Origin: Arcobacter suis CECT 7833
GTDB lineage: Bacteria; Campylobacterota; Campylobacteria; Campylobacterales; Arcobacteraceae
Reading direction: 5' to 3'
Assembly: GCF_003544815.1 (NCBI RefSeq)
Contig: NZ_CP032100.1
Coordinates: forward strand, 186,001-250,000
Length of the DNA stretch: 64,000 nt
Both the position numbers and the translations under genes were made by a program. Positions 1 to 64,000 of the stretch are shown here, piece by piece; the first letter of the stretch is position 1, and each line of letters begins with the position of its first letter. Below the pieces are notes generated by a model, which saw nothing but the letters and a program-made list of their open reading frames with translations, had not been told where the DNA came from and made no database searches.

Positions 1-731
1 CAAGATAGATTTGGTCGTAAACCAGCTGCCATAACAACAATCATTGTTTCTCCTAAAGCTTTTGAAAGTCCAAGAAGTGAAGCTGAAATAATTCCTGGCA
101 TTGCTGAAGGTAGAACTATATTTTTTATAGTTTCTCCATGAGTCATTCCTAAGGCAAAAGCTGCTTTTCTTTGACTATCTGGAACGGATCTAATAACATC
201 ATCTGATAGTGAAGAAATAACAGGAATAATCATAATTCCCATTACAATCCCAGATGCAAGGGCAGAGTTAAATGTAGCTTCAAGCCCAATAAATTCTGCT
301 GTTTTTACAACTAAAGGTGCAACAGTGATTGCTGCAAAAAAACCATAAACAACAGTAGGAATACCAGCTAGTATTTCTAAAATAGGTTTTAAATAATCTC
401 TTACTTTTGGACCTGCATATTCACTCATGTAAATTGCACTTCCAAGACCAATAGGAATAGCAACACCTAAAGCAATAACAGTTATTACAAATGTTCCTGC
501 AAATATTGGCAATGCTCCAAATTGACTACCAATAACACCTGGTGACCATGTAGTTCCTGTAATAAAATACCAAAAACTTCTCAATTTAAAAAATTCTATT
601 GCTTCAAATAATATTGAAAATAGAATTCCAAATGTAGTTAAAATTGAGATAGCTGCTGCACTAATTAAAGCAAATTTAATTAGTTTTTCATTTAGTTCTC
701 TACTTTTTTTTCTTGATTCAAAAGTGCTCAA
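1..731 (-). CDS. pstC: Phosphate ABC transporter permease PstC (3' part outside window)
   Basis: Inner-membrane permease subunit of the high-affinity PstSCAB phosphate importer. The 243 residues visible include a first membrane segment near residues 20-40, a periplasmic stretch with TGTTWSPG, and the permease coupling region with the motifs GIPTVVYGFFA, ALGMTHGETI and ALGETMIVVMAAG. The gene continues beyond base 1. I place the start at a TTG (731) because AAAGG sits a few bases upstream and no in-frame ATG lies before the first membrane segment. It follows an EAL-domain gene on the same strand with a 68-base gap that contains a Pho-box-like array, so it probably has its own phosphate-starvation promoter as well as any readthrough from upstream. 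Identity is confident; the start codon is a little less so. Confidence 0.93.
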   Translation of the reverse strand, partial: MSTFESRKKSRELNEKLIKFALISAAAISILTTFGILFSILFEAIEFFKLRSFWYFITGTTWSPGVIGSQFGALPIFAGTFVITVIALGVAIPIGLGSAIYMSEYAGPKVRDYLKPILEILAGIPTVVYGFFAAITVAPLVVKTAEFIGLEATFNSALASGIVMGIMIIPVISSLSDDVIRSVPDSQRKAAFALGMTHGETIKNIVLPSAMPGIISASLLGLSKALGETMIVVMAAGLRPNLS

Positions 732-778
732 TACTTTTACCTTTATAGTAAATTTAGATGAAATATTAAATAAAGATA

Positions 779-805
779 GTTACACAATGGTTACATCGAT
801 TACAA
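779..805 (-). promoter_or_regulatory. Pho-box-like array upstream of pstC
   Basis: Read on the minus strand, this stretch contains three half-sites: TGTAAT (804-799), TGTAAC (795-790) and TGTAAC (784-779). The last two are exactly 11 bases apart, the spacing of PhoB direct repeats. A -10-like TTAATATT follows about 10-15 bases downstream, ahead of the pstC TTG. The array overlaps the stop codon of the EAL-domain gene. The assignment as a PhoB-type site is inferred from spacing, from similarity to the array before pstS, and from the downstream gene. Confidence 0.5.
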
Positions 806-2530
806 AATACTAGAAATAGGTTTACTTGAGCCTTTTGAAGCTTTTTTCAAAACATTTAAAGTATTATCAAAATTAGAGATATTTGATTTAGGATTTATTT
901 CAATAATTGCAGAAGATACTGATAATAAATTGAAACTTCTTTCTATATTAAATCTATCTTTTGCAATTAAAAGACCATTTTCTTTATCTTTTTTTGAATA
1001 CAAATTTTCTACAGAATTTTTAAATTCAATTTGGACTTTGTTTGTTAGTTCAAAAACTTCTTCGAATTTATGATTTTTTAATCCAACAAAAAAATCATCA
1101 CCACCAATATGAGCTATAAATGAATCTTTTGGGTATCTTTTTTGAAGAAGTTCTGAAAAAATCAAAATAGCTCTATCTCCTAGTCTAAATCCATAAATAT
1201 CATTAAATGGTTTAAAATCATTAAAATCGAAATAGATTATGTGTGTAATAGTTTTTTGATTTCTTTTAAGGGTTTTTTCTATAAATTTCTCAATTTGATT
1301 ATTCCCAGGAAGTTTTGTAAGTGGATTCTGATTTGTAGCTATTTCGATATTTCTTTTATAAGAAAGGGTTAAAAGCGAATTTAGATTTATAAATCCTCTA
1401 TATTTATTTGCTTGAGTAATAAAAATTCCTAAAGCATCTTTTGAGTTTTGGTTATACATTTCTAATATTTTGTCAATTCCCCAAGATATTTCAACATATA
1501 ATGCAGGTTTCAAATATTTTATTAAACTAGAAGAAAAAGTTTTATTTTGTGCAAGAGCTAATCCATATTGTGAATAAGATATTTTTTTGATATCAGTTTC
1601 ATAAATTATTCCTAAAAAATTATCATATTCATCTACTATTGGAACAAAATTATTTTTTGTAGATTCTTTAAAATGTACAAAAAGTTCATATAAAGAACTA
1701 TTTACACTAAGTGCAATAATTGGTTCTATAAACTCTTCATCAATAGTAGCATTTGGATTATTTCTTTTATCTTCATTGATTAAAGTTAGAATATTATTAT
1801 AAAGACTTTTTATTTCATTTATTTCAACTGTTGGTTTTTGTACTAAATAACCTTGAATAAAATCTGCACCAATATCTTTACAAGTGTAAAACTCTTTTAC
1901 AGTTTCAATACCTTCTGCGATAACTTGCATTCCCATAATATGAGCCATTTCGATAATAGAAGAACAAAAAAGTTTTTTCTTTGAATCTTGATCAATATTT
2001 GAAATAAAAAATCTATCAAGTTTTATAATTTGTGCTTCACTAAAATATAGAAGTTTAAGACCAGAAACACCTATTCCAAAATCATCAATAGCAATAGAAT
2101 AACCATTTTCTCTATATCTTTGAATCATTGTTGATAAAGCATTTTGTTCTATTGCCGTACCTTTTTCACTTAGTTCAAAACAGATGGCACTTTTATTTAA
2201 TTTATACTTTTTTAATATTTTAGAAGTATTTCCTGCAGAAAGATTCTTATTGTAAATTATTCGATTATCTAAATTATAAAATAATCTTAAATCTTCAATT
2301 TCAATATTTGAGAACTTTTTGATAGCTTTTTCTCTTAACTGTAAATCCAATTCATATAAATAATCATCATTAAAAGCCATATTAAATAAATCATCAATAG
2401 CATTTAATCCAGAAATATTTTGAACATTCCTAATAAGTGCTTCAACAGCATAAAGTTTACCTGTGTGAGAGTAAACAATTGGTTGAAAAGCATAGTCTAG
2501 TTTATCGATTATTTGATTCCAATTTGGCAT
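800..2530 (-). CDS. EAL-CBS-GGDEF cyclic di-GMP protein
   Basis: Cytoplasmic c-di-GMP signalling protein of 576 residues, with no membrane segment or signal peptide. The EAL phosphodiesterase domain comes first (about 7-245) and has the catalytic signature: EALIR at 30-34, a FELSE motif, IDDFGIG, KLDRFF, AEGIET and QGYLVQKP. A central region (about 260-390) resembles a CBS pair (FVPIVDEYDNFLGII and a second copy near AKNK-like sequence). A GGDEF domain follows (about 400-570), with signature GGDDF near residue 475 and a YFDFNDFKPFND metal-site motif. Phosphodiesterase activity looks intact; cyclase activity is possible because GGDDF is a tolerated variant. AGGTGA precedes the ATG. The gene sits between pstS and pstC on the same strand, after a pstS terminator, an unusual place for it. 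CBS domains often bind adenine nucleotides, so it may sense energy state, but that is inference. Confidence 0.85.
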   Translation of the reverse strand: MPNWNQIIDKLDYAFQPIVYSHTGKLYAVEALIRNVQNISGLNAIDDLFNMAFNDDYLYELDLQLREKAIKKFSNIEIEDLRLFYNLDNRIIYNKNLSAGNTSKILKKYKLNKSAICFELSEKGTAIEQNALSTMIQRYRENGYSIAIDDFGIGVSGLKLLYFSEAQIIKLDRFFISNIDQDSKKKLFCSSIIEMAHIMGMQVIAEGIETVKEFYTCKDIGADFIQGYLVQKPTVEINEIKSLYNNILTLINEDKRNNPNATIDEEFIEPIIALSVNSSLYELFVHFKESTKNNFVPIVDEYDNFLGIIYETDIKKISYSQYGLALAQNKTFSSSLIKYLKPALYVEISWGIDKILEMYNQNSKDALGIFITQANKYRGFINLNSLLTLSYKRNIEIATNQNPLTKLPGNNQIEKFIEKTLKRNQKTITHIIYFDFNDFKPFNDIYGFRLGDRAILIFSELLQKRYPKDSFIAHIGGDDFFVGLKNHKFEEVFELTNKVQIEFKNSVENLYSKKDKENGLLIAKDRFNIERSFNLLSVSSAIIEINPKSNISNFDNTLNVLKKASKGSSKPISSIL

Positions 2531-2552
2531 AGTTCACCTAATCTTGATTTAT

Positions 2553-2616
2553 AATATCATTACTAAGTTTTTACCTCTTTGTTCGCGTCAACAGATAAAA
2601 ACTTAATAATGATATT
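2553..2616. repeat. Long AT-rich inverted repeat between pstS and the EAL gene
   Basis: Arms 2553-2573 and 2596-2616 are 21 bases each and pair along their whole length with one G-U wobble on minus-strand RNA. The 22-base loop has a more G+C-rich core (GTTCGCGTCAAC). No T tract follows on the minus side, so it is not a normal terminator. It lies in the presumed leader or promoter region of the EAL-domain gene. Confidence 0.6.
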
Positions 2617-2620
2617 TTGT

Positions 2621-2650
2621 AGAAAAAAAGAGAAGATAAAAATCTTCCCT
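2621..2650 (-). terminator. Rho-independent terminator of pstS
   Basis: On the minus strand GGGAAGAT, a TTTT loop and ATCTTCTC form a hairpin followed directly by TTTTTTT. It lies 10 bases after the pstS stop codon and should separate pstS transcription from the downstream EAL and pstC genes at least partly. Confidence 0.8.
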
Positions 2651-2659
2651 TTTATTTAG

Positions 2660-3718
2660 TTAGTGTTGTTTTAAATCTTCTACAGTTAATTTTTCACTGT
2701 TCATAACTTTTTTTCTAGCAGCATCTCTAGTTTTATCATCTAAAGTGATTAAACCTAATTCTCCTAGAATTCCATCTTTTCCTATCATTTTCTCAGACAT
2801 AAATAAATTTGCATACTCTTTTAAAGCAGGAACATCTTTAACATGTGCATTTTTGATATAAAAATACATAGATCTAGCAACTGGATATTTTCCTGTTGAA
2901 ATAGTATCAGCAGTTGGAGCAATACTATCAACTGTAATTCCAACAACTTTATCTTTATTTTCTTCTAAGAACGAATAACCAAAAATACCAATAGCAGCAG
3001 GATTTTTAGTTAATTTTTGAACGATTAAGTTATCATTTTCACCAGATTCAACATAAACACCATCTGTTCTAATAACTGAGTATTTTTCATATTTTTTATT
3101 TGCTTTTTCATCAGCTTTAAATAAATCTGTATAAACTGGCATTTTTTCAAATACATGTTGTAATACTAATTCTTCAAATGAATCTCTTGTTCCTGATGAT
3201 TTTGGTGGTCCATAAACAATAATATCTCTGTTTGGTAATGAAGCATCAATATCTGACCATTTTTTATAAGGATTAGCTATTAAAGTTTTACCATCTTTTG
3301 AAGGTACTTGTTCTGCAACAGCTAATGCTAATTGAGCTTTTGTTACGTTAAATGAAGTTACTTTTGAATCTTGTGCAACTGCAATTCCATCAAAACCAAT
3401 TAATGCTTCAGTTATATCTGTAACACCATTTTCTTCACATAGTTTTAATTCTTTATCTTTCATTCTTCTTGAAGCATTTGCAATATCTGGTGTATTTATA
3501 TCTGCACCTGAACAAAATAATTTCATTCCTCCACCTGTTCCTGTTGATTCTACAACTGGAGTAGGGAATTTAGTAGTTGATCCTAATTCTTCAGCAACTG
3601 AAGATGAAAAAGGATAAACAGTTGATGAACCAACAATTTTGATTTGGTCTCTTGCACTTAAAGTTGTTACTAATAAAGCACTTGCGAATAATGCCATAGA
3701 TGTTTTTTTGAAAGTCAT
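2660..3718 (-). CDS. pstS: Periplasmic phosphate-binding protein PstS
   Basis: Periplasmic substrate-binding protein that delivers phosphate to the Pst ABC importer. The N-terminus is a signal peptide (MTFKKTS, hydrophobic core, cleavage near LSA-RD). Binding-site motifs are visible: IVGSSTVYPF near the mature N-terminus, STGTGGGMKLFC, ANASRRMK and, later, GPPKSSGTRDSFEE. I chose the ATG at 3718 (352 aa) over one 12 bases upstream because GGAG lies at the right distance before 3718 and the upstream ATG has no ribosome site. A four-half-site Pho-box-like array lies just upstream, and a strong hairpin terminator follows the stop. The high start-site expression implied by that terminator fits a binding protein made in excess over its permease. 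Confidence 0.95.
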   Translation of the reverse strand: MTFKKTSMALFASALLVTTLSARDQIKIVGSSTVYPFSSSVAEELGSTTKFPTPVVESTGTGGGMKLFCSGADINTPDIANASRRMKDKELKLCEENGVTDITEALIGFDGIAVAQDSKVTSFNVTKAQLALAVAEQVPSKDGKTLIANPYKKWSDIDASLPNRDIIVYGPPKSSGTRDSFEELVLQHVFEKMPVYTDLFKADEKANKKYEKYSVIRTDGVYVESGENDNLIVQKLTKNPAAIGIFGYSFLEENKDKVVGITVDSIAPTADTISTGKYPVARSMYFYIKNAHVKDVPALKEYANLFMSEKMIGKDGILGELGLITLDDKTRDAARKKVMNSEKLTVEDLKQH

Positions 3719-3743
3719 TCTTTTCTCCATATTTTTATTTACG

Positions 3744-3781
3744 GTGAAAGTTTAATGACAGTTGATTACATTTTGGTTACT
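3744..3781 (-). promoter_or_regulatory. Pho-box-like array upstream of pstS
   Basis: Reading the minus strand, four TGTmAy-like half-sites follow one another: AGTAAC (3781), TGTAAT (3770), TGTCAT (3760) and TTTCAC (3749), with steps of 11, 10 and 11 bases. The last pair, CTGTCATTAAACTTTCAC (3761-3744), closely resembles the enterobacterial Pho box (two 7-mers separated by 4 bases). A -10-like TAAAAAT lies a few bases downstream. The upstream half overlaps the end of the small gene at 3766-3963. Confidence 0.65.
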
Positions 3782-3963
3782 ATTTCTTTTGTAAACTTAA
3801 GTTCAAACTCTTTGCAAGTTCTTATAAAAAGTTCTTCACAATCGTTTGGTTTATAAATAATAGCTTCTATCCAAATATCATTTTCTTGGACTTTACAGAA
3901 GTTTAGAGGAGTGTAAGATTTCTTATTTTTGTAGTGTATATAAGTTTTATTTAGTTCTATCAT
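3766..3963 (-). CDS. Small DUF1653-like protein
   Basis: A 65-residue cytoplasmic protein with the pattern YxHYK near the N-terminus, a central acidic/aromatic stretch (ENDIWIEAIIY) and a conserved FIRTCKEFELKF tail. This resembles small DUF1653 proteins, whose function is unknown. The ATG at 3963 has no Shine-Dalgarno sequence: it directly follows the T tract of the prfA terminator. Expression must come from terminator readthrough or from a leaderless transcript. Its 3' end overlaps the pstS control region. The family assignment is from memory of the pattern and is moderate. Confidence 0.6.
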   Translation of the reverse strand: MIELNKTYIHYKNKKSYTPLNFCKVQENDIWIEAIIYKPNDCEELFIRTCKEFELKFTKEIVTKM

Positions 3964-3996
3964 AAAAAAAGCTAATGGATTTTATAATCCATTAGC
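3964..3996 (-). terminator. prfA terminator that contains the prfA stop codon
   Basis: On the minus strand GCTAATGGATT (3996-3986), an ATAA loop and AATCCATTAGC form an 11-bp hairpin followed by seven Ts. The 5' arm is made of the last prfA sense codons and the loop includes the stop codon, so a ribosome terminating on prfA would cover the stem. Confidence 0.85.
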
Positions 3997-5049
3997 CTCG
4001 ATGAGTCTAGATTGATGATCAGCAATAAGAGGATCAATCACTTCATCAAACAGACCATCATTCATGATGTAATCAAGTCTATATAAAGTCAAGTTGATTC
4101 TGTGATCACTGATTCTATTTTGTGGATAATTATAAGTTCTAATTCTTCCACTTCTATCACCAGTACCAACTTGTTCTTTTCTAGTAGCACCTTCAGATTC
4201 CATTTTTTTATTCATTTCTATTTCATAAAGCTTAGCTTTTAAAACTTTCATAGCTCTATCTTTATTTTTATGTTGAGATTTCTGATCTTGATTTGTTACA
4301 ACAATTCCAGATGGAATATGAGTGATTCTAACAGCCGAGTCTGTAGTATTTACAGATTGACCACCATTCCCACTGGCTCTCATAACATCAATTTTTAAAT
4401 CATTTGGATTAATTTCTACTTCCACATCGTCAACTTCAGGCATAACAGCAACTGTAATAGCTGATGTATGAACCCTTCCTTGAGATTCAGTTGCAGGAAC
4501 CCTTTGTACTCTATGTGTACCACCCTCAAATTTTAATTTTGAGTAAACATGGTCACCTTTAATTAGAAAAACAATCTCTTTATATCCATTTGATTCGCTC
4601 TCACTCGAGCTCATAATTTCAACTTTCCAACCATTATTTTCTGCATATCTTAAATAACCTCTAAAAAGGTCACCTACAAATATAGCAGCTTCATCGCCAC
4701 CTGTACCAGCTCTTAACTCTAAGTAGATATTTTTATCATCATTAGGGTCTTTAGGAATCATTAAAAATTTAATTTCATCTTCAAGTTTTGGTTTTCTTGT
4801 TTCTAATTCTTTGAGTTCTTCTTTTGCTAAATCACCAAGTTCTGGATCATCAAGCATCATTTTGTTTTCATCAATGTCATCCATTAATTTAACATACTCA
4901 CGAGCTTTAATAACAATAGGTTGCATATTTGACTGTTCTTTTGATAAATCAGTCATTCTTTTTATATCATTTGTAATATCAGGAGCCATTAATAAAGTAT
5001 TAATTTCTTCGTATCTATTAATAAATGGTTGTAGTCTGCTTTTTAACAT
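3982..5049 (-). CDS. prfA: Peptide chain release factor 1
   Basis: Class I release factor that reads UAA and UAG and triggers peptide release on the ribosome. Full length at 355 residues. The codon-recognition tripeptide PAT (RVPATES, near residue 183) is the RF1 type, and the catalytic GGQ is at 229-231 in SGNGGQSVN. The basic C-terminal part ([11 protein letters not shown]) is normal. It follows rpsT by three bases on the same strand, so the two are co-transcribed. Its end is embedded in a terminator hairpin. Confidence 0.98.
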
Positions 5050-5052
5050 AAA

Positions 5053-5313
5053 TTATATAGCGTTAACTTTTACTTGTAATCTACTTACTCTTCTTGCTGC
5101 AGTCTCTTTTTTTAAGATACCTTTAGATACACAATGGTGTAAATATTTGTTTGCAGTTTTCATAGCGTCAACTGCTTTTTCTTTATCAGCTGTTTCGATT
5201 GCTGCTAATACATTTTTTGTTACATTCTTGATTCTAGTTTTGTAAAATCTGTTTCTTTCTGTTTTAATTCTAGTTTGTCTAGCTCTTTTTTCAGAAGATT
5301 TGTGATTTGCCAT
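5053..5313 (-). CDS. rpsT: 30S ribosomal protein S20
   Basis: Small-subunit protein that binds 16S rRNA early in assembly. It has 86 residues, very basic, with the typical start [16 protein letters not shown] and a C-terminal [11 protein letters not shown] helix. A GAGG ribosome site precedes the ATG. It is first in an rpsT-prfA pair transcribed away from glmM; the 82-base divergent gap (5314-5395) must hold both promoters (a TAGAAT on plus is a candidate -10). Confidence 0.97.
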
Positions 5314-5395
5314 TTTTTTAACCTCTTTATAAAATTTTTAAGGGTAGAATATTACCTAAAGTAACTTAAACAGAGTTTAATTTTAGGAAGATTTA

Positions 5396-6730
5396 ATGAA
5401 ACTATTCGGAACAGATGGTGTTAGAGGAAAAGCTGGTGATTTTTTGGATGCAATTACTGTATTAAAATTAGCAAAAGCTGCTGGTATATATTTTAGAAAA
5501 CATTCAACAACTAAAAAAATACTTGTAGGAAAAGATACAAGAAGAAGTGGTTATATGATTGAAAATGCCCTTGTTAGTGGATTAACAGCTGTTGGATATG
5601 ATGTTATTCAAATAGGTCCAATGCCAACTCCTGCAATTGCTTATTTAACTGAAAGTATGAGATGTGATGCAGGAATTATGATTTCAGCTTCTCACAATCC
5701 TTATGAAGATAATGGAATTAAATTTTTTGATAATCATGGGGATAAATTAAATACAACTTGTGAAAAAGCAATAGAAACAATTTTTAATGATAGTGAATTA
5801 ATGCAAACAGAACAAGTAACTGGAAGAAACATTGGTGCTTCAAAAAGAATTGATGATGTTATTGGAAGATACATTGTATCAATTAAAAGTTCATTTCCAA
5901 GAGATTTAAATTTAAGTGGGTTAAGAATTGTTCTTGATTGTGCAAATGGTGCTGCATATAAAGTTGGACCAACAATTTTACAGGAATTAGGTGCAGATGT
6001 AATTGTAGTAAATAATAAACCAGACGGATTTAATATCAACGAAGATTGTGGAGCTATGCATCCAGAACATATTGGTAAATTAGTAAGAGAATATAGAGCT
6101 GACATTGGACTTGCACTTGATGGAGATGCTGATAGATTAGTTATTATTGATGAAAAAGGTGAAGTTGTTGATGGGGATAAATTAATAGGTGCTTTATGTA
6201 ACTATTTAAATGAAGAAAAATTGCTTAAAGGTAATGGCTGTGTTGCAACTGTTATGTCAAATAAAGCTTTAGAAGATTATTTATCTAAAAAAGGAATTGA
6301 ATTATTTAGATCAGATGTTGGAGATAAATACGTTCTTGAAGTTATGAAAGCAAAAGGCATCAATTTTGGTGGAGAACAAAGTGGACACATTATCTTCTCA
6401 GATACTGCAAAAACGGGGGATGGATTAGCTTCTGCTTTACAAGTTTTAGCACTTATTTTAAAATCTGGTAAAAAAGCTAGTGAAGTATTAAATCCATTTG
6501 AATTATATCCTCAAATTTTACATAATATGAAAGTTATAGAAAAAATTCCTTTAGATAGAATAAAAGGTTTAGAAGAGATTTTAAAGCCAATTAGAGAAAA
6601 AGGAATTAGAGATTTAATTAGATATTCAGGGACTGAAAATAAAATTAGATTACTTCTTGAAGGAAAAAATAAAAAAGATGTTGAAAATGCAATGGAAACT
6701 TTAAAATCATTTTTTAAAAAAGTATTATGA
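5396..6730 (+). CDS. glmM: Phosphoglucosamine mutase
   Basis: Converts glucosamine-6-phosphate to glucosamine-1-phosphate on the way to UDP-GlcNAc for peptidoglycan and lipopolysaccharide. It has 444 residues, the usual length. The catalytic phosphoserine loop ISASHNP lies near residues 96-102, the metal loop is DGDADRL (about 240), and the sugar-binding GGEQSGH (about 325) and phosphate-binding [10 protein letters not shown] (near the C-terminus) motifs are present. It starts with [11 protein letters not shown], normal for the family, after an AGGAAG ribosome site. Its TGA overlaps the lspA ATG by four bases, so the two are translationally coupled. Confidence 0.98.
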
Positions 6731-7200
6731 ATAGAGAATTAAAACTTGCAATAACTATTTTTATAGTTGTTTTTATAATAGACCAAGTTGTTAAATTTGG
6801 ATTTGCAAATTTAAATTGGAATGTTGATGGTCCATATATGTCTTTGAACTTAGCATATAATTATGGGGTTGCATTTTCCATGTTTTCGTTTTTGGAGCAT
6901 AATTTAAAATATATTCAATTAGCTATTGTTTTAATCGCAACTCTATATTTATTTAAAAATCAAAGTGTTTTTAAAGAGTATTATTTGCCAATAGCATTAC
7001 TTTATGCAGGTGGATTATCAAACATTTTAGATAGATTTACTTATGGTGGGGTTGTTGATTATTTTTATTGGCATTATGGTTTTGAATTCGCAATTTTTAA
7101 CATAGCAGATGTAATGATAGATTTAGCAGTTGTAATAGTTATTTATAAACAAATTAGACAATCAAGAGAAGAAAAAAAGCAAAAAGAGATTAAATCGTAG
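6727..7200 (+). CDS. lspA: Lipoprotein signal peptidase (SPase II)
   Basis: Inner-membrane aspartic protease that cleaves prolipoprotein signal peptides after lipidation. It has 157 residues and four membrane segments. The two catalytic aspartates are visible in [15 protein letters not shown] and FNIADVMID, and the conserved NYGVAFS is near residue 45. It overlaps glmM by ATGA. The basic, charged tail (REEKKQKE) is cytoplasmic. A TraT-like lipoprotein elsewhere in the window would be one substrate. Confidence 0.97.
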
Positions 7201-7227
7201 ATTTTTGTAGCTTAAAATAAATTTAGC

Positions 7228-7233
7228 TATAAT
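7228..7233 (+). promoter_or_regulatory. -10 element of the leuC-mobA promoter
   Basis: TATAAT at 7228-7233, 36 bases before the leuC start, in a T/A-rich tract. No good -35 is seen, which is usual for sigma-70 promoters in Campylobacterota. Confidence 0.55.
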
Positions 7234-7268
7234 CCAACAAATTTTAGAAAATGACAGGGAAAATTAAT

Positions 7269-8537
7269 ATGGGTCAAACAATAACAGAAAAAATTTTTAG
7301 TGAACATGTAGGTCATAAAGTATATGCAGGAGAAATAGTTCGAAGTCCAATTGATATGGTAATTGGAAATGATATTACAACTCCAATTTCAATAAAAGCA
7401 TTTGAAGATGGTGGTTTTGAGAAACTAGTAAATCCAGAAGGTTTTGCTATTGTACTTGACCACTTTATTCCTGCAAAAGATATAGCAAGTGCAAATCAAG
7501 CAAAAATCTCAAGAGATTTTGCTTATAAACATGATTTGAAATACTTTTTCGATGAAAAAGATATGGGAATCGAACATGCCCTTTTACCAGAAAAAGGTTT
7601 AGTAATCCCAGGTGATGTTATTATTGGTGCAGATTCACACACATGTACACATGGTGCTTTAGGAGCATTTAGTACAGGTATGGGGTCAACAGATATTTCA
7701 TTTGGAATGATTACTGGTGGTAACTGGTTTAAAGTTCCTGAATCAATCAAAGTAGTATTCAAAGGAAAACCAGCTCCATTTGTAACTGGAAAGGATTTAA
7801 TCTTAGAAATTATTAGAATACTTGGTGTTGATGGAGCTTTATATAAAGCTTTAGAATTCACAGGTGATACAATTCAATATTTATCAATGGATGATAGATT
7901 CTCTTTATGTAATATGGCTATTGAAGCTGGTGCTAAAAATGGTATTGTGGCTTATGATGAAATCACAAAAGAGTTTTTAGATTCAAGAGAATCTTTAAGA
8001 GCTGAACCAAAAATTCATTATAGCGATGTTGACGCTGTTTATTGTCAAGAAATTGTTATTGATGTTGAAAAATTAGAACCAGTTATTGCATATCCATTTT
8101 TACCATCAAATGGTCACTCAGTTTCTCAAGCAGTAGCTGATAATATTAGAGTTGATCAAGTATTTATAGGTTCATGTACAAATGGAAGATTATCAGATTT
8201 TAAAGTTGCAGCTGAAATTTTAAAAGATAAAAAAGTTGCACGACATGTAAGACTTATTTTAACTCCAGGAACTCAAAAAATCCTAAGAGACGCAACAAAA
8301 GCTGGATATATTGACATTTTAGTTGATGCAGGAGCAGTTGTATCAAATCCTACATGTGGAGCATGTTTAGGTGGATATATGGGAATTTTAGGTGATGGAG
8401 AAGTTTGTATTTCTACAACAAATAGAAACTTTGTTGGAAGAATGGGTTCACGAAGCTCAAAAATTTATTTAGCAAATAGTGCAGTAGCAGCTGCATCTGC
8501 AATTTCTGGATATATTACAGATCCAAGAAGTTTATAA
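7269..8537 (+). CDS. leuC: 3-isopropylmalate dehydratase large subunit
   Basis: Iron-sulfur hydro-lyase of leucine biosynthesis, isomerising 2-isopropylmalate to 3-isopropylmalate with LeuD. The three [4Fe-4S] cysteines are visible in FIGSCTNGR and NPTCGACLGG, and the substrate region has GADSHTCTHGALG. I start it at 7269 (MGQTITEKIF, 422 aa) rather than at the ATG six codons upstream because AGGGA lies ten bases before 7269 and MGQT is the usual family N-terminus. The partner leuD and other leu genes are not in the window. mobA follows after one base. Confidence 0.95.
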   Translation: MGQTITEKIFSEHVGHKVYAGEIVRSPIDMVIGNDITTPISIKAFEDGGFEKLVNPEGFAIVLDHFIPAKDIASANQAKISRDFAYKHDLKYFFDEKDMGIEHALLPEKGLVIPGDVIIGADSHTCTHGALGAFSTGMGSTDISFGMITGGNWFKVPESIKVVFKGKPAPFVTGKDLILEIIRILGVDGALYKALEFTGDTIQYLSMDDRFSLCNMAIEAGAKNGIVAYDEITKEFLDSRESLRAEPKIHYSDVDAVYCQEIVIDVEKLEPVIAYPFLPSNGHSVSQAVADNIRVDQVFIGSCTNGRLSDFKVAAEILKDKKVARHVRLILTPGTQKILRDATKAGYIDILVDAGAVVSNPTCGACLGGYMGILGDGEVCISTTNRNFVGRMGSRSSKIYLANSAVAAASAISGYITDPRSL

Positions 8538-8538
8538 A

Positions 8539-9117
8539 ATGAAAACTCCTTTTGAAATTACTTGTGTAATTTTAAGTGGAGGCAAAAGTTCTCGAATGGG
8601 AGAAGATAAATCTCTTCTTCCCTTTTCAACTTCTAAAACTTTAATTCAATATCAATACGATAGATTAAAACCTTATTTTAAAAATATTTATATATCTTCG
8701 AAAGTAGATAAATTCGATTTCTTAGAAAAAAACTTCCTAATTTTAGATGAAAATAAAGATATCTTTTCACCAATATTAGCCTTAGATACAATATTTAAAA
8801 AATTTGAAAATCAAAAAATATTTATAATAACTGTAGATACACCACTTGTATCAATTGATTCTATATCTAAATTAATTGATGCTTCAATAAATTATGATAT
8901 TTGTATTGCACAAACAGAAAAAACACATAATTTATGTGGAGTTTTTTCTTCTAATATAAGTTTAACTATTAAAACTATGATTGAAAATGATATACACAAA
9001 ATTGCTTACTTAATAAATAAAAATAAAAATAAAATATTAAAGTTCCCTAATAATAGTGAGTTTCTAAATATTAATAATAAAGAAGAGTATGAGGAAAGTT
9101 TAAATTATATAATTTAG
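8539..9117 (+). CDS. mobA: Molybdenum cofactor guanylyltransferase
   Basis: Transfers GMP from GTP to molybdopterin to make the guanine-dinucleotide form used by DMSO-reductase-family enzymes such as nitrate and formate enzymes. It has 192 residues with the nucleotidyltransferase signature LSGGKSSRMGEDKSLL at the N-terminus and a metal-site TVDTPLVS near residue 115. It starts one base after the leuC stop, so it is very likely co-transcribed although the pathways are unrelated. The nucleotide-binding loop is intact. Confidence 0.92.
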   Translation: MKTPFEITCVILSGGKSSRMGEDKSLLPFSTSKTLIQYQYDRLKPYFKNIYISSKVDKFDFLEKNFLILDENKDIFSPILALDTIFKKFENQKIFIITVDTPLVSIDSISKLIDASINYDICIAQTEKTHNLCGVFSSNISLTIKTMIENDIHKIAYLINKNKNKILKFPNNSEFLNINNKEEYEESLNYII

Positions 9118-9176
9118 ACTTATAATAGTTAAAAGTAAAAATGAATCGTATATAAGTCTTCTATTATATCTTTTTT
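9116..9176 (+). promoter_or_regulatory. Two mutually exclusive hairpins between mobA and sqr
   Basis: AGACTTATA (9116-9124) can pair with TATAAGTCT (9151-9159), or TATAATAG (9121-9128) with CTATTATA (9161-9168) just before a T tract (TTTTTT). The two pairings share bases 9121-9124 and cannot form together. The second looks like a weak terminator for mobA. Whether the first is a functional antiterminator is speculative. Confidence 0.35.
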
Positions 9177-9219
9177 GTTATCCTAAGTTTATAGCTATTA
9201 TTAAAATAAAGGAAATAAA

Positions 9220-10689
9220 ATGATAAAGAATGAACTAGATAAGGCGCTAGAGCTAGTTGATTGCGAAATTAAAAAAGCTGGAATTTCAAGAAGAGAAGCT
9301 TTTAGATTAGCAGGACTTGGATCAGCTGCTTATTTAATGGGTGGCGGATCTGATGCAAATGCAGCAACAGAATTAAAAGCAAGTGATGCAACAGGAAAAA
9401 TATTAATTATTGGTGGAGGATTAGCTGGTATTTCTACTGCTGCAAGATTAGTTAATACTTTATCAAATCCTGATATTACAATAGTTGAACCAAATCCAAA
9501 ATCAGTATCTTATCAACCAGGAAGTACTTTAGTTGCAGCTGGAATTTATACAAAAGAAGATATTGATTATAATACAAAAGATTTTTTACCAAGTGGAGTT
9601 ACACTTTTAAAAGATAAAGCAATTGATTTTAATCCTGAAGCAAATAAAGTTGCCTTAGAATCAGGAGAAACTTTAAGTTATGATTTTTTAATTATTGCAG
9701 CAGGAATTGCATTAGATTTTGGTGCAATTAAAGGCTTAGAAGAGATTGGAGATGCATACACTGTTGGAGATGCATCTAAAATATTAAAAGTTTTTGGAAA
9801 TTCAGGAATAACATCTGTTTATAACATTGATTCATCAATTGCAATGTGGGAACAAACACAAAAATTCATTCAAAAAGCAAAAGATGGACAAAAAGTAAAA
9901 GGTATATTTACAGATCCTAATACTGCAATTAAATGTGGAGGAGCCCCTAAAAAAGTTATGTATCTTACAAATGCTAGATTAAATGAAGCAAATGCCAGAG
10001 CAAATGCCGAATTGACATTTTATACAGATTCTGGAAAATTATTTGGTGTAAAAGAATATGCCGATGCAATAGAAAAACAATTTATTGCAAGAGATATGAA
10101 ATGGAATTTCAATCATAATTTAACAAGTGTAGATATTGCTAAAAAAACAGCTACATTTGACAAACATTGGCAAGAAAAAGGTGCCTATGATAAAGATTTA
10201 GAAGAGTATGAAACAATTACTAAACATGAAAACATTGAAGTTCCTTTTGATTTATTACATATTACACCTCCTCAAAAAGCTCCTGATGAAATTGGAAAAT
10301 CAGCTATTGGTTCAACAAAAGGTTGGGTTCCTGTTGATAAAGAAACTTTGCAACATGTTAAATATAAAAATATTTTTTCTTTAGGTGATATTGCAGCTGT
10401 TCCTATGGGGAAAACAGGTGGAACAGTAAGAAAACAATATAAAGTTTTAGTTGATAATTTAGTTGCCGTTATGGAAGGAAAAGAGTCAACAGCTAAATTT
10501 GAAGGATATACAGTTTGTCCATTAATTACTGATATTGGAAAAGTTATGTTAGCTGAATTTAACTGGACTGCAAAACCAACTCCATCTTTTCCACTTGATC
10601 CTACACAAGAAAGATATATTTGGTGGTTACTAAAAGTTTATTTACTTAAACCTATGACACAGTATGGAATGTTAAGCGGTAAAGCTTAA
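9220..10689 (+). CDS. sqr: Sulfide:quinone oxidoreductase, type II, with Tat-like leader
   Basis: FAD enzyme that oxidises sulfide and passes electrons to the quinone pool. It has 489 residues. The N-terminus has SRREAFRLAG followed by a hydrophobic stretch ending in ANA, a Tat-type export signal, so it probably acts on the periplasmic face. FAD-binding motif: ILIIGGGLAG (near 65). Family motifs of the type II (mitochondrial-like) SQR are clear: YQPGSTLVAAG, the catalytic-cysteine motif IKCGGAPKKVMYL (near 245), and the second catalytic cysteine in GYTVCPLI followed by LAEFNW near the C-terminus. The tail RYIWWLLKVYLLKP is the amphipathic membrane anchor. It leads an operon with a small membrane protein and a triple-rhodanese protein, supporting a sulfide-to-sulfane-sulfur pathway. 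Confidence 0.88.
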   Translation: MIKNELDKALELVDCEIKKAGISRREAFRLAGLGSAAYLMGGGSDANAATELKASDATGKILIIGGGLAGISTAARLVNTLSNPDITIVEPNPKSVSYQPGSTLVAAGIYTKEDIDYNTKDFLPSGVTLLKDKAIDFNPEANKVALESGETLSYDFLIIAAGIALDFGAIKGLEEIGDAYTVGDASKILKVFGNSGITSVYNIDSSIAMWEQTQKFIQKAKDGQKVKGIFTDPNTAIKCGGAPKKVMYLTNARLNEANARANAELTFYTDSGKLFGVKEYADAIEKQFIARDMKWNFNHNLTSVDIAKKTATFDKHWQEKGAYDKDLEEYETITKHENIEVPFDLLHITPPQKAPDEIGKSAIGSTKGWVPVDKETLQHVKYKNIFSLGDIAAVPMGKTGGTVRKQYKVLVDNLVAVMEGKESTAKFEGYTVCPLITDIGKVMLAEFNWTAKPTPSFPLDPTQERYIWWLLKVYLLKPMTQYGMLSGKA

Positions 10690-10698
10690 GAGATCTAA

Positions 10699-10923
10699 AT
10701 GAAAAAAGAGTTATTAATTATTGTAAGTATATTGATTATTTTGACAATTGCTATGCATTACAAAGAGTTATTAACTCATCCAATTGAACATATATTTGAT
10801 TTACCAAAATCAGGAGCCTATGGTTTAGGAGGATTACATCCTCTTATTTTTACATTTGTTATTTATATACTAATTTTAATACCAAGATTTTTAATTAAAT
10901 TATTTAAAAGGAATTCAAAATGA
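10699..10923 (+). CDS. Small two-segment membrane protein of the sqr operon
   Basis: A 74-residue protein not recognised by family. Residues 4-20 (LLIIVSILIILTI) and about 50-66 (FTFVIYILILIPRFLI) are membrane segments; the loop between contains HPIEHIFDLPKSGAYGLGGLHP, and the tail is basic. It lies nine bases after sqr and its TGA overlaps the rhodanese ATG. The position suggests an anchoring or assembly role for SQR or the rhodanese, but no function is shown by sequence. Confidence 0.7.
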   Translation: MKKELLIIVSILIILTIAMHYKELLTHPIEHIFDLPKSGAYGLGGLHPLIFTFVIYILILIPRFLIKLFKRNSK

Positions 10924-12113
10924 ATAAGAGATTTAAGAGTTTAATCGTATCAAGTTTTCTTTTAATAGGAATAGGAAGTTTTTCGGCAGAAGTAGAAAAT
11001 CTTTCTGCGCCAACAGAAGCTGTTTTGGAATTAGTTAAAAAATATCAATTGGAACAAGTGGATTTTGATTATGTAAAAAAAGCCATAAATCAAGGTAATA
11101 AAAATGGTGTAAATGCAATTTTAATAGATGCTAGACCAGAAATAAAATATCAAAAAGGAACGATTCCTTCAAGTTTAAATATTCCAGATACAAAATTTGA
11201 TGAATACTATTCTGTATTAAAAGATATTCCAATGGACAAAGAACTTATAGTTTATTGTGGAGGATACAATTGTACAAAAAGCCCAATTGTTGCACAAAAA
11301 CTAAAAGATAAAGGTCATACAACTGTAAAAGTTTATTCAGGAGGAGAACCTGAATGGGCTAAATTGAGTTATCTTGAGATTGATACATCCGCTATAAAAA
11401 TATATCAAGAAAAGAATTCTGCATTTATTGTTGATGCAAGACCTTATGTAAAATTTTTACAAGAAACTATTCCTGGAGCAATTTCAATTCCAGATACAAG
11501 TTTAACTAAATTAATTGGAAGATTCCCAATTGATAAAAATGAGAAAATAGTTGTTTTTTGTGGAGGATATACTTGTGAAAAGTCACATATAATTGCTAAT
11601 AAATTAATATCTTTAGATTATAAAGATGTTATGGTTTATGCAGGTGGACTTCCTGCTTGGAAAGAAAGAGGTTTAAGTACTACGGCATCTGCAATTGATG
11701 AAAAAGTTAATGAAGTAACTCCAAAAAAAGAGCAATTTAGTAAAAATGGTTTAAAACTTGGAAATGATGAAGGAAGTGTTGATGGTGAGTGGCTAAAAAA
11801 ACAGATATTAGAAAATAAACTACCTTCATATATTCAAATAGTTGATGTTACTTCACCAAATGAGTTTAAAAATGGTCATATTAAAGGTGCTATTAATATT
11901 GAGGCAGCAAAATTAACTGCAAAAGAGTTATTTGAAAAGTTACCAAAAAATAAAACTATTGTATTTAATTGTACTGCAGGTGGAAGATCTATTGATGCTT
12001 GGTCTAAATTGAATGATGCAAAATTAGATATTAGTGAAATTTATTATTTTGACGCAAATATTTCTTGCAAAGATAATAATTGTAAAATTGATGTAAATGA
12101 ACCTTTATTATAA
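10920..12113 (+). CDS. Exported protein with three rhodanese domains
   Basis: Sulfur-transferase protein of 397 residues with a signal peptide (about 1-22, ending FSA). Three rhodanese-like domains follow one another: about 35-145 with active-site segment VYCGGYNCTKS, about 150-255 with VFCGGYTCEKS, and about 275-395 with FNCTAGGRS. Each keeps a cysteine at the active-loop position. The first two share the loop CGGYxCxKS, an uncommon sequence with two cysteines; the third is the usual CxxGxRS type. It is translationally coupled to the small membrane protein and downstream of sqr, so it is likely to handle the sulfane sulfur or polysulfide made by SQR in the periplasm. The exact acceptor is unknown. 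Confidence 0.88.
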   Translation: MNKRFKSLIVSSFLLIGIGSFSAEVENLSAPTEAVLELVKKYQLEQVDFDYVKKAINQGNKNGVNAILIDARPEIKYQKGTIPSSLNIPDTKFDEYYSVLKDIPMDKELIVYCGGYNCTKSPIVAQKLKDKGHTTVKVYSGGEPEWAKLSYLEIDTSAIKIYQEKNSAFIVDARPYVKFLQETIPGAISIPDTSLTKLIGRFPIDKNEKIVVFCGGYTCEKSHIIANKLISLDYKDVMVYAGGLPAWKERGLSTTASAIDEKVNEVTPKKEQFSKNGLKLGNDEGSVDGEWLKKQILENKLPSYIQIVDVTSPNEFKNGHIKGAINIEAAKLTAKELFEKLPKNKTIVFNCTAGGRSIDAWSKLNDAKLDISEIYYFDANISCKDNNCKIDVNEPLL

Positions 12114-12130
12114 TTTTTTTATAAAGGCAT

Positions 12131-12168
12131 AAAAAAAGGGTTAGAAGTAAAACTTCTAACCCTTTTTT
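12131..12168. terminator. Bidirectional terminator between the sqr operon and rplT
   Basis: GGGTTAGAAGT, an AAA loop and ACTTCTAACCC form an 11-bp stem with A7 on one side and T6 on the other. It serves the plus-strand sulfur operon and the minus-strand rplT, which converge here. Confidence 0.9.
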
Positions 12169-12184
12169 AGTGTTTTGTGCAAAT

Positions 12185-12541
12185 TTATTTTAGTGCAGAT
12201 TTAGCAGTTACTACTAAAGATGCAAATGCAGCAGAATCATTCATAGCCATATCAGCTAAGATTTTTCTATCTAATTCAATTCCAGATAATTTTAATCCGT
12301 TCATGAATCTTGAGTAGTTAATATCATTTAATCTACAAGCTGCATTGATTCTTATAATCCATAATTTTCTTATGTCTCTTTTTTTCTGTCTTCTATCTCT
12401 GAAAGCATAAACTAAAGATCTTTCTAATTGTTCTTTAGCTTTTCTAAAGTGTTTTCTTCTACCACTGAAAAAACCTCTAGCAGCTTTTAATACTTTTTTA
12501 TGTCTTCTTCTTCTTACAACACCAGTTTTAACTCTAGGCAT
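12185..12541 (-). CDS. rplT: 50S ribosomal protein L20
   Basis: Large-subunit protein that binds 23S rRNA and is needed for early 50S assembly. It has 118 residues, the usual length, with the highly basic N-terminal [17 protein letters not shown] and [19 protein letters not shown]. It is last in thrS-infC-rpmI-rplT. AGGAAA precedes the start. L20 is known to repress this operon in other bacteria; the leader between rpmI and rplT contains hairpins (CAGCAA/TTGCTG, CCATC/GATGG) that could take part, but the sequence does not show that it does here. Confidence 0.98.
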
Positions 12542-12619
12542 ATATATTTCCTTTCTTAACCATTATTTCTAATAAGGTGTCAGCAAATTGCTGAACTTTT
12601 CCATCATTTGATGGAGGGA

Positions 12620-12648
12620 CAAAAATTACTTAATTTTTTAAGTAATTA
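12620..12648 (-). terminator. Weak hairpin overlapping the rpmI stop codon
   Basis: On minus, AATTACTTAA pairs with TTAAGTAATT around a short A-rich loop and is followed by TTTTTG. The 5' arm starts inside the rpmI stop codon. It resembles an attenuator that could set the L35 to L20 ratio; the short T tract makes efficient termination doubtful. Confidence 0.45.
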
Positions 12649-12843
12649 CGCTTTACATAATGCTACAAGTATTCTTCCAGCGTCTGTTTTATGAACAGTT
12701 TTTGGTCCTCGTAGATTTCTTTTTCTTTTTTGAGTCATTTTTGTTAAGATGTGGCTTCTAAAAGCAGAACCTCTTTTAATTGACCCGTTTTTCTTCACTT
12801 TAAATCTTTTTAAAGCGCCACTAACAGTTTTCATTTTTGGCAT
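12646..12843 (-). CDS. rpmI: 50S ribosomal protein L35
   Basis: Small basic large-subunit protein of 65 residues ([18 protein letters not shown], then [16 protein letters not shown]). I start it at 12843, where AAGGAGG lies at ideal distance, rather than at an upstream ATG that would add 13 residues and has no ribosome site. A TATAAT about 50 bases upstream suggests an own promoter for rpmI-rplT, in addition to readthrough from infC. Confidence 0.97.
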
Positions 12844-12895
12844 TGAAGAATCCTCCTTATAAATTTGCGTTTTCACATACATGAAAAAGTTTTGG

Positions 12896-12901
12896 ATTAT
12901 A
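12896..12901 (-). promoter_or_regulatory. -10 element upstream of rpmI
   Basis: TATAAT on the minus strand (12901-12896), 53 bases before the rpmI start and just after a hairpin that ends infC. It suggests a separate rpmI-rplT promoter. No clear -35. Confidence 0.45.
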
Positions 12902-12947
12902 CTTAAGATTTACTTATTATAAGTTTAAGATTAGATTTGTTTGGAGC

Positions 12948-12973
12948 AAAAGAAGAGTAAAACTCTTCTTTTA
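12948..12973 (-). terminator. Hairpin after infC
   Basis: AAAAGAAGAGT, a three-base loop and ACTCTTCTTTT form an 11-bp stem about 20 bases after the infC stop. The minus side ends in TTTT then GC, so termination would be partial. Confidence 0.6.
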
Positions 12974-12990
12974 ATTTGGAGTAAAATTTA

Positions 12991-13515
12991 TTAATTTTTT
13001 GGAAGAGCCATCATATTAACGTATCTTCCTTCTAGTTTTGGTTCTTTATCCATAACTGCAATATCTTCAATCATTGGCCAGATTTTATTTAAAACATCAA
13101 CACCAGATTGTGGATTAGCCATTTCTCTACCTTTTAGAAAAACTCTAAATTTAACATGATTTCCTTCTTCTATGAATTCTCTTGCATGTTTTACTTTATA
13201 ATTAACATCATTTTCAGCAATTTTAACAGAAAGTTTTATCTCTTTTACAACAATAACTTTTTGATTTTTTTTAGCTTCTTTTTTCTTTTTTTCTTGTTGG
13301 TATCTAAATTTACCATAATCCATGATTTTTGCAACTGGAGGTTTTCCATCAGGAGCAATTAAAACTAAGTCTAAACCTAAACTATCAGCAGTTTGAAGTG
13401 CTTCAGCTGTACTTATTATTCCATAATTAGTACCATCATCACCTGTACATCTCACTTCTTTTACTGTAATCATTTCGTTCATGATTACATCGTCTTTTCT
13501 TTTGTCTTTACTCAA
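12991..13515 (-). CDS. infC: Translation initiation factor IF-3
   Basis: Keeps ribosomal subunits apart and checks the start codon-initiator tRNA match. It has 174 residues, with the family motif [19 protein letters not shown] in the N-terminal domain, a [11 protein letters not shown] linker, and the C-terminal domain [23 protein letters not shown]. The start is TTG at 13515, overlapping the thrS TGA (TTGA), with GGGAG six bases upstream. Non-AUG starts on infC are common and in E. coli (AUU) mediate autoregulation; UUG here is weaker evidence for that. Confidence 0.96.
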
Positions 13516-15320
13516 ATTTTGCTCCCGCTTATTATGTCATTTAGCATTGATATAAACTCATCTTTGCTCATGTTTGATTGTTCTCTAGTTCTTCTATTTC
13601 TTAAAGCAATAGATTTATTAGCAACCTCTTCATCTCCAATAACAACTATCATTGGAACTCTCTCTTTTTCTGCCATTCTAATTCTTTTATTTAAACTTTC
13701 GTTCATATTAAAGATTTTAGAATCTATACCATCTTCTACTAAAGCTTTTTGTAACTCTTTTGCATATTCAAGATGAGAATCTGCAATTGGAACAAAAATA
13801 ACTTGAGTTGGTGCAATAACAAATGGAAATTCACCAGCACAATGCTCAGTTAAAATACCAATAAATCTTTCAAAAGAACCTAAAATTGCTCTATGAATCA
13901 TAACTGGTTGTTCTTTTTCACCTTTGTCATTGATAAATTCAGCATTAAATCTTTGTGGTAAATTCATATCTACTTGAACAGTTCCACATTGCCATTTTCT
14001 ACCTATTGCATCAAGAATTTTAATGTCGATTTTTGGACCATAAAATGCTCCACCACCTTCATCAATTCCATATTCAATATTTTTTTCATTTAAAGCATCC
14101 ATAATTCCAGCAGTTGTTTTTTCCCAGAAAATATCATCACCAATCGCTTTTTCAGGTTTTGTTGAAACTTCAATCTCATATTTAAAATCGAACATTTTAA
14201 GAAGAGAATCAACGAACTCTAATACTTCAAAAATTACTTGTTTTATTTGGTCTTGTGTACAAAAGATATGTGAATCATCTTGAGTAAATTCTCTAACTCT
14301 AAATAATCCATGCATTGCTCCTGACATTTCATGTCTGTGAACAACACCATATTCAAAAAGTTTTTTTGGTAGGTCTTTATACGAAACTAAATTGTTTTTG
14401 AAAATTTGAATATGTCCAACACAGTTCATTGGTTTAATTCCATACTCTTGATCATCAATAGTAGTAAAATACATGTTTTCTTTATAGTTTGCATAATGTC
14501 CAGAGATTTTCCACATTTCTGCTTTTAAAATTTCAGGTCCTCGAACTGGTTCATAACCTCTAACTCTGTGAGCTTTATATAAAAGATGTTCAAGTTTACT
14601 TCTAAGTCTTGCACCATTTGGTAACCACATAGGAAGTCCTGCTCCCACATCATCATTAAATGTGAAAAGTTCAAGTTCAGTTCCAAGTTTTCTATGGTCT
14701 CTTTTTTTAGCTTCTTCAATCATTCTTGTGTAATCAAATAAAGCTTGTTTATCAAAAAATGCAATTCCATAGATTCTAGTAATCATCTCATTTTTTTCAT
14801 CACCACCAAGATAAGCACCAGCAACTCGTGTTAGTTTAAAACTTCTTATCATTCTAGTATTTGGTAAGTGAGGACCTCTACATAAGTCTTCAAAATCACC
14901 TTGTTTATATATTGTTAAGGTATCATCTTTGATATTTTTTAGAACAGCTTGTTTTAATTCATCATTTTTGAATTTTTCGAAAAACTCTTCTTTTGTGGTT
15001 TCATGTCTAGTAATAGGTAGTTTTCTATCTGCGATTTCTTTCATTTTCTTTTCAATAGTTGGTAAATCTTCATCTGAAATTTTACTTTCTATTTTAAAAT
15101 CATAATAAAAACCTTCTTTTACAACAGGTCCAACAAAGAATTTTGCTTCAGGATAAAGTTCTTTGATAGCTTGAGCCATCATGTGAGCACAAGAGTGTCT
15201 TAAAATATCTAAAGATTCTTTTGAATCATCAGCTTTAATCTCAACTCCTTGTATATTTAAAGCCAAAGCAGTTTGAAGGTCGTAGACTTGACCATCTTTT
15301 AATATACCAATAGGTTCCAA
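13512..15320 (-). CDS. thrS: Threonyl-tRNA synthetase
   Basis: Class II synthetase that charges tRNA-Thr. It has 602 residues: TGS domain (about 1-60), editing domain with [16 protein letters not shown] (about 65-220), a catalytic core with zinc ligands in PMNCVGHIQ and [10 protein letters not shown], motif 3 ([12 protein letters not shown]), and a C-terminal anticodon-binding domain (from about 500). The start is TTG at 15320 with AAGG upstream; the protein then begins [11 protein letters not shown]. It is first of the thrS-infC-rpmI-rplT cluster, transcribed leftward from the 104-base divergent gap before 15424. I see no threonine-specific operator or T-box. Confidence 0.97.
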
Positions 15321-15430
15321 TAATTTCCTTTTTTTCTTAATTATTTATTAAATTACGATTATTTTACCTCAAACTGACTTAAACTAATTGAGATATAACT
15401 TAATTTAGTAAATTTTCGTTACAATTGAGC

Positions 15431-15946
15431 ATGATTTTAAACTTATCAAAAATAAAAACAGAAAGCCTATTGTTATTTTGTAAAGACTTGATTCTATCGT
15501 ACAAAGATAAAAAAGAGATAGAAAAATATGTTATGGATAAAGAGATAATTGAAAAATTTAATAATATTGGTAGTGATATGTTAAAGCAAATTTCAAATGT
15601 GACATATCCACAAAATTACTATTTAGAAAATAGAAAACATTATAGAGTCAAAGTAGTTTTAGATGGATACAATTTTATAAATAATGAGATATCAAAAAAT
15701 CTAAAACAAAATGAAGAGTTTAATCCTTCAATGCTTTATTTTTCACTTCTTGCTTTATGGTTTAAAGAGTTAAATAAAGAATCAAAATCAAAAGAGTATA
15801 TATATTTTATTCTTTATCCTTATTCAAATGTATATGATAAATTATTAGTTGAGATAAAAGATAAAGATTTTAAAATTTTAAATATAAAAATGATTGAGTT
15901 AGCCGAAAAAGTAATTTACAACTTTGATAAATATAGTTTTAGATAA
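15431..15946 (+). CDS. Hypothetical cytoplasmic protein
   Basis: A 171-residue protein of no family I recognise. It is rich in Lys, Glu and Asn, has no signal peptide or membrane segment, and has a central YRVKVVLDGYNF and a later EYIYFILYPYSNVYDKLLVEIKDKDFKILNI. The ATG at 15431 and a TTG two codons earlier are both without a visible ribosome site; I take the ATG. It is divergent from thrS and ends at a bidirectional terminator shared with the porin gene. Codon use matches its neighbours, so it looks like a resident gene. Confidence 0.7.
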   Translation: MILNLSKIKTESLLLFCKDLILSYKDKKEIEKYVMDKEIIEKFNNIGSDMLKQISNVTYPQNYYLENRKHYRVKVVLDGYNFINNEISKNLKQNEEFNPSMLYFSLLALWFKELNKESKSKEYIYFILYPYSNVYDKLLVEIKDKDFKILNIKMIELAEKVIYNFDKYSFR

Positions 15947-15968
15947 AAAGAGGATTTCTCCTCTTTTA
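15945..15968. terminator. Bidirectional terminator
   Basis: AAAAGAGGA, loop TTTC and TCCTCTTTT form a 9-bp stem with flanking A and T. It lies between the converging hypothetical gene (plus) and the DUF3373 porin gene (minus). Confidence 0.85.
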
Positions 15969-15969
15969 T

Positions 15970-17574
15970 TTAGAATTTATATCTCATATATGCTCTAATA
16001 TCTTGAGCTTCTTCTACTGGATTTTGACCTGCACTTTGAGCTTCAGCCATTGTCATAGGTGTACCATCTGCTCCAAAAAATGAATTTGAACCTGTATAAT
16101 CATAAGACATATATACATAACTAAGACCAAAACTTAAAGCATCAGTTAATTTTTGAGTTCTGTAAACTTCCCAAGCTTGACCTCTCGTTGCTATTTTGCT
16201 TCCAGCGTATGTATCTTCACCATAAGTCATAGGACGCCAGTATTTGCTTCCTTTATTCCATTCTAATCCAATTTTCGCACTATCTGGTAAAATAGGACAA
16301 GGTGCATTTACTCCTAACCAAACTGAAGTTCCTGTTTCAGAATCAGTTGAACCTAACATTCCTAAAGAATTTGGATTTGTTTTACTAGCCGCAAATGAAG
16401 CAAAAGCAATAGAATTATCTAAATAATCTGAAATACCATTTCCTATTCCTTCTGTTTTAAATAAAATTGTTGCAAAATCTATATCCCCAACATCTTTAAA
16501 TGATGGAGTCATTGTTTGCAAAGTATATGCATTATTCATATCAGGATTTTGTTTATAATTTTTATATGCACCATCAAAATTTTGTAAAGATTGCCTATCA
16601 AATCCAATTAAATTCCAAGCTTTTGCATAATTCATATGAACTGAATATTGTCCATTATCATAAGGAACAGCAATAAATCCTAACATATCAACATCAATAT
16701 TCTTTTCATCATCTGTTGAATATGCACCATTTGTATTGGCAGTAGCCATATCAAATCTAGGAGTTGCATTTGTTAAACCTCTTCCTCCACAGATTTTAAG
16801 CCAAGAACCTGTAAATCCTGTAACATTTTCCGTATCAAATTTTATTGAGAATCCATCAAATTCAACATCAACAGTGTGCGATAATGGAGAGTTCGCTGCT
16901 TGGTCATTTCTTATATTGATTGGTAATCCATCTGTTGAAGGTCGTCTTCCCACTGATGCTGACCAAGGAATATCTGTACCAAATAATCTCTCTTTTGTAT
17001 ATAACCAATAAGCTTCTTTTAGTTTGATTGTATTATCTGTAGCATTTTCATTTGTAACCCAATCAAAGTTTGCATAACCTGGATTTGTATTTGATTGAGA
17101 GTGATCTGCTGTATCTCCAAATGCTTTGTTATAAGATAATTTACCAAAAAACGATGAATTATCATCAGCTTTATATTTCGCACCTAACCATAATCTATTT
17201 GTTAAAAGTGCATTATTTTCAGACTTTGATCCATCAGCATGTTTATATTGAATATTATCAACTTGTGTTCGGAAATCTACATCCCATTTTAGATTATCTT
17301 GAGCACTTTGAACTTTTGCAGCTGTTGCTGTTTTAGAAACATTATCAAGTTTTTTTTCTATTTTTTCTATTCTTTTTTCATCTATAGCTGTAACTGTTGG
17401 TTGTTCAACTTTTTGTGTTTGTACAGTTTCTTGTGCAGCAACTTTTTTTTCTAAAGCTTCAATTTGAGCTTTTAATGCTTGAATTTGTTTAAACATTTCT
17501 GTATTAACATCACTAGAAAATGATGTTGTAGCAAATGCAGCAACACAAGATAATACGATTAAATTCTTTTTCAT
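15970..17574 (-). CDS. DUF3373-type outer-membrane porin-like protein
   Basis: Exported beta-barrel protein of 534 residues. It has a signal peptide (about 1-21, ending SFS), a coiled coil (about 28-95) rich in Lys, Glu and Gln that probably spans the periplasm, then a long barrel region with alternating aromatic strands (DVDFRTQVDNIQ, WLGAKYKAD, SWLKICGGRGL) and a C-terminal YMRYKF ending in phenylalanine, as outer-membrane proteins do. This layout is that of DUF3373 proteins, common in Campylobacterota; the substrate is unknown. It lies alone with terminators on both sides of the block. Confidence 0.85.
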   Translation of the reverse strand: MKKNLIVLSCVAAFATTSFSSDVNTEMFKQIQALKAQIEALEKKVAAQETVQTQKVEQPTVTAIDEKRIEKIEKKLDNVSKTATAAKVQSAQDNLKWDVDFRTQVDNIQYKHADGSKSENNALLTNRLWLGAKYKADDNSSFFGKLSYNKAFGDTADHSQSNTNPGYANFDWVTNENATDNTIKLKEAYWLYTKERLFGTDIPWSASVGRRPSTDGLPINIRNDQAANSPLSHTVDVEFDGFSIKFDTENVTGFTGSWLKICGGRGLTNATPRFDMATANTNGAYSTDDEKNIDVDMLGFIAVPYDNGQYSVHMNYAKAWNLIGFDRQSLQNFDGAYKNYKQNPDMNNAYTLQTMTPSFKDVGDIDFATILFKTEGIGNGISDYLDNSIAFASFAASKTNPNSLGMLGSTDSETGTSVWLGVNAPCPILPDSAKIGLEWNKGSKYWRPMTYGEDTYAGSKIATRGQAWEVYRTQKLTDALSFGLSYVYMSYDYTGSNSFFGADGTPMTMAEAQSAGQNPVEEAQDIRAYMRYKF

Positions 17575-17627
17575 GTTTTTCCTTTTTTTGTTTTTTACAA
17601 TTATAATTATGATTTAAAAAAAGCATT

Positions 17628-17660
17628 AAAAAAGGGTGATTTTTAAGCCACCCTTTTTAT
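17628..17660 (-). terminator. Terminator of the cytochrome-like gene
   Basis: AAAAGGGTG and CACCCTTTT pair across a ten-base loop, with T runs on both sides, directly after the stop at 17678. On the opposite side it lies upstream of the porin gene, so it also insulates that gene. Confidence 0.85.
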
Positions 17661-17677
17661 AACTCTAACTTATAATC

Positions 17678-17998
17678 CTAACAAGCTGGAACATTTCCAG
17701 AATCATTTGCAAATTCAATTGTAAAATCAATAATGTTTTCTTGTACAGATTGACTTAAATCACCAGCTTTTACATTTGGACAAATTTTGATAACTTCTTG
17801 CTCGAATTTACCGCTATCTTTGATCTCTTTCCACTCATCTTGTGTATGTTTAGCTGCAAATTTTGCACCTGTCATATCACAAGGACCTTTTAGTAATTTA
17901 CTAAATAATTTTTGACCTTTTACAGCATCAGCAGATAAAGATGTTGATGCAATTCCTAAAGCTAATGTTCCTGCCATGATAATTTTTAATAATTTCAT
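17678..17998 (-). CDS. Exported cytochrome-c-like protein without a heme motif
   Basis: Periplasmic protein of 106 residues with a signal peptide (about 1-23, ending LSA). The mature part starts DAVKGQKLFSKLLKG and ends ANDSGNVPAC. It matches a Campylobacterota family often labelled cytochrome c because of the AVKGQKLF-like start and the HTQDEWKEI helix. There is no CXXCH, so it should not bind heme covalently. Three cysteines (in GPCDM, IKICP and the last residue) could form a disulfide or metal site. Function unknown. It is monocistronic, with a terminator after it. Confidence 0.75.
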   Translation of the reverse strand: MKLLKIIMAGTLALGIASTSLSADAVKGQKLFSKLLKGPCDMTGAKFAAKHTQDEWKEIKDSGKFEQEVIKICPNVKAGDLSQSVQENIIDFTIEFANDSGNVPAC

Positions 17999-18084
17999 GT
18001 TATACTCCTAGTGAAAAATTTTATGTCATTATATCTAATGTACATAAAAAAACTCTTAGAAAATATTACAAAAAGTGAACAATC

Positions 18085-19416
18085 ATGAAACATTTTTTAT
18101 TAAAACAAATAGTAGCTTTTTTGGCTACAAATGCCCATAATATCAAGTATATACGAAGAATTGATAACAATATTATTATAATTGAGTTTAATAATACAAA
18201 TATAATATATATTGATATTACAAAAGGAAATAGCACAATTTTTAAATGTAGAAGAATTTTATCTTCAAAAAAAGATTTTAATGCACCCTTTGATGTTGCC
18301 TTACAAAAGAGATTTAATAACTCGAAAATAGAGTATGTGGAACTATATAATGATGACAAAATAATAAATATAAAAGTTAATTCTTCTTCATCTTATAAAA
18401 AACTCTCAACTATTTTACAATTAGAATTTACAGGGAAACATACAAATATAATTATTTTAGATGAAAATAGGGTAATTATTGAAGCTTTAAGGCATGTTGA
18501 TGAATTTTCTTCAAGTAGAGTTGTAAAAGTAGGAATAAAATTAGAAGAGATTCCAAAACAAACATTTATTCCAAAAATCGATGAAGTCTCTAACATAGAA
18601 GAGTATTTATATGAAATTTATGAAGAAAAAGAGAAACAAACTTTAGAAAATGTAAAAAAACAAAAAATTTCTCAAATAGATAAAAAAGCAAAAAAATTAA
18701 AAAAGACAATTGATGCTTTACCTAAAAAAGAGGAATTAGAAATCGAATCAAATATGTTTTATGAAAAAGCAAATTTGATACTCTCAAATCTACATATTAT
18801 TAAACCTTATCAAAAAAGTCTAAAAGTTTATAATTATGAAGGAGTTGAAGTTGAAATTGATTTAGAAGAGAAAGCATCAGCTTCAAAATATTCGAATGAA
18901 TTATTTAAAAAAGCAAAAAGAGCAAAACAAAAAGCTTCGAATATTTCTTTAGAAAAAGATAATTTAGATGAAAAATTAGAATTTTTATTAAGACTTATGA
19001 ATAATATTAATAATGCAAGTAGCATAGAAGAGTGTGAATTTTTATCTCCAAAAAAAGAGAGAAATCAAATTAAAACAAAAAAAGCTCAAACTTATGAAAG
19101 TTTTTATTTTGAGGGTTACAAAATTATGTTAGGAACAAGTGAACGAGAAAACATATATCTTTTAGAAAATTCAAAAGCAAGTGATTTTTGGTTTCATTTA
19201 AAAGATAGACCTTCATGTCATGTGATTGTTCAAAATACAAAAAAAGAGATTCCTTTGAGTGTGATAACTCAAGCTGCAATGTTGTGTGCAAAGTTTTCAG
19301 TAGATTTTGCTGGAAATTATGAAGTTGATTATACACAAAGAAGAAATGTAAAAATTCAATCAGGTGCAAATGTTTTATATAATCCTTACACTACGATAAT
19401 AGTAAAAATCCAATGA
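18085..19416 (+). CDS. NFACT-family protein (RqcH/FbpA-like)
   Basis: Protein of 443 residues related to the RqcH/NEMF group, which act on stalled 50S subunits and add alanine tails. The N-terminal NFACT-N region (1-about 190) has LEFTGKHTNIIILDENRVIIEALRHV; a coiled coil follows (about 190-330); the C-terminal NFACT-R domain (about 335-440) has SDFWFHLKDRPSCHVIV and VDYTQRRNVK. It is shorter than typical RqcH (about 560 aa), mostly in the middle. It is divergent from the cytochrome-like gene. A ribosome-rescue role is inferred from the family; the activity has not been shown for this subgroup as far as I know. Confidence 0.85.
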   Translation: MKHFLLKQIVAFLATNAHNIKYIRRIDNNIIIIEFNNTNIIYIDITKGNSTIFKCRRILSSKKDFNAPFDVALQKRFNNSKIEYVELYNDDKIINIKVNSSSSYKKLSTILQLEFTGKHTNIIILDENRVIIEALRHVDEFSSSRVVKVGIKLEEIPKQTFIPKIDEVSNIEEYLYEIYEEKEKQTLENVKKQKISQIDKKAKKLKKTIDALPKKEELEIESNMFYEKANLILSNLHIIKPYQKSLKVYNYEGVEVEIDLEEKASASKYSNELFKKAKRAKQKASNISLEKDNLDEKLEFLLRLMNNINNASSIEECEFLSPKKERNQIKTKKAQTYESFYFEGYKIMLGTSERENIYLLENSKASDFWFHLKDRPSCHVIVQNTKKEIPLSVITQAAMLCAKFSVDFAGNYEVDYTQRRNVKIQSGANVLYNPYTTIIVKIQ

Positions 19417-19475
19417 AAGATTTTTTTATTATTAATATGTTAGTATCATACAATTAGTTATTTAAAGGAGATAAA

Positions 19476-20252
19476 TTGACAAGAATAAAAACATTAGGGG
19501 TAAGTTTAATTACAGCAGCCGTACTTTTTTCGGGTTGTGCAACAAGTGAGTTACAAACAAGTGCTAAAATGACACAAAGTGTATTTATAAATCCTGTTGC
19601 AAAAAATAAGAGATTAATTTTTGTATCAAGTAAGAACACAAGTGGACAACAAATAAATCTTCAAAATACAATATTAAATGAATTACAAGCTAAGGGTTAC
19701 ACAATAGTTGATGATCCAGAACAAGCTACATATGTTTTATTGATGAATGTATTATATTGTAACAAAAAACAAGAAAATAATATGGCTGGTGGAGCATTAG
19801 CAGCAGGAGCTGTAGGAGCTGGAGTTTCTGGATATAACAATGGTGGTGCAGGACAAATGGTAGGAGTTGGTCTAGGAGCTGCTTTAGTTGGTGGACTTAT
19901 TGCAAAAGCTACAGAAGATACAATTTTCCAAATGCAAGTTGATATTGTAATTAGAGAAAAAGCTAAAGGTAGAGTTGTAGCTTCAAATGTAACTGCAAAT
20001 GGACAAGCAAGCGTAAATGATTCTACTAAAGCTGGTTTCATAAATAGTTTTGGTGGTGCTGCAAGGGATGTTAATGCTTCTGGGCAGTTAAACTCTAATA
20101 TGGCAAGTGCAAGTGCTCAAAATTATGAAACAGATTATATAGAACATAAAACAATGTTATTTGCTGAAGCAACTAAAATGAATTTGACACTACCTGAAGC
20201 AACTCCAATTTTAGAAAGACAAATCTCATCTCAAATAGCTGGACTATTCTAA
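19476..20252 (+). CDS. TraT-like outer-membrane lipoprotein
   Basis: Lipoprotein of 258 residues with a lipobox LFSGCA (Cys near residue 21). It shares the layout of TraT, the surface-exclusion and serum-resistance protein of F-type plasmids: MTQSVFINP, KNTSGQQINLQ, LNELQAKGYTIVDDPEQATYVLLMNVLY, a Gly/Ala-rich hydrophobic middle (GGALAAGAVGAG and VGVGLGAALVGGLIA) and the closing TKMNLTLPEATPILERQI. It starts at TTG (19476) after AAAGGAGA. No conjugation genes are nearby, so this is a chromosomal homologue, whose role may differ from plasmid surface exclusion. A strong hairpin follows. Confidence 0.88.
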   Translation: MTRIKTLGVSLITAAVLFSGCATSELQTSAKMTQSVFINPVAKNKRLIFVSSKNTSGQQINLQNTILNELQAKGYTIVDDPEQATYVLLMNVLYCNKKQENNMAGGALAAGAVGAGVSGYNNGGAGQMVGVGLGAALVGGLIAKATEDTIFQMQVDIVIREKAKGRVVASNVTANGQASVNDSTKAGFINSFGGAARDVNASGQLNSNMASASAQNYETDYIEHKTMLFAEATKMNLTLPEATPILERQISSQIAGLF

Positions 20253-20261
20253 AAACTAAGA

Positions 20262-20300
20262 AATATCTAACTTATTTTAAAGTTAGATATTTATAAATTT
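20262..20300 (+). terminator. Terminator of the traT-like gene
   Basis: AAATATCTAACTT, a six-base loop and AAGTTAGATATTT form a 13-bp stem nine bases after the stop. The downstream tract is only moderately T-rich (ATAAATTT). A second weaker hairpin (AAAGATAAT / ATTATCTTT, about 20310-20343) follows. Confidence 0.65.
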
Positions 20301-20375
20301 GAGTATAAAAAGATAATGCATTTAATTAAATATATTATCTTTTCTTCTCTTTACAAATAACAAGCCAAAATTTAG

Positions 20376-20381
20376 TATAAT
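20376..20381 (+). promoter_or_regulatory. -10 element of the cdsA-nnr operon promoter
   Basis: TATAAT at 20376-20381, 30 bases before the cdsA ATG and after two hairpins. No convincing -35. Confidence 0.55.
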
Positions 20382-20411
20382 CATAAACTTTTAAATTCAA
20401 GGTTCAATAAG

Positions 20412-21170
20412 ATGTTACAGATAATAAATGAAAGTTCAACTCGTATAAAAACGGGTGTTGTACTATTTATAGCAATGTTGGTGATAGGTTATATCGATTC
20501 ATATTTTATATTTTGGTTAGTTTTTGGAATTATGTTATTGATTTCAATATCTGAAGCAAAAAAACTATTTAATCTAAAAAGTGACAGTATTTATGTGTAC
20601 ACAACACTTTTATGGATTGCTGCATATTTTTATCCAAAACCAGAAGATTTAATTTTTATTGTGGCAATTGCTTATGCTTCTCAGTTAGCGTATAAAAAAA
20701 CATTAAATATACATATGTTTTTACCACTTCTATATCCAACGGCATCATTTTTATTCCTTTTATCGTTATACAGTGAATATGGTTCAATGACACTTTTATG
20801 GTTATTAGTAATTGTTGCAAGTACTGATATTGGTGCTTATTTTGTAGGTAAAAGTATTGGAAAAACTAAATTCTGTGAAACTAGTCCTAATAAAACTATA
20901 GAAGGAGTTGTTGGTGGAGTTGTTTTTGCAGTTATTTTAGGAACACTTTTTTCAACAAATGGAATTAGTTTTGTAAATGCTTTAATAATTTCAGCAATAG
21001 TTTCTATTGTTTCAATTTTTGGTGATTTATTTGAAAGTTATTTAAAAAGAGAAGCTGATGTTAAAGATAGTGGAACAATTCTTCCTGGACATGGTGGAAT
21101 ATTAGATAGAACAGATGGTTATTTATTTGGTGCGATTGTAATGTTAGTATTATTAAGGGTAGTGATTTGA
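20412..21170 (+). CDS. cdsA: Phosphatidate cytidylyltransferase
   Basis: Integral membrane enzyme that makes CDP-diacylglycerol from phosphatidic acid and CTP, the precursor of all main phospholipids. It has 252 residues with several membrane segments, and the C-terminal family signature is intact: IFGDLFESYLKREADVKDSG then LPGHGGILDRTDG. It is first in a compact operon; its TGA overlaps the TTG start of dxr by four bases. Confidence 0.96.
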   Translation: MLQIINESSTRIKTGVVLFIAMLVIGYIDSYFIFWLVFGIMLLISISEAKKLFNLKSDSIYVYTTLLWIAAYFYPKPEDLIFIVAIAYASQLAYKKTLNIHMFLPLLYPTASFLFLLSLYSEYGSMTLLWLLVIVASTDIGAYFVGKSIGKTKFCETSPNKTIEGVVGGVVFAVILGTLFSTNGISFVNALIISAIVSIVSIFGDLFESYLKREADVKDSGTILPGHGGILDRTDGYLFGAIVMLVLLRVVI

Positions 21171-22234
21171 TACTTCTTGGAAGTACCGGATCTATTGGTG
21201 TAAATACTTTAAATATTGCACGAAAATTTAATTTAAATGTTGAGGTTTTAGTAGCTGGAAGAAATATAGAGCTACTAAACCAACAAATCAAAGAGTTTAA
21301 ACCCAAAAAAGTTGTAATTGACAAGGCTGAAGATATTCCTTTGGTTCATCATAAGAATGTTTTTTTTGGGGAAGAAGCTATTTTACAAGCTATCCAAGAG
21401 AGTGAAACTTCAACAGTTGTAAATGCGTTGGTTGGATTTTTAGGTTTAAAACCAACTTTAAAAGCTATTGAGTGTGGTAAAAAAATCGCTCTTGCAAATA
21501 AAGAATCTTTAGTTGTAGCTGGAAAGTTTATAGACCAAACAAAACTAAAACCAATTGATAGTGAACATTTTGGACTTTGGTATTTACTTCAAGATAAAAA
21601 AATTGATTCTATGATGGTAACTGCAAGTGGTGGTTCTTTTAGGGATTATCCACTTGATAAACTTCAAAATGTCTCTATAAAAGAAGCTTTAGCGCATCCA
21701 AATTGGTCTATGGGAAATAAAATCACAATAGATAGTGCAACCATGACGAATAAAATGTTTGAACTAATGGAAGCCGCTTGGCTTTTTGATATTAGAAAAC
21801 TAGATGCAATTATCGAAACAAAATCATTAATTCATGCTTTTATAAATTTTGCAGATGGAAGTACAACAGCTCATATTGCAAATGCTTCAATGCAACTTCC
21901 AATTGCTTATGCAATTTTAGGTTCGTGTGATGAACAGATTTTAAAACCAGTTGATTTACTAGAAGTTGCAAATTTGGAATTTAGAAAAATAGAGACTTCA
22001 AGATACCCAATTTGGGAAATAAAAGATGATATATTAAATAATCTTGATTTAGGTGTGGTTTTAAATGCTGCAAATGAAGTTGCTGTTTCAAAGTTTTTAA
22101 ATTCTCAAATTGGATTTTTGGATATTTCAAAAATTACAATGAATGCAATAAATAAATTTAATAATGTAAAAGCAACTTCAATAGAAGAAATTTTCGAAAT
22201 AGATAAAGAAGTGAGAAACTACTGTGGCGCTTGA
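21167..22234 (+). CDS. dxr: 1-deoxy-D-xylulose 5-phosphate reductoisomerase
   Basis: Second step of the MEP isoprenoid pathway: DXP to MEP with NADPH. It has 355 residues, a little short for the family. The NADPH motif LLGSTGSIG is at the N-terminus, the metal/substrate region has PIDSEHFGLW and TASGGSFRDYPL, and NWSMGNKITIDSATM is intact. TTG start (21167) inside the cdsA stop. Its tail overlaps the next gene by 11 bases. Confidence 0.96.
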   Translation: MILLGSTGSIGVNTLNIARKFNLNVEVLVAGRNIELLNQQIKEFKPKKVVIDKAEDIPLVHHKNVFFGEEAILQAIQESETSTVVNALVGFLGLKPTLKAIECGKKIALANKESLVVAGKFIDQTKLKPIDSEHFGLWYLLQDKKIDSMMVTASGGSFRDYPLDKLQNVSIKEALAHPNWSMGNKITIDSATMTNKMFELMEAAWLFDIRKLDAIIETKSLIHAFINFADGSTTAHIANASMQLPIAYAILGSCDEQILKPVDLLEVANLEFRKIETSRYPIWEIKDDILNNLDLGVVLNAANEVAVSKFLNSQIGFLDISKITMNAINKFNNVKATSIEEIFEIDKEVRNYCGA

Positions 22235-22511
22235 TTTATTAATTCCTTTTGGAATATTACTAATTTTGGTTGTTTATTTGATTTATTCAAGAAATATTTT
22301 TGAAAAAGATATAACAAAGTTATATGAAGAGAAATTTGAAGAGTGGAAAAAACATTCAACACAAGAAAAAGAGAAAACTTCACAAAAAGAGTTAGTAGGT
22401 TTAGTTTTTAAAACAGATTATAAAGTGAATATAGAATTATTAGATGAAAGCGTAGAATCAATACTTTCAAGAGGTAAATTTGAAATAACTAATCTAAAGG
22501 ATAAAAATTGA
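22224..22511 (+). CDS. Small single-pass membrane protein
   Basis: Protein of 95 residues not recognised by family. One membrane segment (about 4-22, LLIPFGILLILVVYLIY) is followed by a charged cytoplasmic region (KLYEEKFEEWKKHSTQEKEK) and a mixed tail. It starts at GTG (22224) inside the end of dxr and its TGA overlaps the next TTG, so it is translated as part of the operon. The position between dxr and a hydrolase gives no clear functional clue. Confidence 0.72.
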   Translation: MALDLLIPFGILLILVVYLIYSRNIFEKDITKLYEEKFEEWKKHSTQEKEKTSQKELVGLVFKTDYKVNIELLDESVESILSRGKFEITNLKDKN

Positions 22512-23086
22512 ATAAAAGAATTTTAATACTTCATGGTTTAAATGGAAGTGATTTCCCCCATTGGCAAGCACAACTTGCAAGTGATTTAATAAAAGAGAAT
22601 TATATTGTTTCATTCCCTTCTTTTCCATCTAGGGATAACCCAAAACTAGAAGAGTGGAAAGATTTTTTAAAAAAAGAGTTAGAGCATTTTAAACCAGATA
22701 TTGTAGTTTGTCACTCATTAGCTAATATTTTGTGGTTTCATACTTGTGATGAACTTGATATAAAACTAGATAAATTAATGTTAGTTGCACCTGTTTCAAG
22801 AAATAGAGATATCCCTGAAGCAAAAACATTTTTCCCATATCCAATAGCAAAAGATTTAAAAGCCAACGAAATAATCATGGCGGCTTCTACAAATGATCCA
22901 TATATGAGTATTGAAGAAGCAATCGAACTTCAATCAAAACTAAATATTGGTATGAAAATCATGGAAAATGCAGGACATATAAATGCATCTTCAGGATTTG
23001 GGAAACTTGATTGCGCACTTGATTGGATAAAAAGAGTTGATGAATGCGAGATAAATAAAGATGTAAATGAAGAGTTACAAGGATGA
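22508..23086 (+). CDS. RBBP9/YdeN-type alpha/beta hydrolase
   Basis: Small serine hydrolase of 192 residues. [14 protein letters not shown] at the N-terminus and the EEWKDFL region are typical of the RBBP9/YdeN family. The triad is visible: Ser in VVCHSLANI (about 74), Asp in STNDPYM (about 130) and His in [12 protein letters not shown] (about 155). Substrate unknown. TTG start at 22508 overlaps the stop of the previous gene; its own TGA overlaps the tsaD ATG. Confidence 0.88.
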
Positions 23087-24093
23087 TTTTAAGTATTGAA
23101 AGTTCTTGTGATGATAGCTCAATTTCTATTACACAAATAGAAACAAACAAATTAATCTATCATAAAAAAATATCTCAAGAACTACAACATAGTATTTATG
23201 GAGGAGTTGTTCCTGAATTAGCTGCTAGACTTCATATAGAAGCCTTACCAAAAATACTTGAAGAGTGCAAAGAGTATTTCCCATTCTTAAAAGCAATAGC
23301 TGTTACAAATGCCCCAGGTTTAAGTGTTACTTTAACTGAGGGTGTAACTATGGCAAAAGCTTTGATAATTTCCCTAAATCTTCCATTAATTGCTGTAAAT
23401 CATTTAAAAGGTCATATTTATTCTCTTTTTATTGAAAAAGATGAGATTTTGCCAATGACTGTTTTATTGGTTTCCGGTGGACACACACAAATTATAGAAG
23501 CAAATAGTTTAAGTGACATGAAAGTAATCGCAAGTACTATGGATGATAGTTTTGGAGAGAGTTTTGACAAGGTTTCAAAGATGTTAGGACTTGGATATCC
23601 TGGTGGTCCAGTTGTTCAAGAATATGCTTTAAAAGGTGATATGAATAGATTTGATTTACCAGTTCCACTTAGTCAGAGTCCAAAAATAGAGTTTTCATAT
23701 TCAGGACTTAAAAATGCAGTTAGAATGCAAATAGAAAAGCTTGAAAATAGTGAATTTGGAATAACAGAACAAGATAAATATGACCTTTGTGCAAGTTTCC
23801 AAAAAACAGCAGTTTTACATATTATGCAAAAACTAAAAAAACTATTTAAACAAAAAATTCCAAAAAACTTTGCAATTGTTGGAGGAGCAAGTGCAAATAT
23901 ACATTTGCGTTCTCAACTTGAAGAGTTATGTAAAAAATCAAATACAAATTTATACCTTAGTGAGTTAAAATATTGTAGTGATAATGCAGCGATGATTGGA
24001 AGAGTTGCCGTTGAACAATATAAACAAAATGATTTTATAACAATTGAAAATATTGATGTTCAATCAAGAATCAAGGAGTTAGTATGGGCTTAG
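23083..24093 (+). CDS. tsaD: tRNA N6-adenosine threonylcarbamoyltransferase
   Basis: Catalytic subunit that transfers threonylcarbamoyl to A37 of ANN-decoding tRNAs with TsaB and TsaE. It has 336 residues. The metal-binding histidines are in NHLKGHIYS (about 107-111), with the N-terminal [12 protein letters not shown] and [11 protein letters not shown] motifs, [11 protein letters not shown] and a later [14 protein letters not shown] coupling with the previous gene and a 10-base overlap with yciH. Confidence 0.97.
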
Positions 24094-24431
24094 CAGATAA
24101 ATTAGCTTTTGGATTTGGTGCAAAACTTGAAGGAAATAGTTTTGATACAATAAAAGAAGATAAAAAAAATCCAAAAAAATCTTCTTCTGATTTGATTCCA
24201 AAAAATCAACATCAACTAGTTTTTACCTTTGAAAAAAGAAATGGAAAACCAGTTACAAATGTAGGAAGATTTAATATCACTCTTGATGAGAAAAAAGAAG
24301 TTTTAAAACTTCTAAAGAAAAAATTAGCTTGTGGTGGCGCTATTAATGAAGAGTGGCTTGAACTTCAAGGTGATGTAAAAGATAAAATAAAAACTATTTT
24401 AGAAAGTGATGGTTGGAAATTTAGAAAATAA
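24084..24431 (+). CDS. yciH: YciH/SUI1 (eIF1-like) protein
   Basis: A 115-residue protein of the SUI1 fold, related to eukaryotic eIF1 and bacterial YciH. The conserved C-terminal half is clear: [28 protein letters not shown] and [18 protein letters not shown]. The N-terminal 45 residues are a charged linker. AAGGAG precedes the ATG at 24084, and the start lies within the end of tsaD. Bacterial YciH is proposed to affect initiation fidelity, but its role is not settled. Confidence 0.88.
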
Positions 24432-24443
24432 AAAGGATATAAA

Positions 24444-25829
24444 ATGCAAAAGCTTTTTGATGAGGTTAATTCTTTAGACAAAAGATGTTACGAGAAATTT
24501 TTGTTAAGTGAAGATTTACTTATGGAACATGCAGCTTCAAATATGGCTTTGTATATATCTGAAAAATATTCCTCTTTTGAATCTATTTTAATTGTATGTG
24601 GAAGTGGAAATAATGGTGCTGATGGGATCGCACTTGCTAGACTTTTACATACAAAATTTGATGTTAAATTATATTTGGCAACAACTCCAAAATCTTCGAT
24701 GGCACAACTTCAACTTCAAAGAGCAAAAACTTTAGATATAAAGATTGTAAATGAACTCTTTAATGCTGATATTATCGTTGATTGTTTGTTTGGAACGGGT
24801 TTGAATAAACCTTTAGATGAAAAATCTATAAATCTTTTAAATACTCTAAATTCATATAACTCTTTTAAAATAGCTTGTGATATTCCAAGTGGAATAAACT
24901 CTTTAGGACAAATACAAAATGTAGCTTTTGAAGCTGATGTTACTATTACTATGGGGGCTTTAAAAACTTCACTTTTTAGTGATATGGCAAAAGATTATGT
25001 TGGAGAAATTATAGTTGCTAATTTAGGAGTTCAAAGGGAAATTTATGAAATAGAATCTAATAAATTTTTATTAGAAAAAAGTGATATGAAACTTCCTTTT
25101 AGGAATAAAAAAAATGCTCATAAAGGAAGTTTTGGACATCTAAATGTAGTTGCTGGTTGTAAAAAAGGAGCTGGAATAATTGCTGCAAATGCTGCCTTTG
25201 GATTTGGTACGGGACTTGTAAGTGTAGTTTGCCATGAAAATCTAGATTTGCCATATCATATTATGCAAACACATTTTATTAGTGAAAATTGTACGGCAAT
25301 TGCAATTGGAATGGGTTTAGGAAAATATGAAACCGATGAAATTAGAAAAATATTAAATAAAAAAGTTCCTAAGATAATTGATGCAGATTTGTTTTATGAT
25401 AAATTAATTTGTGAAGTTTTAGAGCAAGAAATAGTTTTAACTCCCCATCCAAAAGAGTTTGTGTCACTTTTAAAACTTTGTGAAATTGCAGAGATAAATG
25501 TGGAAGAGTTACAAAATAATAGATTTTTGTATGTGGAAAAATTTTGTAAAAAATATCCAAATGTAGTTTTATTGTTAAAAGGTGCAAATGTAATTATTTC
25601 TTCAAATGAAAAATTGTATGTAAATAGTTTTGGCAGTGCAGTTTTAAGTAAAGGTGGAAGTGGTGATGTTTTAAGTGGTCTAGTTGGTTCACTTTTAGCT
25701 CAAGGATATAAACCTCTTGATGCGACGATAACAGCAAGTTTAGCCCATACAATAGCTTCAAGAAACTATAGTAAAAACAACTACTCTTTAATTCCTTCTG
25801 ATTTGATTGAAGAGATTAGACAATTATGA
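24444..25829 (+). CDS. nnr: Bifunctional NAD(P)H-hydrate epimerase/dehydratase
   Basis: Repairs damaged NAD(P)H hydrates: an N-terminal epimerase (about 1-200, with VCGSGNNGADGIALARLL and DCLFGTGLNKPL) and a C-terminal ADP-dependent dehydratase (about 215-461, with KGSFGHLNVVAG, LTPHPKEF and KGGSGDVLSGLVGSLLAQG). Both domains look complete. It starts after AAGGAT and ends the seven-gene operon that began with cdsA. Confidence 0.96.
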   Translation: MQKLFDEVNSLDKRCYEKFLLSEDLLMEHAASNMALYISEKYSSFESILIVCGSGNNGADGIALARLLHTKFDVKLYLATTPKSSMAQLQLQRAKTLDIKIVNELFNADIIVDCLFGTGLNKPLDEKSINLLNTLNSYNSFKIACDIPSGINSLGQIQNVAFEADVTITMGALKTSLFSDMAKDYVGEIIVANLGVQREIYEIESNKFLLEKSDMKLPFRNKKNAHKGSFGHLNVVAGCKKGAGIIAANAAFGFGTGLVSVVCHENLDLPYHIMQTHFISENCTAIAIGMGLGKYETDEIRKILNKKVPKIIDADLFYDKLICEVLEQEIVLTPHPKEFVSLLKLCEIAEINVEELQNNRFLYVEKFCKKYPNVVLLLKGANVIISSNEKLYVNSFGSAVLSKGGSGDVLSGLVGSLLAQGYKPLDATITASLAHTIASRNYSKNNYSLIPSDLIEEIRQL

Positions 25830-25942
25830 AAATATAAAAGCAAAATAAAAGAATTACATAGTTATGATTTGCCCCAAATTATTTAACTTAATATGACAAA
25901 TACAAGTGAAAAATATTTAAAATTTATAAAAGGAAATACAAT

Positions 25943-26722
25943 ATGAGCGATATTTTAAAAATAGGTAAATATGAATTTAATAGTAGATTAATCGTTGGAA
26001 GTGGTAAATATAAAGATTTTCAAACAACTAAAGATGCAACAATAGCAAGTGGAAGTGAATTAATAACTGTTGCAATAAGAAGAGTAAATATTACAAATCC
26101 AAATGAAGAGAATTTATTAGATTATTTTAAAGATACAAATGTAAAACTTTTACCAAATAGTGCAGGGTGTTTCACAGCAGAAGAAGCAATTACAACTTTT
26201 AGATTAATGAGAGAAGCTACAGGAATTGATATTATCAAACTTGAGGTTATTGGAGATGCTTTAAAAACTTTATATCCTGATGTAATAGAAACAATTAAAG
26301 CTTGTGAAATCCTAAAAAAAGATGGGTTTACCATTATGGCGTATACAAGTGATGACCCAATTATTGCAAAAAGATTAGAAGATGCAGGTGCTGATGCTAT
26401 TATGCCATTAGCAGCTCCCATTGGTTCAGGACTTGGAATTCAAAATAGATATAACATTGCATTTATAAGAGATGCAGTAAAAGTTCCTGTTATTGTAGAT
26501 GCGGGTGTTGGTTGTGCAAGTGATGCAACAATTGCAATGGAATTAGGTGCAGAAGCAGTTTTAACAAACACAGCAATTGCTTGTGCTTCAAATCCAATAC
26601 TAATGGCAGAAGCTATGAAATATGCTGTAATTGCAGGAAGAATGGGTTATAAAGCAGGAAGAATCCCTAAAAAACCTTATGCAACAGCAAGTTCACCAAT
26701 TGATGGATTAATCCAATTCTAA
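25943..26722 (+). CDS. thiG: Thiazole synthase
   Basis: Forms the thiazole phosphate of thiamine from DXP, dehydroglycine and ThiS-thiocarboxylate. It has 259 residues. The Schiff-base lysine lies in [10 protein letters not shown] (about 97), with [29 protein letters not shown] and [15 protein letters not shown] near the C-terminus. It is solitary here: no thiS, thiF or thiH neighbours, although dxr (which uses the same DXP) is close. AAAAGG precedes the ATG. I found no THI-box riboswitch in the 113 bases upstream. Confidence 0.96.
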
Positions 26723-26770
26723 TTGATTTAAAGAAATTTCGGAAAGTTTCGGGATTTCTTTAAAAAAGAC

Positions 26771-26799
26771 TTGACAAAATCTTTAAAACTTAATATAAT
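26771..26799 (+). promoter_or_regulatory. Consensus sigma-70 promoter of the tRNA cluster
   Basis: TTGACA (26771-26776), a 17-base spacer and TATAAT (26794-26799): a perfect match in both boxes, unusual for this lineage, where the -35 is normally degenerate. It lies 36 bases before the tRNA-Pro gene. Confidence 0.85.
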
Positions 26800-26835
26800 T
26801 CCGTCCACTTTTTGTGAAACTTCAAAAATATTTGT

Positions 26836-26913
26836 CGGGGCGTAGCGCAGTCTGGTTAGCGCACCTGGTTTGGGACCAGGGGGCCGGAGGTTCGAATCCT
26901 CTCGCCCCGACCA
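26836..26913 (+). tRNA. tRNA-Pro (TGG)
   Basis: Acceptor arm CGGGGCG/CGCCCCG with encoded CCA. Anticodon loop TTTGGGA gives TGG. T loop TTCGAAT. First tRNA of the cluster. Confidence 0.97.
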
Positions 26914-26932
26914 TTTAATTTTTTTAACCTGT

Positions 26933-27010
26933 GGTAGGTATAGCTCAGTCGGTTAGAGCATCTGGTTGTGGTTCAGAGGGTCGTGGGTTCGAGCCCCATT
27001 ACTTACCCCA
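26933..27010 (+). tRNA. tRNA-His (GTG)
   Basis: Acceptor GTAGGTA/TACTTAC with the extra G at position -1 opposite discriminator C, the identity element of tRNA-His. Anticodon loop TTGTGGT gives GTG. CCA is encoded. Confidence 0.97.
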
Positions 27011-27025
27011 TTTTTTATTATTGTT

Positions 27026-27102
<77 letters not shown>

Positions 27103-27154
27103 CTTTTTTTGGTTTAGATTACCAACTAAACATTTTTAATCATAAAAATTTATT

Positions 27155-27239
27155 GCGGATGTGGTGAAATTGGTAGACACGCCAGACTTAGGATCTGGTG
27201 CCTCACGGTGTGGAAGTTCGAGTCTTCTCATCCGCACCA
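27155..27239 (+). tRNA. tRNA-Leu (TAG)
   Basis: Class II tRNA of 85 bases with a long variable arm. Acceptor GCGGATG/CATCCGC, anticodon stem CCAGA/TCTGG, loop CTTAGGA giving TAG, encoded CCA. Confidence 0.96.
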
Positions 27240-27248
27240 CTATATGAA

Positions 27249-27325
27249 GCGGGAGTAGCTCAGTTGGCTAGAGCTTCTGCCTTCCAAGCAGACTGTCGCG
27301 AGTTCGAGTCTCGTCTCCCGCTCCA
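27249..27325 (+). tRNA. tRNA-Gly (TCC)
   Basis: Acceptor GCGGGAG/CTCCCGC, anticodon stem TCTGC/GCAGA, loop CTTCCAA giving TCC, encoded CCA. Confidence 0.96.
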
Positions 27326-27328
27326 TTT

Positions 27329-27377
27329 TAAAAGCCTTATATAAGAAGTATTTTCTACTTTTTGTGTAAGGCTTTTT
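27329..27377 (+). terminator. Terminator after tRNA-Gly
   Basis: AAAAGCCTTA (27330-27339) pairs with TAAGGCTTTT (27367-27376) across a 27-base T-rich loop. It follows tRNA-Gly directly and precedes the second tRNA-Arg. Confidence 0.65.
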
Positions 27378-27397
27378 AGCTTTAGGTTACTTTTAAT

Positions 27398-27474
<77 letters not shown>

Positions 27475-27542
27475 CTTTTAAAAATCAAAATCAACTAATC
27501 TTAAAAAAATCAACAATTTTAATAACTAATTATTTTTTTACA

Positions 27543-27590
27543 TAAAAAAAGCTCAGATAGAAATTTTTCTATCTGAGCTTTTTTCTATTT
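27543..27590. terminator. Bidirectional terminator after the tRNA cluster
   Basis: AGCTCAGATAGAAA and TTTCTATCTGAGCT form a long stem with A7 on the left and T6 on the right. It ends the tRNA cluster (plus) and the decarboxylase operon (minus). Confidence 0.9.
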
Positions 27591-27595
27591 TTTAA

Positions 27596-29410
27596 TTACC
27601 CAATAAATGCTAAAGATTGACCTTCTTCAACAGCATCAGTATTGTTAACTAAAATTTTAGTTATAACACCTGAAACTGGAGCTGTTATATCTATCTCCAT
27701 TTTCATTGCTTCTAATATCATTATTTGTTGATCTTTCTCAACTGTATCACCTTCTTTTACTAGTATCTTCCATACTGCTCCATTTACTGCTGCTGGAACT
27801 GCTGTTCCTGAATATGCAGGTGTTGCAACTGGTGCTACAACTGGTGCTACAACTGGTGTTGCTACAGTATTCGCAACTGGTGTTACTTGAATATTTGCAT
27901 TACCTTCTGCTATTGTTACATTAAATTTTTGTCCATCTACTATTACCGTATAATTTCCATTTGCATTAGCCATTTTATTCTCTCCTAAATTACAATTTTT
28001 ATCATCATTCTTTCTAACATTTAATGGTGATTCACCTTTTAAAAATGCTATCCCTTTTTCATCACATGCTGCTGCTATGAATATATTCTCATCACTTGTT
28101 TCTATACCTTCAAGTTCTAATCTTTGTTTCCACACAGATATTTTTTTCTTTTCATCTCTATCTGCTATATCTAAAGGATTCTCTTTTGTTGGTTCAAGTT
28201 TTAATTTTTCACTTGCAAGTCTAACAACTTCAGCATCTGGTTCAACTGGAGTTCTACCAAAGTAACCTAAAACCATTTTCCCATAACCAGGAGCTATTTG
28301 TTTCCATGGTCCAAACATTACATTTGCGTATGCTTGTTGCCAATAAAATTGTGAAACTGGAGTTACAGATGTTCCGTATCCACCTTTTTCAACAACTTCT
28401 CTCATTGCTTTTATAACTTCTGGAAATTTATCTAAAGTTCCATTATCTCTCATCATTTGAGTATTTGCAGTTAATGCACCACCTGGCATTGGAGAAAAAG
28501 GAATTAATGGAGAAACTTGTGTAGCTTCTGGTGGAATAAAGTAATCTTTTAAACAATGATTTAAAGTCTCTTGGTATTTTAGAATTTTATCAATTTCTAA
28601 ACCACCCAAATCAAAGTTTTTACCTTTTACTGCATGAAGCATAGTTAAAATATCAGGTTGGCTAGTTCCACCAGATACTGGAGATGCAGCTAAATCTATA
28701 CCATCAGCACCAGCTTCTAAAGCAGCTAAATAACAAGCAACTGAAACACCTGCAGTTTCATGAGTATGAAGTCTAATATGAGTGTTATCTCCAACTAATC
28801 TTCTTGCCATTTGGATTGTTTCATAGATTTTTTGCGGACTTGAAGTTCCTGATGCATCTTTAAAACAAATTGAATCATAAGGCAATCCACTATCTAGAAT
28901 ATTTCTTAGAGTCTTTTCATAAAAAGGAACATCATGAGCACCAAAGCAACCTGGAGGTAAATCCATAAGTGTTACAACTACTTCATGGTTTAATCCATAT
29001 TTTTTAATACATTCAGCAGAGTATTCAAGGTTTTGAACATCATTTAAGGCATCAAAATTTCTGATTGTTGTTGTTCCATGTTTTGCGAACATTTTTGCAT
29101 GTAAGTCGATTAATTCTCTTGAACCAGTATCAAGCATAACAGTGTTGATACCACGAGCTAAAGTTTGTAAGTTTGCATCTGGACCTGTGATTTCTCTAAA
29201 TTTATCCATCATTTCAAATGCATTTTCTTGAAGATAGAAGAATAAAGATTGGAATCTTGCTCCTCCACCGAACTCAAAGTGTGTTATTCCAGCTTCTTTT
29301 GCAGCATGCACAGCTGGAAAAAAATCATTCATTAGGACTCTTCCTCCAAAGACAGATTGAAATCCGTCTCTAAAAGTTGTATCCATAATATCTATATATT
29401 TCTTAGACAT
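27596..29410 (-). CDS. oadA: Biotin-dependent carboxyltransferase/decarboxylase alpha subunit (OadA/PycB-like)
   Basis: Protein of 604 residues. The carboxyltransferase domain (about 1-300) begins MDTTFRDGFQSVFGG and has the metal motif with a carboxylated-lysine candidate in CFKDASG and the metal-binding HTHETAG. A conserved carboxylase domain follows (about 310-470). A Pro/Ala/Val linker (about 520) and a C-terminal biotinyl domain with biotin-attachment motif EAMKMEI follow. The N-terminal loop differs from the usual RDAHQS sequence, having RDGFQS, so it is a divergent subgroup. It follows a gamma subunit gene by five bases. Probably oxaloacetate decarboxylase alpha or a pyruvate carboxylase B; the sequence does not decide. 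Confidence 0.85.
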   Translation of the reverse strand: MSKKYIDIMDTTFRDGFQSVFGGRVLMNDFFPAVHAAKEAGITHFEFGGGARFQSLFFYLQENAFEMMDKFREITGPDANLQTLARGINTVMLDTGSRELIDLHAKMFAKHGTTTIRNFDALNDVQNLEYSAECIKKYGLNHEVVVTLMDLPPGCFGAHDVPFYEKTLRNILDSGLPYDSICFKDASGTSSPQKIYETIQMARRLVGDNTHIRLHTHETAGVSVACYLAALEAGADGIDLAASPVSGGTSQPDILTMLHAVKGKNFDLGGLEIDKILKYQETLNHCLKDYFIPPEATQVSPLIPFSPMPGGALTANTQMMRDNGTLDKFPEVIKAMREVVEKGGYGTSVTPVSQFYWQQAYANVMFGPWKQIAPGYGKMVLGYFGRTPVEPDAEVVRLASEKLKLEPTKENPLDIADRDEKKKISVWKQRLELEGIETSDENIFIAAACDEKGIAFLKGESPLNVRKNDDKNCNLGENKMANANGNYTVIVDGQKFNVTIAEGNANIQVTPVANTVATPVVAPVVAPVATPAYSGTAVPAAVNGAVWKILVKEGDTVEKDQQIMILEAMKMEIDITAPVSGVITKILVNNTDAVEEGQSLAFIG

Positions 29411-29415
29411 ATATT

Positions 29416-29661
29416 TTAACCTTTTAGATTTTTATGATGTTGTACTGCTGCTATTACTGCAGCTATCTTCGCAGCTTCTGTATTAGTTACATTTGCTTCT
29501 AATACTACATTAATAGTTTGAGTTTGCATTTCTTCTTGTGGAAGGAATTTTTTTAATATTTTCCCTTTAGTCATAAATACTGCTAGTATTAAGAATGTAA
29601 ATACGATTCCCATCCCTACTAAGAGTAATTCTACTACTTGCGCAACTAAGTTTGTTTCCAT
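29416..29661 (-). CDS. oadG: Oxaloacetate decarboxylase gamma-like subunit
   Basis: Small membrane subunit of 81 residues from the start chosen here. One membrane segment (about 8-32, LLLVGMGIVFTFLILAVFM) with the typical KGKILKKF after it, then a tail rich in Ala and acidic residues (EAAKIAAVIAAVQHH). I start at 29661 because AAAGG lies eight bases upstream; an earlier in-frame codon would add 14 residues and has no ribosome site. It precedes oadA by five bases. No beta subunit (OadB) gene follows, so the complete pump may be encoded elsewhere or the pair may act differently. Confidence 0.82.
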   Translation of the reverse strand: METNLVAQVVELLLVGMGIVFTFLILAVFMTKGKILKKFLPQEEMQTQTINVVLEANVTNTEAAKIAAVIAAVQHHKNLKG

Positions 29662-29722
29662 AACTAAACCTTTTTGTTTATTTAACGGTGCAATTTTAGG
29701 CAAATTAAGTAAATTCTTCTTC

Positions 29723-29783
29723 TTTTTAAGTGCTTTAAAAATTGTTTTTAAGTGCTAATTTTATAGTTTAAAAATGCTATAAT
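29723..29783 (+). promoter_or_regulatory. AraC-type operator repeats and -10 for a leaderless transcript
   Basis: TTTTTAAGTGCT at 29723-29734 and 29745-29756 is a perfect direct repeat with a 22-base step, and a related TTTAAAAATGCT is at 29767-29778, another 22 bases on. TATAAT (29778-29783) follows and ends five bases before the ATG at 29789. AraC-family proteins typically bind direct repeats about two turns apart, so this is a likely autoregulatory operator. Confidence 0.6.
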
Positions 29784-29788
29784 AAAAT

Positions 29789-30664
29789 ATGAAAAAAGAA
29801 ACCCTCCAAAAACGAACAAAAATAGCCAATGATATTATGTATTATATTTATACTCATATAGAAACTAACATTGATATTGAAGAACTTAGTATTGATTTAG
29901 GTGTTAGTAAATTTCATATGCATAGAATTTTTAAAGAGGCATTTGGAAAAAATATTTATGAAAGCATAAAATCAATTAGACTTCAAAAAGCTTCAAATTT
30001 ACTTTTAACAAATAAATATTCAACCATATCAAATATAGTAAATTTATGTGGATATTCTTCACAATCTTCATTTATAAAAACATTTAAAGAAAGATTTGAA
30101 ATGACGCCAAAAGATTGGAGAAATGGAGGATATAAAGAATATTCTAAAAAAATCTTACAACAATCCCAACGGGCAATGCAATCAAAAGCAGATTTTAGTA
30201 ATATAACACCAATGATTGTAAAGATGCCATCTTTTGAAAGTTTTTATATTAGAAATAAGGGTTATAATGTAAATATTAGAGAGACTTGGCAAAAGCTTCA
30301 AACTTGGATTTTAACTAATAATATTAATTCATATAAACAAATTGCACTTTTTCATGATAATCCAACTATTACTCCTTTAAATGATTGCCAATACATTGGT
30401 TGTATAGTTGTTGATGAGTCTGAAAAAATTACAAGTGATAGATTACCAAATTTTAAAATATCAGATGGTGTTTATGCAAAATTTGATTTAAAAGGAAAAA
30501 CAGGAGATGTTTTACCTTTTATTCACTGGGTTTACCACGAATGGTTACCAAAAAGTGAATATGAAACAACAACTAAACCATCATATGCTATTTATAATAA
30601 ATTGGATTTTTTAGATGATAGTGATGAATTTGATTTGAGTTTTTATGTATCAATTAATTTTTAA
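29789..30664 (+). CDS. AraC-family regulator with GyrI-like effector domain
   Basis: Transcription regulator of 291 residues. Two HTH motifs of the AraC family occupy about 10-112 (IEELSIDLGVSKFHMHRIFKEAFGKN and ISNIVNLCGYSSQSSFIKTFKERFEMTPKDWR). A GyrI-like effector-binding domain fills about 130-290 (MPSFESFYIRNKGYN, then GVYAKFDLKGKTGDVL and WVYHEWLPKSEYE). This is the Rob/SoxS-type order with a small-molecule pocket. The ATG has no ribosome site and lies five bases after a TATAAT, so the mRNA may be leaderless. It is convergent with the Aat-like gene (15-base overlap of the ends). Confidence 0.9.
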   Translation: MKKETLQKRTKIANDIMYYIYTHIETNIDIEELSIDLGVSKFHMHRIFKEAFGKNIYESIKSIRLQKASNLLLTNKYSTISNIVNLCGYSSQSSFIKTFKERFEMTPKDWRNGGYKEYSKKILQQSQRAMQSKADFSNITPMIVKMPSFESFYIRNKGYNVNIRETWQKLQTWILTNNINSYKQIALFHDNPTITPLNDCQYIGCIVVDESEKITSDRLPNFKISDGVYAKFDLKGKTGDVLPFIHWVYHEWLPKSEYETTTKPSYAIYNKLDFLDDSDEFDLSFYVSINF

Positions 30665-31372
30665 AACTTCAGCTAACCATCTTTTTAGGAAATCTTTTCT
30701 TTTATAGGTAATTGCACCTAAGTCAAATTTATATTGCATATAAGGATGACCCAAATTCCAAAAAGAGAAGTTTTCTTTTTCTAAATATTTTCCTAAAAGA
30801 ACCAATTGAAGTTTCCCCCAATTGTTGTATTTTTTATTAGTTGAACTAAAACCTGTGAGTGAGGTATAAGTTGAATTGATTTTGTATCCAATTTCACCGG
30901 ATATTAACTCTTTTGTATTTTTATCATAAAGTTCAATACTTAAAATTTTAAAGTCAATTGTTGGATGAATATAATTTTGTAAAGATAAAATCAATTTTTT
31001 GTATTTGGATGTTAACCAGTTGGTTTTATGACATTTCTCTATATTTTCTAAAACTAAATTAAGATTTGAATTTATGCAAAATTCAAATTCATTTTTATTT
31101 AGAAGTTTTTTTACTTTTTTACTAATATGAAGATTTTCAAAATCTAATATTGCATATTCAAACTGCATTTCTGGAACTAAATAAAACCTATCTTCAAGAT
31201 TTACAGAAGTTGAGATAAAACCACATAATGCTTGATTTATATAAAAATCTTTTGATAAATCATCACTTATATAAAAGTTCGATTTTTCATTTGCATATAT
31301 ATGGTTAAATAGAATATTTTTATCTTTTATATCTTCACAAGTCAAAAAATAAACTACACTTTTCTCTTTCAT
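30650..31372 (-). CDS. Divergent leucyl/phenylalanyl-tRNA-protein transferase-like (GNAT fold)
   Basis: Protein of 240 residues resembling Aat, which adds Leu or Phe from tRNA to proteins with N-terminal Lys or Arg and marks them for ClpSAP. Aat-like blocks: FENLHISKKVKKLL (about 92-105), TNWLTSKYKKLILSLQ (about 128), LSIELYDKNTKELISGEIGY (about 155) and FDLGAITYKRKDFLKRW near the C-terminus. Two Aat signatures are altered: the GESMF box reads LTGFS and the DCQ box reads NLGHP, so activity may differ. It follows the Tyr/Arg-rich secreted protein by eight bases on the same strand. Confidence 0.6.
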   Translation of the reverse strand: MKEKSVVYFLTCEDIKDKNILFNHIYANEKSNFYISDDLSKDFYINQALCGFISTSVNLEDRFYLVPEMQFEYAILDFENLHISKKVKKLLNKNEFEFCINSNLNLVLENIEKCHKTNWLTSKYKKLILSLQNYIHPTIDFKILSIELYDKNTKELISGEIGYKINSTYTSLTGFSSTNKKYNNWGKLQLVLLGKYLEKENFSFWNLGHPYMQYKFDLGAITYKRKDFLKRWLAEVLKIN

Positions 31373-31380
31373 TTCAGACC

Positions 31381-31923
31381 TTATCTATGACGATTTTCAT
31401 CTCTTGGGTGTGAATTTCTATTATCTTCGTAATCATGTTTATCTGGTTTATTATCATAGTGTTTTCTATGCTCATCTTTTTGTTTATAATTAGGATTATA
31501 ATTTCTTTCATAGTATGGTCCATAAACAGGTTCTCTGTCATTTCTATAGTTTCTTGATCTATTCCAATCGTTGTTTTTATGGAATCGATATTCTCTATAA
31601 TGTGGATGGCTTGGCTTAAAATAACCTCTTAAAAATAATCTATCATGATATGTATATCGACCATCATATAAAAAGAAGATATTATTATAGAAATATCCTG
31701 TTCTATCAAAATATCCAAAATAATATCCGTAATTGTCATAATAACCATGACGTTTATAATCAAAATTCCTATATCTATCATCATATCGATGATCATCTGA
31801 CCTAAAATTAAGATCAAGAGTTGAATTATCTCCAATTGGAGTACGAATACTCAATCCAATATCAGCACTTGCAAACAAACTTGAACTAAGAGATAGAAGT
31901 GAAATTAGAATTAATTTTTTCAT
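31381..31923 (-). CDS. Secreted Tyr/Arg/His/Asp-rich protein
   Basis: Protein of 180 residues with a clear signal peptide (about 1-20, ending FASA). The mature part is dominated by Tyr, Arg, His, Asp and Asn, with many RxDD/RYDD and DNYGYYFGYF-type stretches and a polar low-complexity tail from about 120 (KHYDNKPDKHDYEDNR). There is no recognisable catalytic motif. The composition suggests a metal-, polyanion- or surface-binding role, but that is inference. AAGGA lies before the start. It is first in a two-gene unit with the Aat-like gene. Confidence 0.65.
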   Translation of the reverse strand: MKKLILISLLSLSSSLFASADIGLSIRTPIGDNSTLDLNFRSDDHRYDDRYRNFDYKRHGYYDNYGYYFGYFDRTGYFYNNIFFLYDGRYTYHDRLFLRGYFKPSHPHYREYRFHKNNDWNRSRNYRNDREPVYGPYYERNYNPNYKQKDEHRKHYDNKPDKHDYEDNRNSHPRDENRHR

Positions 31924-32008
31924 AAAGAAAATCCTTTTTAAATTTGCAGAATCATATATCTGCTGTGTGAATAAATTGTGATTTATTATAAATTTCGTTT
32001 GATTTAAT

Positions 32009-32014
32009 TATAAT
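32009..32014 (+). promoter_or_regulatory. -10 element upstream of the helicase gene
   Basis: TATAAT at 32009-32014, 26 bases before the TTG start of the PLD-helicase gene, in a 116-base divergent gap shared with the secreted protein. Confidence 0.5.
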
Positions 32015-32039
32015 AGTTTCTTCAATTTTAAGGGATTTT

Positions 32040-34832
32040 TTGAATACTCTAATAACCAATAATCAAACAACGAACTTTTACAATCATATCACAAAATTAC
32101 TGCAAGAGTGCGAATCATTTATTTTTAATGTTGCATTCATTAATTTCTCTGGAATTCAGCTTTTACTTGATAGTTTTGAAGTTTTAGAAAAAAGAAATAT
32201 AAAAGGTAAAATCTTAACTTCGACATATTTAAATTTCACTCAAATAAAAGCTCTTGAAAAAATAAAAGAATTCAAAAATATAGAATTAAAAATCTATGAT
32301 TCAAATGCCTCAAATATTGGTTTTCATAGTAAATCTTATATTTTTGAATTTAAAGATAATTATAAAGTTTTGATTGGTTCATCAAATATAACAGCAAGTG
32401 CTTTTAAATCAAATATTGAATGGAATGTCAAAACTATTGCAAAAAAAGATGATGTTTTTTTACAAGATGTTTTAAATGAATTTGAAAATCTTTGGATAGA
32501 TTCTTATGAAGCAAATGATGAATTTTTAAAAGAATATGCAGACTTTTTAAATAAACAAAAAAAAGAGTTTATTCCTACATTTGCTTATAAAAAAAGTATA
32601 AAAACAAATTTTATGCAAGAAAAAGCTTTACAAAAACTAGAAGAATTAAGAGTAAAAAAAGAGAAAAAAGCTTTAGTAATTGCAGCAACTGGAAGTGGAA
32701 AGACTTATCTTAGTGCTTTTGATGTGAAAAATTATCAGCCTAAAACTCTTCTTTTTTTAGTTCATAGAGAAAATATACTTTTAAGTGCAAAAAAGAGTTT
32801 TGAAACTATTTTAGGTGATAGTTTTACTTATGGACTTTATACGGGAAATAAAAAAGAAGAAGATAAAAACTACATATTTTCAACTATACAAACAATGACT
32901 AACTCTTTTTCCAATTTTTCACAAAATTATTTTGATTATATAATTATAGACGAAGCGCACCATGTTACAAGTCCAAGTTATAAAAAAGTAATAGAGTATT
33001 TTAAACCAAAGTTTTTATTGGGATTAACCGCCACATCAAATAGAATGGATGGGAACTCTATTTATGAAGTTTTTGATGAAAATATAGCTTGTGATATAAG
33101 GTTGAATGATGCTTTAGAACATAATTTAGTTGTTCCTTTTCATTATTTTGGAATAAGTGATATCCAAAGCATAGATTATGAAAATATTGATTTAAATAAA
33201 ATAGATGAATTAGCAAAACTTTTAAGTGTAAATAAAAGAGCTGATTTTATAATTGAGAAAATGAATTTTTATTCTTTTTTTGGAACAAAAAGAAAAGCTA
33301 TTGGTTTTTGTGTTTCCAAAGAACATGCTTTTTTTATGAGTAAAAAGTTTAATGAGAAAGGAATAAATTCTATTTGTCTTACAAGTGAAGATTCAATTCA
33401 AAAAAGAGAAGAAACAATAAAAAAACTTGAAGGTGAAAAGGATTCTTTAGAAGTTATTTTTACAGTTGATATTTTTAATGAAGGAATTGATATTCCTTCA
33501 ATTAACACAGTTTTATTTTTACGACCAACAAATTCACCAATAGTATTTGTTCAGCAATTAGGTAGAGGTTTGAGAAAACATAAAAATAAAGATTTTTTAA
33601 CAGTTCTTGATTTTATAGGAAATCATAAAAAAGCCTATTTAATTGCTCTTAGTCTAGTTGGAAATAAAGCCATAGATAAAGAAAGCATCAAATTCTCATT
33701 ACAAAATAACTTTGCAGATTTTAAAAATGTATTTATAAGCATGGATGAAATCTCAAAAAATAGAATTTTAAAACAAATAGAAAATGAAAATTTTAATCAT
33801 CTAAAATATTTAAAAGAACAATATTTTGAGTTTAAATCTATTTTAGAAAATAAAGTTCCAAAATTAGTAGATTTTTTACAATTTAGTGATGTGATTAATC
33901 CTTTGAATTTTATATATGAAAGTAAATCTTATGTTGAATTTATCGCAAAAGTTGAAGATGAAAAAATAAAAAATGAATATAAAATTTTATGTCAAAATGA
34001 AGAGTTTTTAAAAGCTATCAGGTTTATTGAAAATTTACTTCCAATAAAAAGAGTTTATGAATTTGTAATATTAAAATATCTTTTAAATAATGATTTTTGT
34101 GATGAAAAAATAGCTTTTGAGATATTGGATAAATATTTAGATAAAGTTTGTAAAGATACGATAATTCATAGTTTTTCTTATTTAAATCAAGATTTTTTAG
34201 ATTCGGCTCAAATAAGTCGCTATTTAAAACTTATAGATTTTGATGGAAAAAAAATAAAAAAAACACAAGAGTTTTCAAGGCTTTTAGAAAATAAAAAATA
34301 TAAAGATATTTTTAAAGATAGTTTAAATTATGGAATTTATTTTTATGAAGAAGAGTTTGGCTCAAGAGATTTTGGAATACCATTTTTAAAGCTTTATGGA
34401 AAATATAATATGTTAAATATTGCTCAACTTTGTAATTTTCCAAAAATTCATAGTTCATTTAGGGGAAGTGGATTTTTAAAATATAAAGATGATTTTTTCT
34501 TGTTTATAAATATTGAAAAAGATAAGTTTTCTAAATCAGCAAATTATTCTAATACTTTTTTATCAAAAGATAGGTTTACATATCAAAGTAAACCAAGTAT
34601 GTCACAAGATAAAGGTGATGGAGAAAGATTGATTGAAAATCAAAAGTATGGAGTCAAACTGCATATTTTTATGAGAAAATTTGTACAAGTAGATAAAAAA
34701 ACTCAAGATTTTATTTATCTAGGAATTGCAAATAGTGTTAAATATGAAGGAAATAAACCAATAAAATTAGAATTAAAATTAGAAATTCCTCTTGAAGATA
34801 AATTATTTGAAGAATTTACAGAAATTATTTAG
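32040..34832 (+). CDS. PLD nuclease-SF2 helicase-DUF3427 protein
   Basis: Protein of 930 residues with three parts. A phospholipase-D-like nuclease domain (about 1-160) has HSKSYIFEF and IGSSNITASAF, the HKD-type active site with Glu in place of the usual Asp. An SF2 helicase core (about 190-560) has Walker A AATGSGKT, DEAH in IIIDEAHH, TATSNRMDG, and VQQLGRGLRKHKNKD as motif VI. The C-terminal part (about 600-930), with GSGFLKYKDDFFLF, matches the DUF3427 region found in this helicase group. TTG start with AAGGGA upstream. The family is DNA-processing; some related enzymes lie in defence loci, but here no partner gene is adjacent. Confidence 0.82.
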   Translation: MNTLITNNQTTNFYNHITKLLQECESFIFNVAFINFSGIQLLLDSFEVLEKRNIKGKILTSTYLNFTQIKALEKIKEFKNIELKIYDSNASNIGFHSKSYIFEFKDNYKVLIGSSNITASAFKSNIEWNVKTIAKKDDVFLQDVLNEFENLWIDSYEANDEFLKEYADFLNKQKKEFIPTFAYKKSIKTNFMQEKALQKLEELRVKKEKKALVIAATGSGKTYLSAFDVKNYQPKTLLFLVHRENILLSAKKSFETILGDSFTYGLYTGNKKEEDKNYIFSTIQTMTNSFSNFSQNYFDYIIIDEAHHVTSPSYKKVIEYFKPKFLLGLTATSNRMDGNSIYEVFDENIACDIRLNDALEHNLVVPFHYFGISDIQSIDYENIDLNKIDELAKLLSVNKRADFIIEKMNFYSFFGTKRKAIGFCVSKEHAFFMSKKFNEKGINSICLTSEDSIQKREETIKKLEGEKDSLEVIFTVDIFNEGIDIPSINTVLFLRPTNSPIVFVQQLGRGLRKHKNKDFLTVLDFIGNHKKAYLIALSLVGNKAIDKESIKFSLQNNFADFKNVFISMDEISKNRILKQIENENFNHLKYLKEQYFEFKSILENKVPKLVDFLQFSDVINPLNFIYESKSYVEFIAKVEDEKIKNEYKILCQNEEFLKAIRFIENLLPIKRVYEFVILKYLLNNDFCDEKIAFEILDKYLDKVCKDTIIHSFSYLNQDFLDSAQISRYLKLIDFDGKKIKKTQEFSRLLENKKYKDIFKDSLNYGIYFYEEEFGSRDFGIPFLKLYGKYNMLNIAQLCNFPKIHSSFRGSGFLKYKDDFFLFINIEKDKFSKSANYSNTFLSKDRFTYQSKPSMSQDKGDGERLIENQKYGVKLHIFMRKFVQVDKKTQDFIYLGIANSVKYEGNKPIKLELKLEIPLEDKLFEEFTEII

Positions 34833-34912
34833 AAATACATTATTTTTATCTTTTTTTTATGTTCATCTGTGATAACATTCGCAAAATTATTAGTAGGTCG
34901 AAGGTTTAAAAA

Positions 34913-35404
34913 GTGGAAGAAGAAAAAAAAAGTTTAGTTGAAAAAGTCTTTTTAAAAGTTAATAGCATAGATAAAGTTTTGGAAAGTAAAGTTGATACAA
35001 TTTTATTAAGATTTATTAATATGCTCAAATATATCTTTATTGTTATAATGATAATTTATTTAGCTATTTGTCTTATGAGTTTATCACATAAAATGATTTC
35101 TTTCACCCTTGAACAAGGTGCTTTAGATTTTGCATCAATTAAAACAATTTTAACAGATGGTTTATTTACTTTGATTGTTATTGCTATTGTTAAAACATTA
35201 TTTATCAAAAATGGTTTTGATTATGCTTTAACATTTCTTGAAATAGCATTCGTTGTTATCATTAGAAAACTTATTTTACTTGAAAGTACTCCAAGTGAAA
35301 CAGATCTATTAATAGCATTAGGAATCACATCTTCTATATTTTTTGTATTAATAATCTATATTCATAATATGAAAAGAAAATGGCAAAAAGAAGACAATAA
35401 ATAA
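34913..35404 (+). CDS. PsiE-like membrane protein
   Basis: Protein of 163 residues with four membrane segments (about 36-55, 75-95, 105-120, 132-150). The segment FLEIAFVVIIRKLILLE followed by a final ALGITSSIFFVLIIYIH resembles PsiE, a phosphate-starvation-inducible protein of enterobacteria. GTG start (34913) with GAAGG upstream. I see no clear Pho box in the 80-base gap upstream. It is convergent with the diguanylate cyclase gene with an eight-base gap. Confidence 0.72.
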   Translation: MEEEKKSLVEKVFLKVNSIDKVLESKVDTILLRFINMLKYIFIVIMIIYLAICLMSLSHKMISFTLEQGALDFASIKTILTDGLFTLIVIAIVKTLFIKNGFDYALTFLEIAFVVIIRKLILLESTPSETDLLIALGITSSIFFVLIIYIHNMKRKWQKEDNK

Positions 35405-35412
35405 AATTAAAA

Positions 35413-37257
35413 CTATAATTCTTTTTTATAGATAATTGCTTTATTTCTCCCCGTGTGCTTAGCTTTATACAAAGCTAAGTCCGCTTTTTTAAATAATGAT
35501 TTTATAGTATCATTTTTCTCAAAACTTGTGATTCCTAAAGAGATTGTTTTTTGTTCAACATGTGGAAATTTATGATTTTCTATTGTAACTCGTAGTTTTT
35601 CAGCCAAAATTAGCGCATTTTCTTCACTTGTTTTTGCACAAATTATTAAAAACTCTTCTCCCCCATATCTTCCAAATATATCAGAATTCCTCAAGTTTTC
35701 AGATATGATTTTTGAAGTAGTTGTTAAAATTTCATCACCAACTAAATGTCCAAAAGTATCATTTACTTTTTTAAAATAATCAATATCTAACAAAATTATA
35801 GATAATTCTTCTTTATATCTTTTGGCAACTTCCATTTCTATTTCTAAAAATTCATCTAATAATCTTCTATTATAAATCCCTGTTAATTTATCAATTGAAG
35901 CCAATTTTTCTATCTCTTTTTTTGCAGTTATATCAATTCCAACTGAAACAAAGGTTTCGATTTTTCCACTTTCTTCATTTATTGTGGGAATAATGTATTG
36001 TTCAAGCCAATAATTTTCACCATTTTTCTTTTTATTTAATAATTCTCCTGTCCAAACTTTTCCACTTAGTATAGTATCCCATAAAGATTTTATAAGTGTT
36101 CTATCTTGTTTTGGATGTTTAATTATTGACATTTTTTGTCCAATTAATTCATCTTTATTGTAACCACTAGATTTTTCAAAAGCATCACTAACGTCTAGAA
36201 TAGTACTATCTATTTTGGTTGTTGATGTAATTACAAATTTATCAATTATTGAAGTAAATTGATTTAGCTTTTCATGGGCTTTTAATAAAGCTCTTTGTAA
36301 TTTAATAGGAGTTCTTGATACAATAATTGCCATAAATAAACTCAATAAAACAGTTAATCCTAAAACAATGATAGCCGTATTCAATTTTGTATCAATTAAC
36401 TCTTTTTGGTAATTTGTTTTAGTTTTTAAAATCAGTGTAGCTTCATCTTCATTTTTTAGAATATGATTTAAAGATATTTTATAAATATTTTCTTCTTCAA
36501 GTCCATTTGGGAAATCATTTTTCATATCTCTTGGAATATTTTTATGTGCATTAAATGAAAACTCATTTTTTGGATGTAAAATAAAGTTTTGATTTTTATC
36601 AATAATATAATGATCAAAAGTAGAAGAAAAACCAATTGAATTAAATAAATTTGTAATAAATACATTTATGATAATAATTCCAGAAAATTTATTATCATTA
36701 AACACCGGAATTGCAATTTTTAAAGTGGGTTTAGGAATTTCATCCGTTATTTCATTTCCTAAATCAAATTTTGAATGCCAAATAGTTTCATCTTTATTGT
36801 TAGATAAAATTTTGAAATAATCTTTATTGCTTCTATTTTGAAGTTTGTCTTTTTCAATAATAAACGCATTTTCATTTTCATTATTTCTGTCTATTCTAAC
36901 TATTTCCATTCCATTTTTATCAATGAATCTGGCTTTCATTATATTAGTGTTACTATTTACAATAGCTAGAAAAATATCTTCTAATTCTTTTTGTTTATTA
37001 ATATCTTTTGAAATAAGAAAATCTTTTAATATTTTATTATCATGTAAAGATTTTGCAATGTTATCCATATTTGTTATTCTAGGTTTTAGTATAGTTTCTA
37101 ATTTTATATCAAATATCTCTTTAGCTTTTTTATCTAAGCTATTTTTGCTATCTTCCATTTGAAGTTTATAACTAACAAATGAACTAAAAGCTGAAATTAT
37201 AATCCCAAAAATAATAAAATAGAAAATAAAAAATTTATGAAAGTTTTGTTGAGTCAA
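35413..37257 (-). CDS. Membrane diguanylate cyclase with Cache and PAS domains
   Basis: Makes c-di-GMP from two GTP at the inner membrane. It has 614 residues: membrane segment (about 8-28), periplasmic Cache-like sensor (about 40-290, with ARFIDKNGMEIVRIDR), second membrane segment (about 293-312), PAS domain with a PAC tail (about 335-445, YNKDELIGQKM, FVSVGIDITA), and GGDEF domain (about 450-614) with GGEEF near residue 530. The inhibitory I-site RNSD lies five residues before GGEEF. TTG start at 37257 with AAGGA upstream. It follows the sensor kinase on the same strand and probably forms a signalling unit with it. Confidence 0.92.
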   Translation of the reverse strand: MTQQNFHKFFIFYFIIFGIIISAFSSFVSYKLQMEDSKNSLDKKAKEIFDIKLETILKPRITNMDNIAKSLHDNKILKDFLISKDINKQKELEDIFLAIVNSNTNIMKARFIDKNGMEIVRIDRNNENENAFIIEKDKLQNRSNKDYFKILSNNKDETIWHSKFDLGNEITDEIPKPTLKIAIPVFNDNKFSGIIIINVFITNLFNSIGFSSTFDHYIIDKNQNFILHPKNEFSFNAHKNIPRDMKNDFPNGLEEENIYKISLNHILKNEDEATLILKTKTNYQKELIDTKLNTAIIVLGLTVLLSLFMAIIVSRTPIKLQRALLKAHEKLNQFTSIIDKFVITSTTKIDSTILDVSDAFEKSSGYNKDELIGQKMSIIKHPKQDRTLIKSLWDTILSGKVWTGELLNKKKNGENYWLEQYIIPTINEESGKIETFVSVGIDITAKKEIEKLASIDKLTGIYNRRLLDEFLEIEMEVAKRYKEELSIILLDIDYFKKVNDTFGHLVGDEILTTTSKIISENLRNSDIFGRYGGEEFLIICAKTSEENALILAEKLRVTIENHKFPHVEQKTISLGITSFEKNDTIKSLFKKADLALYKAKHTGRNKAIIYKKEL

Positions 37258-37315
37258 GTTTTTCCTTTTTTGCAGTTTGCAATTATAGCTGTAAAAAACT
37301 TATTTTATTTAGAAA

Positions 37316-39688
37316 TTATTTGTTTATTGGAAGTTCGATTTTAAACTCTGCTCCAATATATTTCACATTATCATAGCTGTATTCTTTATTTGAAACGCTT
37401 ATATTTCCATTCATATGTTTTTTTATAATTTCATTTGACATATAAAGACCAATTCCTGTTCCTTGACTTTTATGTTTTGTTGTAAAATAAGGTTCAAAAA
37501 TTCTGTTTATGATTGTTTCTTTTATTCCTCCTGCGTTGTCTTTTATTTTTAAAATTAAATTATTTTCTTCTTTATAAATGTCAATAAATATTAATTTCTT
37601 TTCTAAATTATTTTCTTCAAATGCATCTAATGCATTATTTATAATATTTACAAGAACTTGAATAAATTCATTAACAAGACCTATAATTTCTATTTTTTGA
37701 GTATTTTTTATGATTTCTATTTTTCTATTTTTCAATTTTGAACTAACCAAATATAATACTTTTTCTATTGGAGTATTAACATCAAAAAAAGAAGCTTTTT
37801 TTTCATTACTAAAAAAGTTTCTAAAATCATCAATTGTATTAGATAAATGTTGAGCCGAATTATTTATTATGTCCATTGTTTCATAAAAATCTGAATCACT
37901 TAAGTTTCCAAAATCTTTTTTTAATTTTGCTCCCGTTGCTGCTGTTGAAATCAAAGATAAAGGTTGTCTCCATTGGTGAGCAATATTTTCTATCATTTCT
38001 CCCATTGCTGCCATTTTTGATTGGTGATTTAAAATATTTTCTTTTTGTATTAATTCTGTAGTCTTTTTTTCTACTAAATTTTCTAAATTTTTATTCATAT
38101 CATTCAATTTTTTAGTTTTTTCTTCAACTTTAATAGTAAGGGTTTTATTAAGATTTTTAAGTGTTAAAGTTCTATGCACAAATGCTAATATAATTAAAAA
38201 AACAACAGCAAATATTTGTAAAAATAACTCATAATTAAAGTTAGTTTGGAATTGTACGTTATTCCATTTTGTAATTATTTCATTTAATTCATTTATAGAA
38301 ATTGATGAAATGGCTTTATTTAGTATTGATTCTAATATAACATAATCATCTCTTATCATAAATTTTATACTAAAATCTAAACCTGTATTTCCAGATACTT
38401 TTAAATCATCAAAATCATATTTAGCAATATTATAAAAAAGCACAGGCTGAATATCAATGAAAGCATAAGCTTTATTTTTGGATACTAACTCTAATCCTTC
38501 TTTTACACTATTAACTAAAATAAAGTCCATATTTGGATATTTACTTTTTATTATATTATGAGCTGTAAAATTATCACCTACGGCTATTTTTTTATTAGTT
38601 AATATAGAAATGTTTTCTATAAAGTTTTCGTCTTTTTTGGTAGCTATTGAAATTGGAAATTTTGCATATTCTTTTGAGAAAATTGAGTACTCTTTTCTAT
38701 CATGAGTTTCGCCAACACTATAAATTAAATCATTTTCTTTATTTTTTATACTATTAATTTGATGTTTAAATGTTTCATCAAATATATTTTTATATTTTAA
38801 ATCTAATTTACTTGAAATAATTTTCCAATATTCAGCAGAAATACCAATAGCCTCATCGTTTCTTGATTTAAATGTAAATGGTTCCCATGCGTCAGAAACA
38901 GATACTTTAATTAAATTGTTTGCTAAAAAATCTTTTTCTTCTTGAGTTAGATTAATTTGTTGTTTAAAGTTTGAATAATATCTATCTTTTTCATTTAAAA
39001 TCCATTTCTTTTCAAGTTCTAAGAGTTCATTTATAGGAATTTTTGAAAATCCATTATTAAATAAATCAGCTTTATCTTGAGAATAAGTTATTGCATTTAC
39101 ACTATTTTTTAGAATTGAATTATCTAAGGATTTTATCAAATGAAATAAATTATTTCTAAGAGTATAAAATTCAACTGCAAGTTTATCTTCATAGATTAAA
39201 TCTAACTCATTATTTTCTAAATCTTCTATTAATTTATCGTAATCTTTATACAACTTTATAGTTGCATTTGGATAATTCTTTAAAATTAATTCTTCATAAT
39301 CTTGACTTATTAGTCCTATATTAATATTACTTTTTGCAAGTATTTGAGCGTTATTTTTTGCTAAAATAAAAAATGAACTTGTTAATTCATAAAAAGAATC
39401 TGAACTAAACATCCAATTTTTATAAGGATTAGAACCTAAAAAAAAGTCAACTTCTTTATTTTTGGCTAAATCAAGAGCATTGTTCCAAATAACTCCATCT
39501 ACAAATTCAATTGTGTAATTGTTATATTTCGCCCATAATTTCCAAATATCAATGAATAATCCAGCAGCTTTATCATCTTGTTTATATGAAAATGGAGCAT
39601 AATTTGGGTCATAAGAAATTTTCAAATTTGTTTCTTTTGCAAAAATAGATATAGAAAATAGAAAAATGATAATGAATAAGTTTTTCAT
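37316..39688 (-). CDS. Sensor histidine kinase with two periplasmic solute-binding domains
   Basis: Inner-membrane kinase of 790 residues, BvgS-like in layout. Signal peptide (about 1-17), first SBP_bac_3 domain (about 20-245, starting LKISYDPNYAPF), second (about 255-480, with VSVSDAWEPFTF), membrane segment (about 495-512), coiled coil (about 520-560), HisKA with phospho-His in IAHQWRQPLSL (about 571), and HATPase with NIINNALDAF, DNAGGI and GTGIGLYMS. It has no receiver domain, unlike BvgS. It follows the response regulator by 78 bases. The ligand is probably a small organic solute; identity unknown. Confidence 0.92.
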   Translation of the reverse strand: MKNLFIIIFLFSISIFAKETNLKISYDPNYAPFSYKQDDKAAGLFIDIWKLWAKYNNYTIEFVDGVIWNNALDLAKNKEVDFFLGSNPYKNWMFSSDSFYELTSSFFILAKNNAQILAKSNINIGLISQDYEELILKNYPNATIKLYKDYDKLIEDLENNELDLIYEDKLAVEFYTLRNNLFHLIKSLDNSILKNSVNAITYSQDKADLFNNGFSKIPINELLELEKKWILNEKDRYYSNFKQQINLTQEEKDFLANNLIKVSVSDAWEPFTFKSRNDEAIGISAEYWKIISSKLDLKYKNIFDETFKHQINSIKNKENDLIYSVGETHDRKEYSIFSKEYAKFPISIATKKDENFIENISILTNKKIAVGDNFTAHNIIKSKYPNMDFILVNSVKEGLELVSKNKAYAFIDIQPVLFYNIAKYDFDDLKVSGNTGLDFSIKFMIRDDYVILESILNKAISSISINELNEIITKWNNVQFQTNFNYELFLQIFAVVFLIILAFVHRTLTLKNLNKTLTIKVEEKTKKLNDMNKNLENLVEKKTTELIQKENILNHQSKMAAMGEMIENIAHQWRQPLSLISTAATGAKLKKDFGNLSDSDFYETMDIINNSAQHLSNTIDDFRNFFSNEKKASFFDVNTPIEKVLYLVSSKLKNRKIEIIKNTQKIEIIGLVNEFIQVLVNIINNALDAFEENNLEKKLIFIDIYKEENNLILKIKDNAGGIKETIINRIFEPYFTTKHKSQGTGIGLYMSNEIIKKHMNGNISVSNKEYSYDNVKYIGAEFKIELPINK

Positions 39689-39766
39689 AGTGACCTAAAT
39701 AAATCTTTTTGTTAATAATTACATTATAACAAACTATTATTTAATTTGGGTGAGGGACATTAATAA

Positions 39767-40471
39767 TTAAAAATTAAGTCTATATCCAACGCCTGAAATA
39801 TTGGTAATTGATTCTTTGCCTATTTTTTTCCGCACTTTATTTAATAGGTTTTTTAAAGCAGAATCTGTAGCTTCAAAACAATCTTCCCAAATATTAGATT
39901 TTAATTCCTCAGATGAAACGATTCGGTTACTATTTTTTATTAAAAAACTTATTAAATCTAATTCTTTTAATGTAAGAGCAACTTCTTCTTTTGTATTTAA
40001 ATCTACTAATTTTTTATGAAGTACATTGTATTGAATATTATTTTGGAAATTAATCAAATATCTTGAATTATCTAAAATCTCTTCAACACAAGATTGTAAA
40101 GAATTATTTAGAGTTTTAAAATCTACAGGTTTAGTAAGATAATCAACTAGTTTTAGTTTTGTGGCTTCCAATAAATATTTTGTATCAGTAAAAGCACTTA
40201 ATAAAATCACAGGAATAGTTTTATCCGTTTTTCTTAATTCTTTTATAAAATCAATCCCATCCGTATCAGGAAGATTTATATCTGAAATTATTATGTCTAT
40301 TCTTTGTTTGTTAAAAATAAATTTAGCTTCATTTATGTTTGAAACATCGAATACATTTTCACATAACAAAAGTAAAACTTTTTTTATATTTATTCTAATA
40401 TTTTCTTCATCTTCTATATACAAGATATTTAAATTTTTTAATATGTGATTAAAATTAAGATTTTTTTGCAT
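39767..40471 (-). CDS. OmpR-type response regulator
   Basis: Transcription regulator of 234 residues. Receiver domain (about 12-130): phospho-Asp in IIISDINLPD (about 60), later SAFTD and the Lys of LTKPVD. Winged-helix output domain (about 145-234) with LTLKELDLISFLIKNSNRIVS and SALKNLLNKVRKKIG. First gene of a leftward operon with the kinase and the diguanylate cyclase, divergent from the type I secretion genes across a 200-base AT-rich gap that contains an imperfect palindrome. Confidence 0.93.
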   Translation of the reverse strand: MQKNLNFNHILKNLNILYIEDEENIRINIKKVLLLLCENVFDVSNINEAKFIFNKQRIDIIISDINLPDTDGIDFIKELRKTDKTIPVILLSAFTDTKYLLEATKLKLVDYLTKPVDFKTLNNSLQSCVEEILDNSRYLINFQNNIQYNVLHKKLVDLNTKEEVALTLKELDLISFLIKNSNRIVSSEELKSNIWEDCFEATDSALKNLLNKVRKKIGKESITNISGVGYRLNF

Positions 40472-40547
40472 ATTTAACTCTTTTGTGAAAATAATAATTT
40501 AGCATATTATAATAATAAAACTTAAAAAAATAATTTATATTATTTAT

Positions 40548-40580
40548 TACTATAAATACCATATAGTAGCAATTTATTAC
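40548..40580. promoter_or_regulatory. Palindrome and direct repeat in the divergent control region
   Basis: TACTATA (40548-40554) and TATAGTA (40562-40568) form an inverted repeat with a seven-base spacer, and TTTATTAC recurs at 40543-40550 and 40573-40580 (30-base step). The 200-base gap 40472-40671 separates the response regulator from tolC and must hold both promoters. A binding site for the neighbouring regulator is inferred only. Confidence 0.35.
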
Positions 40581-40671
40581 CAAAAAGTTTTTTAATAAAT
40601 AATTAAGTAAAAAGCATGTAAAGTAACAGAAAAAATTATTTAAGATTTAGGTTATCTTAAGCGGAGTTAAA

Positions 40672-42138
40672 ATGTACATAAAAAAATTATTGAAATTTGC
40701 TTGTATTTCTATATTGGCAAGTAGTTCTTTACAGGCTGTTAGTTTAAAAGAGAGTGTTGATAAAGTATTAGCTACTAATCCAGAAGTAATAGCTGAAAAA
40801 AATAATCAAGAAGCTTTTAGAAAATATATTGATGAAAGAAAGGCAAATTACCTTCCAAGAATAGATGTGGATGGAAGATTAGAAAAAAGTAATTCTGATA
40901 AAAATTATGATCAACCAAATTTAAATAATTTATCTGATAGTAATACAAAAGAAGATGGATACAATTTTGGAATAGCTTTAAATCAGATGTTATATGATGG
41001 TAATTTAACTCCAAGTCAAGTACAAGAAGCAAAACATAATGATTTAGCTAATAAGTTTAGAACAGAAAAGAATATTGATAATGTCGTTTATGAAACAATT
41101 ATTGCATATAAAGATTTGGTTCAATATAACGAAATGTTAGAGTTAACAAAAAATATGATTACTACAAATGAAGAAAATCTTCAAATAGCTAAAGAAAAAG
41201 AATCTATTAGTGGAGAAGTACTTGAAACATACGAAGTTGATTCAAAATTAAGTTTTGTTAAAGAAAAATACTTAGAAGAAGAAGATTTAAAAAGTTCAAA
41301 AATTAGTACTTTTAAAAGATATGTTGGAATGGAACCATCAGGAAATGAATGTAGACCAAAAATTAATTTATCAAAAATACCGGATAATTTACAACAAATT
41401 GTAGAATTAGCAGTTTTGAGAAATTATGAAATCCAACAACAAATAGAAACAATAAAAGCTCAAAGAGAAAAAATAGCGCAAGCTGATTCAAAGTTTTTAC
41501 CAAATTTAAGTTTGGAATTAAAAGCTCTTACTGACAATGATTTATCTTTGAATGAAGAAGGTACAGAAAATCAAGCTTATGGAAGAATTAACTTGGCTTG
41601 GAATTTATACAATGGTGGTGGAGATTATGCTGTATCACAACAAGAAGCATTATTTTTAGCTGAAGAAAAAGAAAGATTAGATGCAATTACTAATAAAATT
41701 GTTGAATCAATAAAAGTGAATCATAAAAGATTTACAAAAAATAAAGAAAGAATAGCTGTTCTAAAAGATTATGTTGTAGCAAATGAAAATATTGTTGAAG
41801 TTTATAAAAGTGAATTTGAATCAGGTACAAGAACATTTGTTGATATTTTAGATGCACAAACAGTTTTATATGAAGCAAAAAAGAGTTTAGTTGCAAGAGA
41901 ATATGATTTATATACAAATTATTACGATATTTTAAATACATTGTCAATGTTAACAACAACTATTTTAGAATCAGAAGATGGTTGTTCAAACGATAAAGCT
42001 TTAAATTCGCTTGTTTCAGAACAACAAAAAGCTTCAAAAGAGCCAGCATCTGAAGAATTAGGTGCATTATTAGGAGATGAAAAAACAGCTCCAAAAGATA
42101 CAAAAAAAATAACTCCTGCATTACCTAAAAAACAATAA
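40672..42138 (+). CDS. tolC: TolC-family outer-membrane channel of the type I secretion system
   Basis: Outer-membrane exit duct of 488 residues. Signal peptide (about 1-22, ending LQA), two TolC repeats (about 25-250 and 255-440) with the coiled-coil helices and the recurring LNQMLYDGNL and INLAWNLYNGGG strand signatures, and a low-complexity C-terminal tail rich in Lys, Pro and Glu. GGAG precedes the ATG at normal distance. It is followed by the ABC transporter and adaptor, so it completes a T1SS for the adhesins downstream. Confidence 0.93.
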   Translation: MYIKKLLKFACISILASSSLQAVSLKESVDKVLATNPEVIAEKNNQEAFRKYIDERKANYLPRIDVDGRLEKSNSDKNYDQPNLNNLSDSNTKEDGYNFGIALNQMLYDGNLTPSQVQEAKHNDLANKFRTEKNIDNVVYETIIAYKDLVQYNEMLELTKNMITTNEENLQIAKEKESISGEVLETYEVDSKLSFVKEKYLEEEDLKSSKISTFKRYVGMEPSGNECRPKINLSKIPDNLQQIVELAVLRNYEIQQQIETIKAQREKIAQADSKFLPNLSLELKALTDNDLSLNEEGTENQAYGRINLAWNLYNGGGDYAVSQQEALFLAEEKERLDAITNKIVESIKVNHKRFTKNKERIAVLKDYVVANENIVEVYKSEFESGTRTFVDILDAQTVLYEAKKSLVAREYDLYTNYYDILNTLSMLTTTILESEDGCSNDKALNSLVSEQQKASKEPASEELGALLGDEKTAPKDTKKITPALPKKQ

Positions 42139-42297
42139 TATATAATGTTTTTTGCTCTACTTACTAATTCTTGGTAATGTAGAGCTTAAAATAAGTTTTT
42201 AACTTATAATATCTAAAAGATAAAAAAGTGCTAAGGTTATTTATGGTACATTTAACTGCGTAAAAATGGCAAATAGAAGTAATAAATAAATTATCTT

Positions 42298-42326
42298 TTG
42301 TCACACTAACAAAAATAAGCCATAAT
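42298..42326 (+). promoter_or_regulatory. Sigma-70 promoter before the ABC transporter gene
   Basis: TTGTCA (42298-42303), a 17-base spacer and CATAAT (42321-42326), each one mismatch from consensus, about 37 bases before the start. It suggests that the transporter and adaptor can be transcribed independently of tolC. The 224-base gap (42139-42362) also contains a GCTCTAC/GTAGAGC hairpin without a T tract after it. Confidence 0.6.
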
Positions 42327-42362
42327 TTCAATATTAGTGAATATAAACTAAATATTAGAAGT

Positions 42363-44546
42363 ATGAGATTTCTAGAAAAAAGGTTAATATTGGAAAATAA
42401 TTCTGATTTAATAGAAAATGAAACATTAACAGACCTTAAAGATAGGAGAAAAGTAGATGATCTTTTAGGTTGTTTACTTTTTTTATCTAAGTACCATAAT
42501 CGAGAAACATCAGCAGAATCTTTGACTTTTGGATTGCCAATTCATAAAACATCTATGAATATATCAATGTTTCATCAAGCTTCATCTCGTATAGGATTAA
42601 TCACTAAAACAGTTAATAGAGAGAAATTAAAAGATATTACAAAACTAGCCCTTCCTTCGGTTTTAATTTTAGATAAAAATAGAGCTTGTGTTTTATTAAA
42701 CTATGACTTAAAAGAAGGAACTGCAAATGTTATTATTCCTGGATTAATTTCAGGTGAAACACAAATGACTATAGAGAAACTTCAAAGTGAATATACAGGC
42801 GAAGTTATAATAATAAAACCAGAATACAACTTTAATAATAGAATAGAAAAAGAAGTAGTTGTTGATAATCCTAAAGAGTGGTTTTGGGGAACTTTATTAA
42901 GAAATAAAGGAATTTATCAGCAAGTAATAGTTGTCTCTTTATTTATAAATTTATTTATTTTAGCAACACCTCTTTTTACAATGAATGTTTATGATAGAGT
43001 TTTACCAAATAATGCAATAGAAACGTTATGGGCTTTATTTATTGGAATTTCAATAGTAATGTTTTTTGATTTATTGTTAAAAATTTTAAGATCTCATTTT
43101 CTTGGAATTGCTAGTAAAAGAGCTGATACCATAATGTCAAATAAAATATTTAATCATTTATTAAATATAAAACTTGAAGCAAAACCAGCTTCAACAGGAC
43201 AGTTTGTAAGTAGATTACAATCTTTTGAAAGTGTACGGGAGTTTTTTACTGGCGCTACAATGGCAGCTATTGTTGATTTACCTTTTGCAATAATTTTTAT
43301 TATAGTAATATTTTTTATAGCAGGTCCTTTGGCATATATAACTATTCTAACTGTAATTATTTCCCTATTAATTTCATGGTATATGCAAAGACCTCTTAAA
43401 GAAATAATTTCAAAATCTGTAAAAGAAGAACAAATAAAACAAACTACACTTATAGAAACTGTTTCTGGTTTAGAAATAATAAAAAGTGTAAAAGCTCAAA
43501 ATAGAATGAAAACCCATTGGGATAATTCTATTAATAGAACTGTACATTATGCAGATAAGGGGCACTTTTTATCTCAAACTATTACTTATTTAACGGCGTT
43601 TATTTCACAGTTTTCTAATATAGCTATTGTTGCAGCAGGAGTTTATTTAGCTCAAGAGGGTGAAATTACAATGGGAGCAATAATTGCGGCAATGATTTTA
43701 AATGGAAGAGTAATAGCTCCCATTTCTCAATTAGTAGGAATGATTATTAAATTTGATAGAACAATGTTGTCTTTAAATAACCTCGATGAGGTTATGCGAA
43801 TGCCAGTTGAAAAAGAGAATAAATCGTATATAAGTAGACCAAATTTAAAAGGTGACATTGAATTAAAAGATGTTCAGTTTGCATATAAAGATCAAAATCA
43901 TCAAACACTAAAAGATATAAATTTACTTATTAAACAAGGTGAAAAAATTGCGATTCTTGGAAAAATTGGTTCAGGAAAATCGACATTATTAAAACTTATA
44001 ATGAATTTATATGAACCAACAAAAGGCTCCGTTTTAATTGATGGTTTAGATACAAGACAAATAGATCCAACAGATTTAAGGCATGCAATTGGAAGTGTTC
44101 CTCAAGAGCCATTTTTATTTATGGGAACAATAAAAGATAATTTAACAATTGGGGAACAATATGTTTCAGATGAAGAATTATTAAGGGTTTCAAAAATTGC
44201 AGGACTTGATGATTTCTTAGGTAAGCATGAAGCTGGATACGATTTATTGGTTGGAGAAAGAGGTGAAGGATTATCAGGTGGTGAGCGACAATCTGTAACC
44301 CTTGCTCGTGCTTTAATTTCAGACCCAAACATAATAATGCTGGATGAACCAACTAATTCTATGGATAGACAAACTGAAAAATCATTTATAAATAGGCTTC
44401 AAAATATTGTTAGTGATAAAACTTTAATTGTTGTAACACATAAAACTTCTTTATTACAATTAGTTGATAGAATTATAATTGTTGAAAATGGTCAGATAAT
44501 AGTTGATGGACCTAAAGATGAAGTTTTTACTACAAAGATAGGTTAA
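42363..44546 (+). CDS. LapB-type ABC transporter of the type I secretion system
   Basis: Inner-membrane exporter of 727 residues. The N-terminal C39-like domain (about 25-150, DDLLGCLLFLSKYHNRETSAES) has lost the catalytic His-type motif and should not cleave; this is the CLD type of LapB and HlyB. A membrane domain follows (about 175-450). The ATPase domain has Walker A ILGKIGSGKST, signature LSGGERQSV and Walker B IIMLDEPTNSMD. A TTG at 42390 after AAAAAAGG is an alternative start (718 aa). Coupled to HlyD by a three-base gap. Confidence 0.93.
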   Translation: MRFLEKRLILENNSDLIENETLTDLKDRRKVDDLLGCLLFLSKYHNRETSAESLTFGLPIHKTSMNISMFHQASSRIGLITKTVNREKLKDITKLALPSVLILDKNRACVLLNYDLKEGTANVIIPGLISGETQMTIEKLQSEYTGEVIIIKPEYNFNNRIEKEVVVDNPKEWFWGTLLRNKGIYQQVIVVSLFINLFILATPLFTMNVYDRVLPNNAIETLWALFIGISIVMFFDLLLKILRSHFLGIASKRADTIMSNKIFNHLLNIKLEAKPASTGQFVSRLQSFESVREFFTGATMAAIVDLPFAIIFIIVIFFIAGPLAYITILTVIISLLISWYMQRPLKEIISKSVKEEQIKQTTLIETVSGLEIIKSVKAQNRMKTHWDNSINRTVHYADKGHFLSQTITYLTAFISQFSNIAIVAAGVYLAQEGEITMGAIIAAMILNGRVIAPISQLVGMIIKFDRTMLSLNNLDEVMRMPVEKENKSYISRPNLKGDIELKDVQFAYKDQNHQTLKDINLLIKQGEKIAILGKIGSGKSTLLKLIMNLYEPTKGSVLIDGLDTRQIDPTDLRHAIGSVPQEPFLFMGTIKDNLTIGEQYVSDEELLRVSKIAGLDDFLGKHEAGYDLLVGERGEGLSGGERQSVTLARALISDPNIIMLDEPTNSMDRQTEKSFINRLQNIVSDKTLIVVTHKTSLLQLVDRIIIVENGQIIVDGPKDEVFTTKIG

Positions 44547-44549
44547 ATT

Positions 44550-45965
44550 ATGCAAAAGAATAAAAAAAATGAAGAGAAAATAGGTCTGATAAGTTGGTTT
44601 AAAAGACTTTATGGTTTAGAAGACGAAAAAGAAAAAGATTTAGAGTTTATGTATAATTCATATTCTAACTCAAATGAAAAACCAAGTAGAGTTTCTAATG
44701 TAATATTTTTGTTAATCACTGGAATATTTTCAATACTTTTGTTATGGGCAGCTATTGCAGAAATAGACGAATTAGCAAGAGGAAATGGAAAAGTAATTCC
44801 TACAGATAAAATTCAAACAGTTCAGTCTTTAGATGGTGGAATTATTTCAGAAATTTTTATAAAAGAAGGAGATATCGTAAAATTTGATGCTCCTTTAATG
44901 AAAATTGATACAACAAGATTTCAAGCAACATTGGAAGAAAGTAAACAAGAATATTTATCATTATTAGCATTAAAAACTAGATTAGAAGTAGAATCAACCA
45001 TTGATATTAACAATGAATTGCCAGTACTTGAATTTGATGAAAAAATTATAAAAGATATGTCTAGATATGATATAAATGAAAAATTGTTATTAGAAAATAG
45101 ATTTAGAGAAATAAAATCTTCTATAAAAGTTCTTGAAAATCAAGAAAGTCAAAAAATTCAAGAGTTAAAAGAGATTGAAAGTACAATTAAAAAATTAACA
45201 GATACTTTAGGTTTTATTGAAGAACAAAGAGTAACTATTAAAAAGCTTGTTGAACGAGGAATAAAATCAAAGTATGATTTATTAGATATTGAAAAAGAAT
45301 ACAATGTAACAAAAGGTGATTTACAAACAGCAAGATTGTCTATTGCTAGGTCAAATTTTGCAATTTCTGAAGCACAAAATAGAATAAAAGAAAAAATAGA
45401 TACTTTTAAAGCTGAAGCTTCAAGAGATCTTCAAAAAACTGTAAGTCAAATAAATAAATTTGAAGCCAAATTAGTTGGTGATAGAGATAAAGTTGCAAAA
45501 ACAACTATTACTTCTCCTGTGGATGGGATTATTAAACAACTTAATTTTAATACTATTGGAGGAGTTGTTCAATCAGGAATGGATTTAATAGAAATTGTAC
45601 CTTTAAGTGATGCTTTAGTTGTTGAAGCAAAAATTGATCCAAAAGATATAGCATTTATTAATCCTAGCCAAAAAGCAATTATAAAAATAACTGCATATGA
45701 TTTTGCTATTTATGGTGGTTTAGAAGGCAAGATAGTAGAAATTTCGGCTGATACAATAGTCGATAAAGATTCAAAAGATGGCAAAAGTTACTATAGAGTT
45801 TTAGTAAAAACAGATAAAAATTATTTGGAAAGAAGAGGCAAAAAATTACCAATTATTCCAGGTATGATTGCAACTGTTGACATCGTAACAGGTAAAAAAA
45901 CAATATTAGATTTCCTTTTAAAACCAATACTTAAAGTAAAACAAGATTCTCTTCACGAAAGATAA
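44550..45965 (+). CDS. HlyD/LapC-type membrane fusion protein
   Basis: Periplasmic adaptor of 471 residues linking the ABC transporter to TolC. Cytoplasmic N-terminal tail (about 1-50), one membrane segment (about 50-68, VIFLLITGIFSILLLWAAI), first lipoyl half-motif (RGNGKVIPTDKIQTVQSLDGG), a long coiled coil (about 130-310), second half-motif (TTITSPVDGIIKQLNFNTIGGVV) and the C-terminal beta-barrel (LPIIPGMIATVDIVTGKKTI). The closing sequence is normal for the family. Its stop lies inside the stem of a terminator. Confidence 0.94.
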   Translation: MQKNKKNEEKIGLISWFKRLYGLEDEKEKDLEFMYNSYSNSNEKPSRVSNVIFLLITGIFSILLLWAAIAEIDELARGNGKVIPTDKIQTVQSLDGGIISEIFIKEGDIVKFDAPLMKIDTTRFQATLEESKQEYLSLLALKTRLEVESTIDINNELPVLEFDEKIIKDMSRYDINEKLLLENRFREIKSSIKVLENQESQKIQELKEIESTIKKLTDTLGFIEEQRVTIKKLVERGIKSKYDLLDIEKEYNVTKGDLQTARLSIARSNFAISEAQNRIKEKIDTFKAEASRDLQKTVSQINKFEAKLVGDRDKVAKTTITSPVDGIIKQLNFNTIGGVVQSGMDLIEIVPLSDALVVEAKIDPKDIAFINPSQKAIIKITAYDFAIYGGLEGKIVEISADTIVDKDSKDGKSYYRVLVKTDKNYLERRGKKLPIIPGMIATVDIVTGKKTILDFLLKPILKVKQDSLHER

Positions 45966-45985
45966 CCTTTGGGTTATCTTTTTTT
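45958..45985 (+). terminator. Terminator after the T1SS genes
   Basis: GATAACC (45961-45967), loop TTTG and GGTTATC (45972-45978), then TTTTTTT. It separates secretion genes from the adhesin genes and overlaps the hlyD stop codon. Confidence 0.9.
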
Positions 45986-45995
45986 CCTAAAAATA

Positions 45996-46034
45996 AATAA
46001 TAAAAAAACTTTTCAGAGACTTTATTAATATAAT
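45996..46034 (+). promoter_or_regulatory. Promoter block of adhesin gene 1 (duplicated at adhesin 2)
   Basis: A stretch with AATAATAAAAAAACTTTT, AGAGACTTTATTAATATA and TATAAT (46029-46034) is nearly repeated at about 55455-55498 in front of adhesin gene 2. The conservation marks it as the shared promoter of both adhesin genes. Confidence 0.65.
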
Positions 46035-46092
46035 ATTTTGATATTAAATAATACTTATGTATATTAAAAAAGATAATATCAGGAGAAATAAG

Positions 46093-46696
46093 ATGAAATT
46101 AACAATAAAAACACAGAGTGGACAAAAAGTTGTAGATTTAAATAGCGATTTGCAATTTAATACAATAAAAGGTGAACAATATGTGTTCTCAAATGGTTTT
46201 TCAAATTATGTACTAAATTTTAAAGATAATCAAGAATCAGTAACTCTAACATTTAATGTAAATGGTAAAAGTATAAAAGTAGAATTGAATGGTATCGTGC
46301 CACTTCTACAAGCAAATACAACAAATATGCCTAATCCCACAGCAATAATAATAAATAAAGATTTAAATGAAAAAGATGTAGATAGTATTGTAGAGAATAA
46401 TAGCTTTGATGGTGGAGAAATAATAGATAGATTAGAAGCATTGCTTTCAAAACCAGTAGAACTGGGAGATAATGTAAGCTCAAACTTAACATTAATAACA
46501 AATTATCAAACATTGTTAGAATCATTAGGTGCAGCAGCAGCAGGAGCTGAAGCAGGTGGAAATGCTACTGGTAATGGATCAACATTTAATTCTATTTTTT
46601 CTATAAATGATAGAGGATTAAATGATATTGCAGATACTGCAAGATGGGAGAATTTAAGTGAATCTATAGCTAATATTCCTGTTGATACAGCTGATA
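46093..46696 (+). repeat. 5' adhesin module, copy 1 (copy 2 at 55563-56166)
   Basis: About 604 bases nearly identical to 55563-56166. Differences seen are few: near 46333-46340, 46392-46400 and a Ser-to-Asn codon change near 46663 (AGT to AAT). The genes diverge completely after VDTAD. It is a paralogous duplication of the retention module together with its promoter region. Confidence 0.9.
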
Positions 46697-49600
46697 ATAC
46701 AGGAGATAGAATCACAATATTTACATCAATGACTTCGTCAGATGTAAATGAAAATGCTGACTCAGTAACATTCAATATTTTTCTAAGCTATGTTCCTCAA
46801 GGTACAGCTAATACAGTAACCGTAAATGTGACAGATCAAAATGGAAATGTTACAACTTATATCGTAGATATAAATGCAGACGGAAGAGGTGTTCTTACTA
46901 TAAAAACACAAGATATGGATGTATATAATGATTCTCAATCGTTGACAGCTGAAATAGTAGCTATAAATGGTGGAGATTATGAAGAAGTAGTTTTCGGAAC
47001 ACCAGTTACTGTAAATATAACTGATATTGGTGCAATAGATGATGTAACATTAATATTAGATGATGTAAATGTAAATGAAGGAACAGGAACAGCAACAGTA
47101 GGTGGAAGCTTAGATTATGCACCACAAACAACATTAGTAGTAACACTTTCAAATGGATCAACAATCACATTTGGACCAGATTATGTAGTAGGAACAATAG
47201 TTCAATCAACACCATTTGTAATACAAGGAGATGATGTATATAAAGATGGTGAAACTTACACTGTAACAGTTGTAAGTACAACAGGTGGGAACTTTGAAAA
47301 CCTAGTAACAACGGATACTGCAAAAGCTACAGTAACAGATACAGAGACACCAGTAACAGTAAACTTAAGCGCGTCAACAGTAAATGAAGATGCAGCAAAT
47401 ACATCGTATGTGTTTACCGCAACATTAAGTGCAGCATCACAAGGTGATACAATAATTGTTACAGATAAAGGAACAATTACAATTGCAGATGGACAAACAA
47501 CAGGGACATTAACAATAGCAAGTAATAATACAAGTGATGTTTATGTTGATAGAAGTGAACTTACAGCAACAATAACGTCAGCAAGTGGTGGGAATTTTGA
47601 GAAAATAAATGTAGGAACAGCAACTGCAAAAGCTACAGTAACAGATACAGAGACACCAGTAACAGTAAACTTAAGCGCGTCAACAGTAAATGAAGATGCA
47701 GCAAATACATCGTATGTGTTTACCGCAACATTAAGTGCAGCATCACAAGGTGATACAATAATTGTTACAGATAAAGGAACAATTACAATTGCAGATGGAC
47801 AAACAACAGGGACATTAACAATAGCAAGTAATAATACAAGTGATGTTTATGTTGATAGAAGTGAACTTACAGCAACAATAACGTCAGCAAGTGGTGGGAA
47901 TTTTGAGAAAATAAATGTAGGAACAGCAACTGCAAAAGCTACAGTAACAGATACAGAGACACCAGTAACAGTAAACTTAAGCGCGTCAACAGTAAATGAA
48001 GATGCAGCAAATACATCGTATGTGTTTACCGCAACATTAAGTGCAGCATCACAAGGTGATACAATAATTGTTACAGATAAAGGAACAATTACAATTGCAG
48101 ATGGACAAACAACAGGGACATTAACAATAGCAAGTAATAATACAAGTGATGTTTATGTTGATAGAAGTGAACTTACAGCAACAATAACGTCAGCAAGTGG
48201 TGGGAATTTTGAGAAAATAAATGTAGGAACAGCAACTGCAAAAGCTACAGTAACAGATACAGAGACACCAGTAACAGTAAACTTAAGCGCGTCAACAGTA
48301 AATGAAGATGCAGCAAATACATCGTATGTGTTTACCGCAACATTAAGTGCAGCATCACAAGGTGATACAATAATTGTTACAGATAAAGGAACAATTACAA
48401 TTGCAGATGGACAAACAACAGGGACATTAACAATAGCAAGTAATAATACAAGTGATGTTTATGTTGATAGAAGTGAACTTACAGCAACAATAACGTCAGC
48501 AAGTGGTGGGAATTTTGAGAAAATAAATGTAGGAACAGCAACTGCAAAAGCTACAGTAACAGATACAGAGACACCAGTAACAGTAAACTTAAGCGCGTCA
48601 ACAGTAAATGAAGATGCAGCAAATACATCGTATGTGTTTACCGCAACATTAAGTGCAGCATCACAAGGTGATACAATAATTGTTACAGATAAAGGAACAA
48701 TTACAATTGCAGATGGACAAACAACAGGGACATTAACAATAGCAAGTAATAATACAAGTGATGTTTATGTTGATAGAAGTGAACTTACAGCAACAATAAC
48801 GTCAGCAAGTGGTGGGAATTTTGAGAAAATAAATGTAGGAACAGCAACTGCAAAAGCTACAGTAACAGATACAACAGATACGGTTATTATTAAAATCTTT
48901 GTATCTGATGAAAATGGAATGCCTTTAAAAGATATAAATGGAAACTATTTAACAACAAATAGTGTAACTGAAGGTGCTAAAGCACATTATGTTGCTTTAG
49001 CTTTTGAACCAAATACAACAGAGTTTAATGATAATACTGTTGTATCAGATCAAGTTGGGACAGTAGATTTCAAATTTACACCAGATACAGCTACTGTGAA
49101 TACTGCTACAAATGCATCTGCTGGCTCAAATGATTATTTACCTCAATCAACATTAACTAATATTGCTCTTGGTAAAGCTATTTCTATGGATGCTTTAGAT
49201 GATTATATATCTGATAATGGTGAAGTTTTAAATATTTCAATTGAAAACTATAAAGCTCCAAATAGTGGAAAAATATATGAAGATGTTATTTTAAATAGTG
49301 ATAAAGTTGTAACAACAATTTTAGATGATACTATTTTTGGACAAGAAGATACTGTATATGTAAAAATAGAAAATAATGCTTCTGTAATAGAAGGGAATGC
49401 TTTAACACATACGATTACTTTGGTTGATAAGTTTGGAAATCCAGTAGTTGTTCCTGCTGGACAAAGTATTAAAATAACTTTAACATATAGTTCAGATACT
49501 ACAGAAAATGAAGATTTTAATAGTACTACAACTTATAAAACAACTGAAGTTGTAATAACTGGTGGAAATAGTAGTGTAATAGTTAAGAATTCAACAGTTG

Positions 49601-52600
49601 ATGATTTTACAAATGAAGGTAAAGAAGGTTATGTTTTAAAAATTACAGATGTAGAACAATCAAGTCACTATTATGAAAATGTAGAAGTACATGCAGGAAA
49701 AAATAGTGTAACAGGTGAAATTATTGATGGAGTAAGTATAGAAACACCTATAAATGGAACAGTTGATGAAGATAATTTTATTGTAACAAATTCTAATACA
49801 TCAATTTCAACTACAGGAAATTTAGGAATAACTGCTCCAAGTGGAGATAATGGATATACATTGTCTTTTACAACAACACCAACTAATAGTTTAGGTGAAC
49901 CTTTAACTTCTGATGGTAAAAAAATAACATATATTTTAAATGGAAATACAATCACAGCAATTAGAGAAGGTGATAACAAAACTGTATTTGAAATTAAACT
50001 AAATAAAAATAGTGCAGGTGGTAGTGATGATAGTTATACTTATACTCAGTATGAAAATATTGATCATCCAATAAAAGGAATTGTAGGTATAAATTCATCA
50101 ATTGACCAAATTATAGATGATAATATAGTTCTTAATTTTGGATTTAAGATTACAGATCAAGGTAAAACTAGTCCTCTTGTAGAATTTAAAGTAACTGTAA
50201 ATGACTCTTTACCAAATGCTATAAATAAAACATTTGAATTAAATGAAGATACTTCAATAAATATTACTTTAACAGAAGAAAGTTTTTCTAGTTTATTAAT
50301 TTGGAACAAAGGTTTATTACCAGAAACTTTAGATTCAAGTAATCCAACAGTAGATATTTTTGATCCAAATAATTCAAATATTGTAATAGGAAAATTAACA
50401 TATAATGGTTCAGGTTATGTAACATTTACTCCAAACCCTGATTATTCAAACTATAATGCTACTCCATCATTTAAATATGGTATTCAAGATAGTGATGGAG
50501 ATATTGCTTTTGGAGAAATTAAATTTAAAGTTAATCCTGTTGCAGATGGTTTAACATGGAATTATACAAATGTAACAACTAATGAAGATGTAAATGTTGA
50601 TATGAATTTAACTCTTCCAACTATTATAGATAATTCAGATGATAATGGTAATAAAACAGGTGACCATGGTGAAAGAATAGGTGTTATTGAACTTTCTAGT
50701 ATTGATAAAGGTGCAATAATTTACAATGGTAATATTGCATTAAATAGTGGAACAACTACAGCAACTTTAAAATTTGTAATTGTTAATGCTGATGGTAGTT
50801 TAGATACTTCTTTACATTATTCAAATATTGATATGAATGATACAAGTATTATACATTTAACAAAAGCACAATATGAAAATTTAACAATTACTCCTATTTC
50901 CCAATCACATAATGATATAACTATGACATTAAAAGCAACAAGTTATGAAGTTGATGATAGTGGAAATCCACTTTCAGGAGTTGCAGGTAAAACAACATCA
51001 AAAGATATTACAGTGGTTGTTAAATCAGTAACAGATGATATTTCACTAAGTTTTGATAATAAAAATAACCCTGATGATAATATTTCAAGTGATAGTAAAA
51101 CTTACACAATAGCAAGTAAATTAGAAGAAGGAAATAATGTAATTGATTTACAAGCAATTTTAACACCTACATCAGGTAATTCACTTGATTTAGATGGCTC
51201 AGAACAAAGAAGTTATACGGTAAGTGGTGTTCCAGAAGGTACAATAATTACTTTAGGTGGAGTAAGTGCCGTTGCAAATTCAAGCGGAATTGCAATAGTT
51301 AATTTTGATGCTACAGCTGAAAAAATTGTTGATCCTACATTTACTATGACTTTACCTGGAGAATTTAGTGGAAAAATAGATGCAACAATTACATTAAAAG
51401 TAACAGATATTGATGATCATGCAGGTTCAGCAGTTCCTGAAACTAAAACACAAACGGTTTATTTAAAAATGAATGTTGATCCTGTTGCTGATCAAGTTAC
51501 TCTTAGTGTATCTCAAGCAAAAGGGTATGAAGATGCAGGAAGAAGTAAAGGAAATACTTCAAATGATGAAAATGCAGATGATATTAATGCAAAAGTAGGA
51601 AATAAAATACCTGGAGCTATCGATTTAGATATAAATGTAAAATCTGATGATATAGACGGTTCTGAAACATTTACAGTTGTAATTTCTGATATTCCTACTG
51701 GTGCAAGTATTTATTATAATGGAATAGAAGTAGTACAAAATCCTGCAGGAAAAATCACTATCGAGAATTTTAATAATACAATACCATTACAAATAGTTCC
51801 TACTCATAATAGTGATGAAGATTTTAATTTAAAAGTAAAAGCTTATAGTGTAGATACTGCTACGAATTCTACAGGAACTGTAACAACAGTAACAAGTGAA
51901 GCAATCGCTCAAGAACTTACTTTAAATGTACAAATAAAAGGTGTAGCAGATGTTCCTGTAAATGAAATATTTAAAGAATTAGATTCTACTGGTTCAGCAG
52001 TAGAAAATGGAATATATCAGGCAGTTGTAAGTGAAGATATGGGAAATACTGAAAATGGTGCAACTATTAATTTTGCAGATATTTATAAAAATTCTGGTCT
52101 TTCTTCTTATGATGATTCAGAAGATTTAAGTGTAGTTATCACAGGAGTTAAAGGAAACTTCGATATTGAAGGAGCTGTTTTCTTAGGTGGAGAAGGAGAA
52201 TCAAGAACTTGGTTATTTGACGCAAAAAATGTAGCGAATATAAAAATCCTTACTGAAAAAAATTATAGTGGTGAAATAGATTTTAAAATTAGATATGTTA
52301 CAACAGAAAAAGAAGGAGATAGCAAGACTCTATCTTATGAAAATGTAAAAATCTTAGTAACACCAGATGTAGATGCTACAATAAATACTTCAACTAGTGT
52401 AAAAGAAGATACTTTAACAAAAGTTAATTTTAGTATTTCTACAAGTGATAGTAATGAATCATTAGTACAAGTTAGAATATTAGCTCTTGATGTTGATGGA
52501 AAAGATTTTACACTTTATTTAGGAAATAATACAACACCTATTTCAAGTTTAAGTAAAGATGCAGATGGTTATTATGTTTTAAATGCTCAAGAAGCTAAAA

Positions 52601-55344
52601 ATTTATATGTACAATATAAATCAGATTTAGGTTCATCACAAGATACAAAATTTGACTTTAAATATACTATTAAAGATAGTATTACATTAAGTGATTCAAA
52701 TGTTATATCAGATATTGAAGAAAAAGATTCAACTTATAATTTAACACTAACAGCTGTAACAGATGAAATTTCTATAAATGCAAATGTAGGTTTATCTCCA
52801 ATTATTGATATATCAAATCAAAATGGTGAAGGTGTAAAAACGGTAACTATAAAAGAAACAGGAAGTTTTGATGTTGATATTGCTTTAAATGCAGTTGCTT
52901 CTGATAACGCAGATAGAGATACAGATGGTTCAGAAGCAGTTACAAGACTTGTAGTTGAGGGTGTTCCTCTTGGTATGAGCATAGAAAATGGTACTTTCAC
53001 TGTAACAAGTAATGGTACAAATTTATGGTTTATTGATATTCCTGACACTAAACTTGATGGAAGTTATACTTTGAAATTTAATGTACATAATACTTTATCA
53101 AATGAAACGGGTGAAAAATATAATATTAAAATTACTGCTTATAATCAAGATGGAGAAAATAGTCAAGTTACTACAGCAACTACAGAATTAAAATTTGTGG
53201 ATGCTATTGCTAATACTTCAGGAGGATCAGGATTAGGAGTAAATTCAGAATTCTTTATTGAAGATTTTAATGTTACAGAAGATAAAGCATTTTCTTTAGC
53301 AGATATAGTTACGATTATAGCTGATACTAATAGAACGGATGAAGCTTATTCTATATCATTCAAAGGTTTAGAAAATCTAAGTATTAGTGCTGATAGTTTA
53401 TCAAAACTAGTTACTTATGAAGAAAATGGTGAAACGGTATATGTATTAAATATTGGTAGTTCAGACAATATTGAAACAGCATTACAAAGTATTGTATTCT
53501 TACCAGAAGCAAATTTCAATGAAAATAATGACAAAGGTGAAAAAGTTTCAATACAACCTACATTAACTACATATGTAATAGGAACAAGTTTAGTTTCAGT
53601 TATAACTCCAGCGGGAGGATTTAATGATGAAAATGTTACTCCAGTAACAGATGCAATAGCTTCAAGTGATTTAATTAGTACAATTAATGAAGATCAAACA
53701 TATACTTTTGATATAAAACCTAAAACAGTTGATGATTTAGATTCAAATGGAAATTTCTCAAATGATGGTGCGAATGCTGATGGTTCAGATTATGAAATAC
53801 TAGGAGATATAACTTTAACTCATTCAGGTGTAAATGGAATATTAGAATTATCTGATGGAACTAAAATCATTTTTGATGGAACTACGACTAGTGCAATAAT
53901 TTCACCAAGTCAATTGATTGGACTTAAATTTACTCCAGATACTTATGCCTCAGGAACAGCTAAATTTACTTACTCTTTAGAAACGCAAGAAAATGGGGCG
54001 ACTAATACAAAAGTTGGTGGAGGAATTATTGCCATAAATATTACACCTATTGTAAATGGCTTAGAATTAGAAGGACTAAAAGCAATAGGAAGTGAATACA
54101 CAGATGGAATTAATGAATTTATTGCTTTAACTACAGATAATGGAGGAATTGGTTTATCAAATATGATAGATAGTGATGGTTCTGAAACAATTCAAACTAT
54201 ACTTTTAGATGGAATACCAGCGGGATTCTTAGTATATTATGGGGAAGAAGGTAGTCAAAAATTAGCACAAAATGCTGGAAATAATAATAGTAGCCCAGAT
54301 ATTGTATATAACACTTGGAATATTCCTGTAGAATCTAATGGAACAGCTCCTCAAATATGGGTAAAAGCACCAGAAAATTGGAGTGGAGATGTTTCAGGAA
54401 TAACACTAAAAACTATAGTAAAAGATGGTGAAACTATTAGCACTATAACTAAAGATTTTACTTTAAATGTAAGCCCTGTTGCAAGTAGTGTGACGATAAG
54501 TCCAACAACAACATTTGCAAATGCATACAATTGGACAGAAATTAATCTTAATGCGAATATGACAGATTTAGATGGTTCTGAAACATTAACAATTGAATTA
54601 ACAGGTGAAACAAAAGTATTAGATGGAACAGCATTATTTAGATTATCAGATGGGACATTATTTAATGGTTTAAATGGGAATCCAAGTGCTACTTTTGATA
54701 TATTAACTTCGACTTGGAAGTTAGAAGGAATACCAAGTTCACAAATAAATAATATTGAAATTTTATATCATAACTACGAAGGAAAAGTAGATGTTTCTAT
54801 AATAACTGTTGATGGAGAAGATATTCTTGATACGCCAGCTAGTGGAAGCTTTGATATGAATATAGCAAATTCAAATGTTATTAATTTAAGTAATGAAACA
54901 GCAGATTTAACGGTTATGGGAACTTCAACTACAACAAGTATTAAAACAGGAAGTGGAGATGATATTATTAGTGTAGCTAATTTAAATGCAACAGTAGATG
55001 CAGGAGATGGTAAAGATACATTAGTTTTAGATAACAATGATACTATTGATTTAGCTAATATTACTTCAAAAGTTAAAAATATTGAAGTTATTGATTTAGA
55101 AAATAGTAGTAATCAAACTTTAAAATTAGATTTGAATGAAGTTATTGATATCACAGATAATAATAATGAATTGATTATTAAAGGAAATCTAGGAGATAGT
55201 ATTCACCTAGATACTCCAAGTGATTGGACAAATAATGGAATAGAATCATATGAAGGAATAAATTATAATGTATACAAAGGTACAGGTACAAATTCAACAG
55301 TTAAATTATTGATTGATGAAGATATTACGGTATCAGATATATAA
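46093..55344 (+). CDS. Giant T1SS adhesin 1 (RTX-type, retention module)
   Basis: Secreted surface adhesin of 3083 residues. It starts at 46093 because AGGAG precedes it and the paralogue starts at the same MKLTIKTQSGQ; an upstream in-frame ATG has no ribosome site. N-terminal retention module (about 1-200) with the Ala-rich AAAAG at 147-151, a LapG-type cleavage candidate. Ig-like or Calx-beta-like domains follow, including five 102-residue repeats (about 415-924) that look identical, then a long mixed adhesin region with DGSE-type calcium motifs (DSDGSE, DLDGSET). The C-terminus has RTX-type nonapeptides (GSGDDIISV, GDGKDTLVL, about 2952-2980) and the T1SS target region. Probably exported by the TolC/LapB/HlyD genes just upstream. 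Confidence 0.93.
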   Translation: MKLTIKTQSGQKVVDLNSDLQFNTIKGEQYVFSNGFSNYVLNFKDNQESVTLTFNVNGKSIKVELNGIVPLLQANTTNMPNPTAIIINKDLNEKDVDSIVENNSFDGGEIIDRLEALLSKPVELGDNVSSNLTLITNYQTLLESLGAAAAGAEAGGNATGNGSTFNSIFSINDRGLNDIADTARWENLSESIANIPVDTADNTGDRITIFTSMTSSDVNENADSVTFNIFLSYVPQGTANTVTVNVTDQNGNVTTYIVDINADGRGVLTIKTQDMDVYNDSQSLTAEIVAINGGDYEEVVFGTPVTVNITDIGAIDDVTLILDDVNVNEGTGTATVGGSLDYAPQTTLVVTLSNGSTITFGPDYVVGTIVQSTPFVIQGDDVYKDGETYTVTVVSTTGGNFENLVTTDTAKATVTDTETPVTVNLSASTVNEDAANTSYVFTATLSAASQGDTIIVTDKGTITIADGQTTGTLTIASNNTSDVYVDRSELTATITSASGGNFEKINVGTATAKATVTDTETPVTVNLSASTVNEDAANTSYVFTATLSAASQGDTIIVTDKGTITIADGQTTGTLTIASNNTSDVYVDRSELTATITSASGGNFEKINVGTATAKATVTDTETPVTVNLSASTVNEDAANTSYVFTATLSAASQGDTIIVTDKGTITIADGQTTGTLTIASNNTSDVYVDRSELTATITSASGGNFEKINVGTATAKATVTDTETPVTVNLSASTVNEDAANTSYVFTATLSAASQGDTIIVTDKGTITIADGQTTGTLTIASNNTSDVYVDRSELTATITSASGGNFEKINVGTATAKATVTDTETPVTVNLSASTVNEDAANTSYVFTATLSAASQGDTIIVTDKGTITIADGQTTGTLTIASNNTSDVYVDRSELTATITSASGGNFEKINVGTATAKATVTDTTDTVIIKIFVSDENGMPLKDINGNYLTTNSVTEGAKAHYVALAFEPNTTEFNDNTVVSDQVGTVDFKFTPDTATVNTATNASAGSNDYLPQSTLTNIALGKAISMDALDDYISDNGEVLNISIENYKAPNSGKIYEDVILNSDKVVTTILDDTIFGQEDTVYVKIENNASVIEGNALTHTITLVDKFGNPVVVPAGQSIKITLTYSSDTTENEDFNSTTTYKTTEVVITGGNSSVIVKNSTVDDFTNEGKEGYVLKITDVEQSSHYYENVEVHAGKNSVTGEIIDGVSIETPINGTVDEDNFIVTNSNTSISTTGNLGITAPSGDNGYTLSFTTTPTNSLGEPLTSDGKKITYILNGNTITAIREGDNKTVFEIKLNKNSAGGSDDSYTYTQYENIDHPIKGIVGINSSIDQIIDDNIVLNFGFKITDQGKTSPLVEFKVTVNDSLPNAINKTFELNEDTSINITLTEESFSSLLIWNKGLLPETLDSSNPTVDIFDPNNSNIVIGKLTYNGSGYVTFTPNPDYSNYNATPSFKYGIQDSDGDIAFGEIKFKVNPVADGLTWNYTNVTTNEDVNVDMNLTLPTIIDNSDDNGNKTGDHGERIGVIELSSIDKGAIIYNGNIALNSGTTTATLKFVIVNADGSLDTSLHYSNIDMNDTSIIHLTKAQYENLTITPISQSHNDITMTLKATSYEVDDSGNPLSGVAGKTTSKDITVVVKSVTDDISLSFDNKNNPDDNISSDSKTYTIASKLEEGNNVIDLQAILTPTSGNSLDLDGSEQRSYTVSGVPEGTIITLGGVSAVANSSGIAIVNFDATAEKIVDPTFTMTLPGEFSGKIDATITLKVTDIDDHAGSAVPETKTQTVYLKMNVDPVADQVTLSVSQAKGYEDAGRSKGNTSNDENADDINAKVGNKIPGAIDLDINVKSDDIDGSETFTVVISDIPTGASIYYNGIEVVQNPAGKITIENFNNTIPLQIVPTHNSDEDFNLKVKAYSVDTATNSTGTVTTVTSEAIAQELTLNVQIKGVADVPVNEIFKELDSTGSAVENGIYQAVVSEDMGNTENGATINFADIYKNSGLSSYDDSEDLSVVITGVKGNFDIEGAVFLGGEGESRTWLFDAKNVANIKILTEKNYSGEIDFKIRYVTTEKEGDSKTLSYENVKILVTPDVDATINTSTSVKEDTLTKVNFSISTSDSNESLVQVRILALDVDGKDFTLYLGNNTTPISSLSKDADGYYVLNAQEAKNLYVQYKSDLGSSQDTKFDFKYTIKDSITLSDSNVISDIEEKDSTYNLTLTAVTDEISINANVGLSPIIDISNQNGEGVKTVTIKETGSFDVDIALNAVASDNADRDTDGSEAVTRLVVEGVPLGMSIENGTFTVTSNGTNLWFIDIPDTKLDGSYTLKFNVHNTLSNETGEKYNIKITAYNQDGENSQVTTATTELKFVDAIANTSGGSGLGVNSEFFIEDFNVTEDKAFSLADIVTIIADTNRTDEAYSISFKGLENLSISADSLSKLVTYEENGETVYVLNIGSSDNIETALQSIVFLPEANFNENNDKGEKVSIQPTLTTYVIGTSLVSVITPAGGFNDENVTPVTDAIASSDLISTINEDQTYTFDIKPKTVDDLDSNGNFSNDGANADGSDYEILGDITLTHSGVNGILELSDGTKIIFDGTTTSAIISPSQLIGLKFTPDTYASGTAKFTYSLETQENGATNTKVGGGIIAINITPIVNGLELEGLKAIGSEYTDGINEFIALTTDNGGIGLSNMIDSDGSETIQTILLDGIPAGFLVYYGEEGSQKLAQNAGNNNSSPDIVYNTWNIPVESNGTAPQIWVKAPENWSGDVSGITLKTIVKDGETISTITKDFTLNVSPVASSVTISPTTTFANAYNWTEINLNANMTDLDGSETLTIELTGETKVLDGTALFRLSDGTLFNGLNGNPSATFDILTSTWKLEGIPSSQINNIEILYHNYEGKVDVSIITVDGEDILDTPASGSFDMNIANSNVINLSNETADLTVMGTSTTTSIKTGSGDDIISVANLNATVDAGDGKDTLVLDNNDTIDLANITSKVKNIEVIDLENSSNQTLKLDLNEVIDITDNNNELIIKGNLGDSIHLDTPSDWTNNGIESYEGINYNVYKGTGTNSTVKLLIDEDITVSDI
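47335..48864 (+). repeat. Five tandem 306-bp repeats in adhesin 1
   Basis: Units start at 47335, 47641, 47947, 48253 and 48559, each 306 bases (102 codons), and look identical. The unit starts TDTETPVTVNLSAST and holds NEDAANTSYVFTATLS. A divergent copy of the same domain lies just before (about 47050-47334). Confidence 0.93.
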
Positions 55345-55370
55345 AATAAGGGGTTTATCCTCTTATTTTA
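55343..55370 (+). terminator. Terminator of adhesin gene 1
   Basis: AAAATAAGGGG, loop TTTAT and CCTCTTATTTT form an 11-bp stem with one G-U pair immediately after the stop codon. The tract after it has only a few Ts. Confidence 0.7.
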
Positions 55371-55454
55371 TAAATGGATAAAATTTTTCATAACAATTTA
55401 ATTTTTCTCACTACAAATTATCAACAAAATAAAAATAACTTTTTTTCTAAACTT

Positions 55455-55498
55455 AATAATAAAAAAACTTTTTAGAGACTTTATTAATATAGTATAAT
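55455..55498 (+). promoter_or_regulatory. Promoter block of adhesin gene 2
   Basis: Copy of the promoter block at 45996-46034, with TATAAT at 55493-55498 and AGAGACTTTATTAATATA before it. The distance to the ATG (55563) is 65 bases. Confidence 0.65.
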
Positions 55499-55562
55499 AA
55501 TACAAAATTATACTTTTACAAATAAGAGATAATAATTGTCTGACACTTTCAGGAGATATAAG

Positions 55563-56166
55563 ATGAAATTAACAATAAAAACACAGAGTGGACAAAAAGT
55601 TGTAGATTTAAATAGCGATTTGCAATTTAATACAATAAAAGGTGAACAATATGTGTTCTCAAATGGTTTTTCAAATTATGTACTAAATTTTAAAGATAAT
55701 CAAGAATCAGTAACTCTAACATTTAATGTAAATGGTAAAAGTATAAAAGTAGAATTGAATGGTATCGTGCCACTTCTACAAGCAAATACAACAAATATGC
55801 CTAACCCAACAGCAATAATAATAAATAAAGATTTAAATGAAAAAGATGTAGATAGTATAGTCGAGAATAATAGCTTTGATGGTGGAGAAATAATAGATAG
55901 ATTAGAAGCATTGCTTTCAAAACCAGTAGAACTGGGAGATAATGTAAGCTCAAACTTAACATTAATAACAAATTATCAAACATTGTTAGAATCATTAGGT
56001 GCAGCAGCAGCAGGAGCTGAAGCAGGTGGAAATGCTACTGGTAATGGATCAACATTTAATTCTATTTTTTCTATAAATGATAGAGGATTAAATGATATTG
56101 CAGATACTGCAAGATGGGAGAATTTAAATGAATCTATAGCTAATATTCCTGTTGATACAGCTGATA
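55563..56166 (+). repeat. 5' adhesin module, copy 2 (copy 1 at 46093-46696)
   Basis: Paralogous copy of the N-terminal retention module of adhesin 1, diverging after VDTAD, where the 309-bp repeat array begins. Confidence 0.9.
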
Positions 56167-59100
56167 CAGTTGCTGGAACATTAACTGTTCAAGATTCAAC
56201 AGATACAACAACAGTAACAGTAGGTACTGCAACTGTTAATGAAGATGCAACTACAGCAATAGTAAAAGTTACATTAGCAGGACATATCTTTAAAACAGGA
56301 GAGACTGTAACAGTAACATTAGCAGATGGAACAGAAGTTGAGTTTACTCAAAATGGTTCAAAAGATGCAACATTCACATTTACAGCAGATTCAGATTCAA
56401 TAATAGAAGCAGATGCCACAAAAGATATTACAGCAACTGTAGTAAGTGATAAAGGAATAATTGAAAACCCAGTTGTAAATGCTGGAACATTAACTGTTCA
56501 AGATTCAACAGATACAACAACAGTAACAGTAGGTACTGCAACTGTTAATGAAGATGCAACTACAGCAATAGTAAAAGTTACATTAGCAGGACATATCTTT
56601 AAAACAGGAGAGACTGTAACAGTAACATTAGCAGATGGAACAGAAGTTGAGTTTACTCAAAATGGTTCAAAAGATGCAACATTCACATTTACAGCAGATT
56701 CAGATTCAATAATAGAAGCAGATGCCACAAAAGATATTACAGCAACTGTAGTAAGTGATAAAGGAATAATTGAAAACCCAGTTGTAAATGCTGGAACATT
56801 AACTGTTCAAGATTCAACAGATACAACAACAGTAACAGTAGGTACTGCAACTGTTAATGAAGATGCAACTACAGCAATAGTAAAAGTTACATTAGCAGGA
56901 CATATCTTTAAAACAGGAGAGACTGTAACAGTAACATTAGCAGATGGAACAGAAGTTGAGTTTACTCAAAATGGTTCAAAAGATGCAACATTCACATTTA
57001 CAGCAGATTCAGATTCAATAATAGAAGCAGATGCCACAAAAGATATTACAGCAACTGTAGTAAGTGATAAAGGAATAATTGAAAACCCAGTTGTAAATGC
57101 TGGAACATTAACTGTTCAAGATTCAACAGATACAACAACAGTAACAGTAGGTACTGCAACTGTTAATGAAGATGCAACTACAGCAATAGTAAAAGTTACA
57201 TTAGCAGGACATATCTTTAAAACAGGAGAGACTGTAACAGTAACATTAGCAGATGGAACAGAAGTTGAGTTTACTCAAAATGGTTCAAAAGATGCAACAT
57301 TCACATTTACAGCAGATTCAGATTCAATAATAGAAGCAGATGCCACAAAAGATATTACAGCAACTGTAGTAAGTGATAAAGGAATAATTGAAAACCCAGT
57401 TGTAAATGCTGGAACATTAACTGTTCAAGATTCAACAGATACAACAACAGTAACAGTAGGTACTGCAACTGTTAATGAAGATGCAACTACAGCAATAGTA
57501 AAAGTTACATTAGCAGGACATATCTTTAAAACAGGAGAGACTGTAACAGTAACATTAGCAGATGGAACAGAAGTTGAGTTTACTCAAAATGGTTCAAAAG
57601 ATGCAACATTCACATTTACAGCAGATTCAGATTCAATAATAGAAGCAGATGCCACAAAAGATATTACAGCAACTGTAGTAAGTGATAAAGGAATAATTGA
57701 AAACCCAGTTGTAAATGCTGGAACATTAACTGTTCAAGATTCAACAGATACAACAACAGTAACAGTAGGTACTGCAACTGTTAATGAAGATGCAACTACA
57801 GCAATAGTAAAAGTTACATTAGCAGGACATATCTTTAAAACAGGAGAGACTGTAACAGTAACATTAGCAGATGGAACAGAAGTTGAGTTTACTCAAAATG
57901 GTTCAAAAGATGCAACATTCACATTTACAGCAGATTCAGATTCAATAATAGAAGCAGATGCCACAAAAGATATTACAGCAACTGTAGTAAGTGATAAAGG
58001 AATAATTGAAAACCCAGTTGTAAATGCTGGAACATTAACTGTTCAAGATTCAACAGATACAACAACAGTAACAGTAGGTACTGCAACTGTTAATGAAGAT
58101 GCAACTACAGCAATAGTAAAAGTTACATTAGCAGGACATATCTTTAAAACAGGAGAGACTGTAACAGTAACATTAGCAGATGGAACAGAAGTTGAGTTTA
58201 CTCAAAATGGTTCAAAAGATGCAACATTCACATTTACAGCAGATTCAGATTCAATAATAGAAGCAGATGCCACAAAAGATATTACAGCAACTGTAGTAAG
58301 TGATAAAGGAATAATTGAAAACCCAGTTGTAAATGCTGGAACATTAACTGTTCAAGATTCAACAGATACAACAACAGTAACAGTAGGTACTGCAACTGTT
58401 AATGAAGATGCAACTACAGCAATAGTAAAAGTTACATTAGCAGGACATATCTTTAAAACAGGAGAGACTGTAACAGTAACATTAGCAGATGGAACAGAAG
58501 TTGAGTTTACTCAAAATGGTTCAAAAGATGCAACATTCACATTTACAGCAGATTCAGATTCAATAATAGAAGCAGATGCCACAAAAGATATTACAGCAAC
58601 TGTAGTAAGTGATAAAGGAATAATTGAAAACCCAGTTGTAAATGCTGGAACATTAACTGTTCAAGATTCAACAGATACAACAACAGTAACAGTAGGTACT
58701 GCAACTGTTAATGAAGATGCAACTACAGCAATAGTAAAAGTTACATTAGCAGGACATATCTTTAAAACAGGAGAGACTGTAACAGTAACATTAGCAGATG
58801 GAACAGAAGTTGAGTTTACTCAAAATGGTTCAAAAGATGCAACATTCACATTTACAGCAGATTCAGATTCAATAATAGAAGCAGATGCCACAAAAGATAT
58901 TACAGCAACTGTAGTAAGTGATAAAGGAATAATTGAAAACCCAGTTGTAAATGCTGGAACATTAACTGTTCAAGATTCAACAGATACAACAACAGTAACA
59001 GTAGGTACTGCAACTGTTAATGAAGATGCAACTACAGCAATAGTAAAAGTTACATTAGCAGGACATATCTTTAAAACAGGAGAGACTGTAACAGTAACAT

Positions 59101-62100
59101 TAGCAGATGGAACAGAAGTTGAGTTTACTCAAAATGGTTCAAAAGATGCAACATTCACATTTACAGCAGATTCAGATTCAATAATAGAAGCAGATGCCAC
59201 AAAAGATATTACAGCAACTGTAGTAAGTGATAAAGGAATAATTGAAAACCCAGTTGTAAATGCTGGAACATTAACTGTTCAAGATTCAACAGATACAACA
59301 ACAGTAACAGTAGGTACTGCAACTGTTAATGAAGATGCAACTACAGCAATAGTAAAAGTTACATTAGCAGGACATATCTTTAAAACAGGAGAGACTGTAA
59401 CAGTAACATTAGCAGATGGAACAGAAGTTGAGTTTACTCAAAATGGTTCAAAAGATGCAACATTCACATTTACAGCAGATTCAGATTCAATAATAGAAGC
59501 AGATGCCACAAAAGATATTACAGCAACTGTAGTAAGTGATAAAGGAATAATTGAAAACCCAGTTGTAAATGCTGGAACATTAACTGTTCAAGATTCAACA
59601 GATACAACAACAGTAACAGTAGGTACTGCAACTGTTAATGAAGATGCAACTACAGCAATAGTAAAAGTTACATTAGCAGGACATATCTTTAAAACAGGAG
59701 AGACTGTAACAGTAACATTAGCAGATGGAACAGAAGTTGAGTTTACTCAAAATGGTTCAAAAGATGCAACATTCACATTTACAGCAGATTCAGATTCAAT
59801 AATAGAAGCAGATGCCACAAAAGATATTACAGCAACTGTAGTAAGTGATAAAGGAATAATTGAAAACCCAGTTGTAAATGCTGGAACATTAACTGTTCAA
59901 GATTCAACAGATACAACAACAGTAACAGTAGGTACTGCAACTGTTAATGAAGATGCAACTACAGCAATAGTAAAAGTTACATTAGCAGGACATATCTTTA
60001 AAACAGGAGAGACTGTAACAGTAACATTAGCAGATGGAACAGAAGTTGAGTTTACTCAAAATGGTTCAAAAGATGCAACATTCACATTTACAGCAGATTC
60101 AGATTCAATAATAGAAGCAGATGCCACAAAAGATATTACAGCAACTGTAGTAAGTGATAAAGGAATAATTGAAAACCCAGTTGTAAATGCTGGAACATTA
60201 ACTGTTCAAGATTCAACAGATACAACAACAGTAACAGTAGGTACTGCAACTGTTAATGAAGATGCAACTACAGCAATAGTAAAAGTTACATTAGCAGGAC
60301 ATATCTTTAAAACAGGAGAGACTGTAACAGTAACATTAGCAGATGGAACAGAAGTTGAGTTTACTCAAAATGGTTCAAAAGATGCAACATTCACATTTAC
60401 AGCAGATTCAGATTCAATAATAGAAGCAGATGCCACAAAAGATATTACAGCAACTGTAGTAAGTGATAAAGGAATAATTGAAAACCCAGTTGTAAATGCT
60501 GGAACATTAACTGTTCAAGATTCAACAGATACAACAACAGTAACAGTAGGTACTGCAACTGTTAATGAAGATGCAACTACAGCAATAGTAAAAGTTACAT
60601 TAGCAGGACATATCTTTAAAACAGGAGAGACTGTAACAGTAACATTAGCAGATGGAACAGAAGTTGAGTTTACTCAAAATGGTTCAAAAGATGCAACATT
60701 CACATTTACAGCAGATTCAGATTCAATAATAGAAGCAGATGCCACAAAAGATATTACAGCAACTGTAGTAAGTGATAAAGGAATAATTGAAAACCCAGTT
60801 GTAAATGCTGGAACATTAACTGTTCAAGATTCAACAGATACAACAACAGTAACAGTAGGTACTGCAACTGTTAATGAAGATGCAACTACAGCAATAGTAA
60901 AAGTTACATTAGCAGGACATATCTTTAAAACAGGAGAGACTGTAACAGTAACATTAGCAGATGGAACAGAAGTTGAGTTTACTCAAAATGGTTCAAAAGA
61001 TGCAACATTCACATTTACAGCAGATTCAGATTCAATAATAGAAGCAGATGCCACAAAAGATATTACAGCAACTGTAGTAAGTGATAAAGGAATAATTGAA
61101 AACCCAGTTGTAAATGCTGGAACATTAACTGTTCAAGATTCAACAGATACAACAACAGTAACAGTAGGTACTGCAACTGTTAATGAAGATGCAACTACAG
61201 CAATAGTAAAAGTTACATTAGCAGGACATATCTTTAAAACAGGAGAGACTGTAACAGTAACATTAGCAGATGGAACAGAAGTTGAGTTTACTCAAAATGG
61301 TTCAAAAGATGCAACATTCACATTTACAGCAGATTCAGATTCAATAATAGAAGCAGATGCCACAAAAGATATTACAGCAACTGTAGTAAGTGATAAAGGA
61401 ATAATTGAAAACCCAGTTGTAAATGCTGGAACATTAACTGTTCAAGATTCAACAGATACAACAACAGTAACAGTAGGTACTGCAACTGTTAATGAAGATG
61501 CAACTACAGCAATAGTAAAAGTTACATTAGCAGGACATATCTTTAAAACAGGAGAGACTGTAACAGTAACATTAGCAGATGGAACAGAAGTTGAGTTTAC
61601 TCAAAATGGTTCAAAAGATGCAACATTCACATTTACAGCAGATTCAGATTCAATAATAGAAGCAGATGCCACAAAAGATATTACAGCAACTGTAGTAAGT
61701 GATAAAGGAATAATTGAAAACCCAGTTGTAAATGCTGGAACATTAACTGTTCAAGATTCAACAGATACAACAACAGTAACAGTAGGTACTGCAACTGTTA
61801 ATGAAGATGCAACTACAGCAATAGTAAAAGTTACATTAGCAGGACATATCTTTAAAACAGGAGAGACTGTAACAGTAACATTAGCAGATGGAACAGAAGT
61901 TGAGTTTACTCAAAATGGTTCAAAAGATGCAACATTCACATTTACAGCAGATTCAGATTCAATAATAGAAGCAGATGCCACAAAAGATATTACAGCAACT
62001 GTAGTAAGTGATAAAGGAATAATTGAAAACCCAGTTGTAAATGCTGGAACATTAACTGTTCAAGATTCAACAGATACAACAACAGTAACAGTAGGTACTG

Positions 62101-64000
62101 CAACTGTTAATGAAGATGCAACTACAGCAATAGTAAAAGTTACATTAGCAGGACATATCTTTAAAACAGGAGAGACTGTAACAGTAACATTAGCAGATGG
62201 AACAGAAGTTGAGTTTACTCAAAATGGTTCAAAAGATGCAACATTCACATTTACAGCAGATTCAGATTCAATAATAGAAGCAGATGCCACAAAAGATATT
62301 ACAGCAACTGTAGTAAGTGATAAAGGAATAATTGAAAACCCAGTTGTAAATGCTGGAACATTAACTGTTCAAGATTCAACAGATACAACAACAGTAACAG
62401 TAGGTACTGCAACTGTTAATGAAGATGCAACTACAGCAATAGTAAAAGTTACATTAGCAGGACATATCTTTAAAACAGGAGAGACTGTAACAGTAACATT
62501 AGCAGATGGAACAGAAGTTGAGTTTACTCAAAATGGTTCAAAAGATGCAACATTCACATTTACAGCAGATTCAGATTCAATAATAGAAGCAGATGCCACA
62601 AAAGATATTACAGCAACTGTAGTAAGTGATAAAGGAATAATTGAAAACCCAGTTGTAAATGCTGGAACATTAACTGTTCAAGATTCAACAGATACAACAA
62701 CAGTAACAGTAGGTACTGCAACTGTTAATGAAGATGCAACTACAGCAATAGTAAAAGTTACATTAGCAGGACATATCTTTAAAACAGGAGAGACTGTAAC
62801 AGTAACATTAGCAGATGGAACAGAAGTTGAGTTTACTCAAAATGGTTCAAAAGATGCAACATTCACATTTACAGCAGATTCAGATTCAATAATAGAAGCA
62901 GATGCCACAAAAGATATTACAGCAACTGTAGTAAGTGATAAAGGAATAATTGAAAACCCAGTTGTAAATGCTGGAACATTAACTGTTCAAGATTCAACAG
63001 ATACAACAACAGTAACAGTAGGTACTGCAACTGTTAATGAAGATGCAACTACAGCAATAGTAAAAGTTACATTAGCAGGACATATCTTTAAAACAGGAGA
63101 GACTGTAACAGTAACATTAGCAGATGGAACAGAAGTTGAGTTTACTCAAAATGGTTCAAAAGATGCAACATTCACATTTACAGCAGATTCAGATTCAATA
63201 ATAGAAGCAGATGCCACAAAAGATATTACAGCAACTGTAGTAAGTGATAAAGGAATAATTGAAAACCCAGTTGTAAATGCTGGAACATTAACTGTTCAAG
63301 ATTCAACAGATACAACAACAGTAACAGTAGGTACTGCAACTGTTAATGAAGATGCAACTACAGCAATAGTAAAAGTTACATTAGCAGGACATATCTTTAA
63401 AACAGGAGAGACTGTAACAGTAACATTAGCAGATGGAACAGAAGTTGAGTTTACTCAAAATGGTTCAAAAGATGCAACATTCACATTTACAGCAGATTCA
63501 GATTCAATAATAGAAGCAGATGCCACAAAAGATATTACAGCAACTGTAGTAAGTGATAAAGGAATAATTGAAAACCCAGTTGTAAATGCTGGAACATTAA
63601 CTGTTCAAGATTCAACAGATACAACAACAGTAACAGTAGGTACTGCAACTGTTAATGAAGATGCAACTACAGCAATAGTAAAAGTTACATTAGCAGGACA
63701 TATCTTTAAAACAGGAGAGACTGTAACAGTAACATTAGCAGATGGAACAGAAGTTGAGTTTACTCAAAATGGTTCAAAAGATGCAACATTCACATTTACA
63801 GCAGATTCAGATTCAATAATAGAAGCAGATGCCACAAAAGATATTACAGCAACTGTAGTAAGTGATAAAGGAATAATTGAAAACCCAGTTGTAAATGCTG
63901 GAACATTAACTGTTCAAGATTCAACAGATACAACAACAGTAACAGTAGGTACTGCAACTGTTAATGAAGATGCAACTACAGCAATAGTAAAAGTTACATT
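55563..64000 (+). CDS. Giant T1SS adhesin 2 (runs off window)
   Basis: Second secreted adhesin, open for at least 2812 codons with no stop inside the window. It begins with the same retention module as adhesin 1, including AAAAG at residues 147-151 (LapG-type cleavage candidate), and AGGAG lies before the ATG. From residue 204 onward it is built almost wholly of a 103-residue domain starting AGTLTVQDSTDTTTVTVG, rich in Thr, Val, Asp and Ala with an Ig-like/Calx-beta-like strand pattern. The domain differs from the 102-residue one of adhesin 1. Its C-terminal export signal is outside the window. Confidence 0.93.
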   Translation, partial: MKLTIKTQSGQKVVDLNSDLQFNTIKGEQYVFSNGFSNYVLNFKDNQESVTLTFNVNGKSIKVELNGIVPLLQANTTNMPNPTAIIINKDLNEKDVDSIVENNSFDGGEIIDRLEALLSKPVELGDNVSSNLTLITNYQTLLESLGAAAAGAEAGGNATGNGSTFNSIFSINDRGLNDIADTARWENLNESIANIPVDTADTVAGTLTVQDSTDTTTVTVGTATVNEDATTAIVKVTLAGHIFKTGETVTVTLADGTEVEFTQNGSKDATFTFTADSDSIIEADATKDITATVVSDKGIIENPVVNAGTLTVQDSTDTTTVTVGTATVNEDATTAIVKVTLAGHIFKTGETVTVTLADGTEVEFTQNGSKDATFTFTADSDSIIEADATKDITATVVSDKGIIENPVVNAGTLTVQDSTDTTTVTVGTATVNEDATTAIVKVTLAGHIFKTGETVTVTLADGTEVEFTQNGSKDATFTFTADSDSIIEADATKDITATVVSDKGIIENPVVNAGTLTVQDSTDTTTVTVGTATVNEDATTAIVKVTLAGHIFKTGETVTVTLADGTEVEFTQNGSKDATFTFTADSDSIIEADATKDITATVVSDKGIIENPVVNAGTLTVQDSTDTTTVTVGTATVNEDATTAIVKVTLAGHIFKTGETVTVTLADGTEVEFTQNGSKDATFTFTADSDSIIEADATKDITATVVSDKGIIENPVVNAGTLTVQDSTDTTTVTVGTATVNEDATTAIVKVTLAGHIFKTGETVTVTLADGTEVEFTQNGSKDATFTFTADSDSIIEADATKDITATVVSDKGIIENPVVNAGTLTVQDSTDTTTVTVGTATVNEDATTAIVKVTLAGHIFKTGETVTVTLADGTEVEFTQNGSKDATFTFTADSDSIIEADATKDITATVVSDKGIIENPVVNAGTLTVQDSTDTTTVTVGTATVNEDATTAIVKVTLAGHIFKTGETVTVTLADGTEVEFTQNGSKDATFTFTADSDSIIEADATKDITATVVSDKGIIENPVVNAGTLTVQDSTDTTTVTVGTATVNEDATTAIVKVTLAGHIFKTGETVTVTLADGTEVEFTQNGSKDATFTFTADSDSIIEADATKDITATVVSDKGIIENPVVNAGTLTVQDSTDTTTVTVGTATVNEDATTAIVKVTLAGHIFKTGETVTVTLADGTEVEFTQNGSKDATFTFTADSDSIIEADATKDITATVVSDKGIIENPVVNAGTLTVQDSTDTTTVTVGTATVNEDATTAIVKVTLAGHIFKTGETVTVTLADGTEVEFTQNGSKDATFTFTADSDSIIEADATKDITATVVSDKGIIENPVVNAGTLTVQDSTDTTTVTVGTATVNEDATTAIVKVTLAGHIFKTGETVTVTLADGTEVEFTQNGSKDATFTFTADSDSIIEADATKDITATVVSDKGIIENPVVNAGTLTVQDSTDTTTVTVGTATVNEDATTAIVKVTLAGHIFKTGETVTVTLADGTEVEFTQNGSKDATFTFTADSDSIIEADATKDITATVVSDKGIIENPVVNAGTLTVQDSTDTTTVTVGTATVNEDATTAIVKVTLAGHIFKTGETVTVTLADGTEVEFTQNGSKDATFTFTADSDSIIEADATKDITATVVSDKGIIENPVVNAGTLTVQDSTDTTTVTVGTATVNEDATTAIVKVTLAGHIFKTGETVTVTLADGTEVEFTQNGSKDATFTFTADSDSIIEADATKDITATVVSDKGIIENPVVNAGTLTVQDSTDTTTVTVGTATVNEDATTAIVKVTLAGHIFKTGETVTVTLADGTEVEFTQNGSKDATFTFTADSDSIIEADATKDITATVVSDKGIIENPVVNAGTLTVQDSTDTTTVTVGTATVNEDATTAIVKVTLAGHIFKTGETVTVTLADGTEVEFTQNGSKDATFTFTADSDSIIEADATKDITATVVSDKGIIENPVVNAGTLTVQDSTDTTTVTVGTATVNEDATTAIVKVTLAGHIFKTGETVTVTLADGTEVEFTQNGSKDATFTFTADSDSIIEADATKDITATVVSDKGIIENPVVNAGTLTVQDSTDTTTVTVGTATVNEDATTAIVKVTLAGHIFKTGETVTVTLADGTEVEFTQNGSKDATFTFTADSDSIIEADATKDITATVVSDKGIIENPVVNAGTLTVQDSTDTTTVTVGTATVNEDATTAIVKVTLAGHIFKTGETVTVTLADGTEVEFTQNGSKDATFTFTADSDSIIEADATKDITATVVSDKGIIENPVVNAGTLTVQDSTDTTTVTVGTATVNEDATTAIVKVTLAGHIFKTGETVTVTLADGTEVEFTQNGSKDATFTFTADSDSIIEADATKDITATVVSDKGIIENPVVNAGTLTVQDSTDTTTVTVGTATVNEDATTAIVKVTLAGHIFKTGETVTVTLADGTEVEFTQNGSKDATFTFTADSDSIIEADATKDITATVVSDKGIIENPVVNAGTLTVQDSTDTTTVTVGTATVNEDATTAIVKVTLAGHIFKTGETVTVTLADGTEVEFTQNGSKDATFTFTADSDSIIEADATKDITATVVSDKGIIENPVVNAGTLTVQDSTDTTTVTVGTATVNEDATTAIVKVTLAGHIFKTGETVTVTLADGTEVEFTQNGSKDATFTFTADSDSIIEADATKDITATVVSDKGIIENPVVNAGTLTVQDSTDTTTVTVGTATVNEDATTAIVKVTLAGHIFKTGETVTVTLADGTEVEFTQNGSKDATFTFTADSDSIIEADATKDITATVVSDKGIIENPVVNAGTLTVQDSTDTTTVTVGTATVNEDATTAIVKVT
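56172..64000 (+). repeat. At least 25 tandem 309-bp repeats in adhesin 2
   Basis: Unit starts are at 56172, 56481, 56790, 57099 and every 309 bases to 63897, giving 25 complete units and a partial one at the window edge. Lines of units 1, 2 and 21 compared base by base match, and no difference was seen elsewhere. 309 bases is 103 codons, so copy-number change keeps the frame. The array is visibly richer in G+C than flanking DNA. Confidence 0.95.

Follow-up and report, generated by a model that had tools for sequence, protein, structure and literature searches.

A small membrane protein family linked to the probably exported type II sulfide:quinone oxidoreductase of Campylobacterota

A three-gene unit and its surroundings

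The window is the whole stretch of DNA analysed here, 64,000 nucleotides from Arcobacter suis CECT 7833. The source genome (2.64 Mb, Arcobacteraceae) has its nearest named loci in Arcobacter and Aliarcobacter, with 93-90% identity in sulfide:quinone oxidoreductase (SQR). Three genes of the window are packed head to tail: sqr, an open reading frame of 74 residues, and a gene for a protein with three rhodanese domains. A strong terminator stands at the end of the pack.

9220-10689, plus strand: sqr, encoding a type II (human-type) sulfide:quinone oxidoreductase of 489 residues (phmmer match to human SQR 6oi5 in the PDB, E 7e-76)
10687-10689, plus strand: stop codon of sqr, followed by nine bases before the ATG of the 74-residue frame at 10699
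10699-10923, plus strand: 74-residue, two-helix inner-membrane protein of a nameless SQR-linked family (64-member alignment, AF2 model)
10921-10923, plus strand: stop codon of the 74-residue frame, in a four-base overlap with the rhodanese ATG at 10920
10920-12113, plus strand: exported triple-rhodanese protein of 397 residues with an N-terminal signal-like helix (three stretches of Pfam PF00581)
12132-12168, plus strand: intrinsic terminator of the unit, a 17-bp stem with a T tail (-28.1 kcal/mol, z -6.2)

An earlier account made from the letters alone, which we call the sequence-only reading, had described a nine-base gap followed by an overlap among these genes; the coordinates and spacing are exact. 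Clear Shine-Dalgarno-like AAAGGA sequences precede sqr and the rhodanese gene, and a convergent ribosomal-protein gene lies beyond the terminator. We claim no promoter for the unit because sigma-70 predictions fall below the shuffle expectation (14 found, 20.9 expected). An Rfam search returned no element. The same reading asked that the three genes be treated together, and this is supported. They are a real, coherent unit, and most likely one operon for periplasmic sulfide oxidation. A MobA-like gene upstream of sqr (8539-9117) is kept beside it in many Arcobacteraceae loci, which is probably plain synteny.

Two further genes of the window bear on the unit.

15970-17574, minus strand: DUF3373 outer-membrane pore-type protein (Pfam PF11853, 438 bits)
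17678-17998, minus strand: exported KGQ...C protein of 106 residues, partner of the DUF3373 gene by shared neighbourhood conservation, with no Pfam family

DUF3373 is listed as an outer-membrane pore-forming family (PMC4827864). The pair lies 4-6 kb off here and directly beside sqr, the 74-residue gene or the rhodanese gene in nine other loci (L107, L108, L122, L181, L184, L192, L197-L199), and the DUF3373 gene probably belongs, at a distance, to the functional cluster of the unit. SoxY is encoded elsewhere in the source genome, as is an FccAB-like pair of flavocytochrome c proteins that bears a Tat-type leader (L200:7622-9221). By its sequence this pair is a second candidate periplasmic sulfide oxidase. 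No NrfD-type gene (Psr/NrfD) was found in the source genome.

The oxidoreductase with its Tat leader and the triple rhodanese

9220-9393, plus strand: Tat leader of the SQR, SRREAFRLAGLGSAAYLMGG...ANAAT, with R24 and R25 invariant in 12 divergent SQRs
9934-9936, plus strand: redox Cys239 (KCGGAPKK), invariant, aligning with human KCAGAPQK
10516-10518, plus strand: redox Cys433 (YTVCPL), invariant, aligning with human YTSCPL

The SQR matches Pfam Pyr_redox_2 above the cut-off. A match is present in 55 of 60 relatives. Against the PDB, phmmer gives 259 bits for human SQR, 62 for FCSD, 60 for the Aquifex-type SQR (3hyv) and 38 for the 3szw-type SQR. Judged by sequence comparison, the window enzyme is human-type (type II) and nearer to human SQR than to the other SQR types. 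The claim of a type II SQR with both catalytic cysteine motifs is borne out by the alignment of C239 and C433 with the human redox pair, and the FAD-binding GxGxxG at the N-terminus (IIGGGLAG) is aligned in all compared sequences. Human SQOR (PDB 6oi5/6mo6) and the window enzyme are alike in fold, FAD motif, both redox cysteines and a conserved C-terminal segment, but the window enzyme has in addition a Tat leader some 55 residues long and an insertion, EKGxYDxDLEEY. The compared Campylobacterota SQRs share the insertion, and those from other phyla in the comparison lack it; it is a possible contact surface.

The leader, ISRREAFRLAGLG, has the SRREAFRL motif, a hydrophobic stretch and an AxA-like site (ANAAT). 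The two arginines, both redox cysteines and the C-terminal segment, a membrane segment that is the SQR's own, are kept in 12 divergent Campylobacterota homologues. The twin-arginine motif occurs in 121 of 124 Campylobacterota type II SQRs, the other 3 being cut by the locus end, and was found in none of 5 type II SQRs of other phyla. The Tat-type leader proposed for the SQR holds, and it is already published. Han and Perner (2015, PMC4584964) report a Tat motif on all listed type II SQRs of Campylobacterota, the same group with the same leader as the window enzyme, so the periplasmic placement is a known prediction. The consulted passages of that review do not mention the linked small protein or the rhodanese.

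11256-11282, plus strand: loop of rhodanese domain 1, CGGYNCTKS (C113, C118); both Cys, the Lys and the Ser invariant in 20 relatives
11559-11585, plus strand: loop of rhodanese domain 2, CGGYTCEKS (C214, C219); both Cys, the Lys and the Ser invariant in 20 relatives
11970-11990, plus strand: loop of rhodanese domain 3, CTAGGRS, of the canonical six-residue form with Arg as its last residue; C351 and R356 the same in all 20 relatives

Three rhodanese domains had been read in the third gene, and three are present. The protein scores 161.5 bits against PF00581 (gathering score 22.2), and its AF2 model (pLDDT 87) has three rhodanese folds. The six-residue Cys...Arg/Thr/Ser loop is found in domain 3 (CTAGGR); the loops of domains 1 and 2, which are mutually 43% identical, are longer, C-x4-C-x-K-S. 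The pattern C-x-G-[YFW]-x-C-x-K-S recurs in domains 1 and 2 of nearly all relatives, and seven cysteines are invariant in the 20 relatives, among them a C-terminal pair, C383 and C388. The protein is a conserved variant. Multi-domain PF00581 rhodaneses (PDB 6mxv, 1yt8) also have three rhodanese domains, but the window protein differs from them in its predicted export, in having loops in domains 1 and 2 that exceed the usual six residues by two, and in its C383/C388 pair. The two-cysteine loop singled out by the sequence-only reading is there and is conserved, but it is less unusual than was stated: BH2092 (PDB 3o3w/3nhv), a single-domain rhodanese unlike the three-domain protein of the window, has a two-cysteine loop, CWGPAC, that aligns with domain 1.

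In yeast RDL2 the last residue of the loop, an Arg, is required for thiosulfate cleavage (PMC8533005). Only domain 3 (CTAGGRS) has this Arg, and the analogy suggests a division of labour in which domains 1 and 2, with two cysteines each and no loop Arg, would suit a persulfide or polysulfide relay and domain 3 may handle thiosulfate.

A 74-residue membrane protein linked to sqr

10756-10758, plus strand: codon of invariant His20 at the outer end of helix 1 (64 of 64 members)
10837-10839, plus strand: codon of invariant His47, in an HP motif at the start of helix 2 (64 of 64 members)

The AF2 model of the 74-residue protein is a confident hairpin (pLDDT 93.1) with helices at 2-26, 28-34 (short) and 44-71. 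H20, P28, H47 and P48 are unchanged across the 64 aligned members, and E4, L15, Y56 and R63 are more than 90% conserved. Since positive charges sit at both ends, the positive-inside rule would make the loop between the two membrane helices probably periplasmic. A chance open reading frame is ruled out; this is a real gene because 64 divergent homologues share invariant residues and comparison with five near relatives gives a dN/dS of 0.23-0.51. The corresponding values for sqr are 0.09-0.12, so among the near relatives of the window the small gene evolves faster.

No recognised family had been seen for this protein, and none emerged from our scan of the family members, which passed no Pfam or NCBIfam cut-off. 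Neither a profile search nor Foldseek found a relative with a solved structure. We considered DUF3975 (PF13126), which is of like length and aligns weakly over the full length with a few members, and rejected it: the window protein scores 15.3 bits and the best of the members scanned 24.7, and the cut-off is 25. The protein is a member of a coherent SQR-linked family without a Pfam or NCBIfam name, and the family is new here.

A profile search of 397 Campylobacterota genomes gave 114 matches at threshold. We left out five that were very weak or partial, with in-frame stops, so the family is counted in 109 of the 397. Type II SQR (at least 456 bits) is present in 104 of these 109 genomes (95%), compared with 128 of 397 overall; the Fisher p of 7e-65 overstates independence and is not independent evidence because the genomes are related. 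In six genomes of other phyla the family was not found, a weak negative with no positive control there.

The linkage is physical as well. A distance of 10 kb or less separates 78 of the 111 copies from sqr, and 63 are no more than 300 bp away: 45 follow sqr on its own strand, 16 are divergent from it and 2 are upstream. The sqr-adjacent copies span about eight families. The varied orders and strands argue against one inherited block. A gene-neighbourhood search had been suggested as the check on the link, which would have suffered had the small gene been absent beside sqr elsewhere; it is adjacent to sqr across the Campylobacterota, and the link is not refuted. Several loci (L075, L081, L084, L191 and also L091) have a second, divergent sqr right after the small gene, in the order sqr-small-sqr2-rhodanese.

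The association also has exceptions. In L070 sqr and the rhodanese gene overlap directly and the 74-residue gene is cleanly missing; seven SQR-positive genomes of the same genus are without it, and 37 of 74 named loci have sqr without it nearby (many of these contigs are short). Conversely, five genomes (G186, G235, G236, G315, G346) have the small gene without type II SQR, and in L182 and L195 it is distant from sulfur genes. In L105, L175 and L155 it stands directly after a PsrC/NrfD-like gene. The L155 member (L155:1495-1731), in a genome without detected type II SQR and outside the 64-member set, has Tyr in place of His47. L188-L190 hold a longer cluster: sqr, an unknown gene, cytochrome c, the 74-residue gene, cytochrome b561, a Tat molybdoenzyme, FeS, NrfD-like and triple rhodanese.

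These losses bear on the idea that the small protein is an anchor. It is indeed a linked membrane protein, but it is not a required anchor, because the SQR keeps its own membrane segment and because L070 and the seven genomes of the same genus do without the gene. An auxiliary role fits better. The sequence-only reading stands in part: the type II SQR, the Tat leader and the unit hold, and the anchor is weaker.

A proposed periplasmic route and its rivals

We give somewhat better than even credence to a periplasmic route from sulfide to sulfane sulfur in which the 74-residue protein is the inner-membrane partner of an outward-facing SQR. Going by its sequence, the SQR would fold with FAD in the cytoplasm and be exported by Tat to the outer face of the inner membrane. 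There C239 and C433 would oxidise sulfide and pass electrons to (mena)quinone while the sulfane sulfur stays on cysteine, as is established for the SQR family. The sulfur would then depart as polysulfide or persulfide, and the exported triple rhodanese would accept it; the proposed hand-over from SQR to the rhodanese domains in the periplasm is consistent with the sequences. The least sure step concerns the small protein. Its invariant His and Pro residues would lie at the outer membrane surface, and it could keep SQR in position or shape the way quinone enters it, as an auxiliary and not an indispensable part. This partner role is suggested by linkage, conservation and a confident fold model.

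The model is supported by the human-type SQR having both cysteines, by the near-universal Tat leader of Campylobacterota SQRs, by the co-occurrence and linkage of the small gene with sqr, by its other contexts being sulfur and quinone operons (L105, L175, L155, L188-L190), by the invariant residues and hairpin model, and by the invariant rhodanese cysteines. It is weakened because the small gene can be missing beside a kept sqr and rhodanese gene and kept without SQR elsewhere, because it evolves faster than sqr, because SQR has its own membrane segment, and because type II SQRs may act mainly in detoxification or in reverse. A stronger version, in which the protein is a dedicated membrane subunit that gives the outer-face SQR access to the quinone pool and the two invariant His form a quinone or heme site, we think unlikely. 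SQRs otherwise bind the membrane unaided, and we know of no such subunit for them.

It could instead be argued that the protein is a general membrane helper that serves the periplasmic quinone-linked sulfur enzymes of Campylobacterota, of both SQR and PsrC/NrfD type, by binding quinone or heme or by assisting assembly. The three genes that follow a PsrC/NrfD-like gene, one of them in a genome without type II SQR, agree with this, as do the cytochrome c, cytochrome b561 and psr-like neighbours in L188-L190 and the placement of the two invariant His on the same membrane face. However, SQR neighbours far outnumber the others, the source genome is without any NrfD-type gene yet keeps the protein, and the change of His47 to Tyr in L155, a single case, fits relaxed constraint where SQR is missing. 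We regard such a helper as improbable, and we put still less weight on the gene being a passenger that encodes some unrelated conserved membrane protein and stays near sqr through conserved gene order. Carriers without SQR, SQR without the gene, and long synteny blocks (pyrG-recJ-sqr-small and mobA-sqr-small-rho-rplT, where order is conserved anyway) are what a passenger would leave, but linkage that recurs downstream, divergently and upstream is not expected from inheriting one block, and nearly all carriers have SQR.

A different objection accepts the unit and questions its purpose. Its main task may be to detoxify sulfide or thiosulfate and to handle sulfur, or it may run in the reducing direction (polysulfide to sulfide), with a Sud-like rhodanese, energy being gained through Sox and flavocytochrome c. 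In this reading the role of the rhodanese would be like that of Sud of Wolinella, a polysulfide sulfurtransferase that delivers polysulfide sulfur. That likeness also leans on citations in PMC7952632. The source genome has SoxY and the FccAB-like pair, type II SQRs are described as low-affinity by Han and Perner (PMC4584964), and the sqr genes reported as up-regulated in Sulfurovum under sulfur reduction are of types IV and VI and not of type II (PMC10045233). Against this, the source genome has no Psr/NrfD to use delivered polysulfide, and we doubt that this is the main work of the unit. The periplasmic oxidation route with a partner protein is the reading we prefer.

Type II SQRs of Campylobacterota occur widely in vent, sediment and sewage habitats. 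To our knowledge, no functional explanation of their Tat export has followed in the decade since it was noted. The SQR type and its export signal were already known; what is new is the SQR-linked family, and it is the part worth following. Nothing pertinent came out of a literature search for a small membrane protein accompanying SQR. We believe the 74-residue protein is a good candidate for an overlooked partner of SQR, and its gene is a concrete and easily deleted handle on the meeting of an exported SQR with quinone and on the fate of its sulfur. The conserved rhodanese and the DUF3373 pore-type neighbours suggest that a route from the inner to the outer membrane may be traceable.
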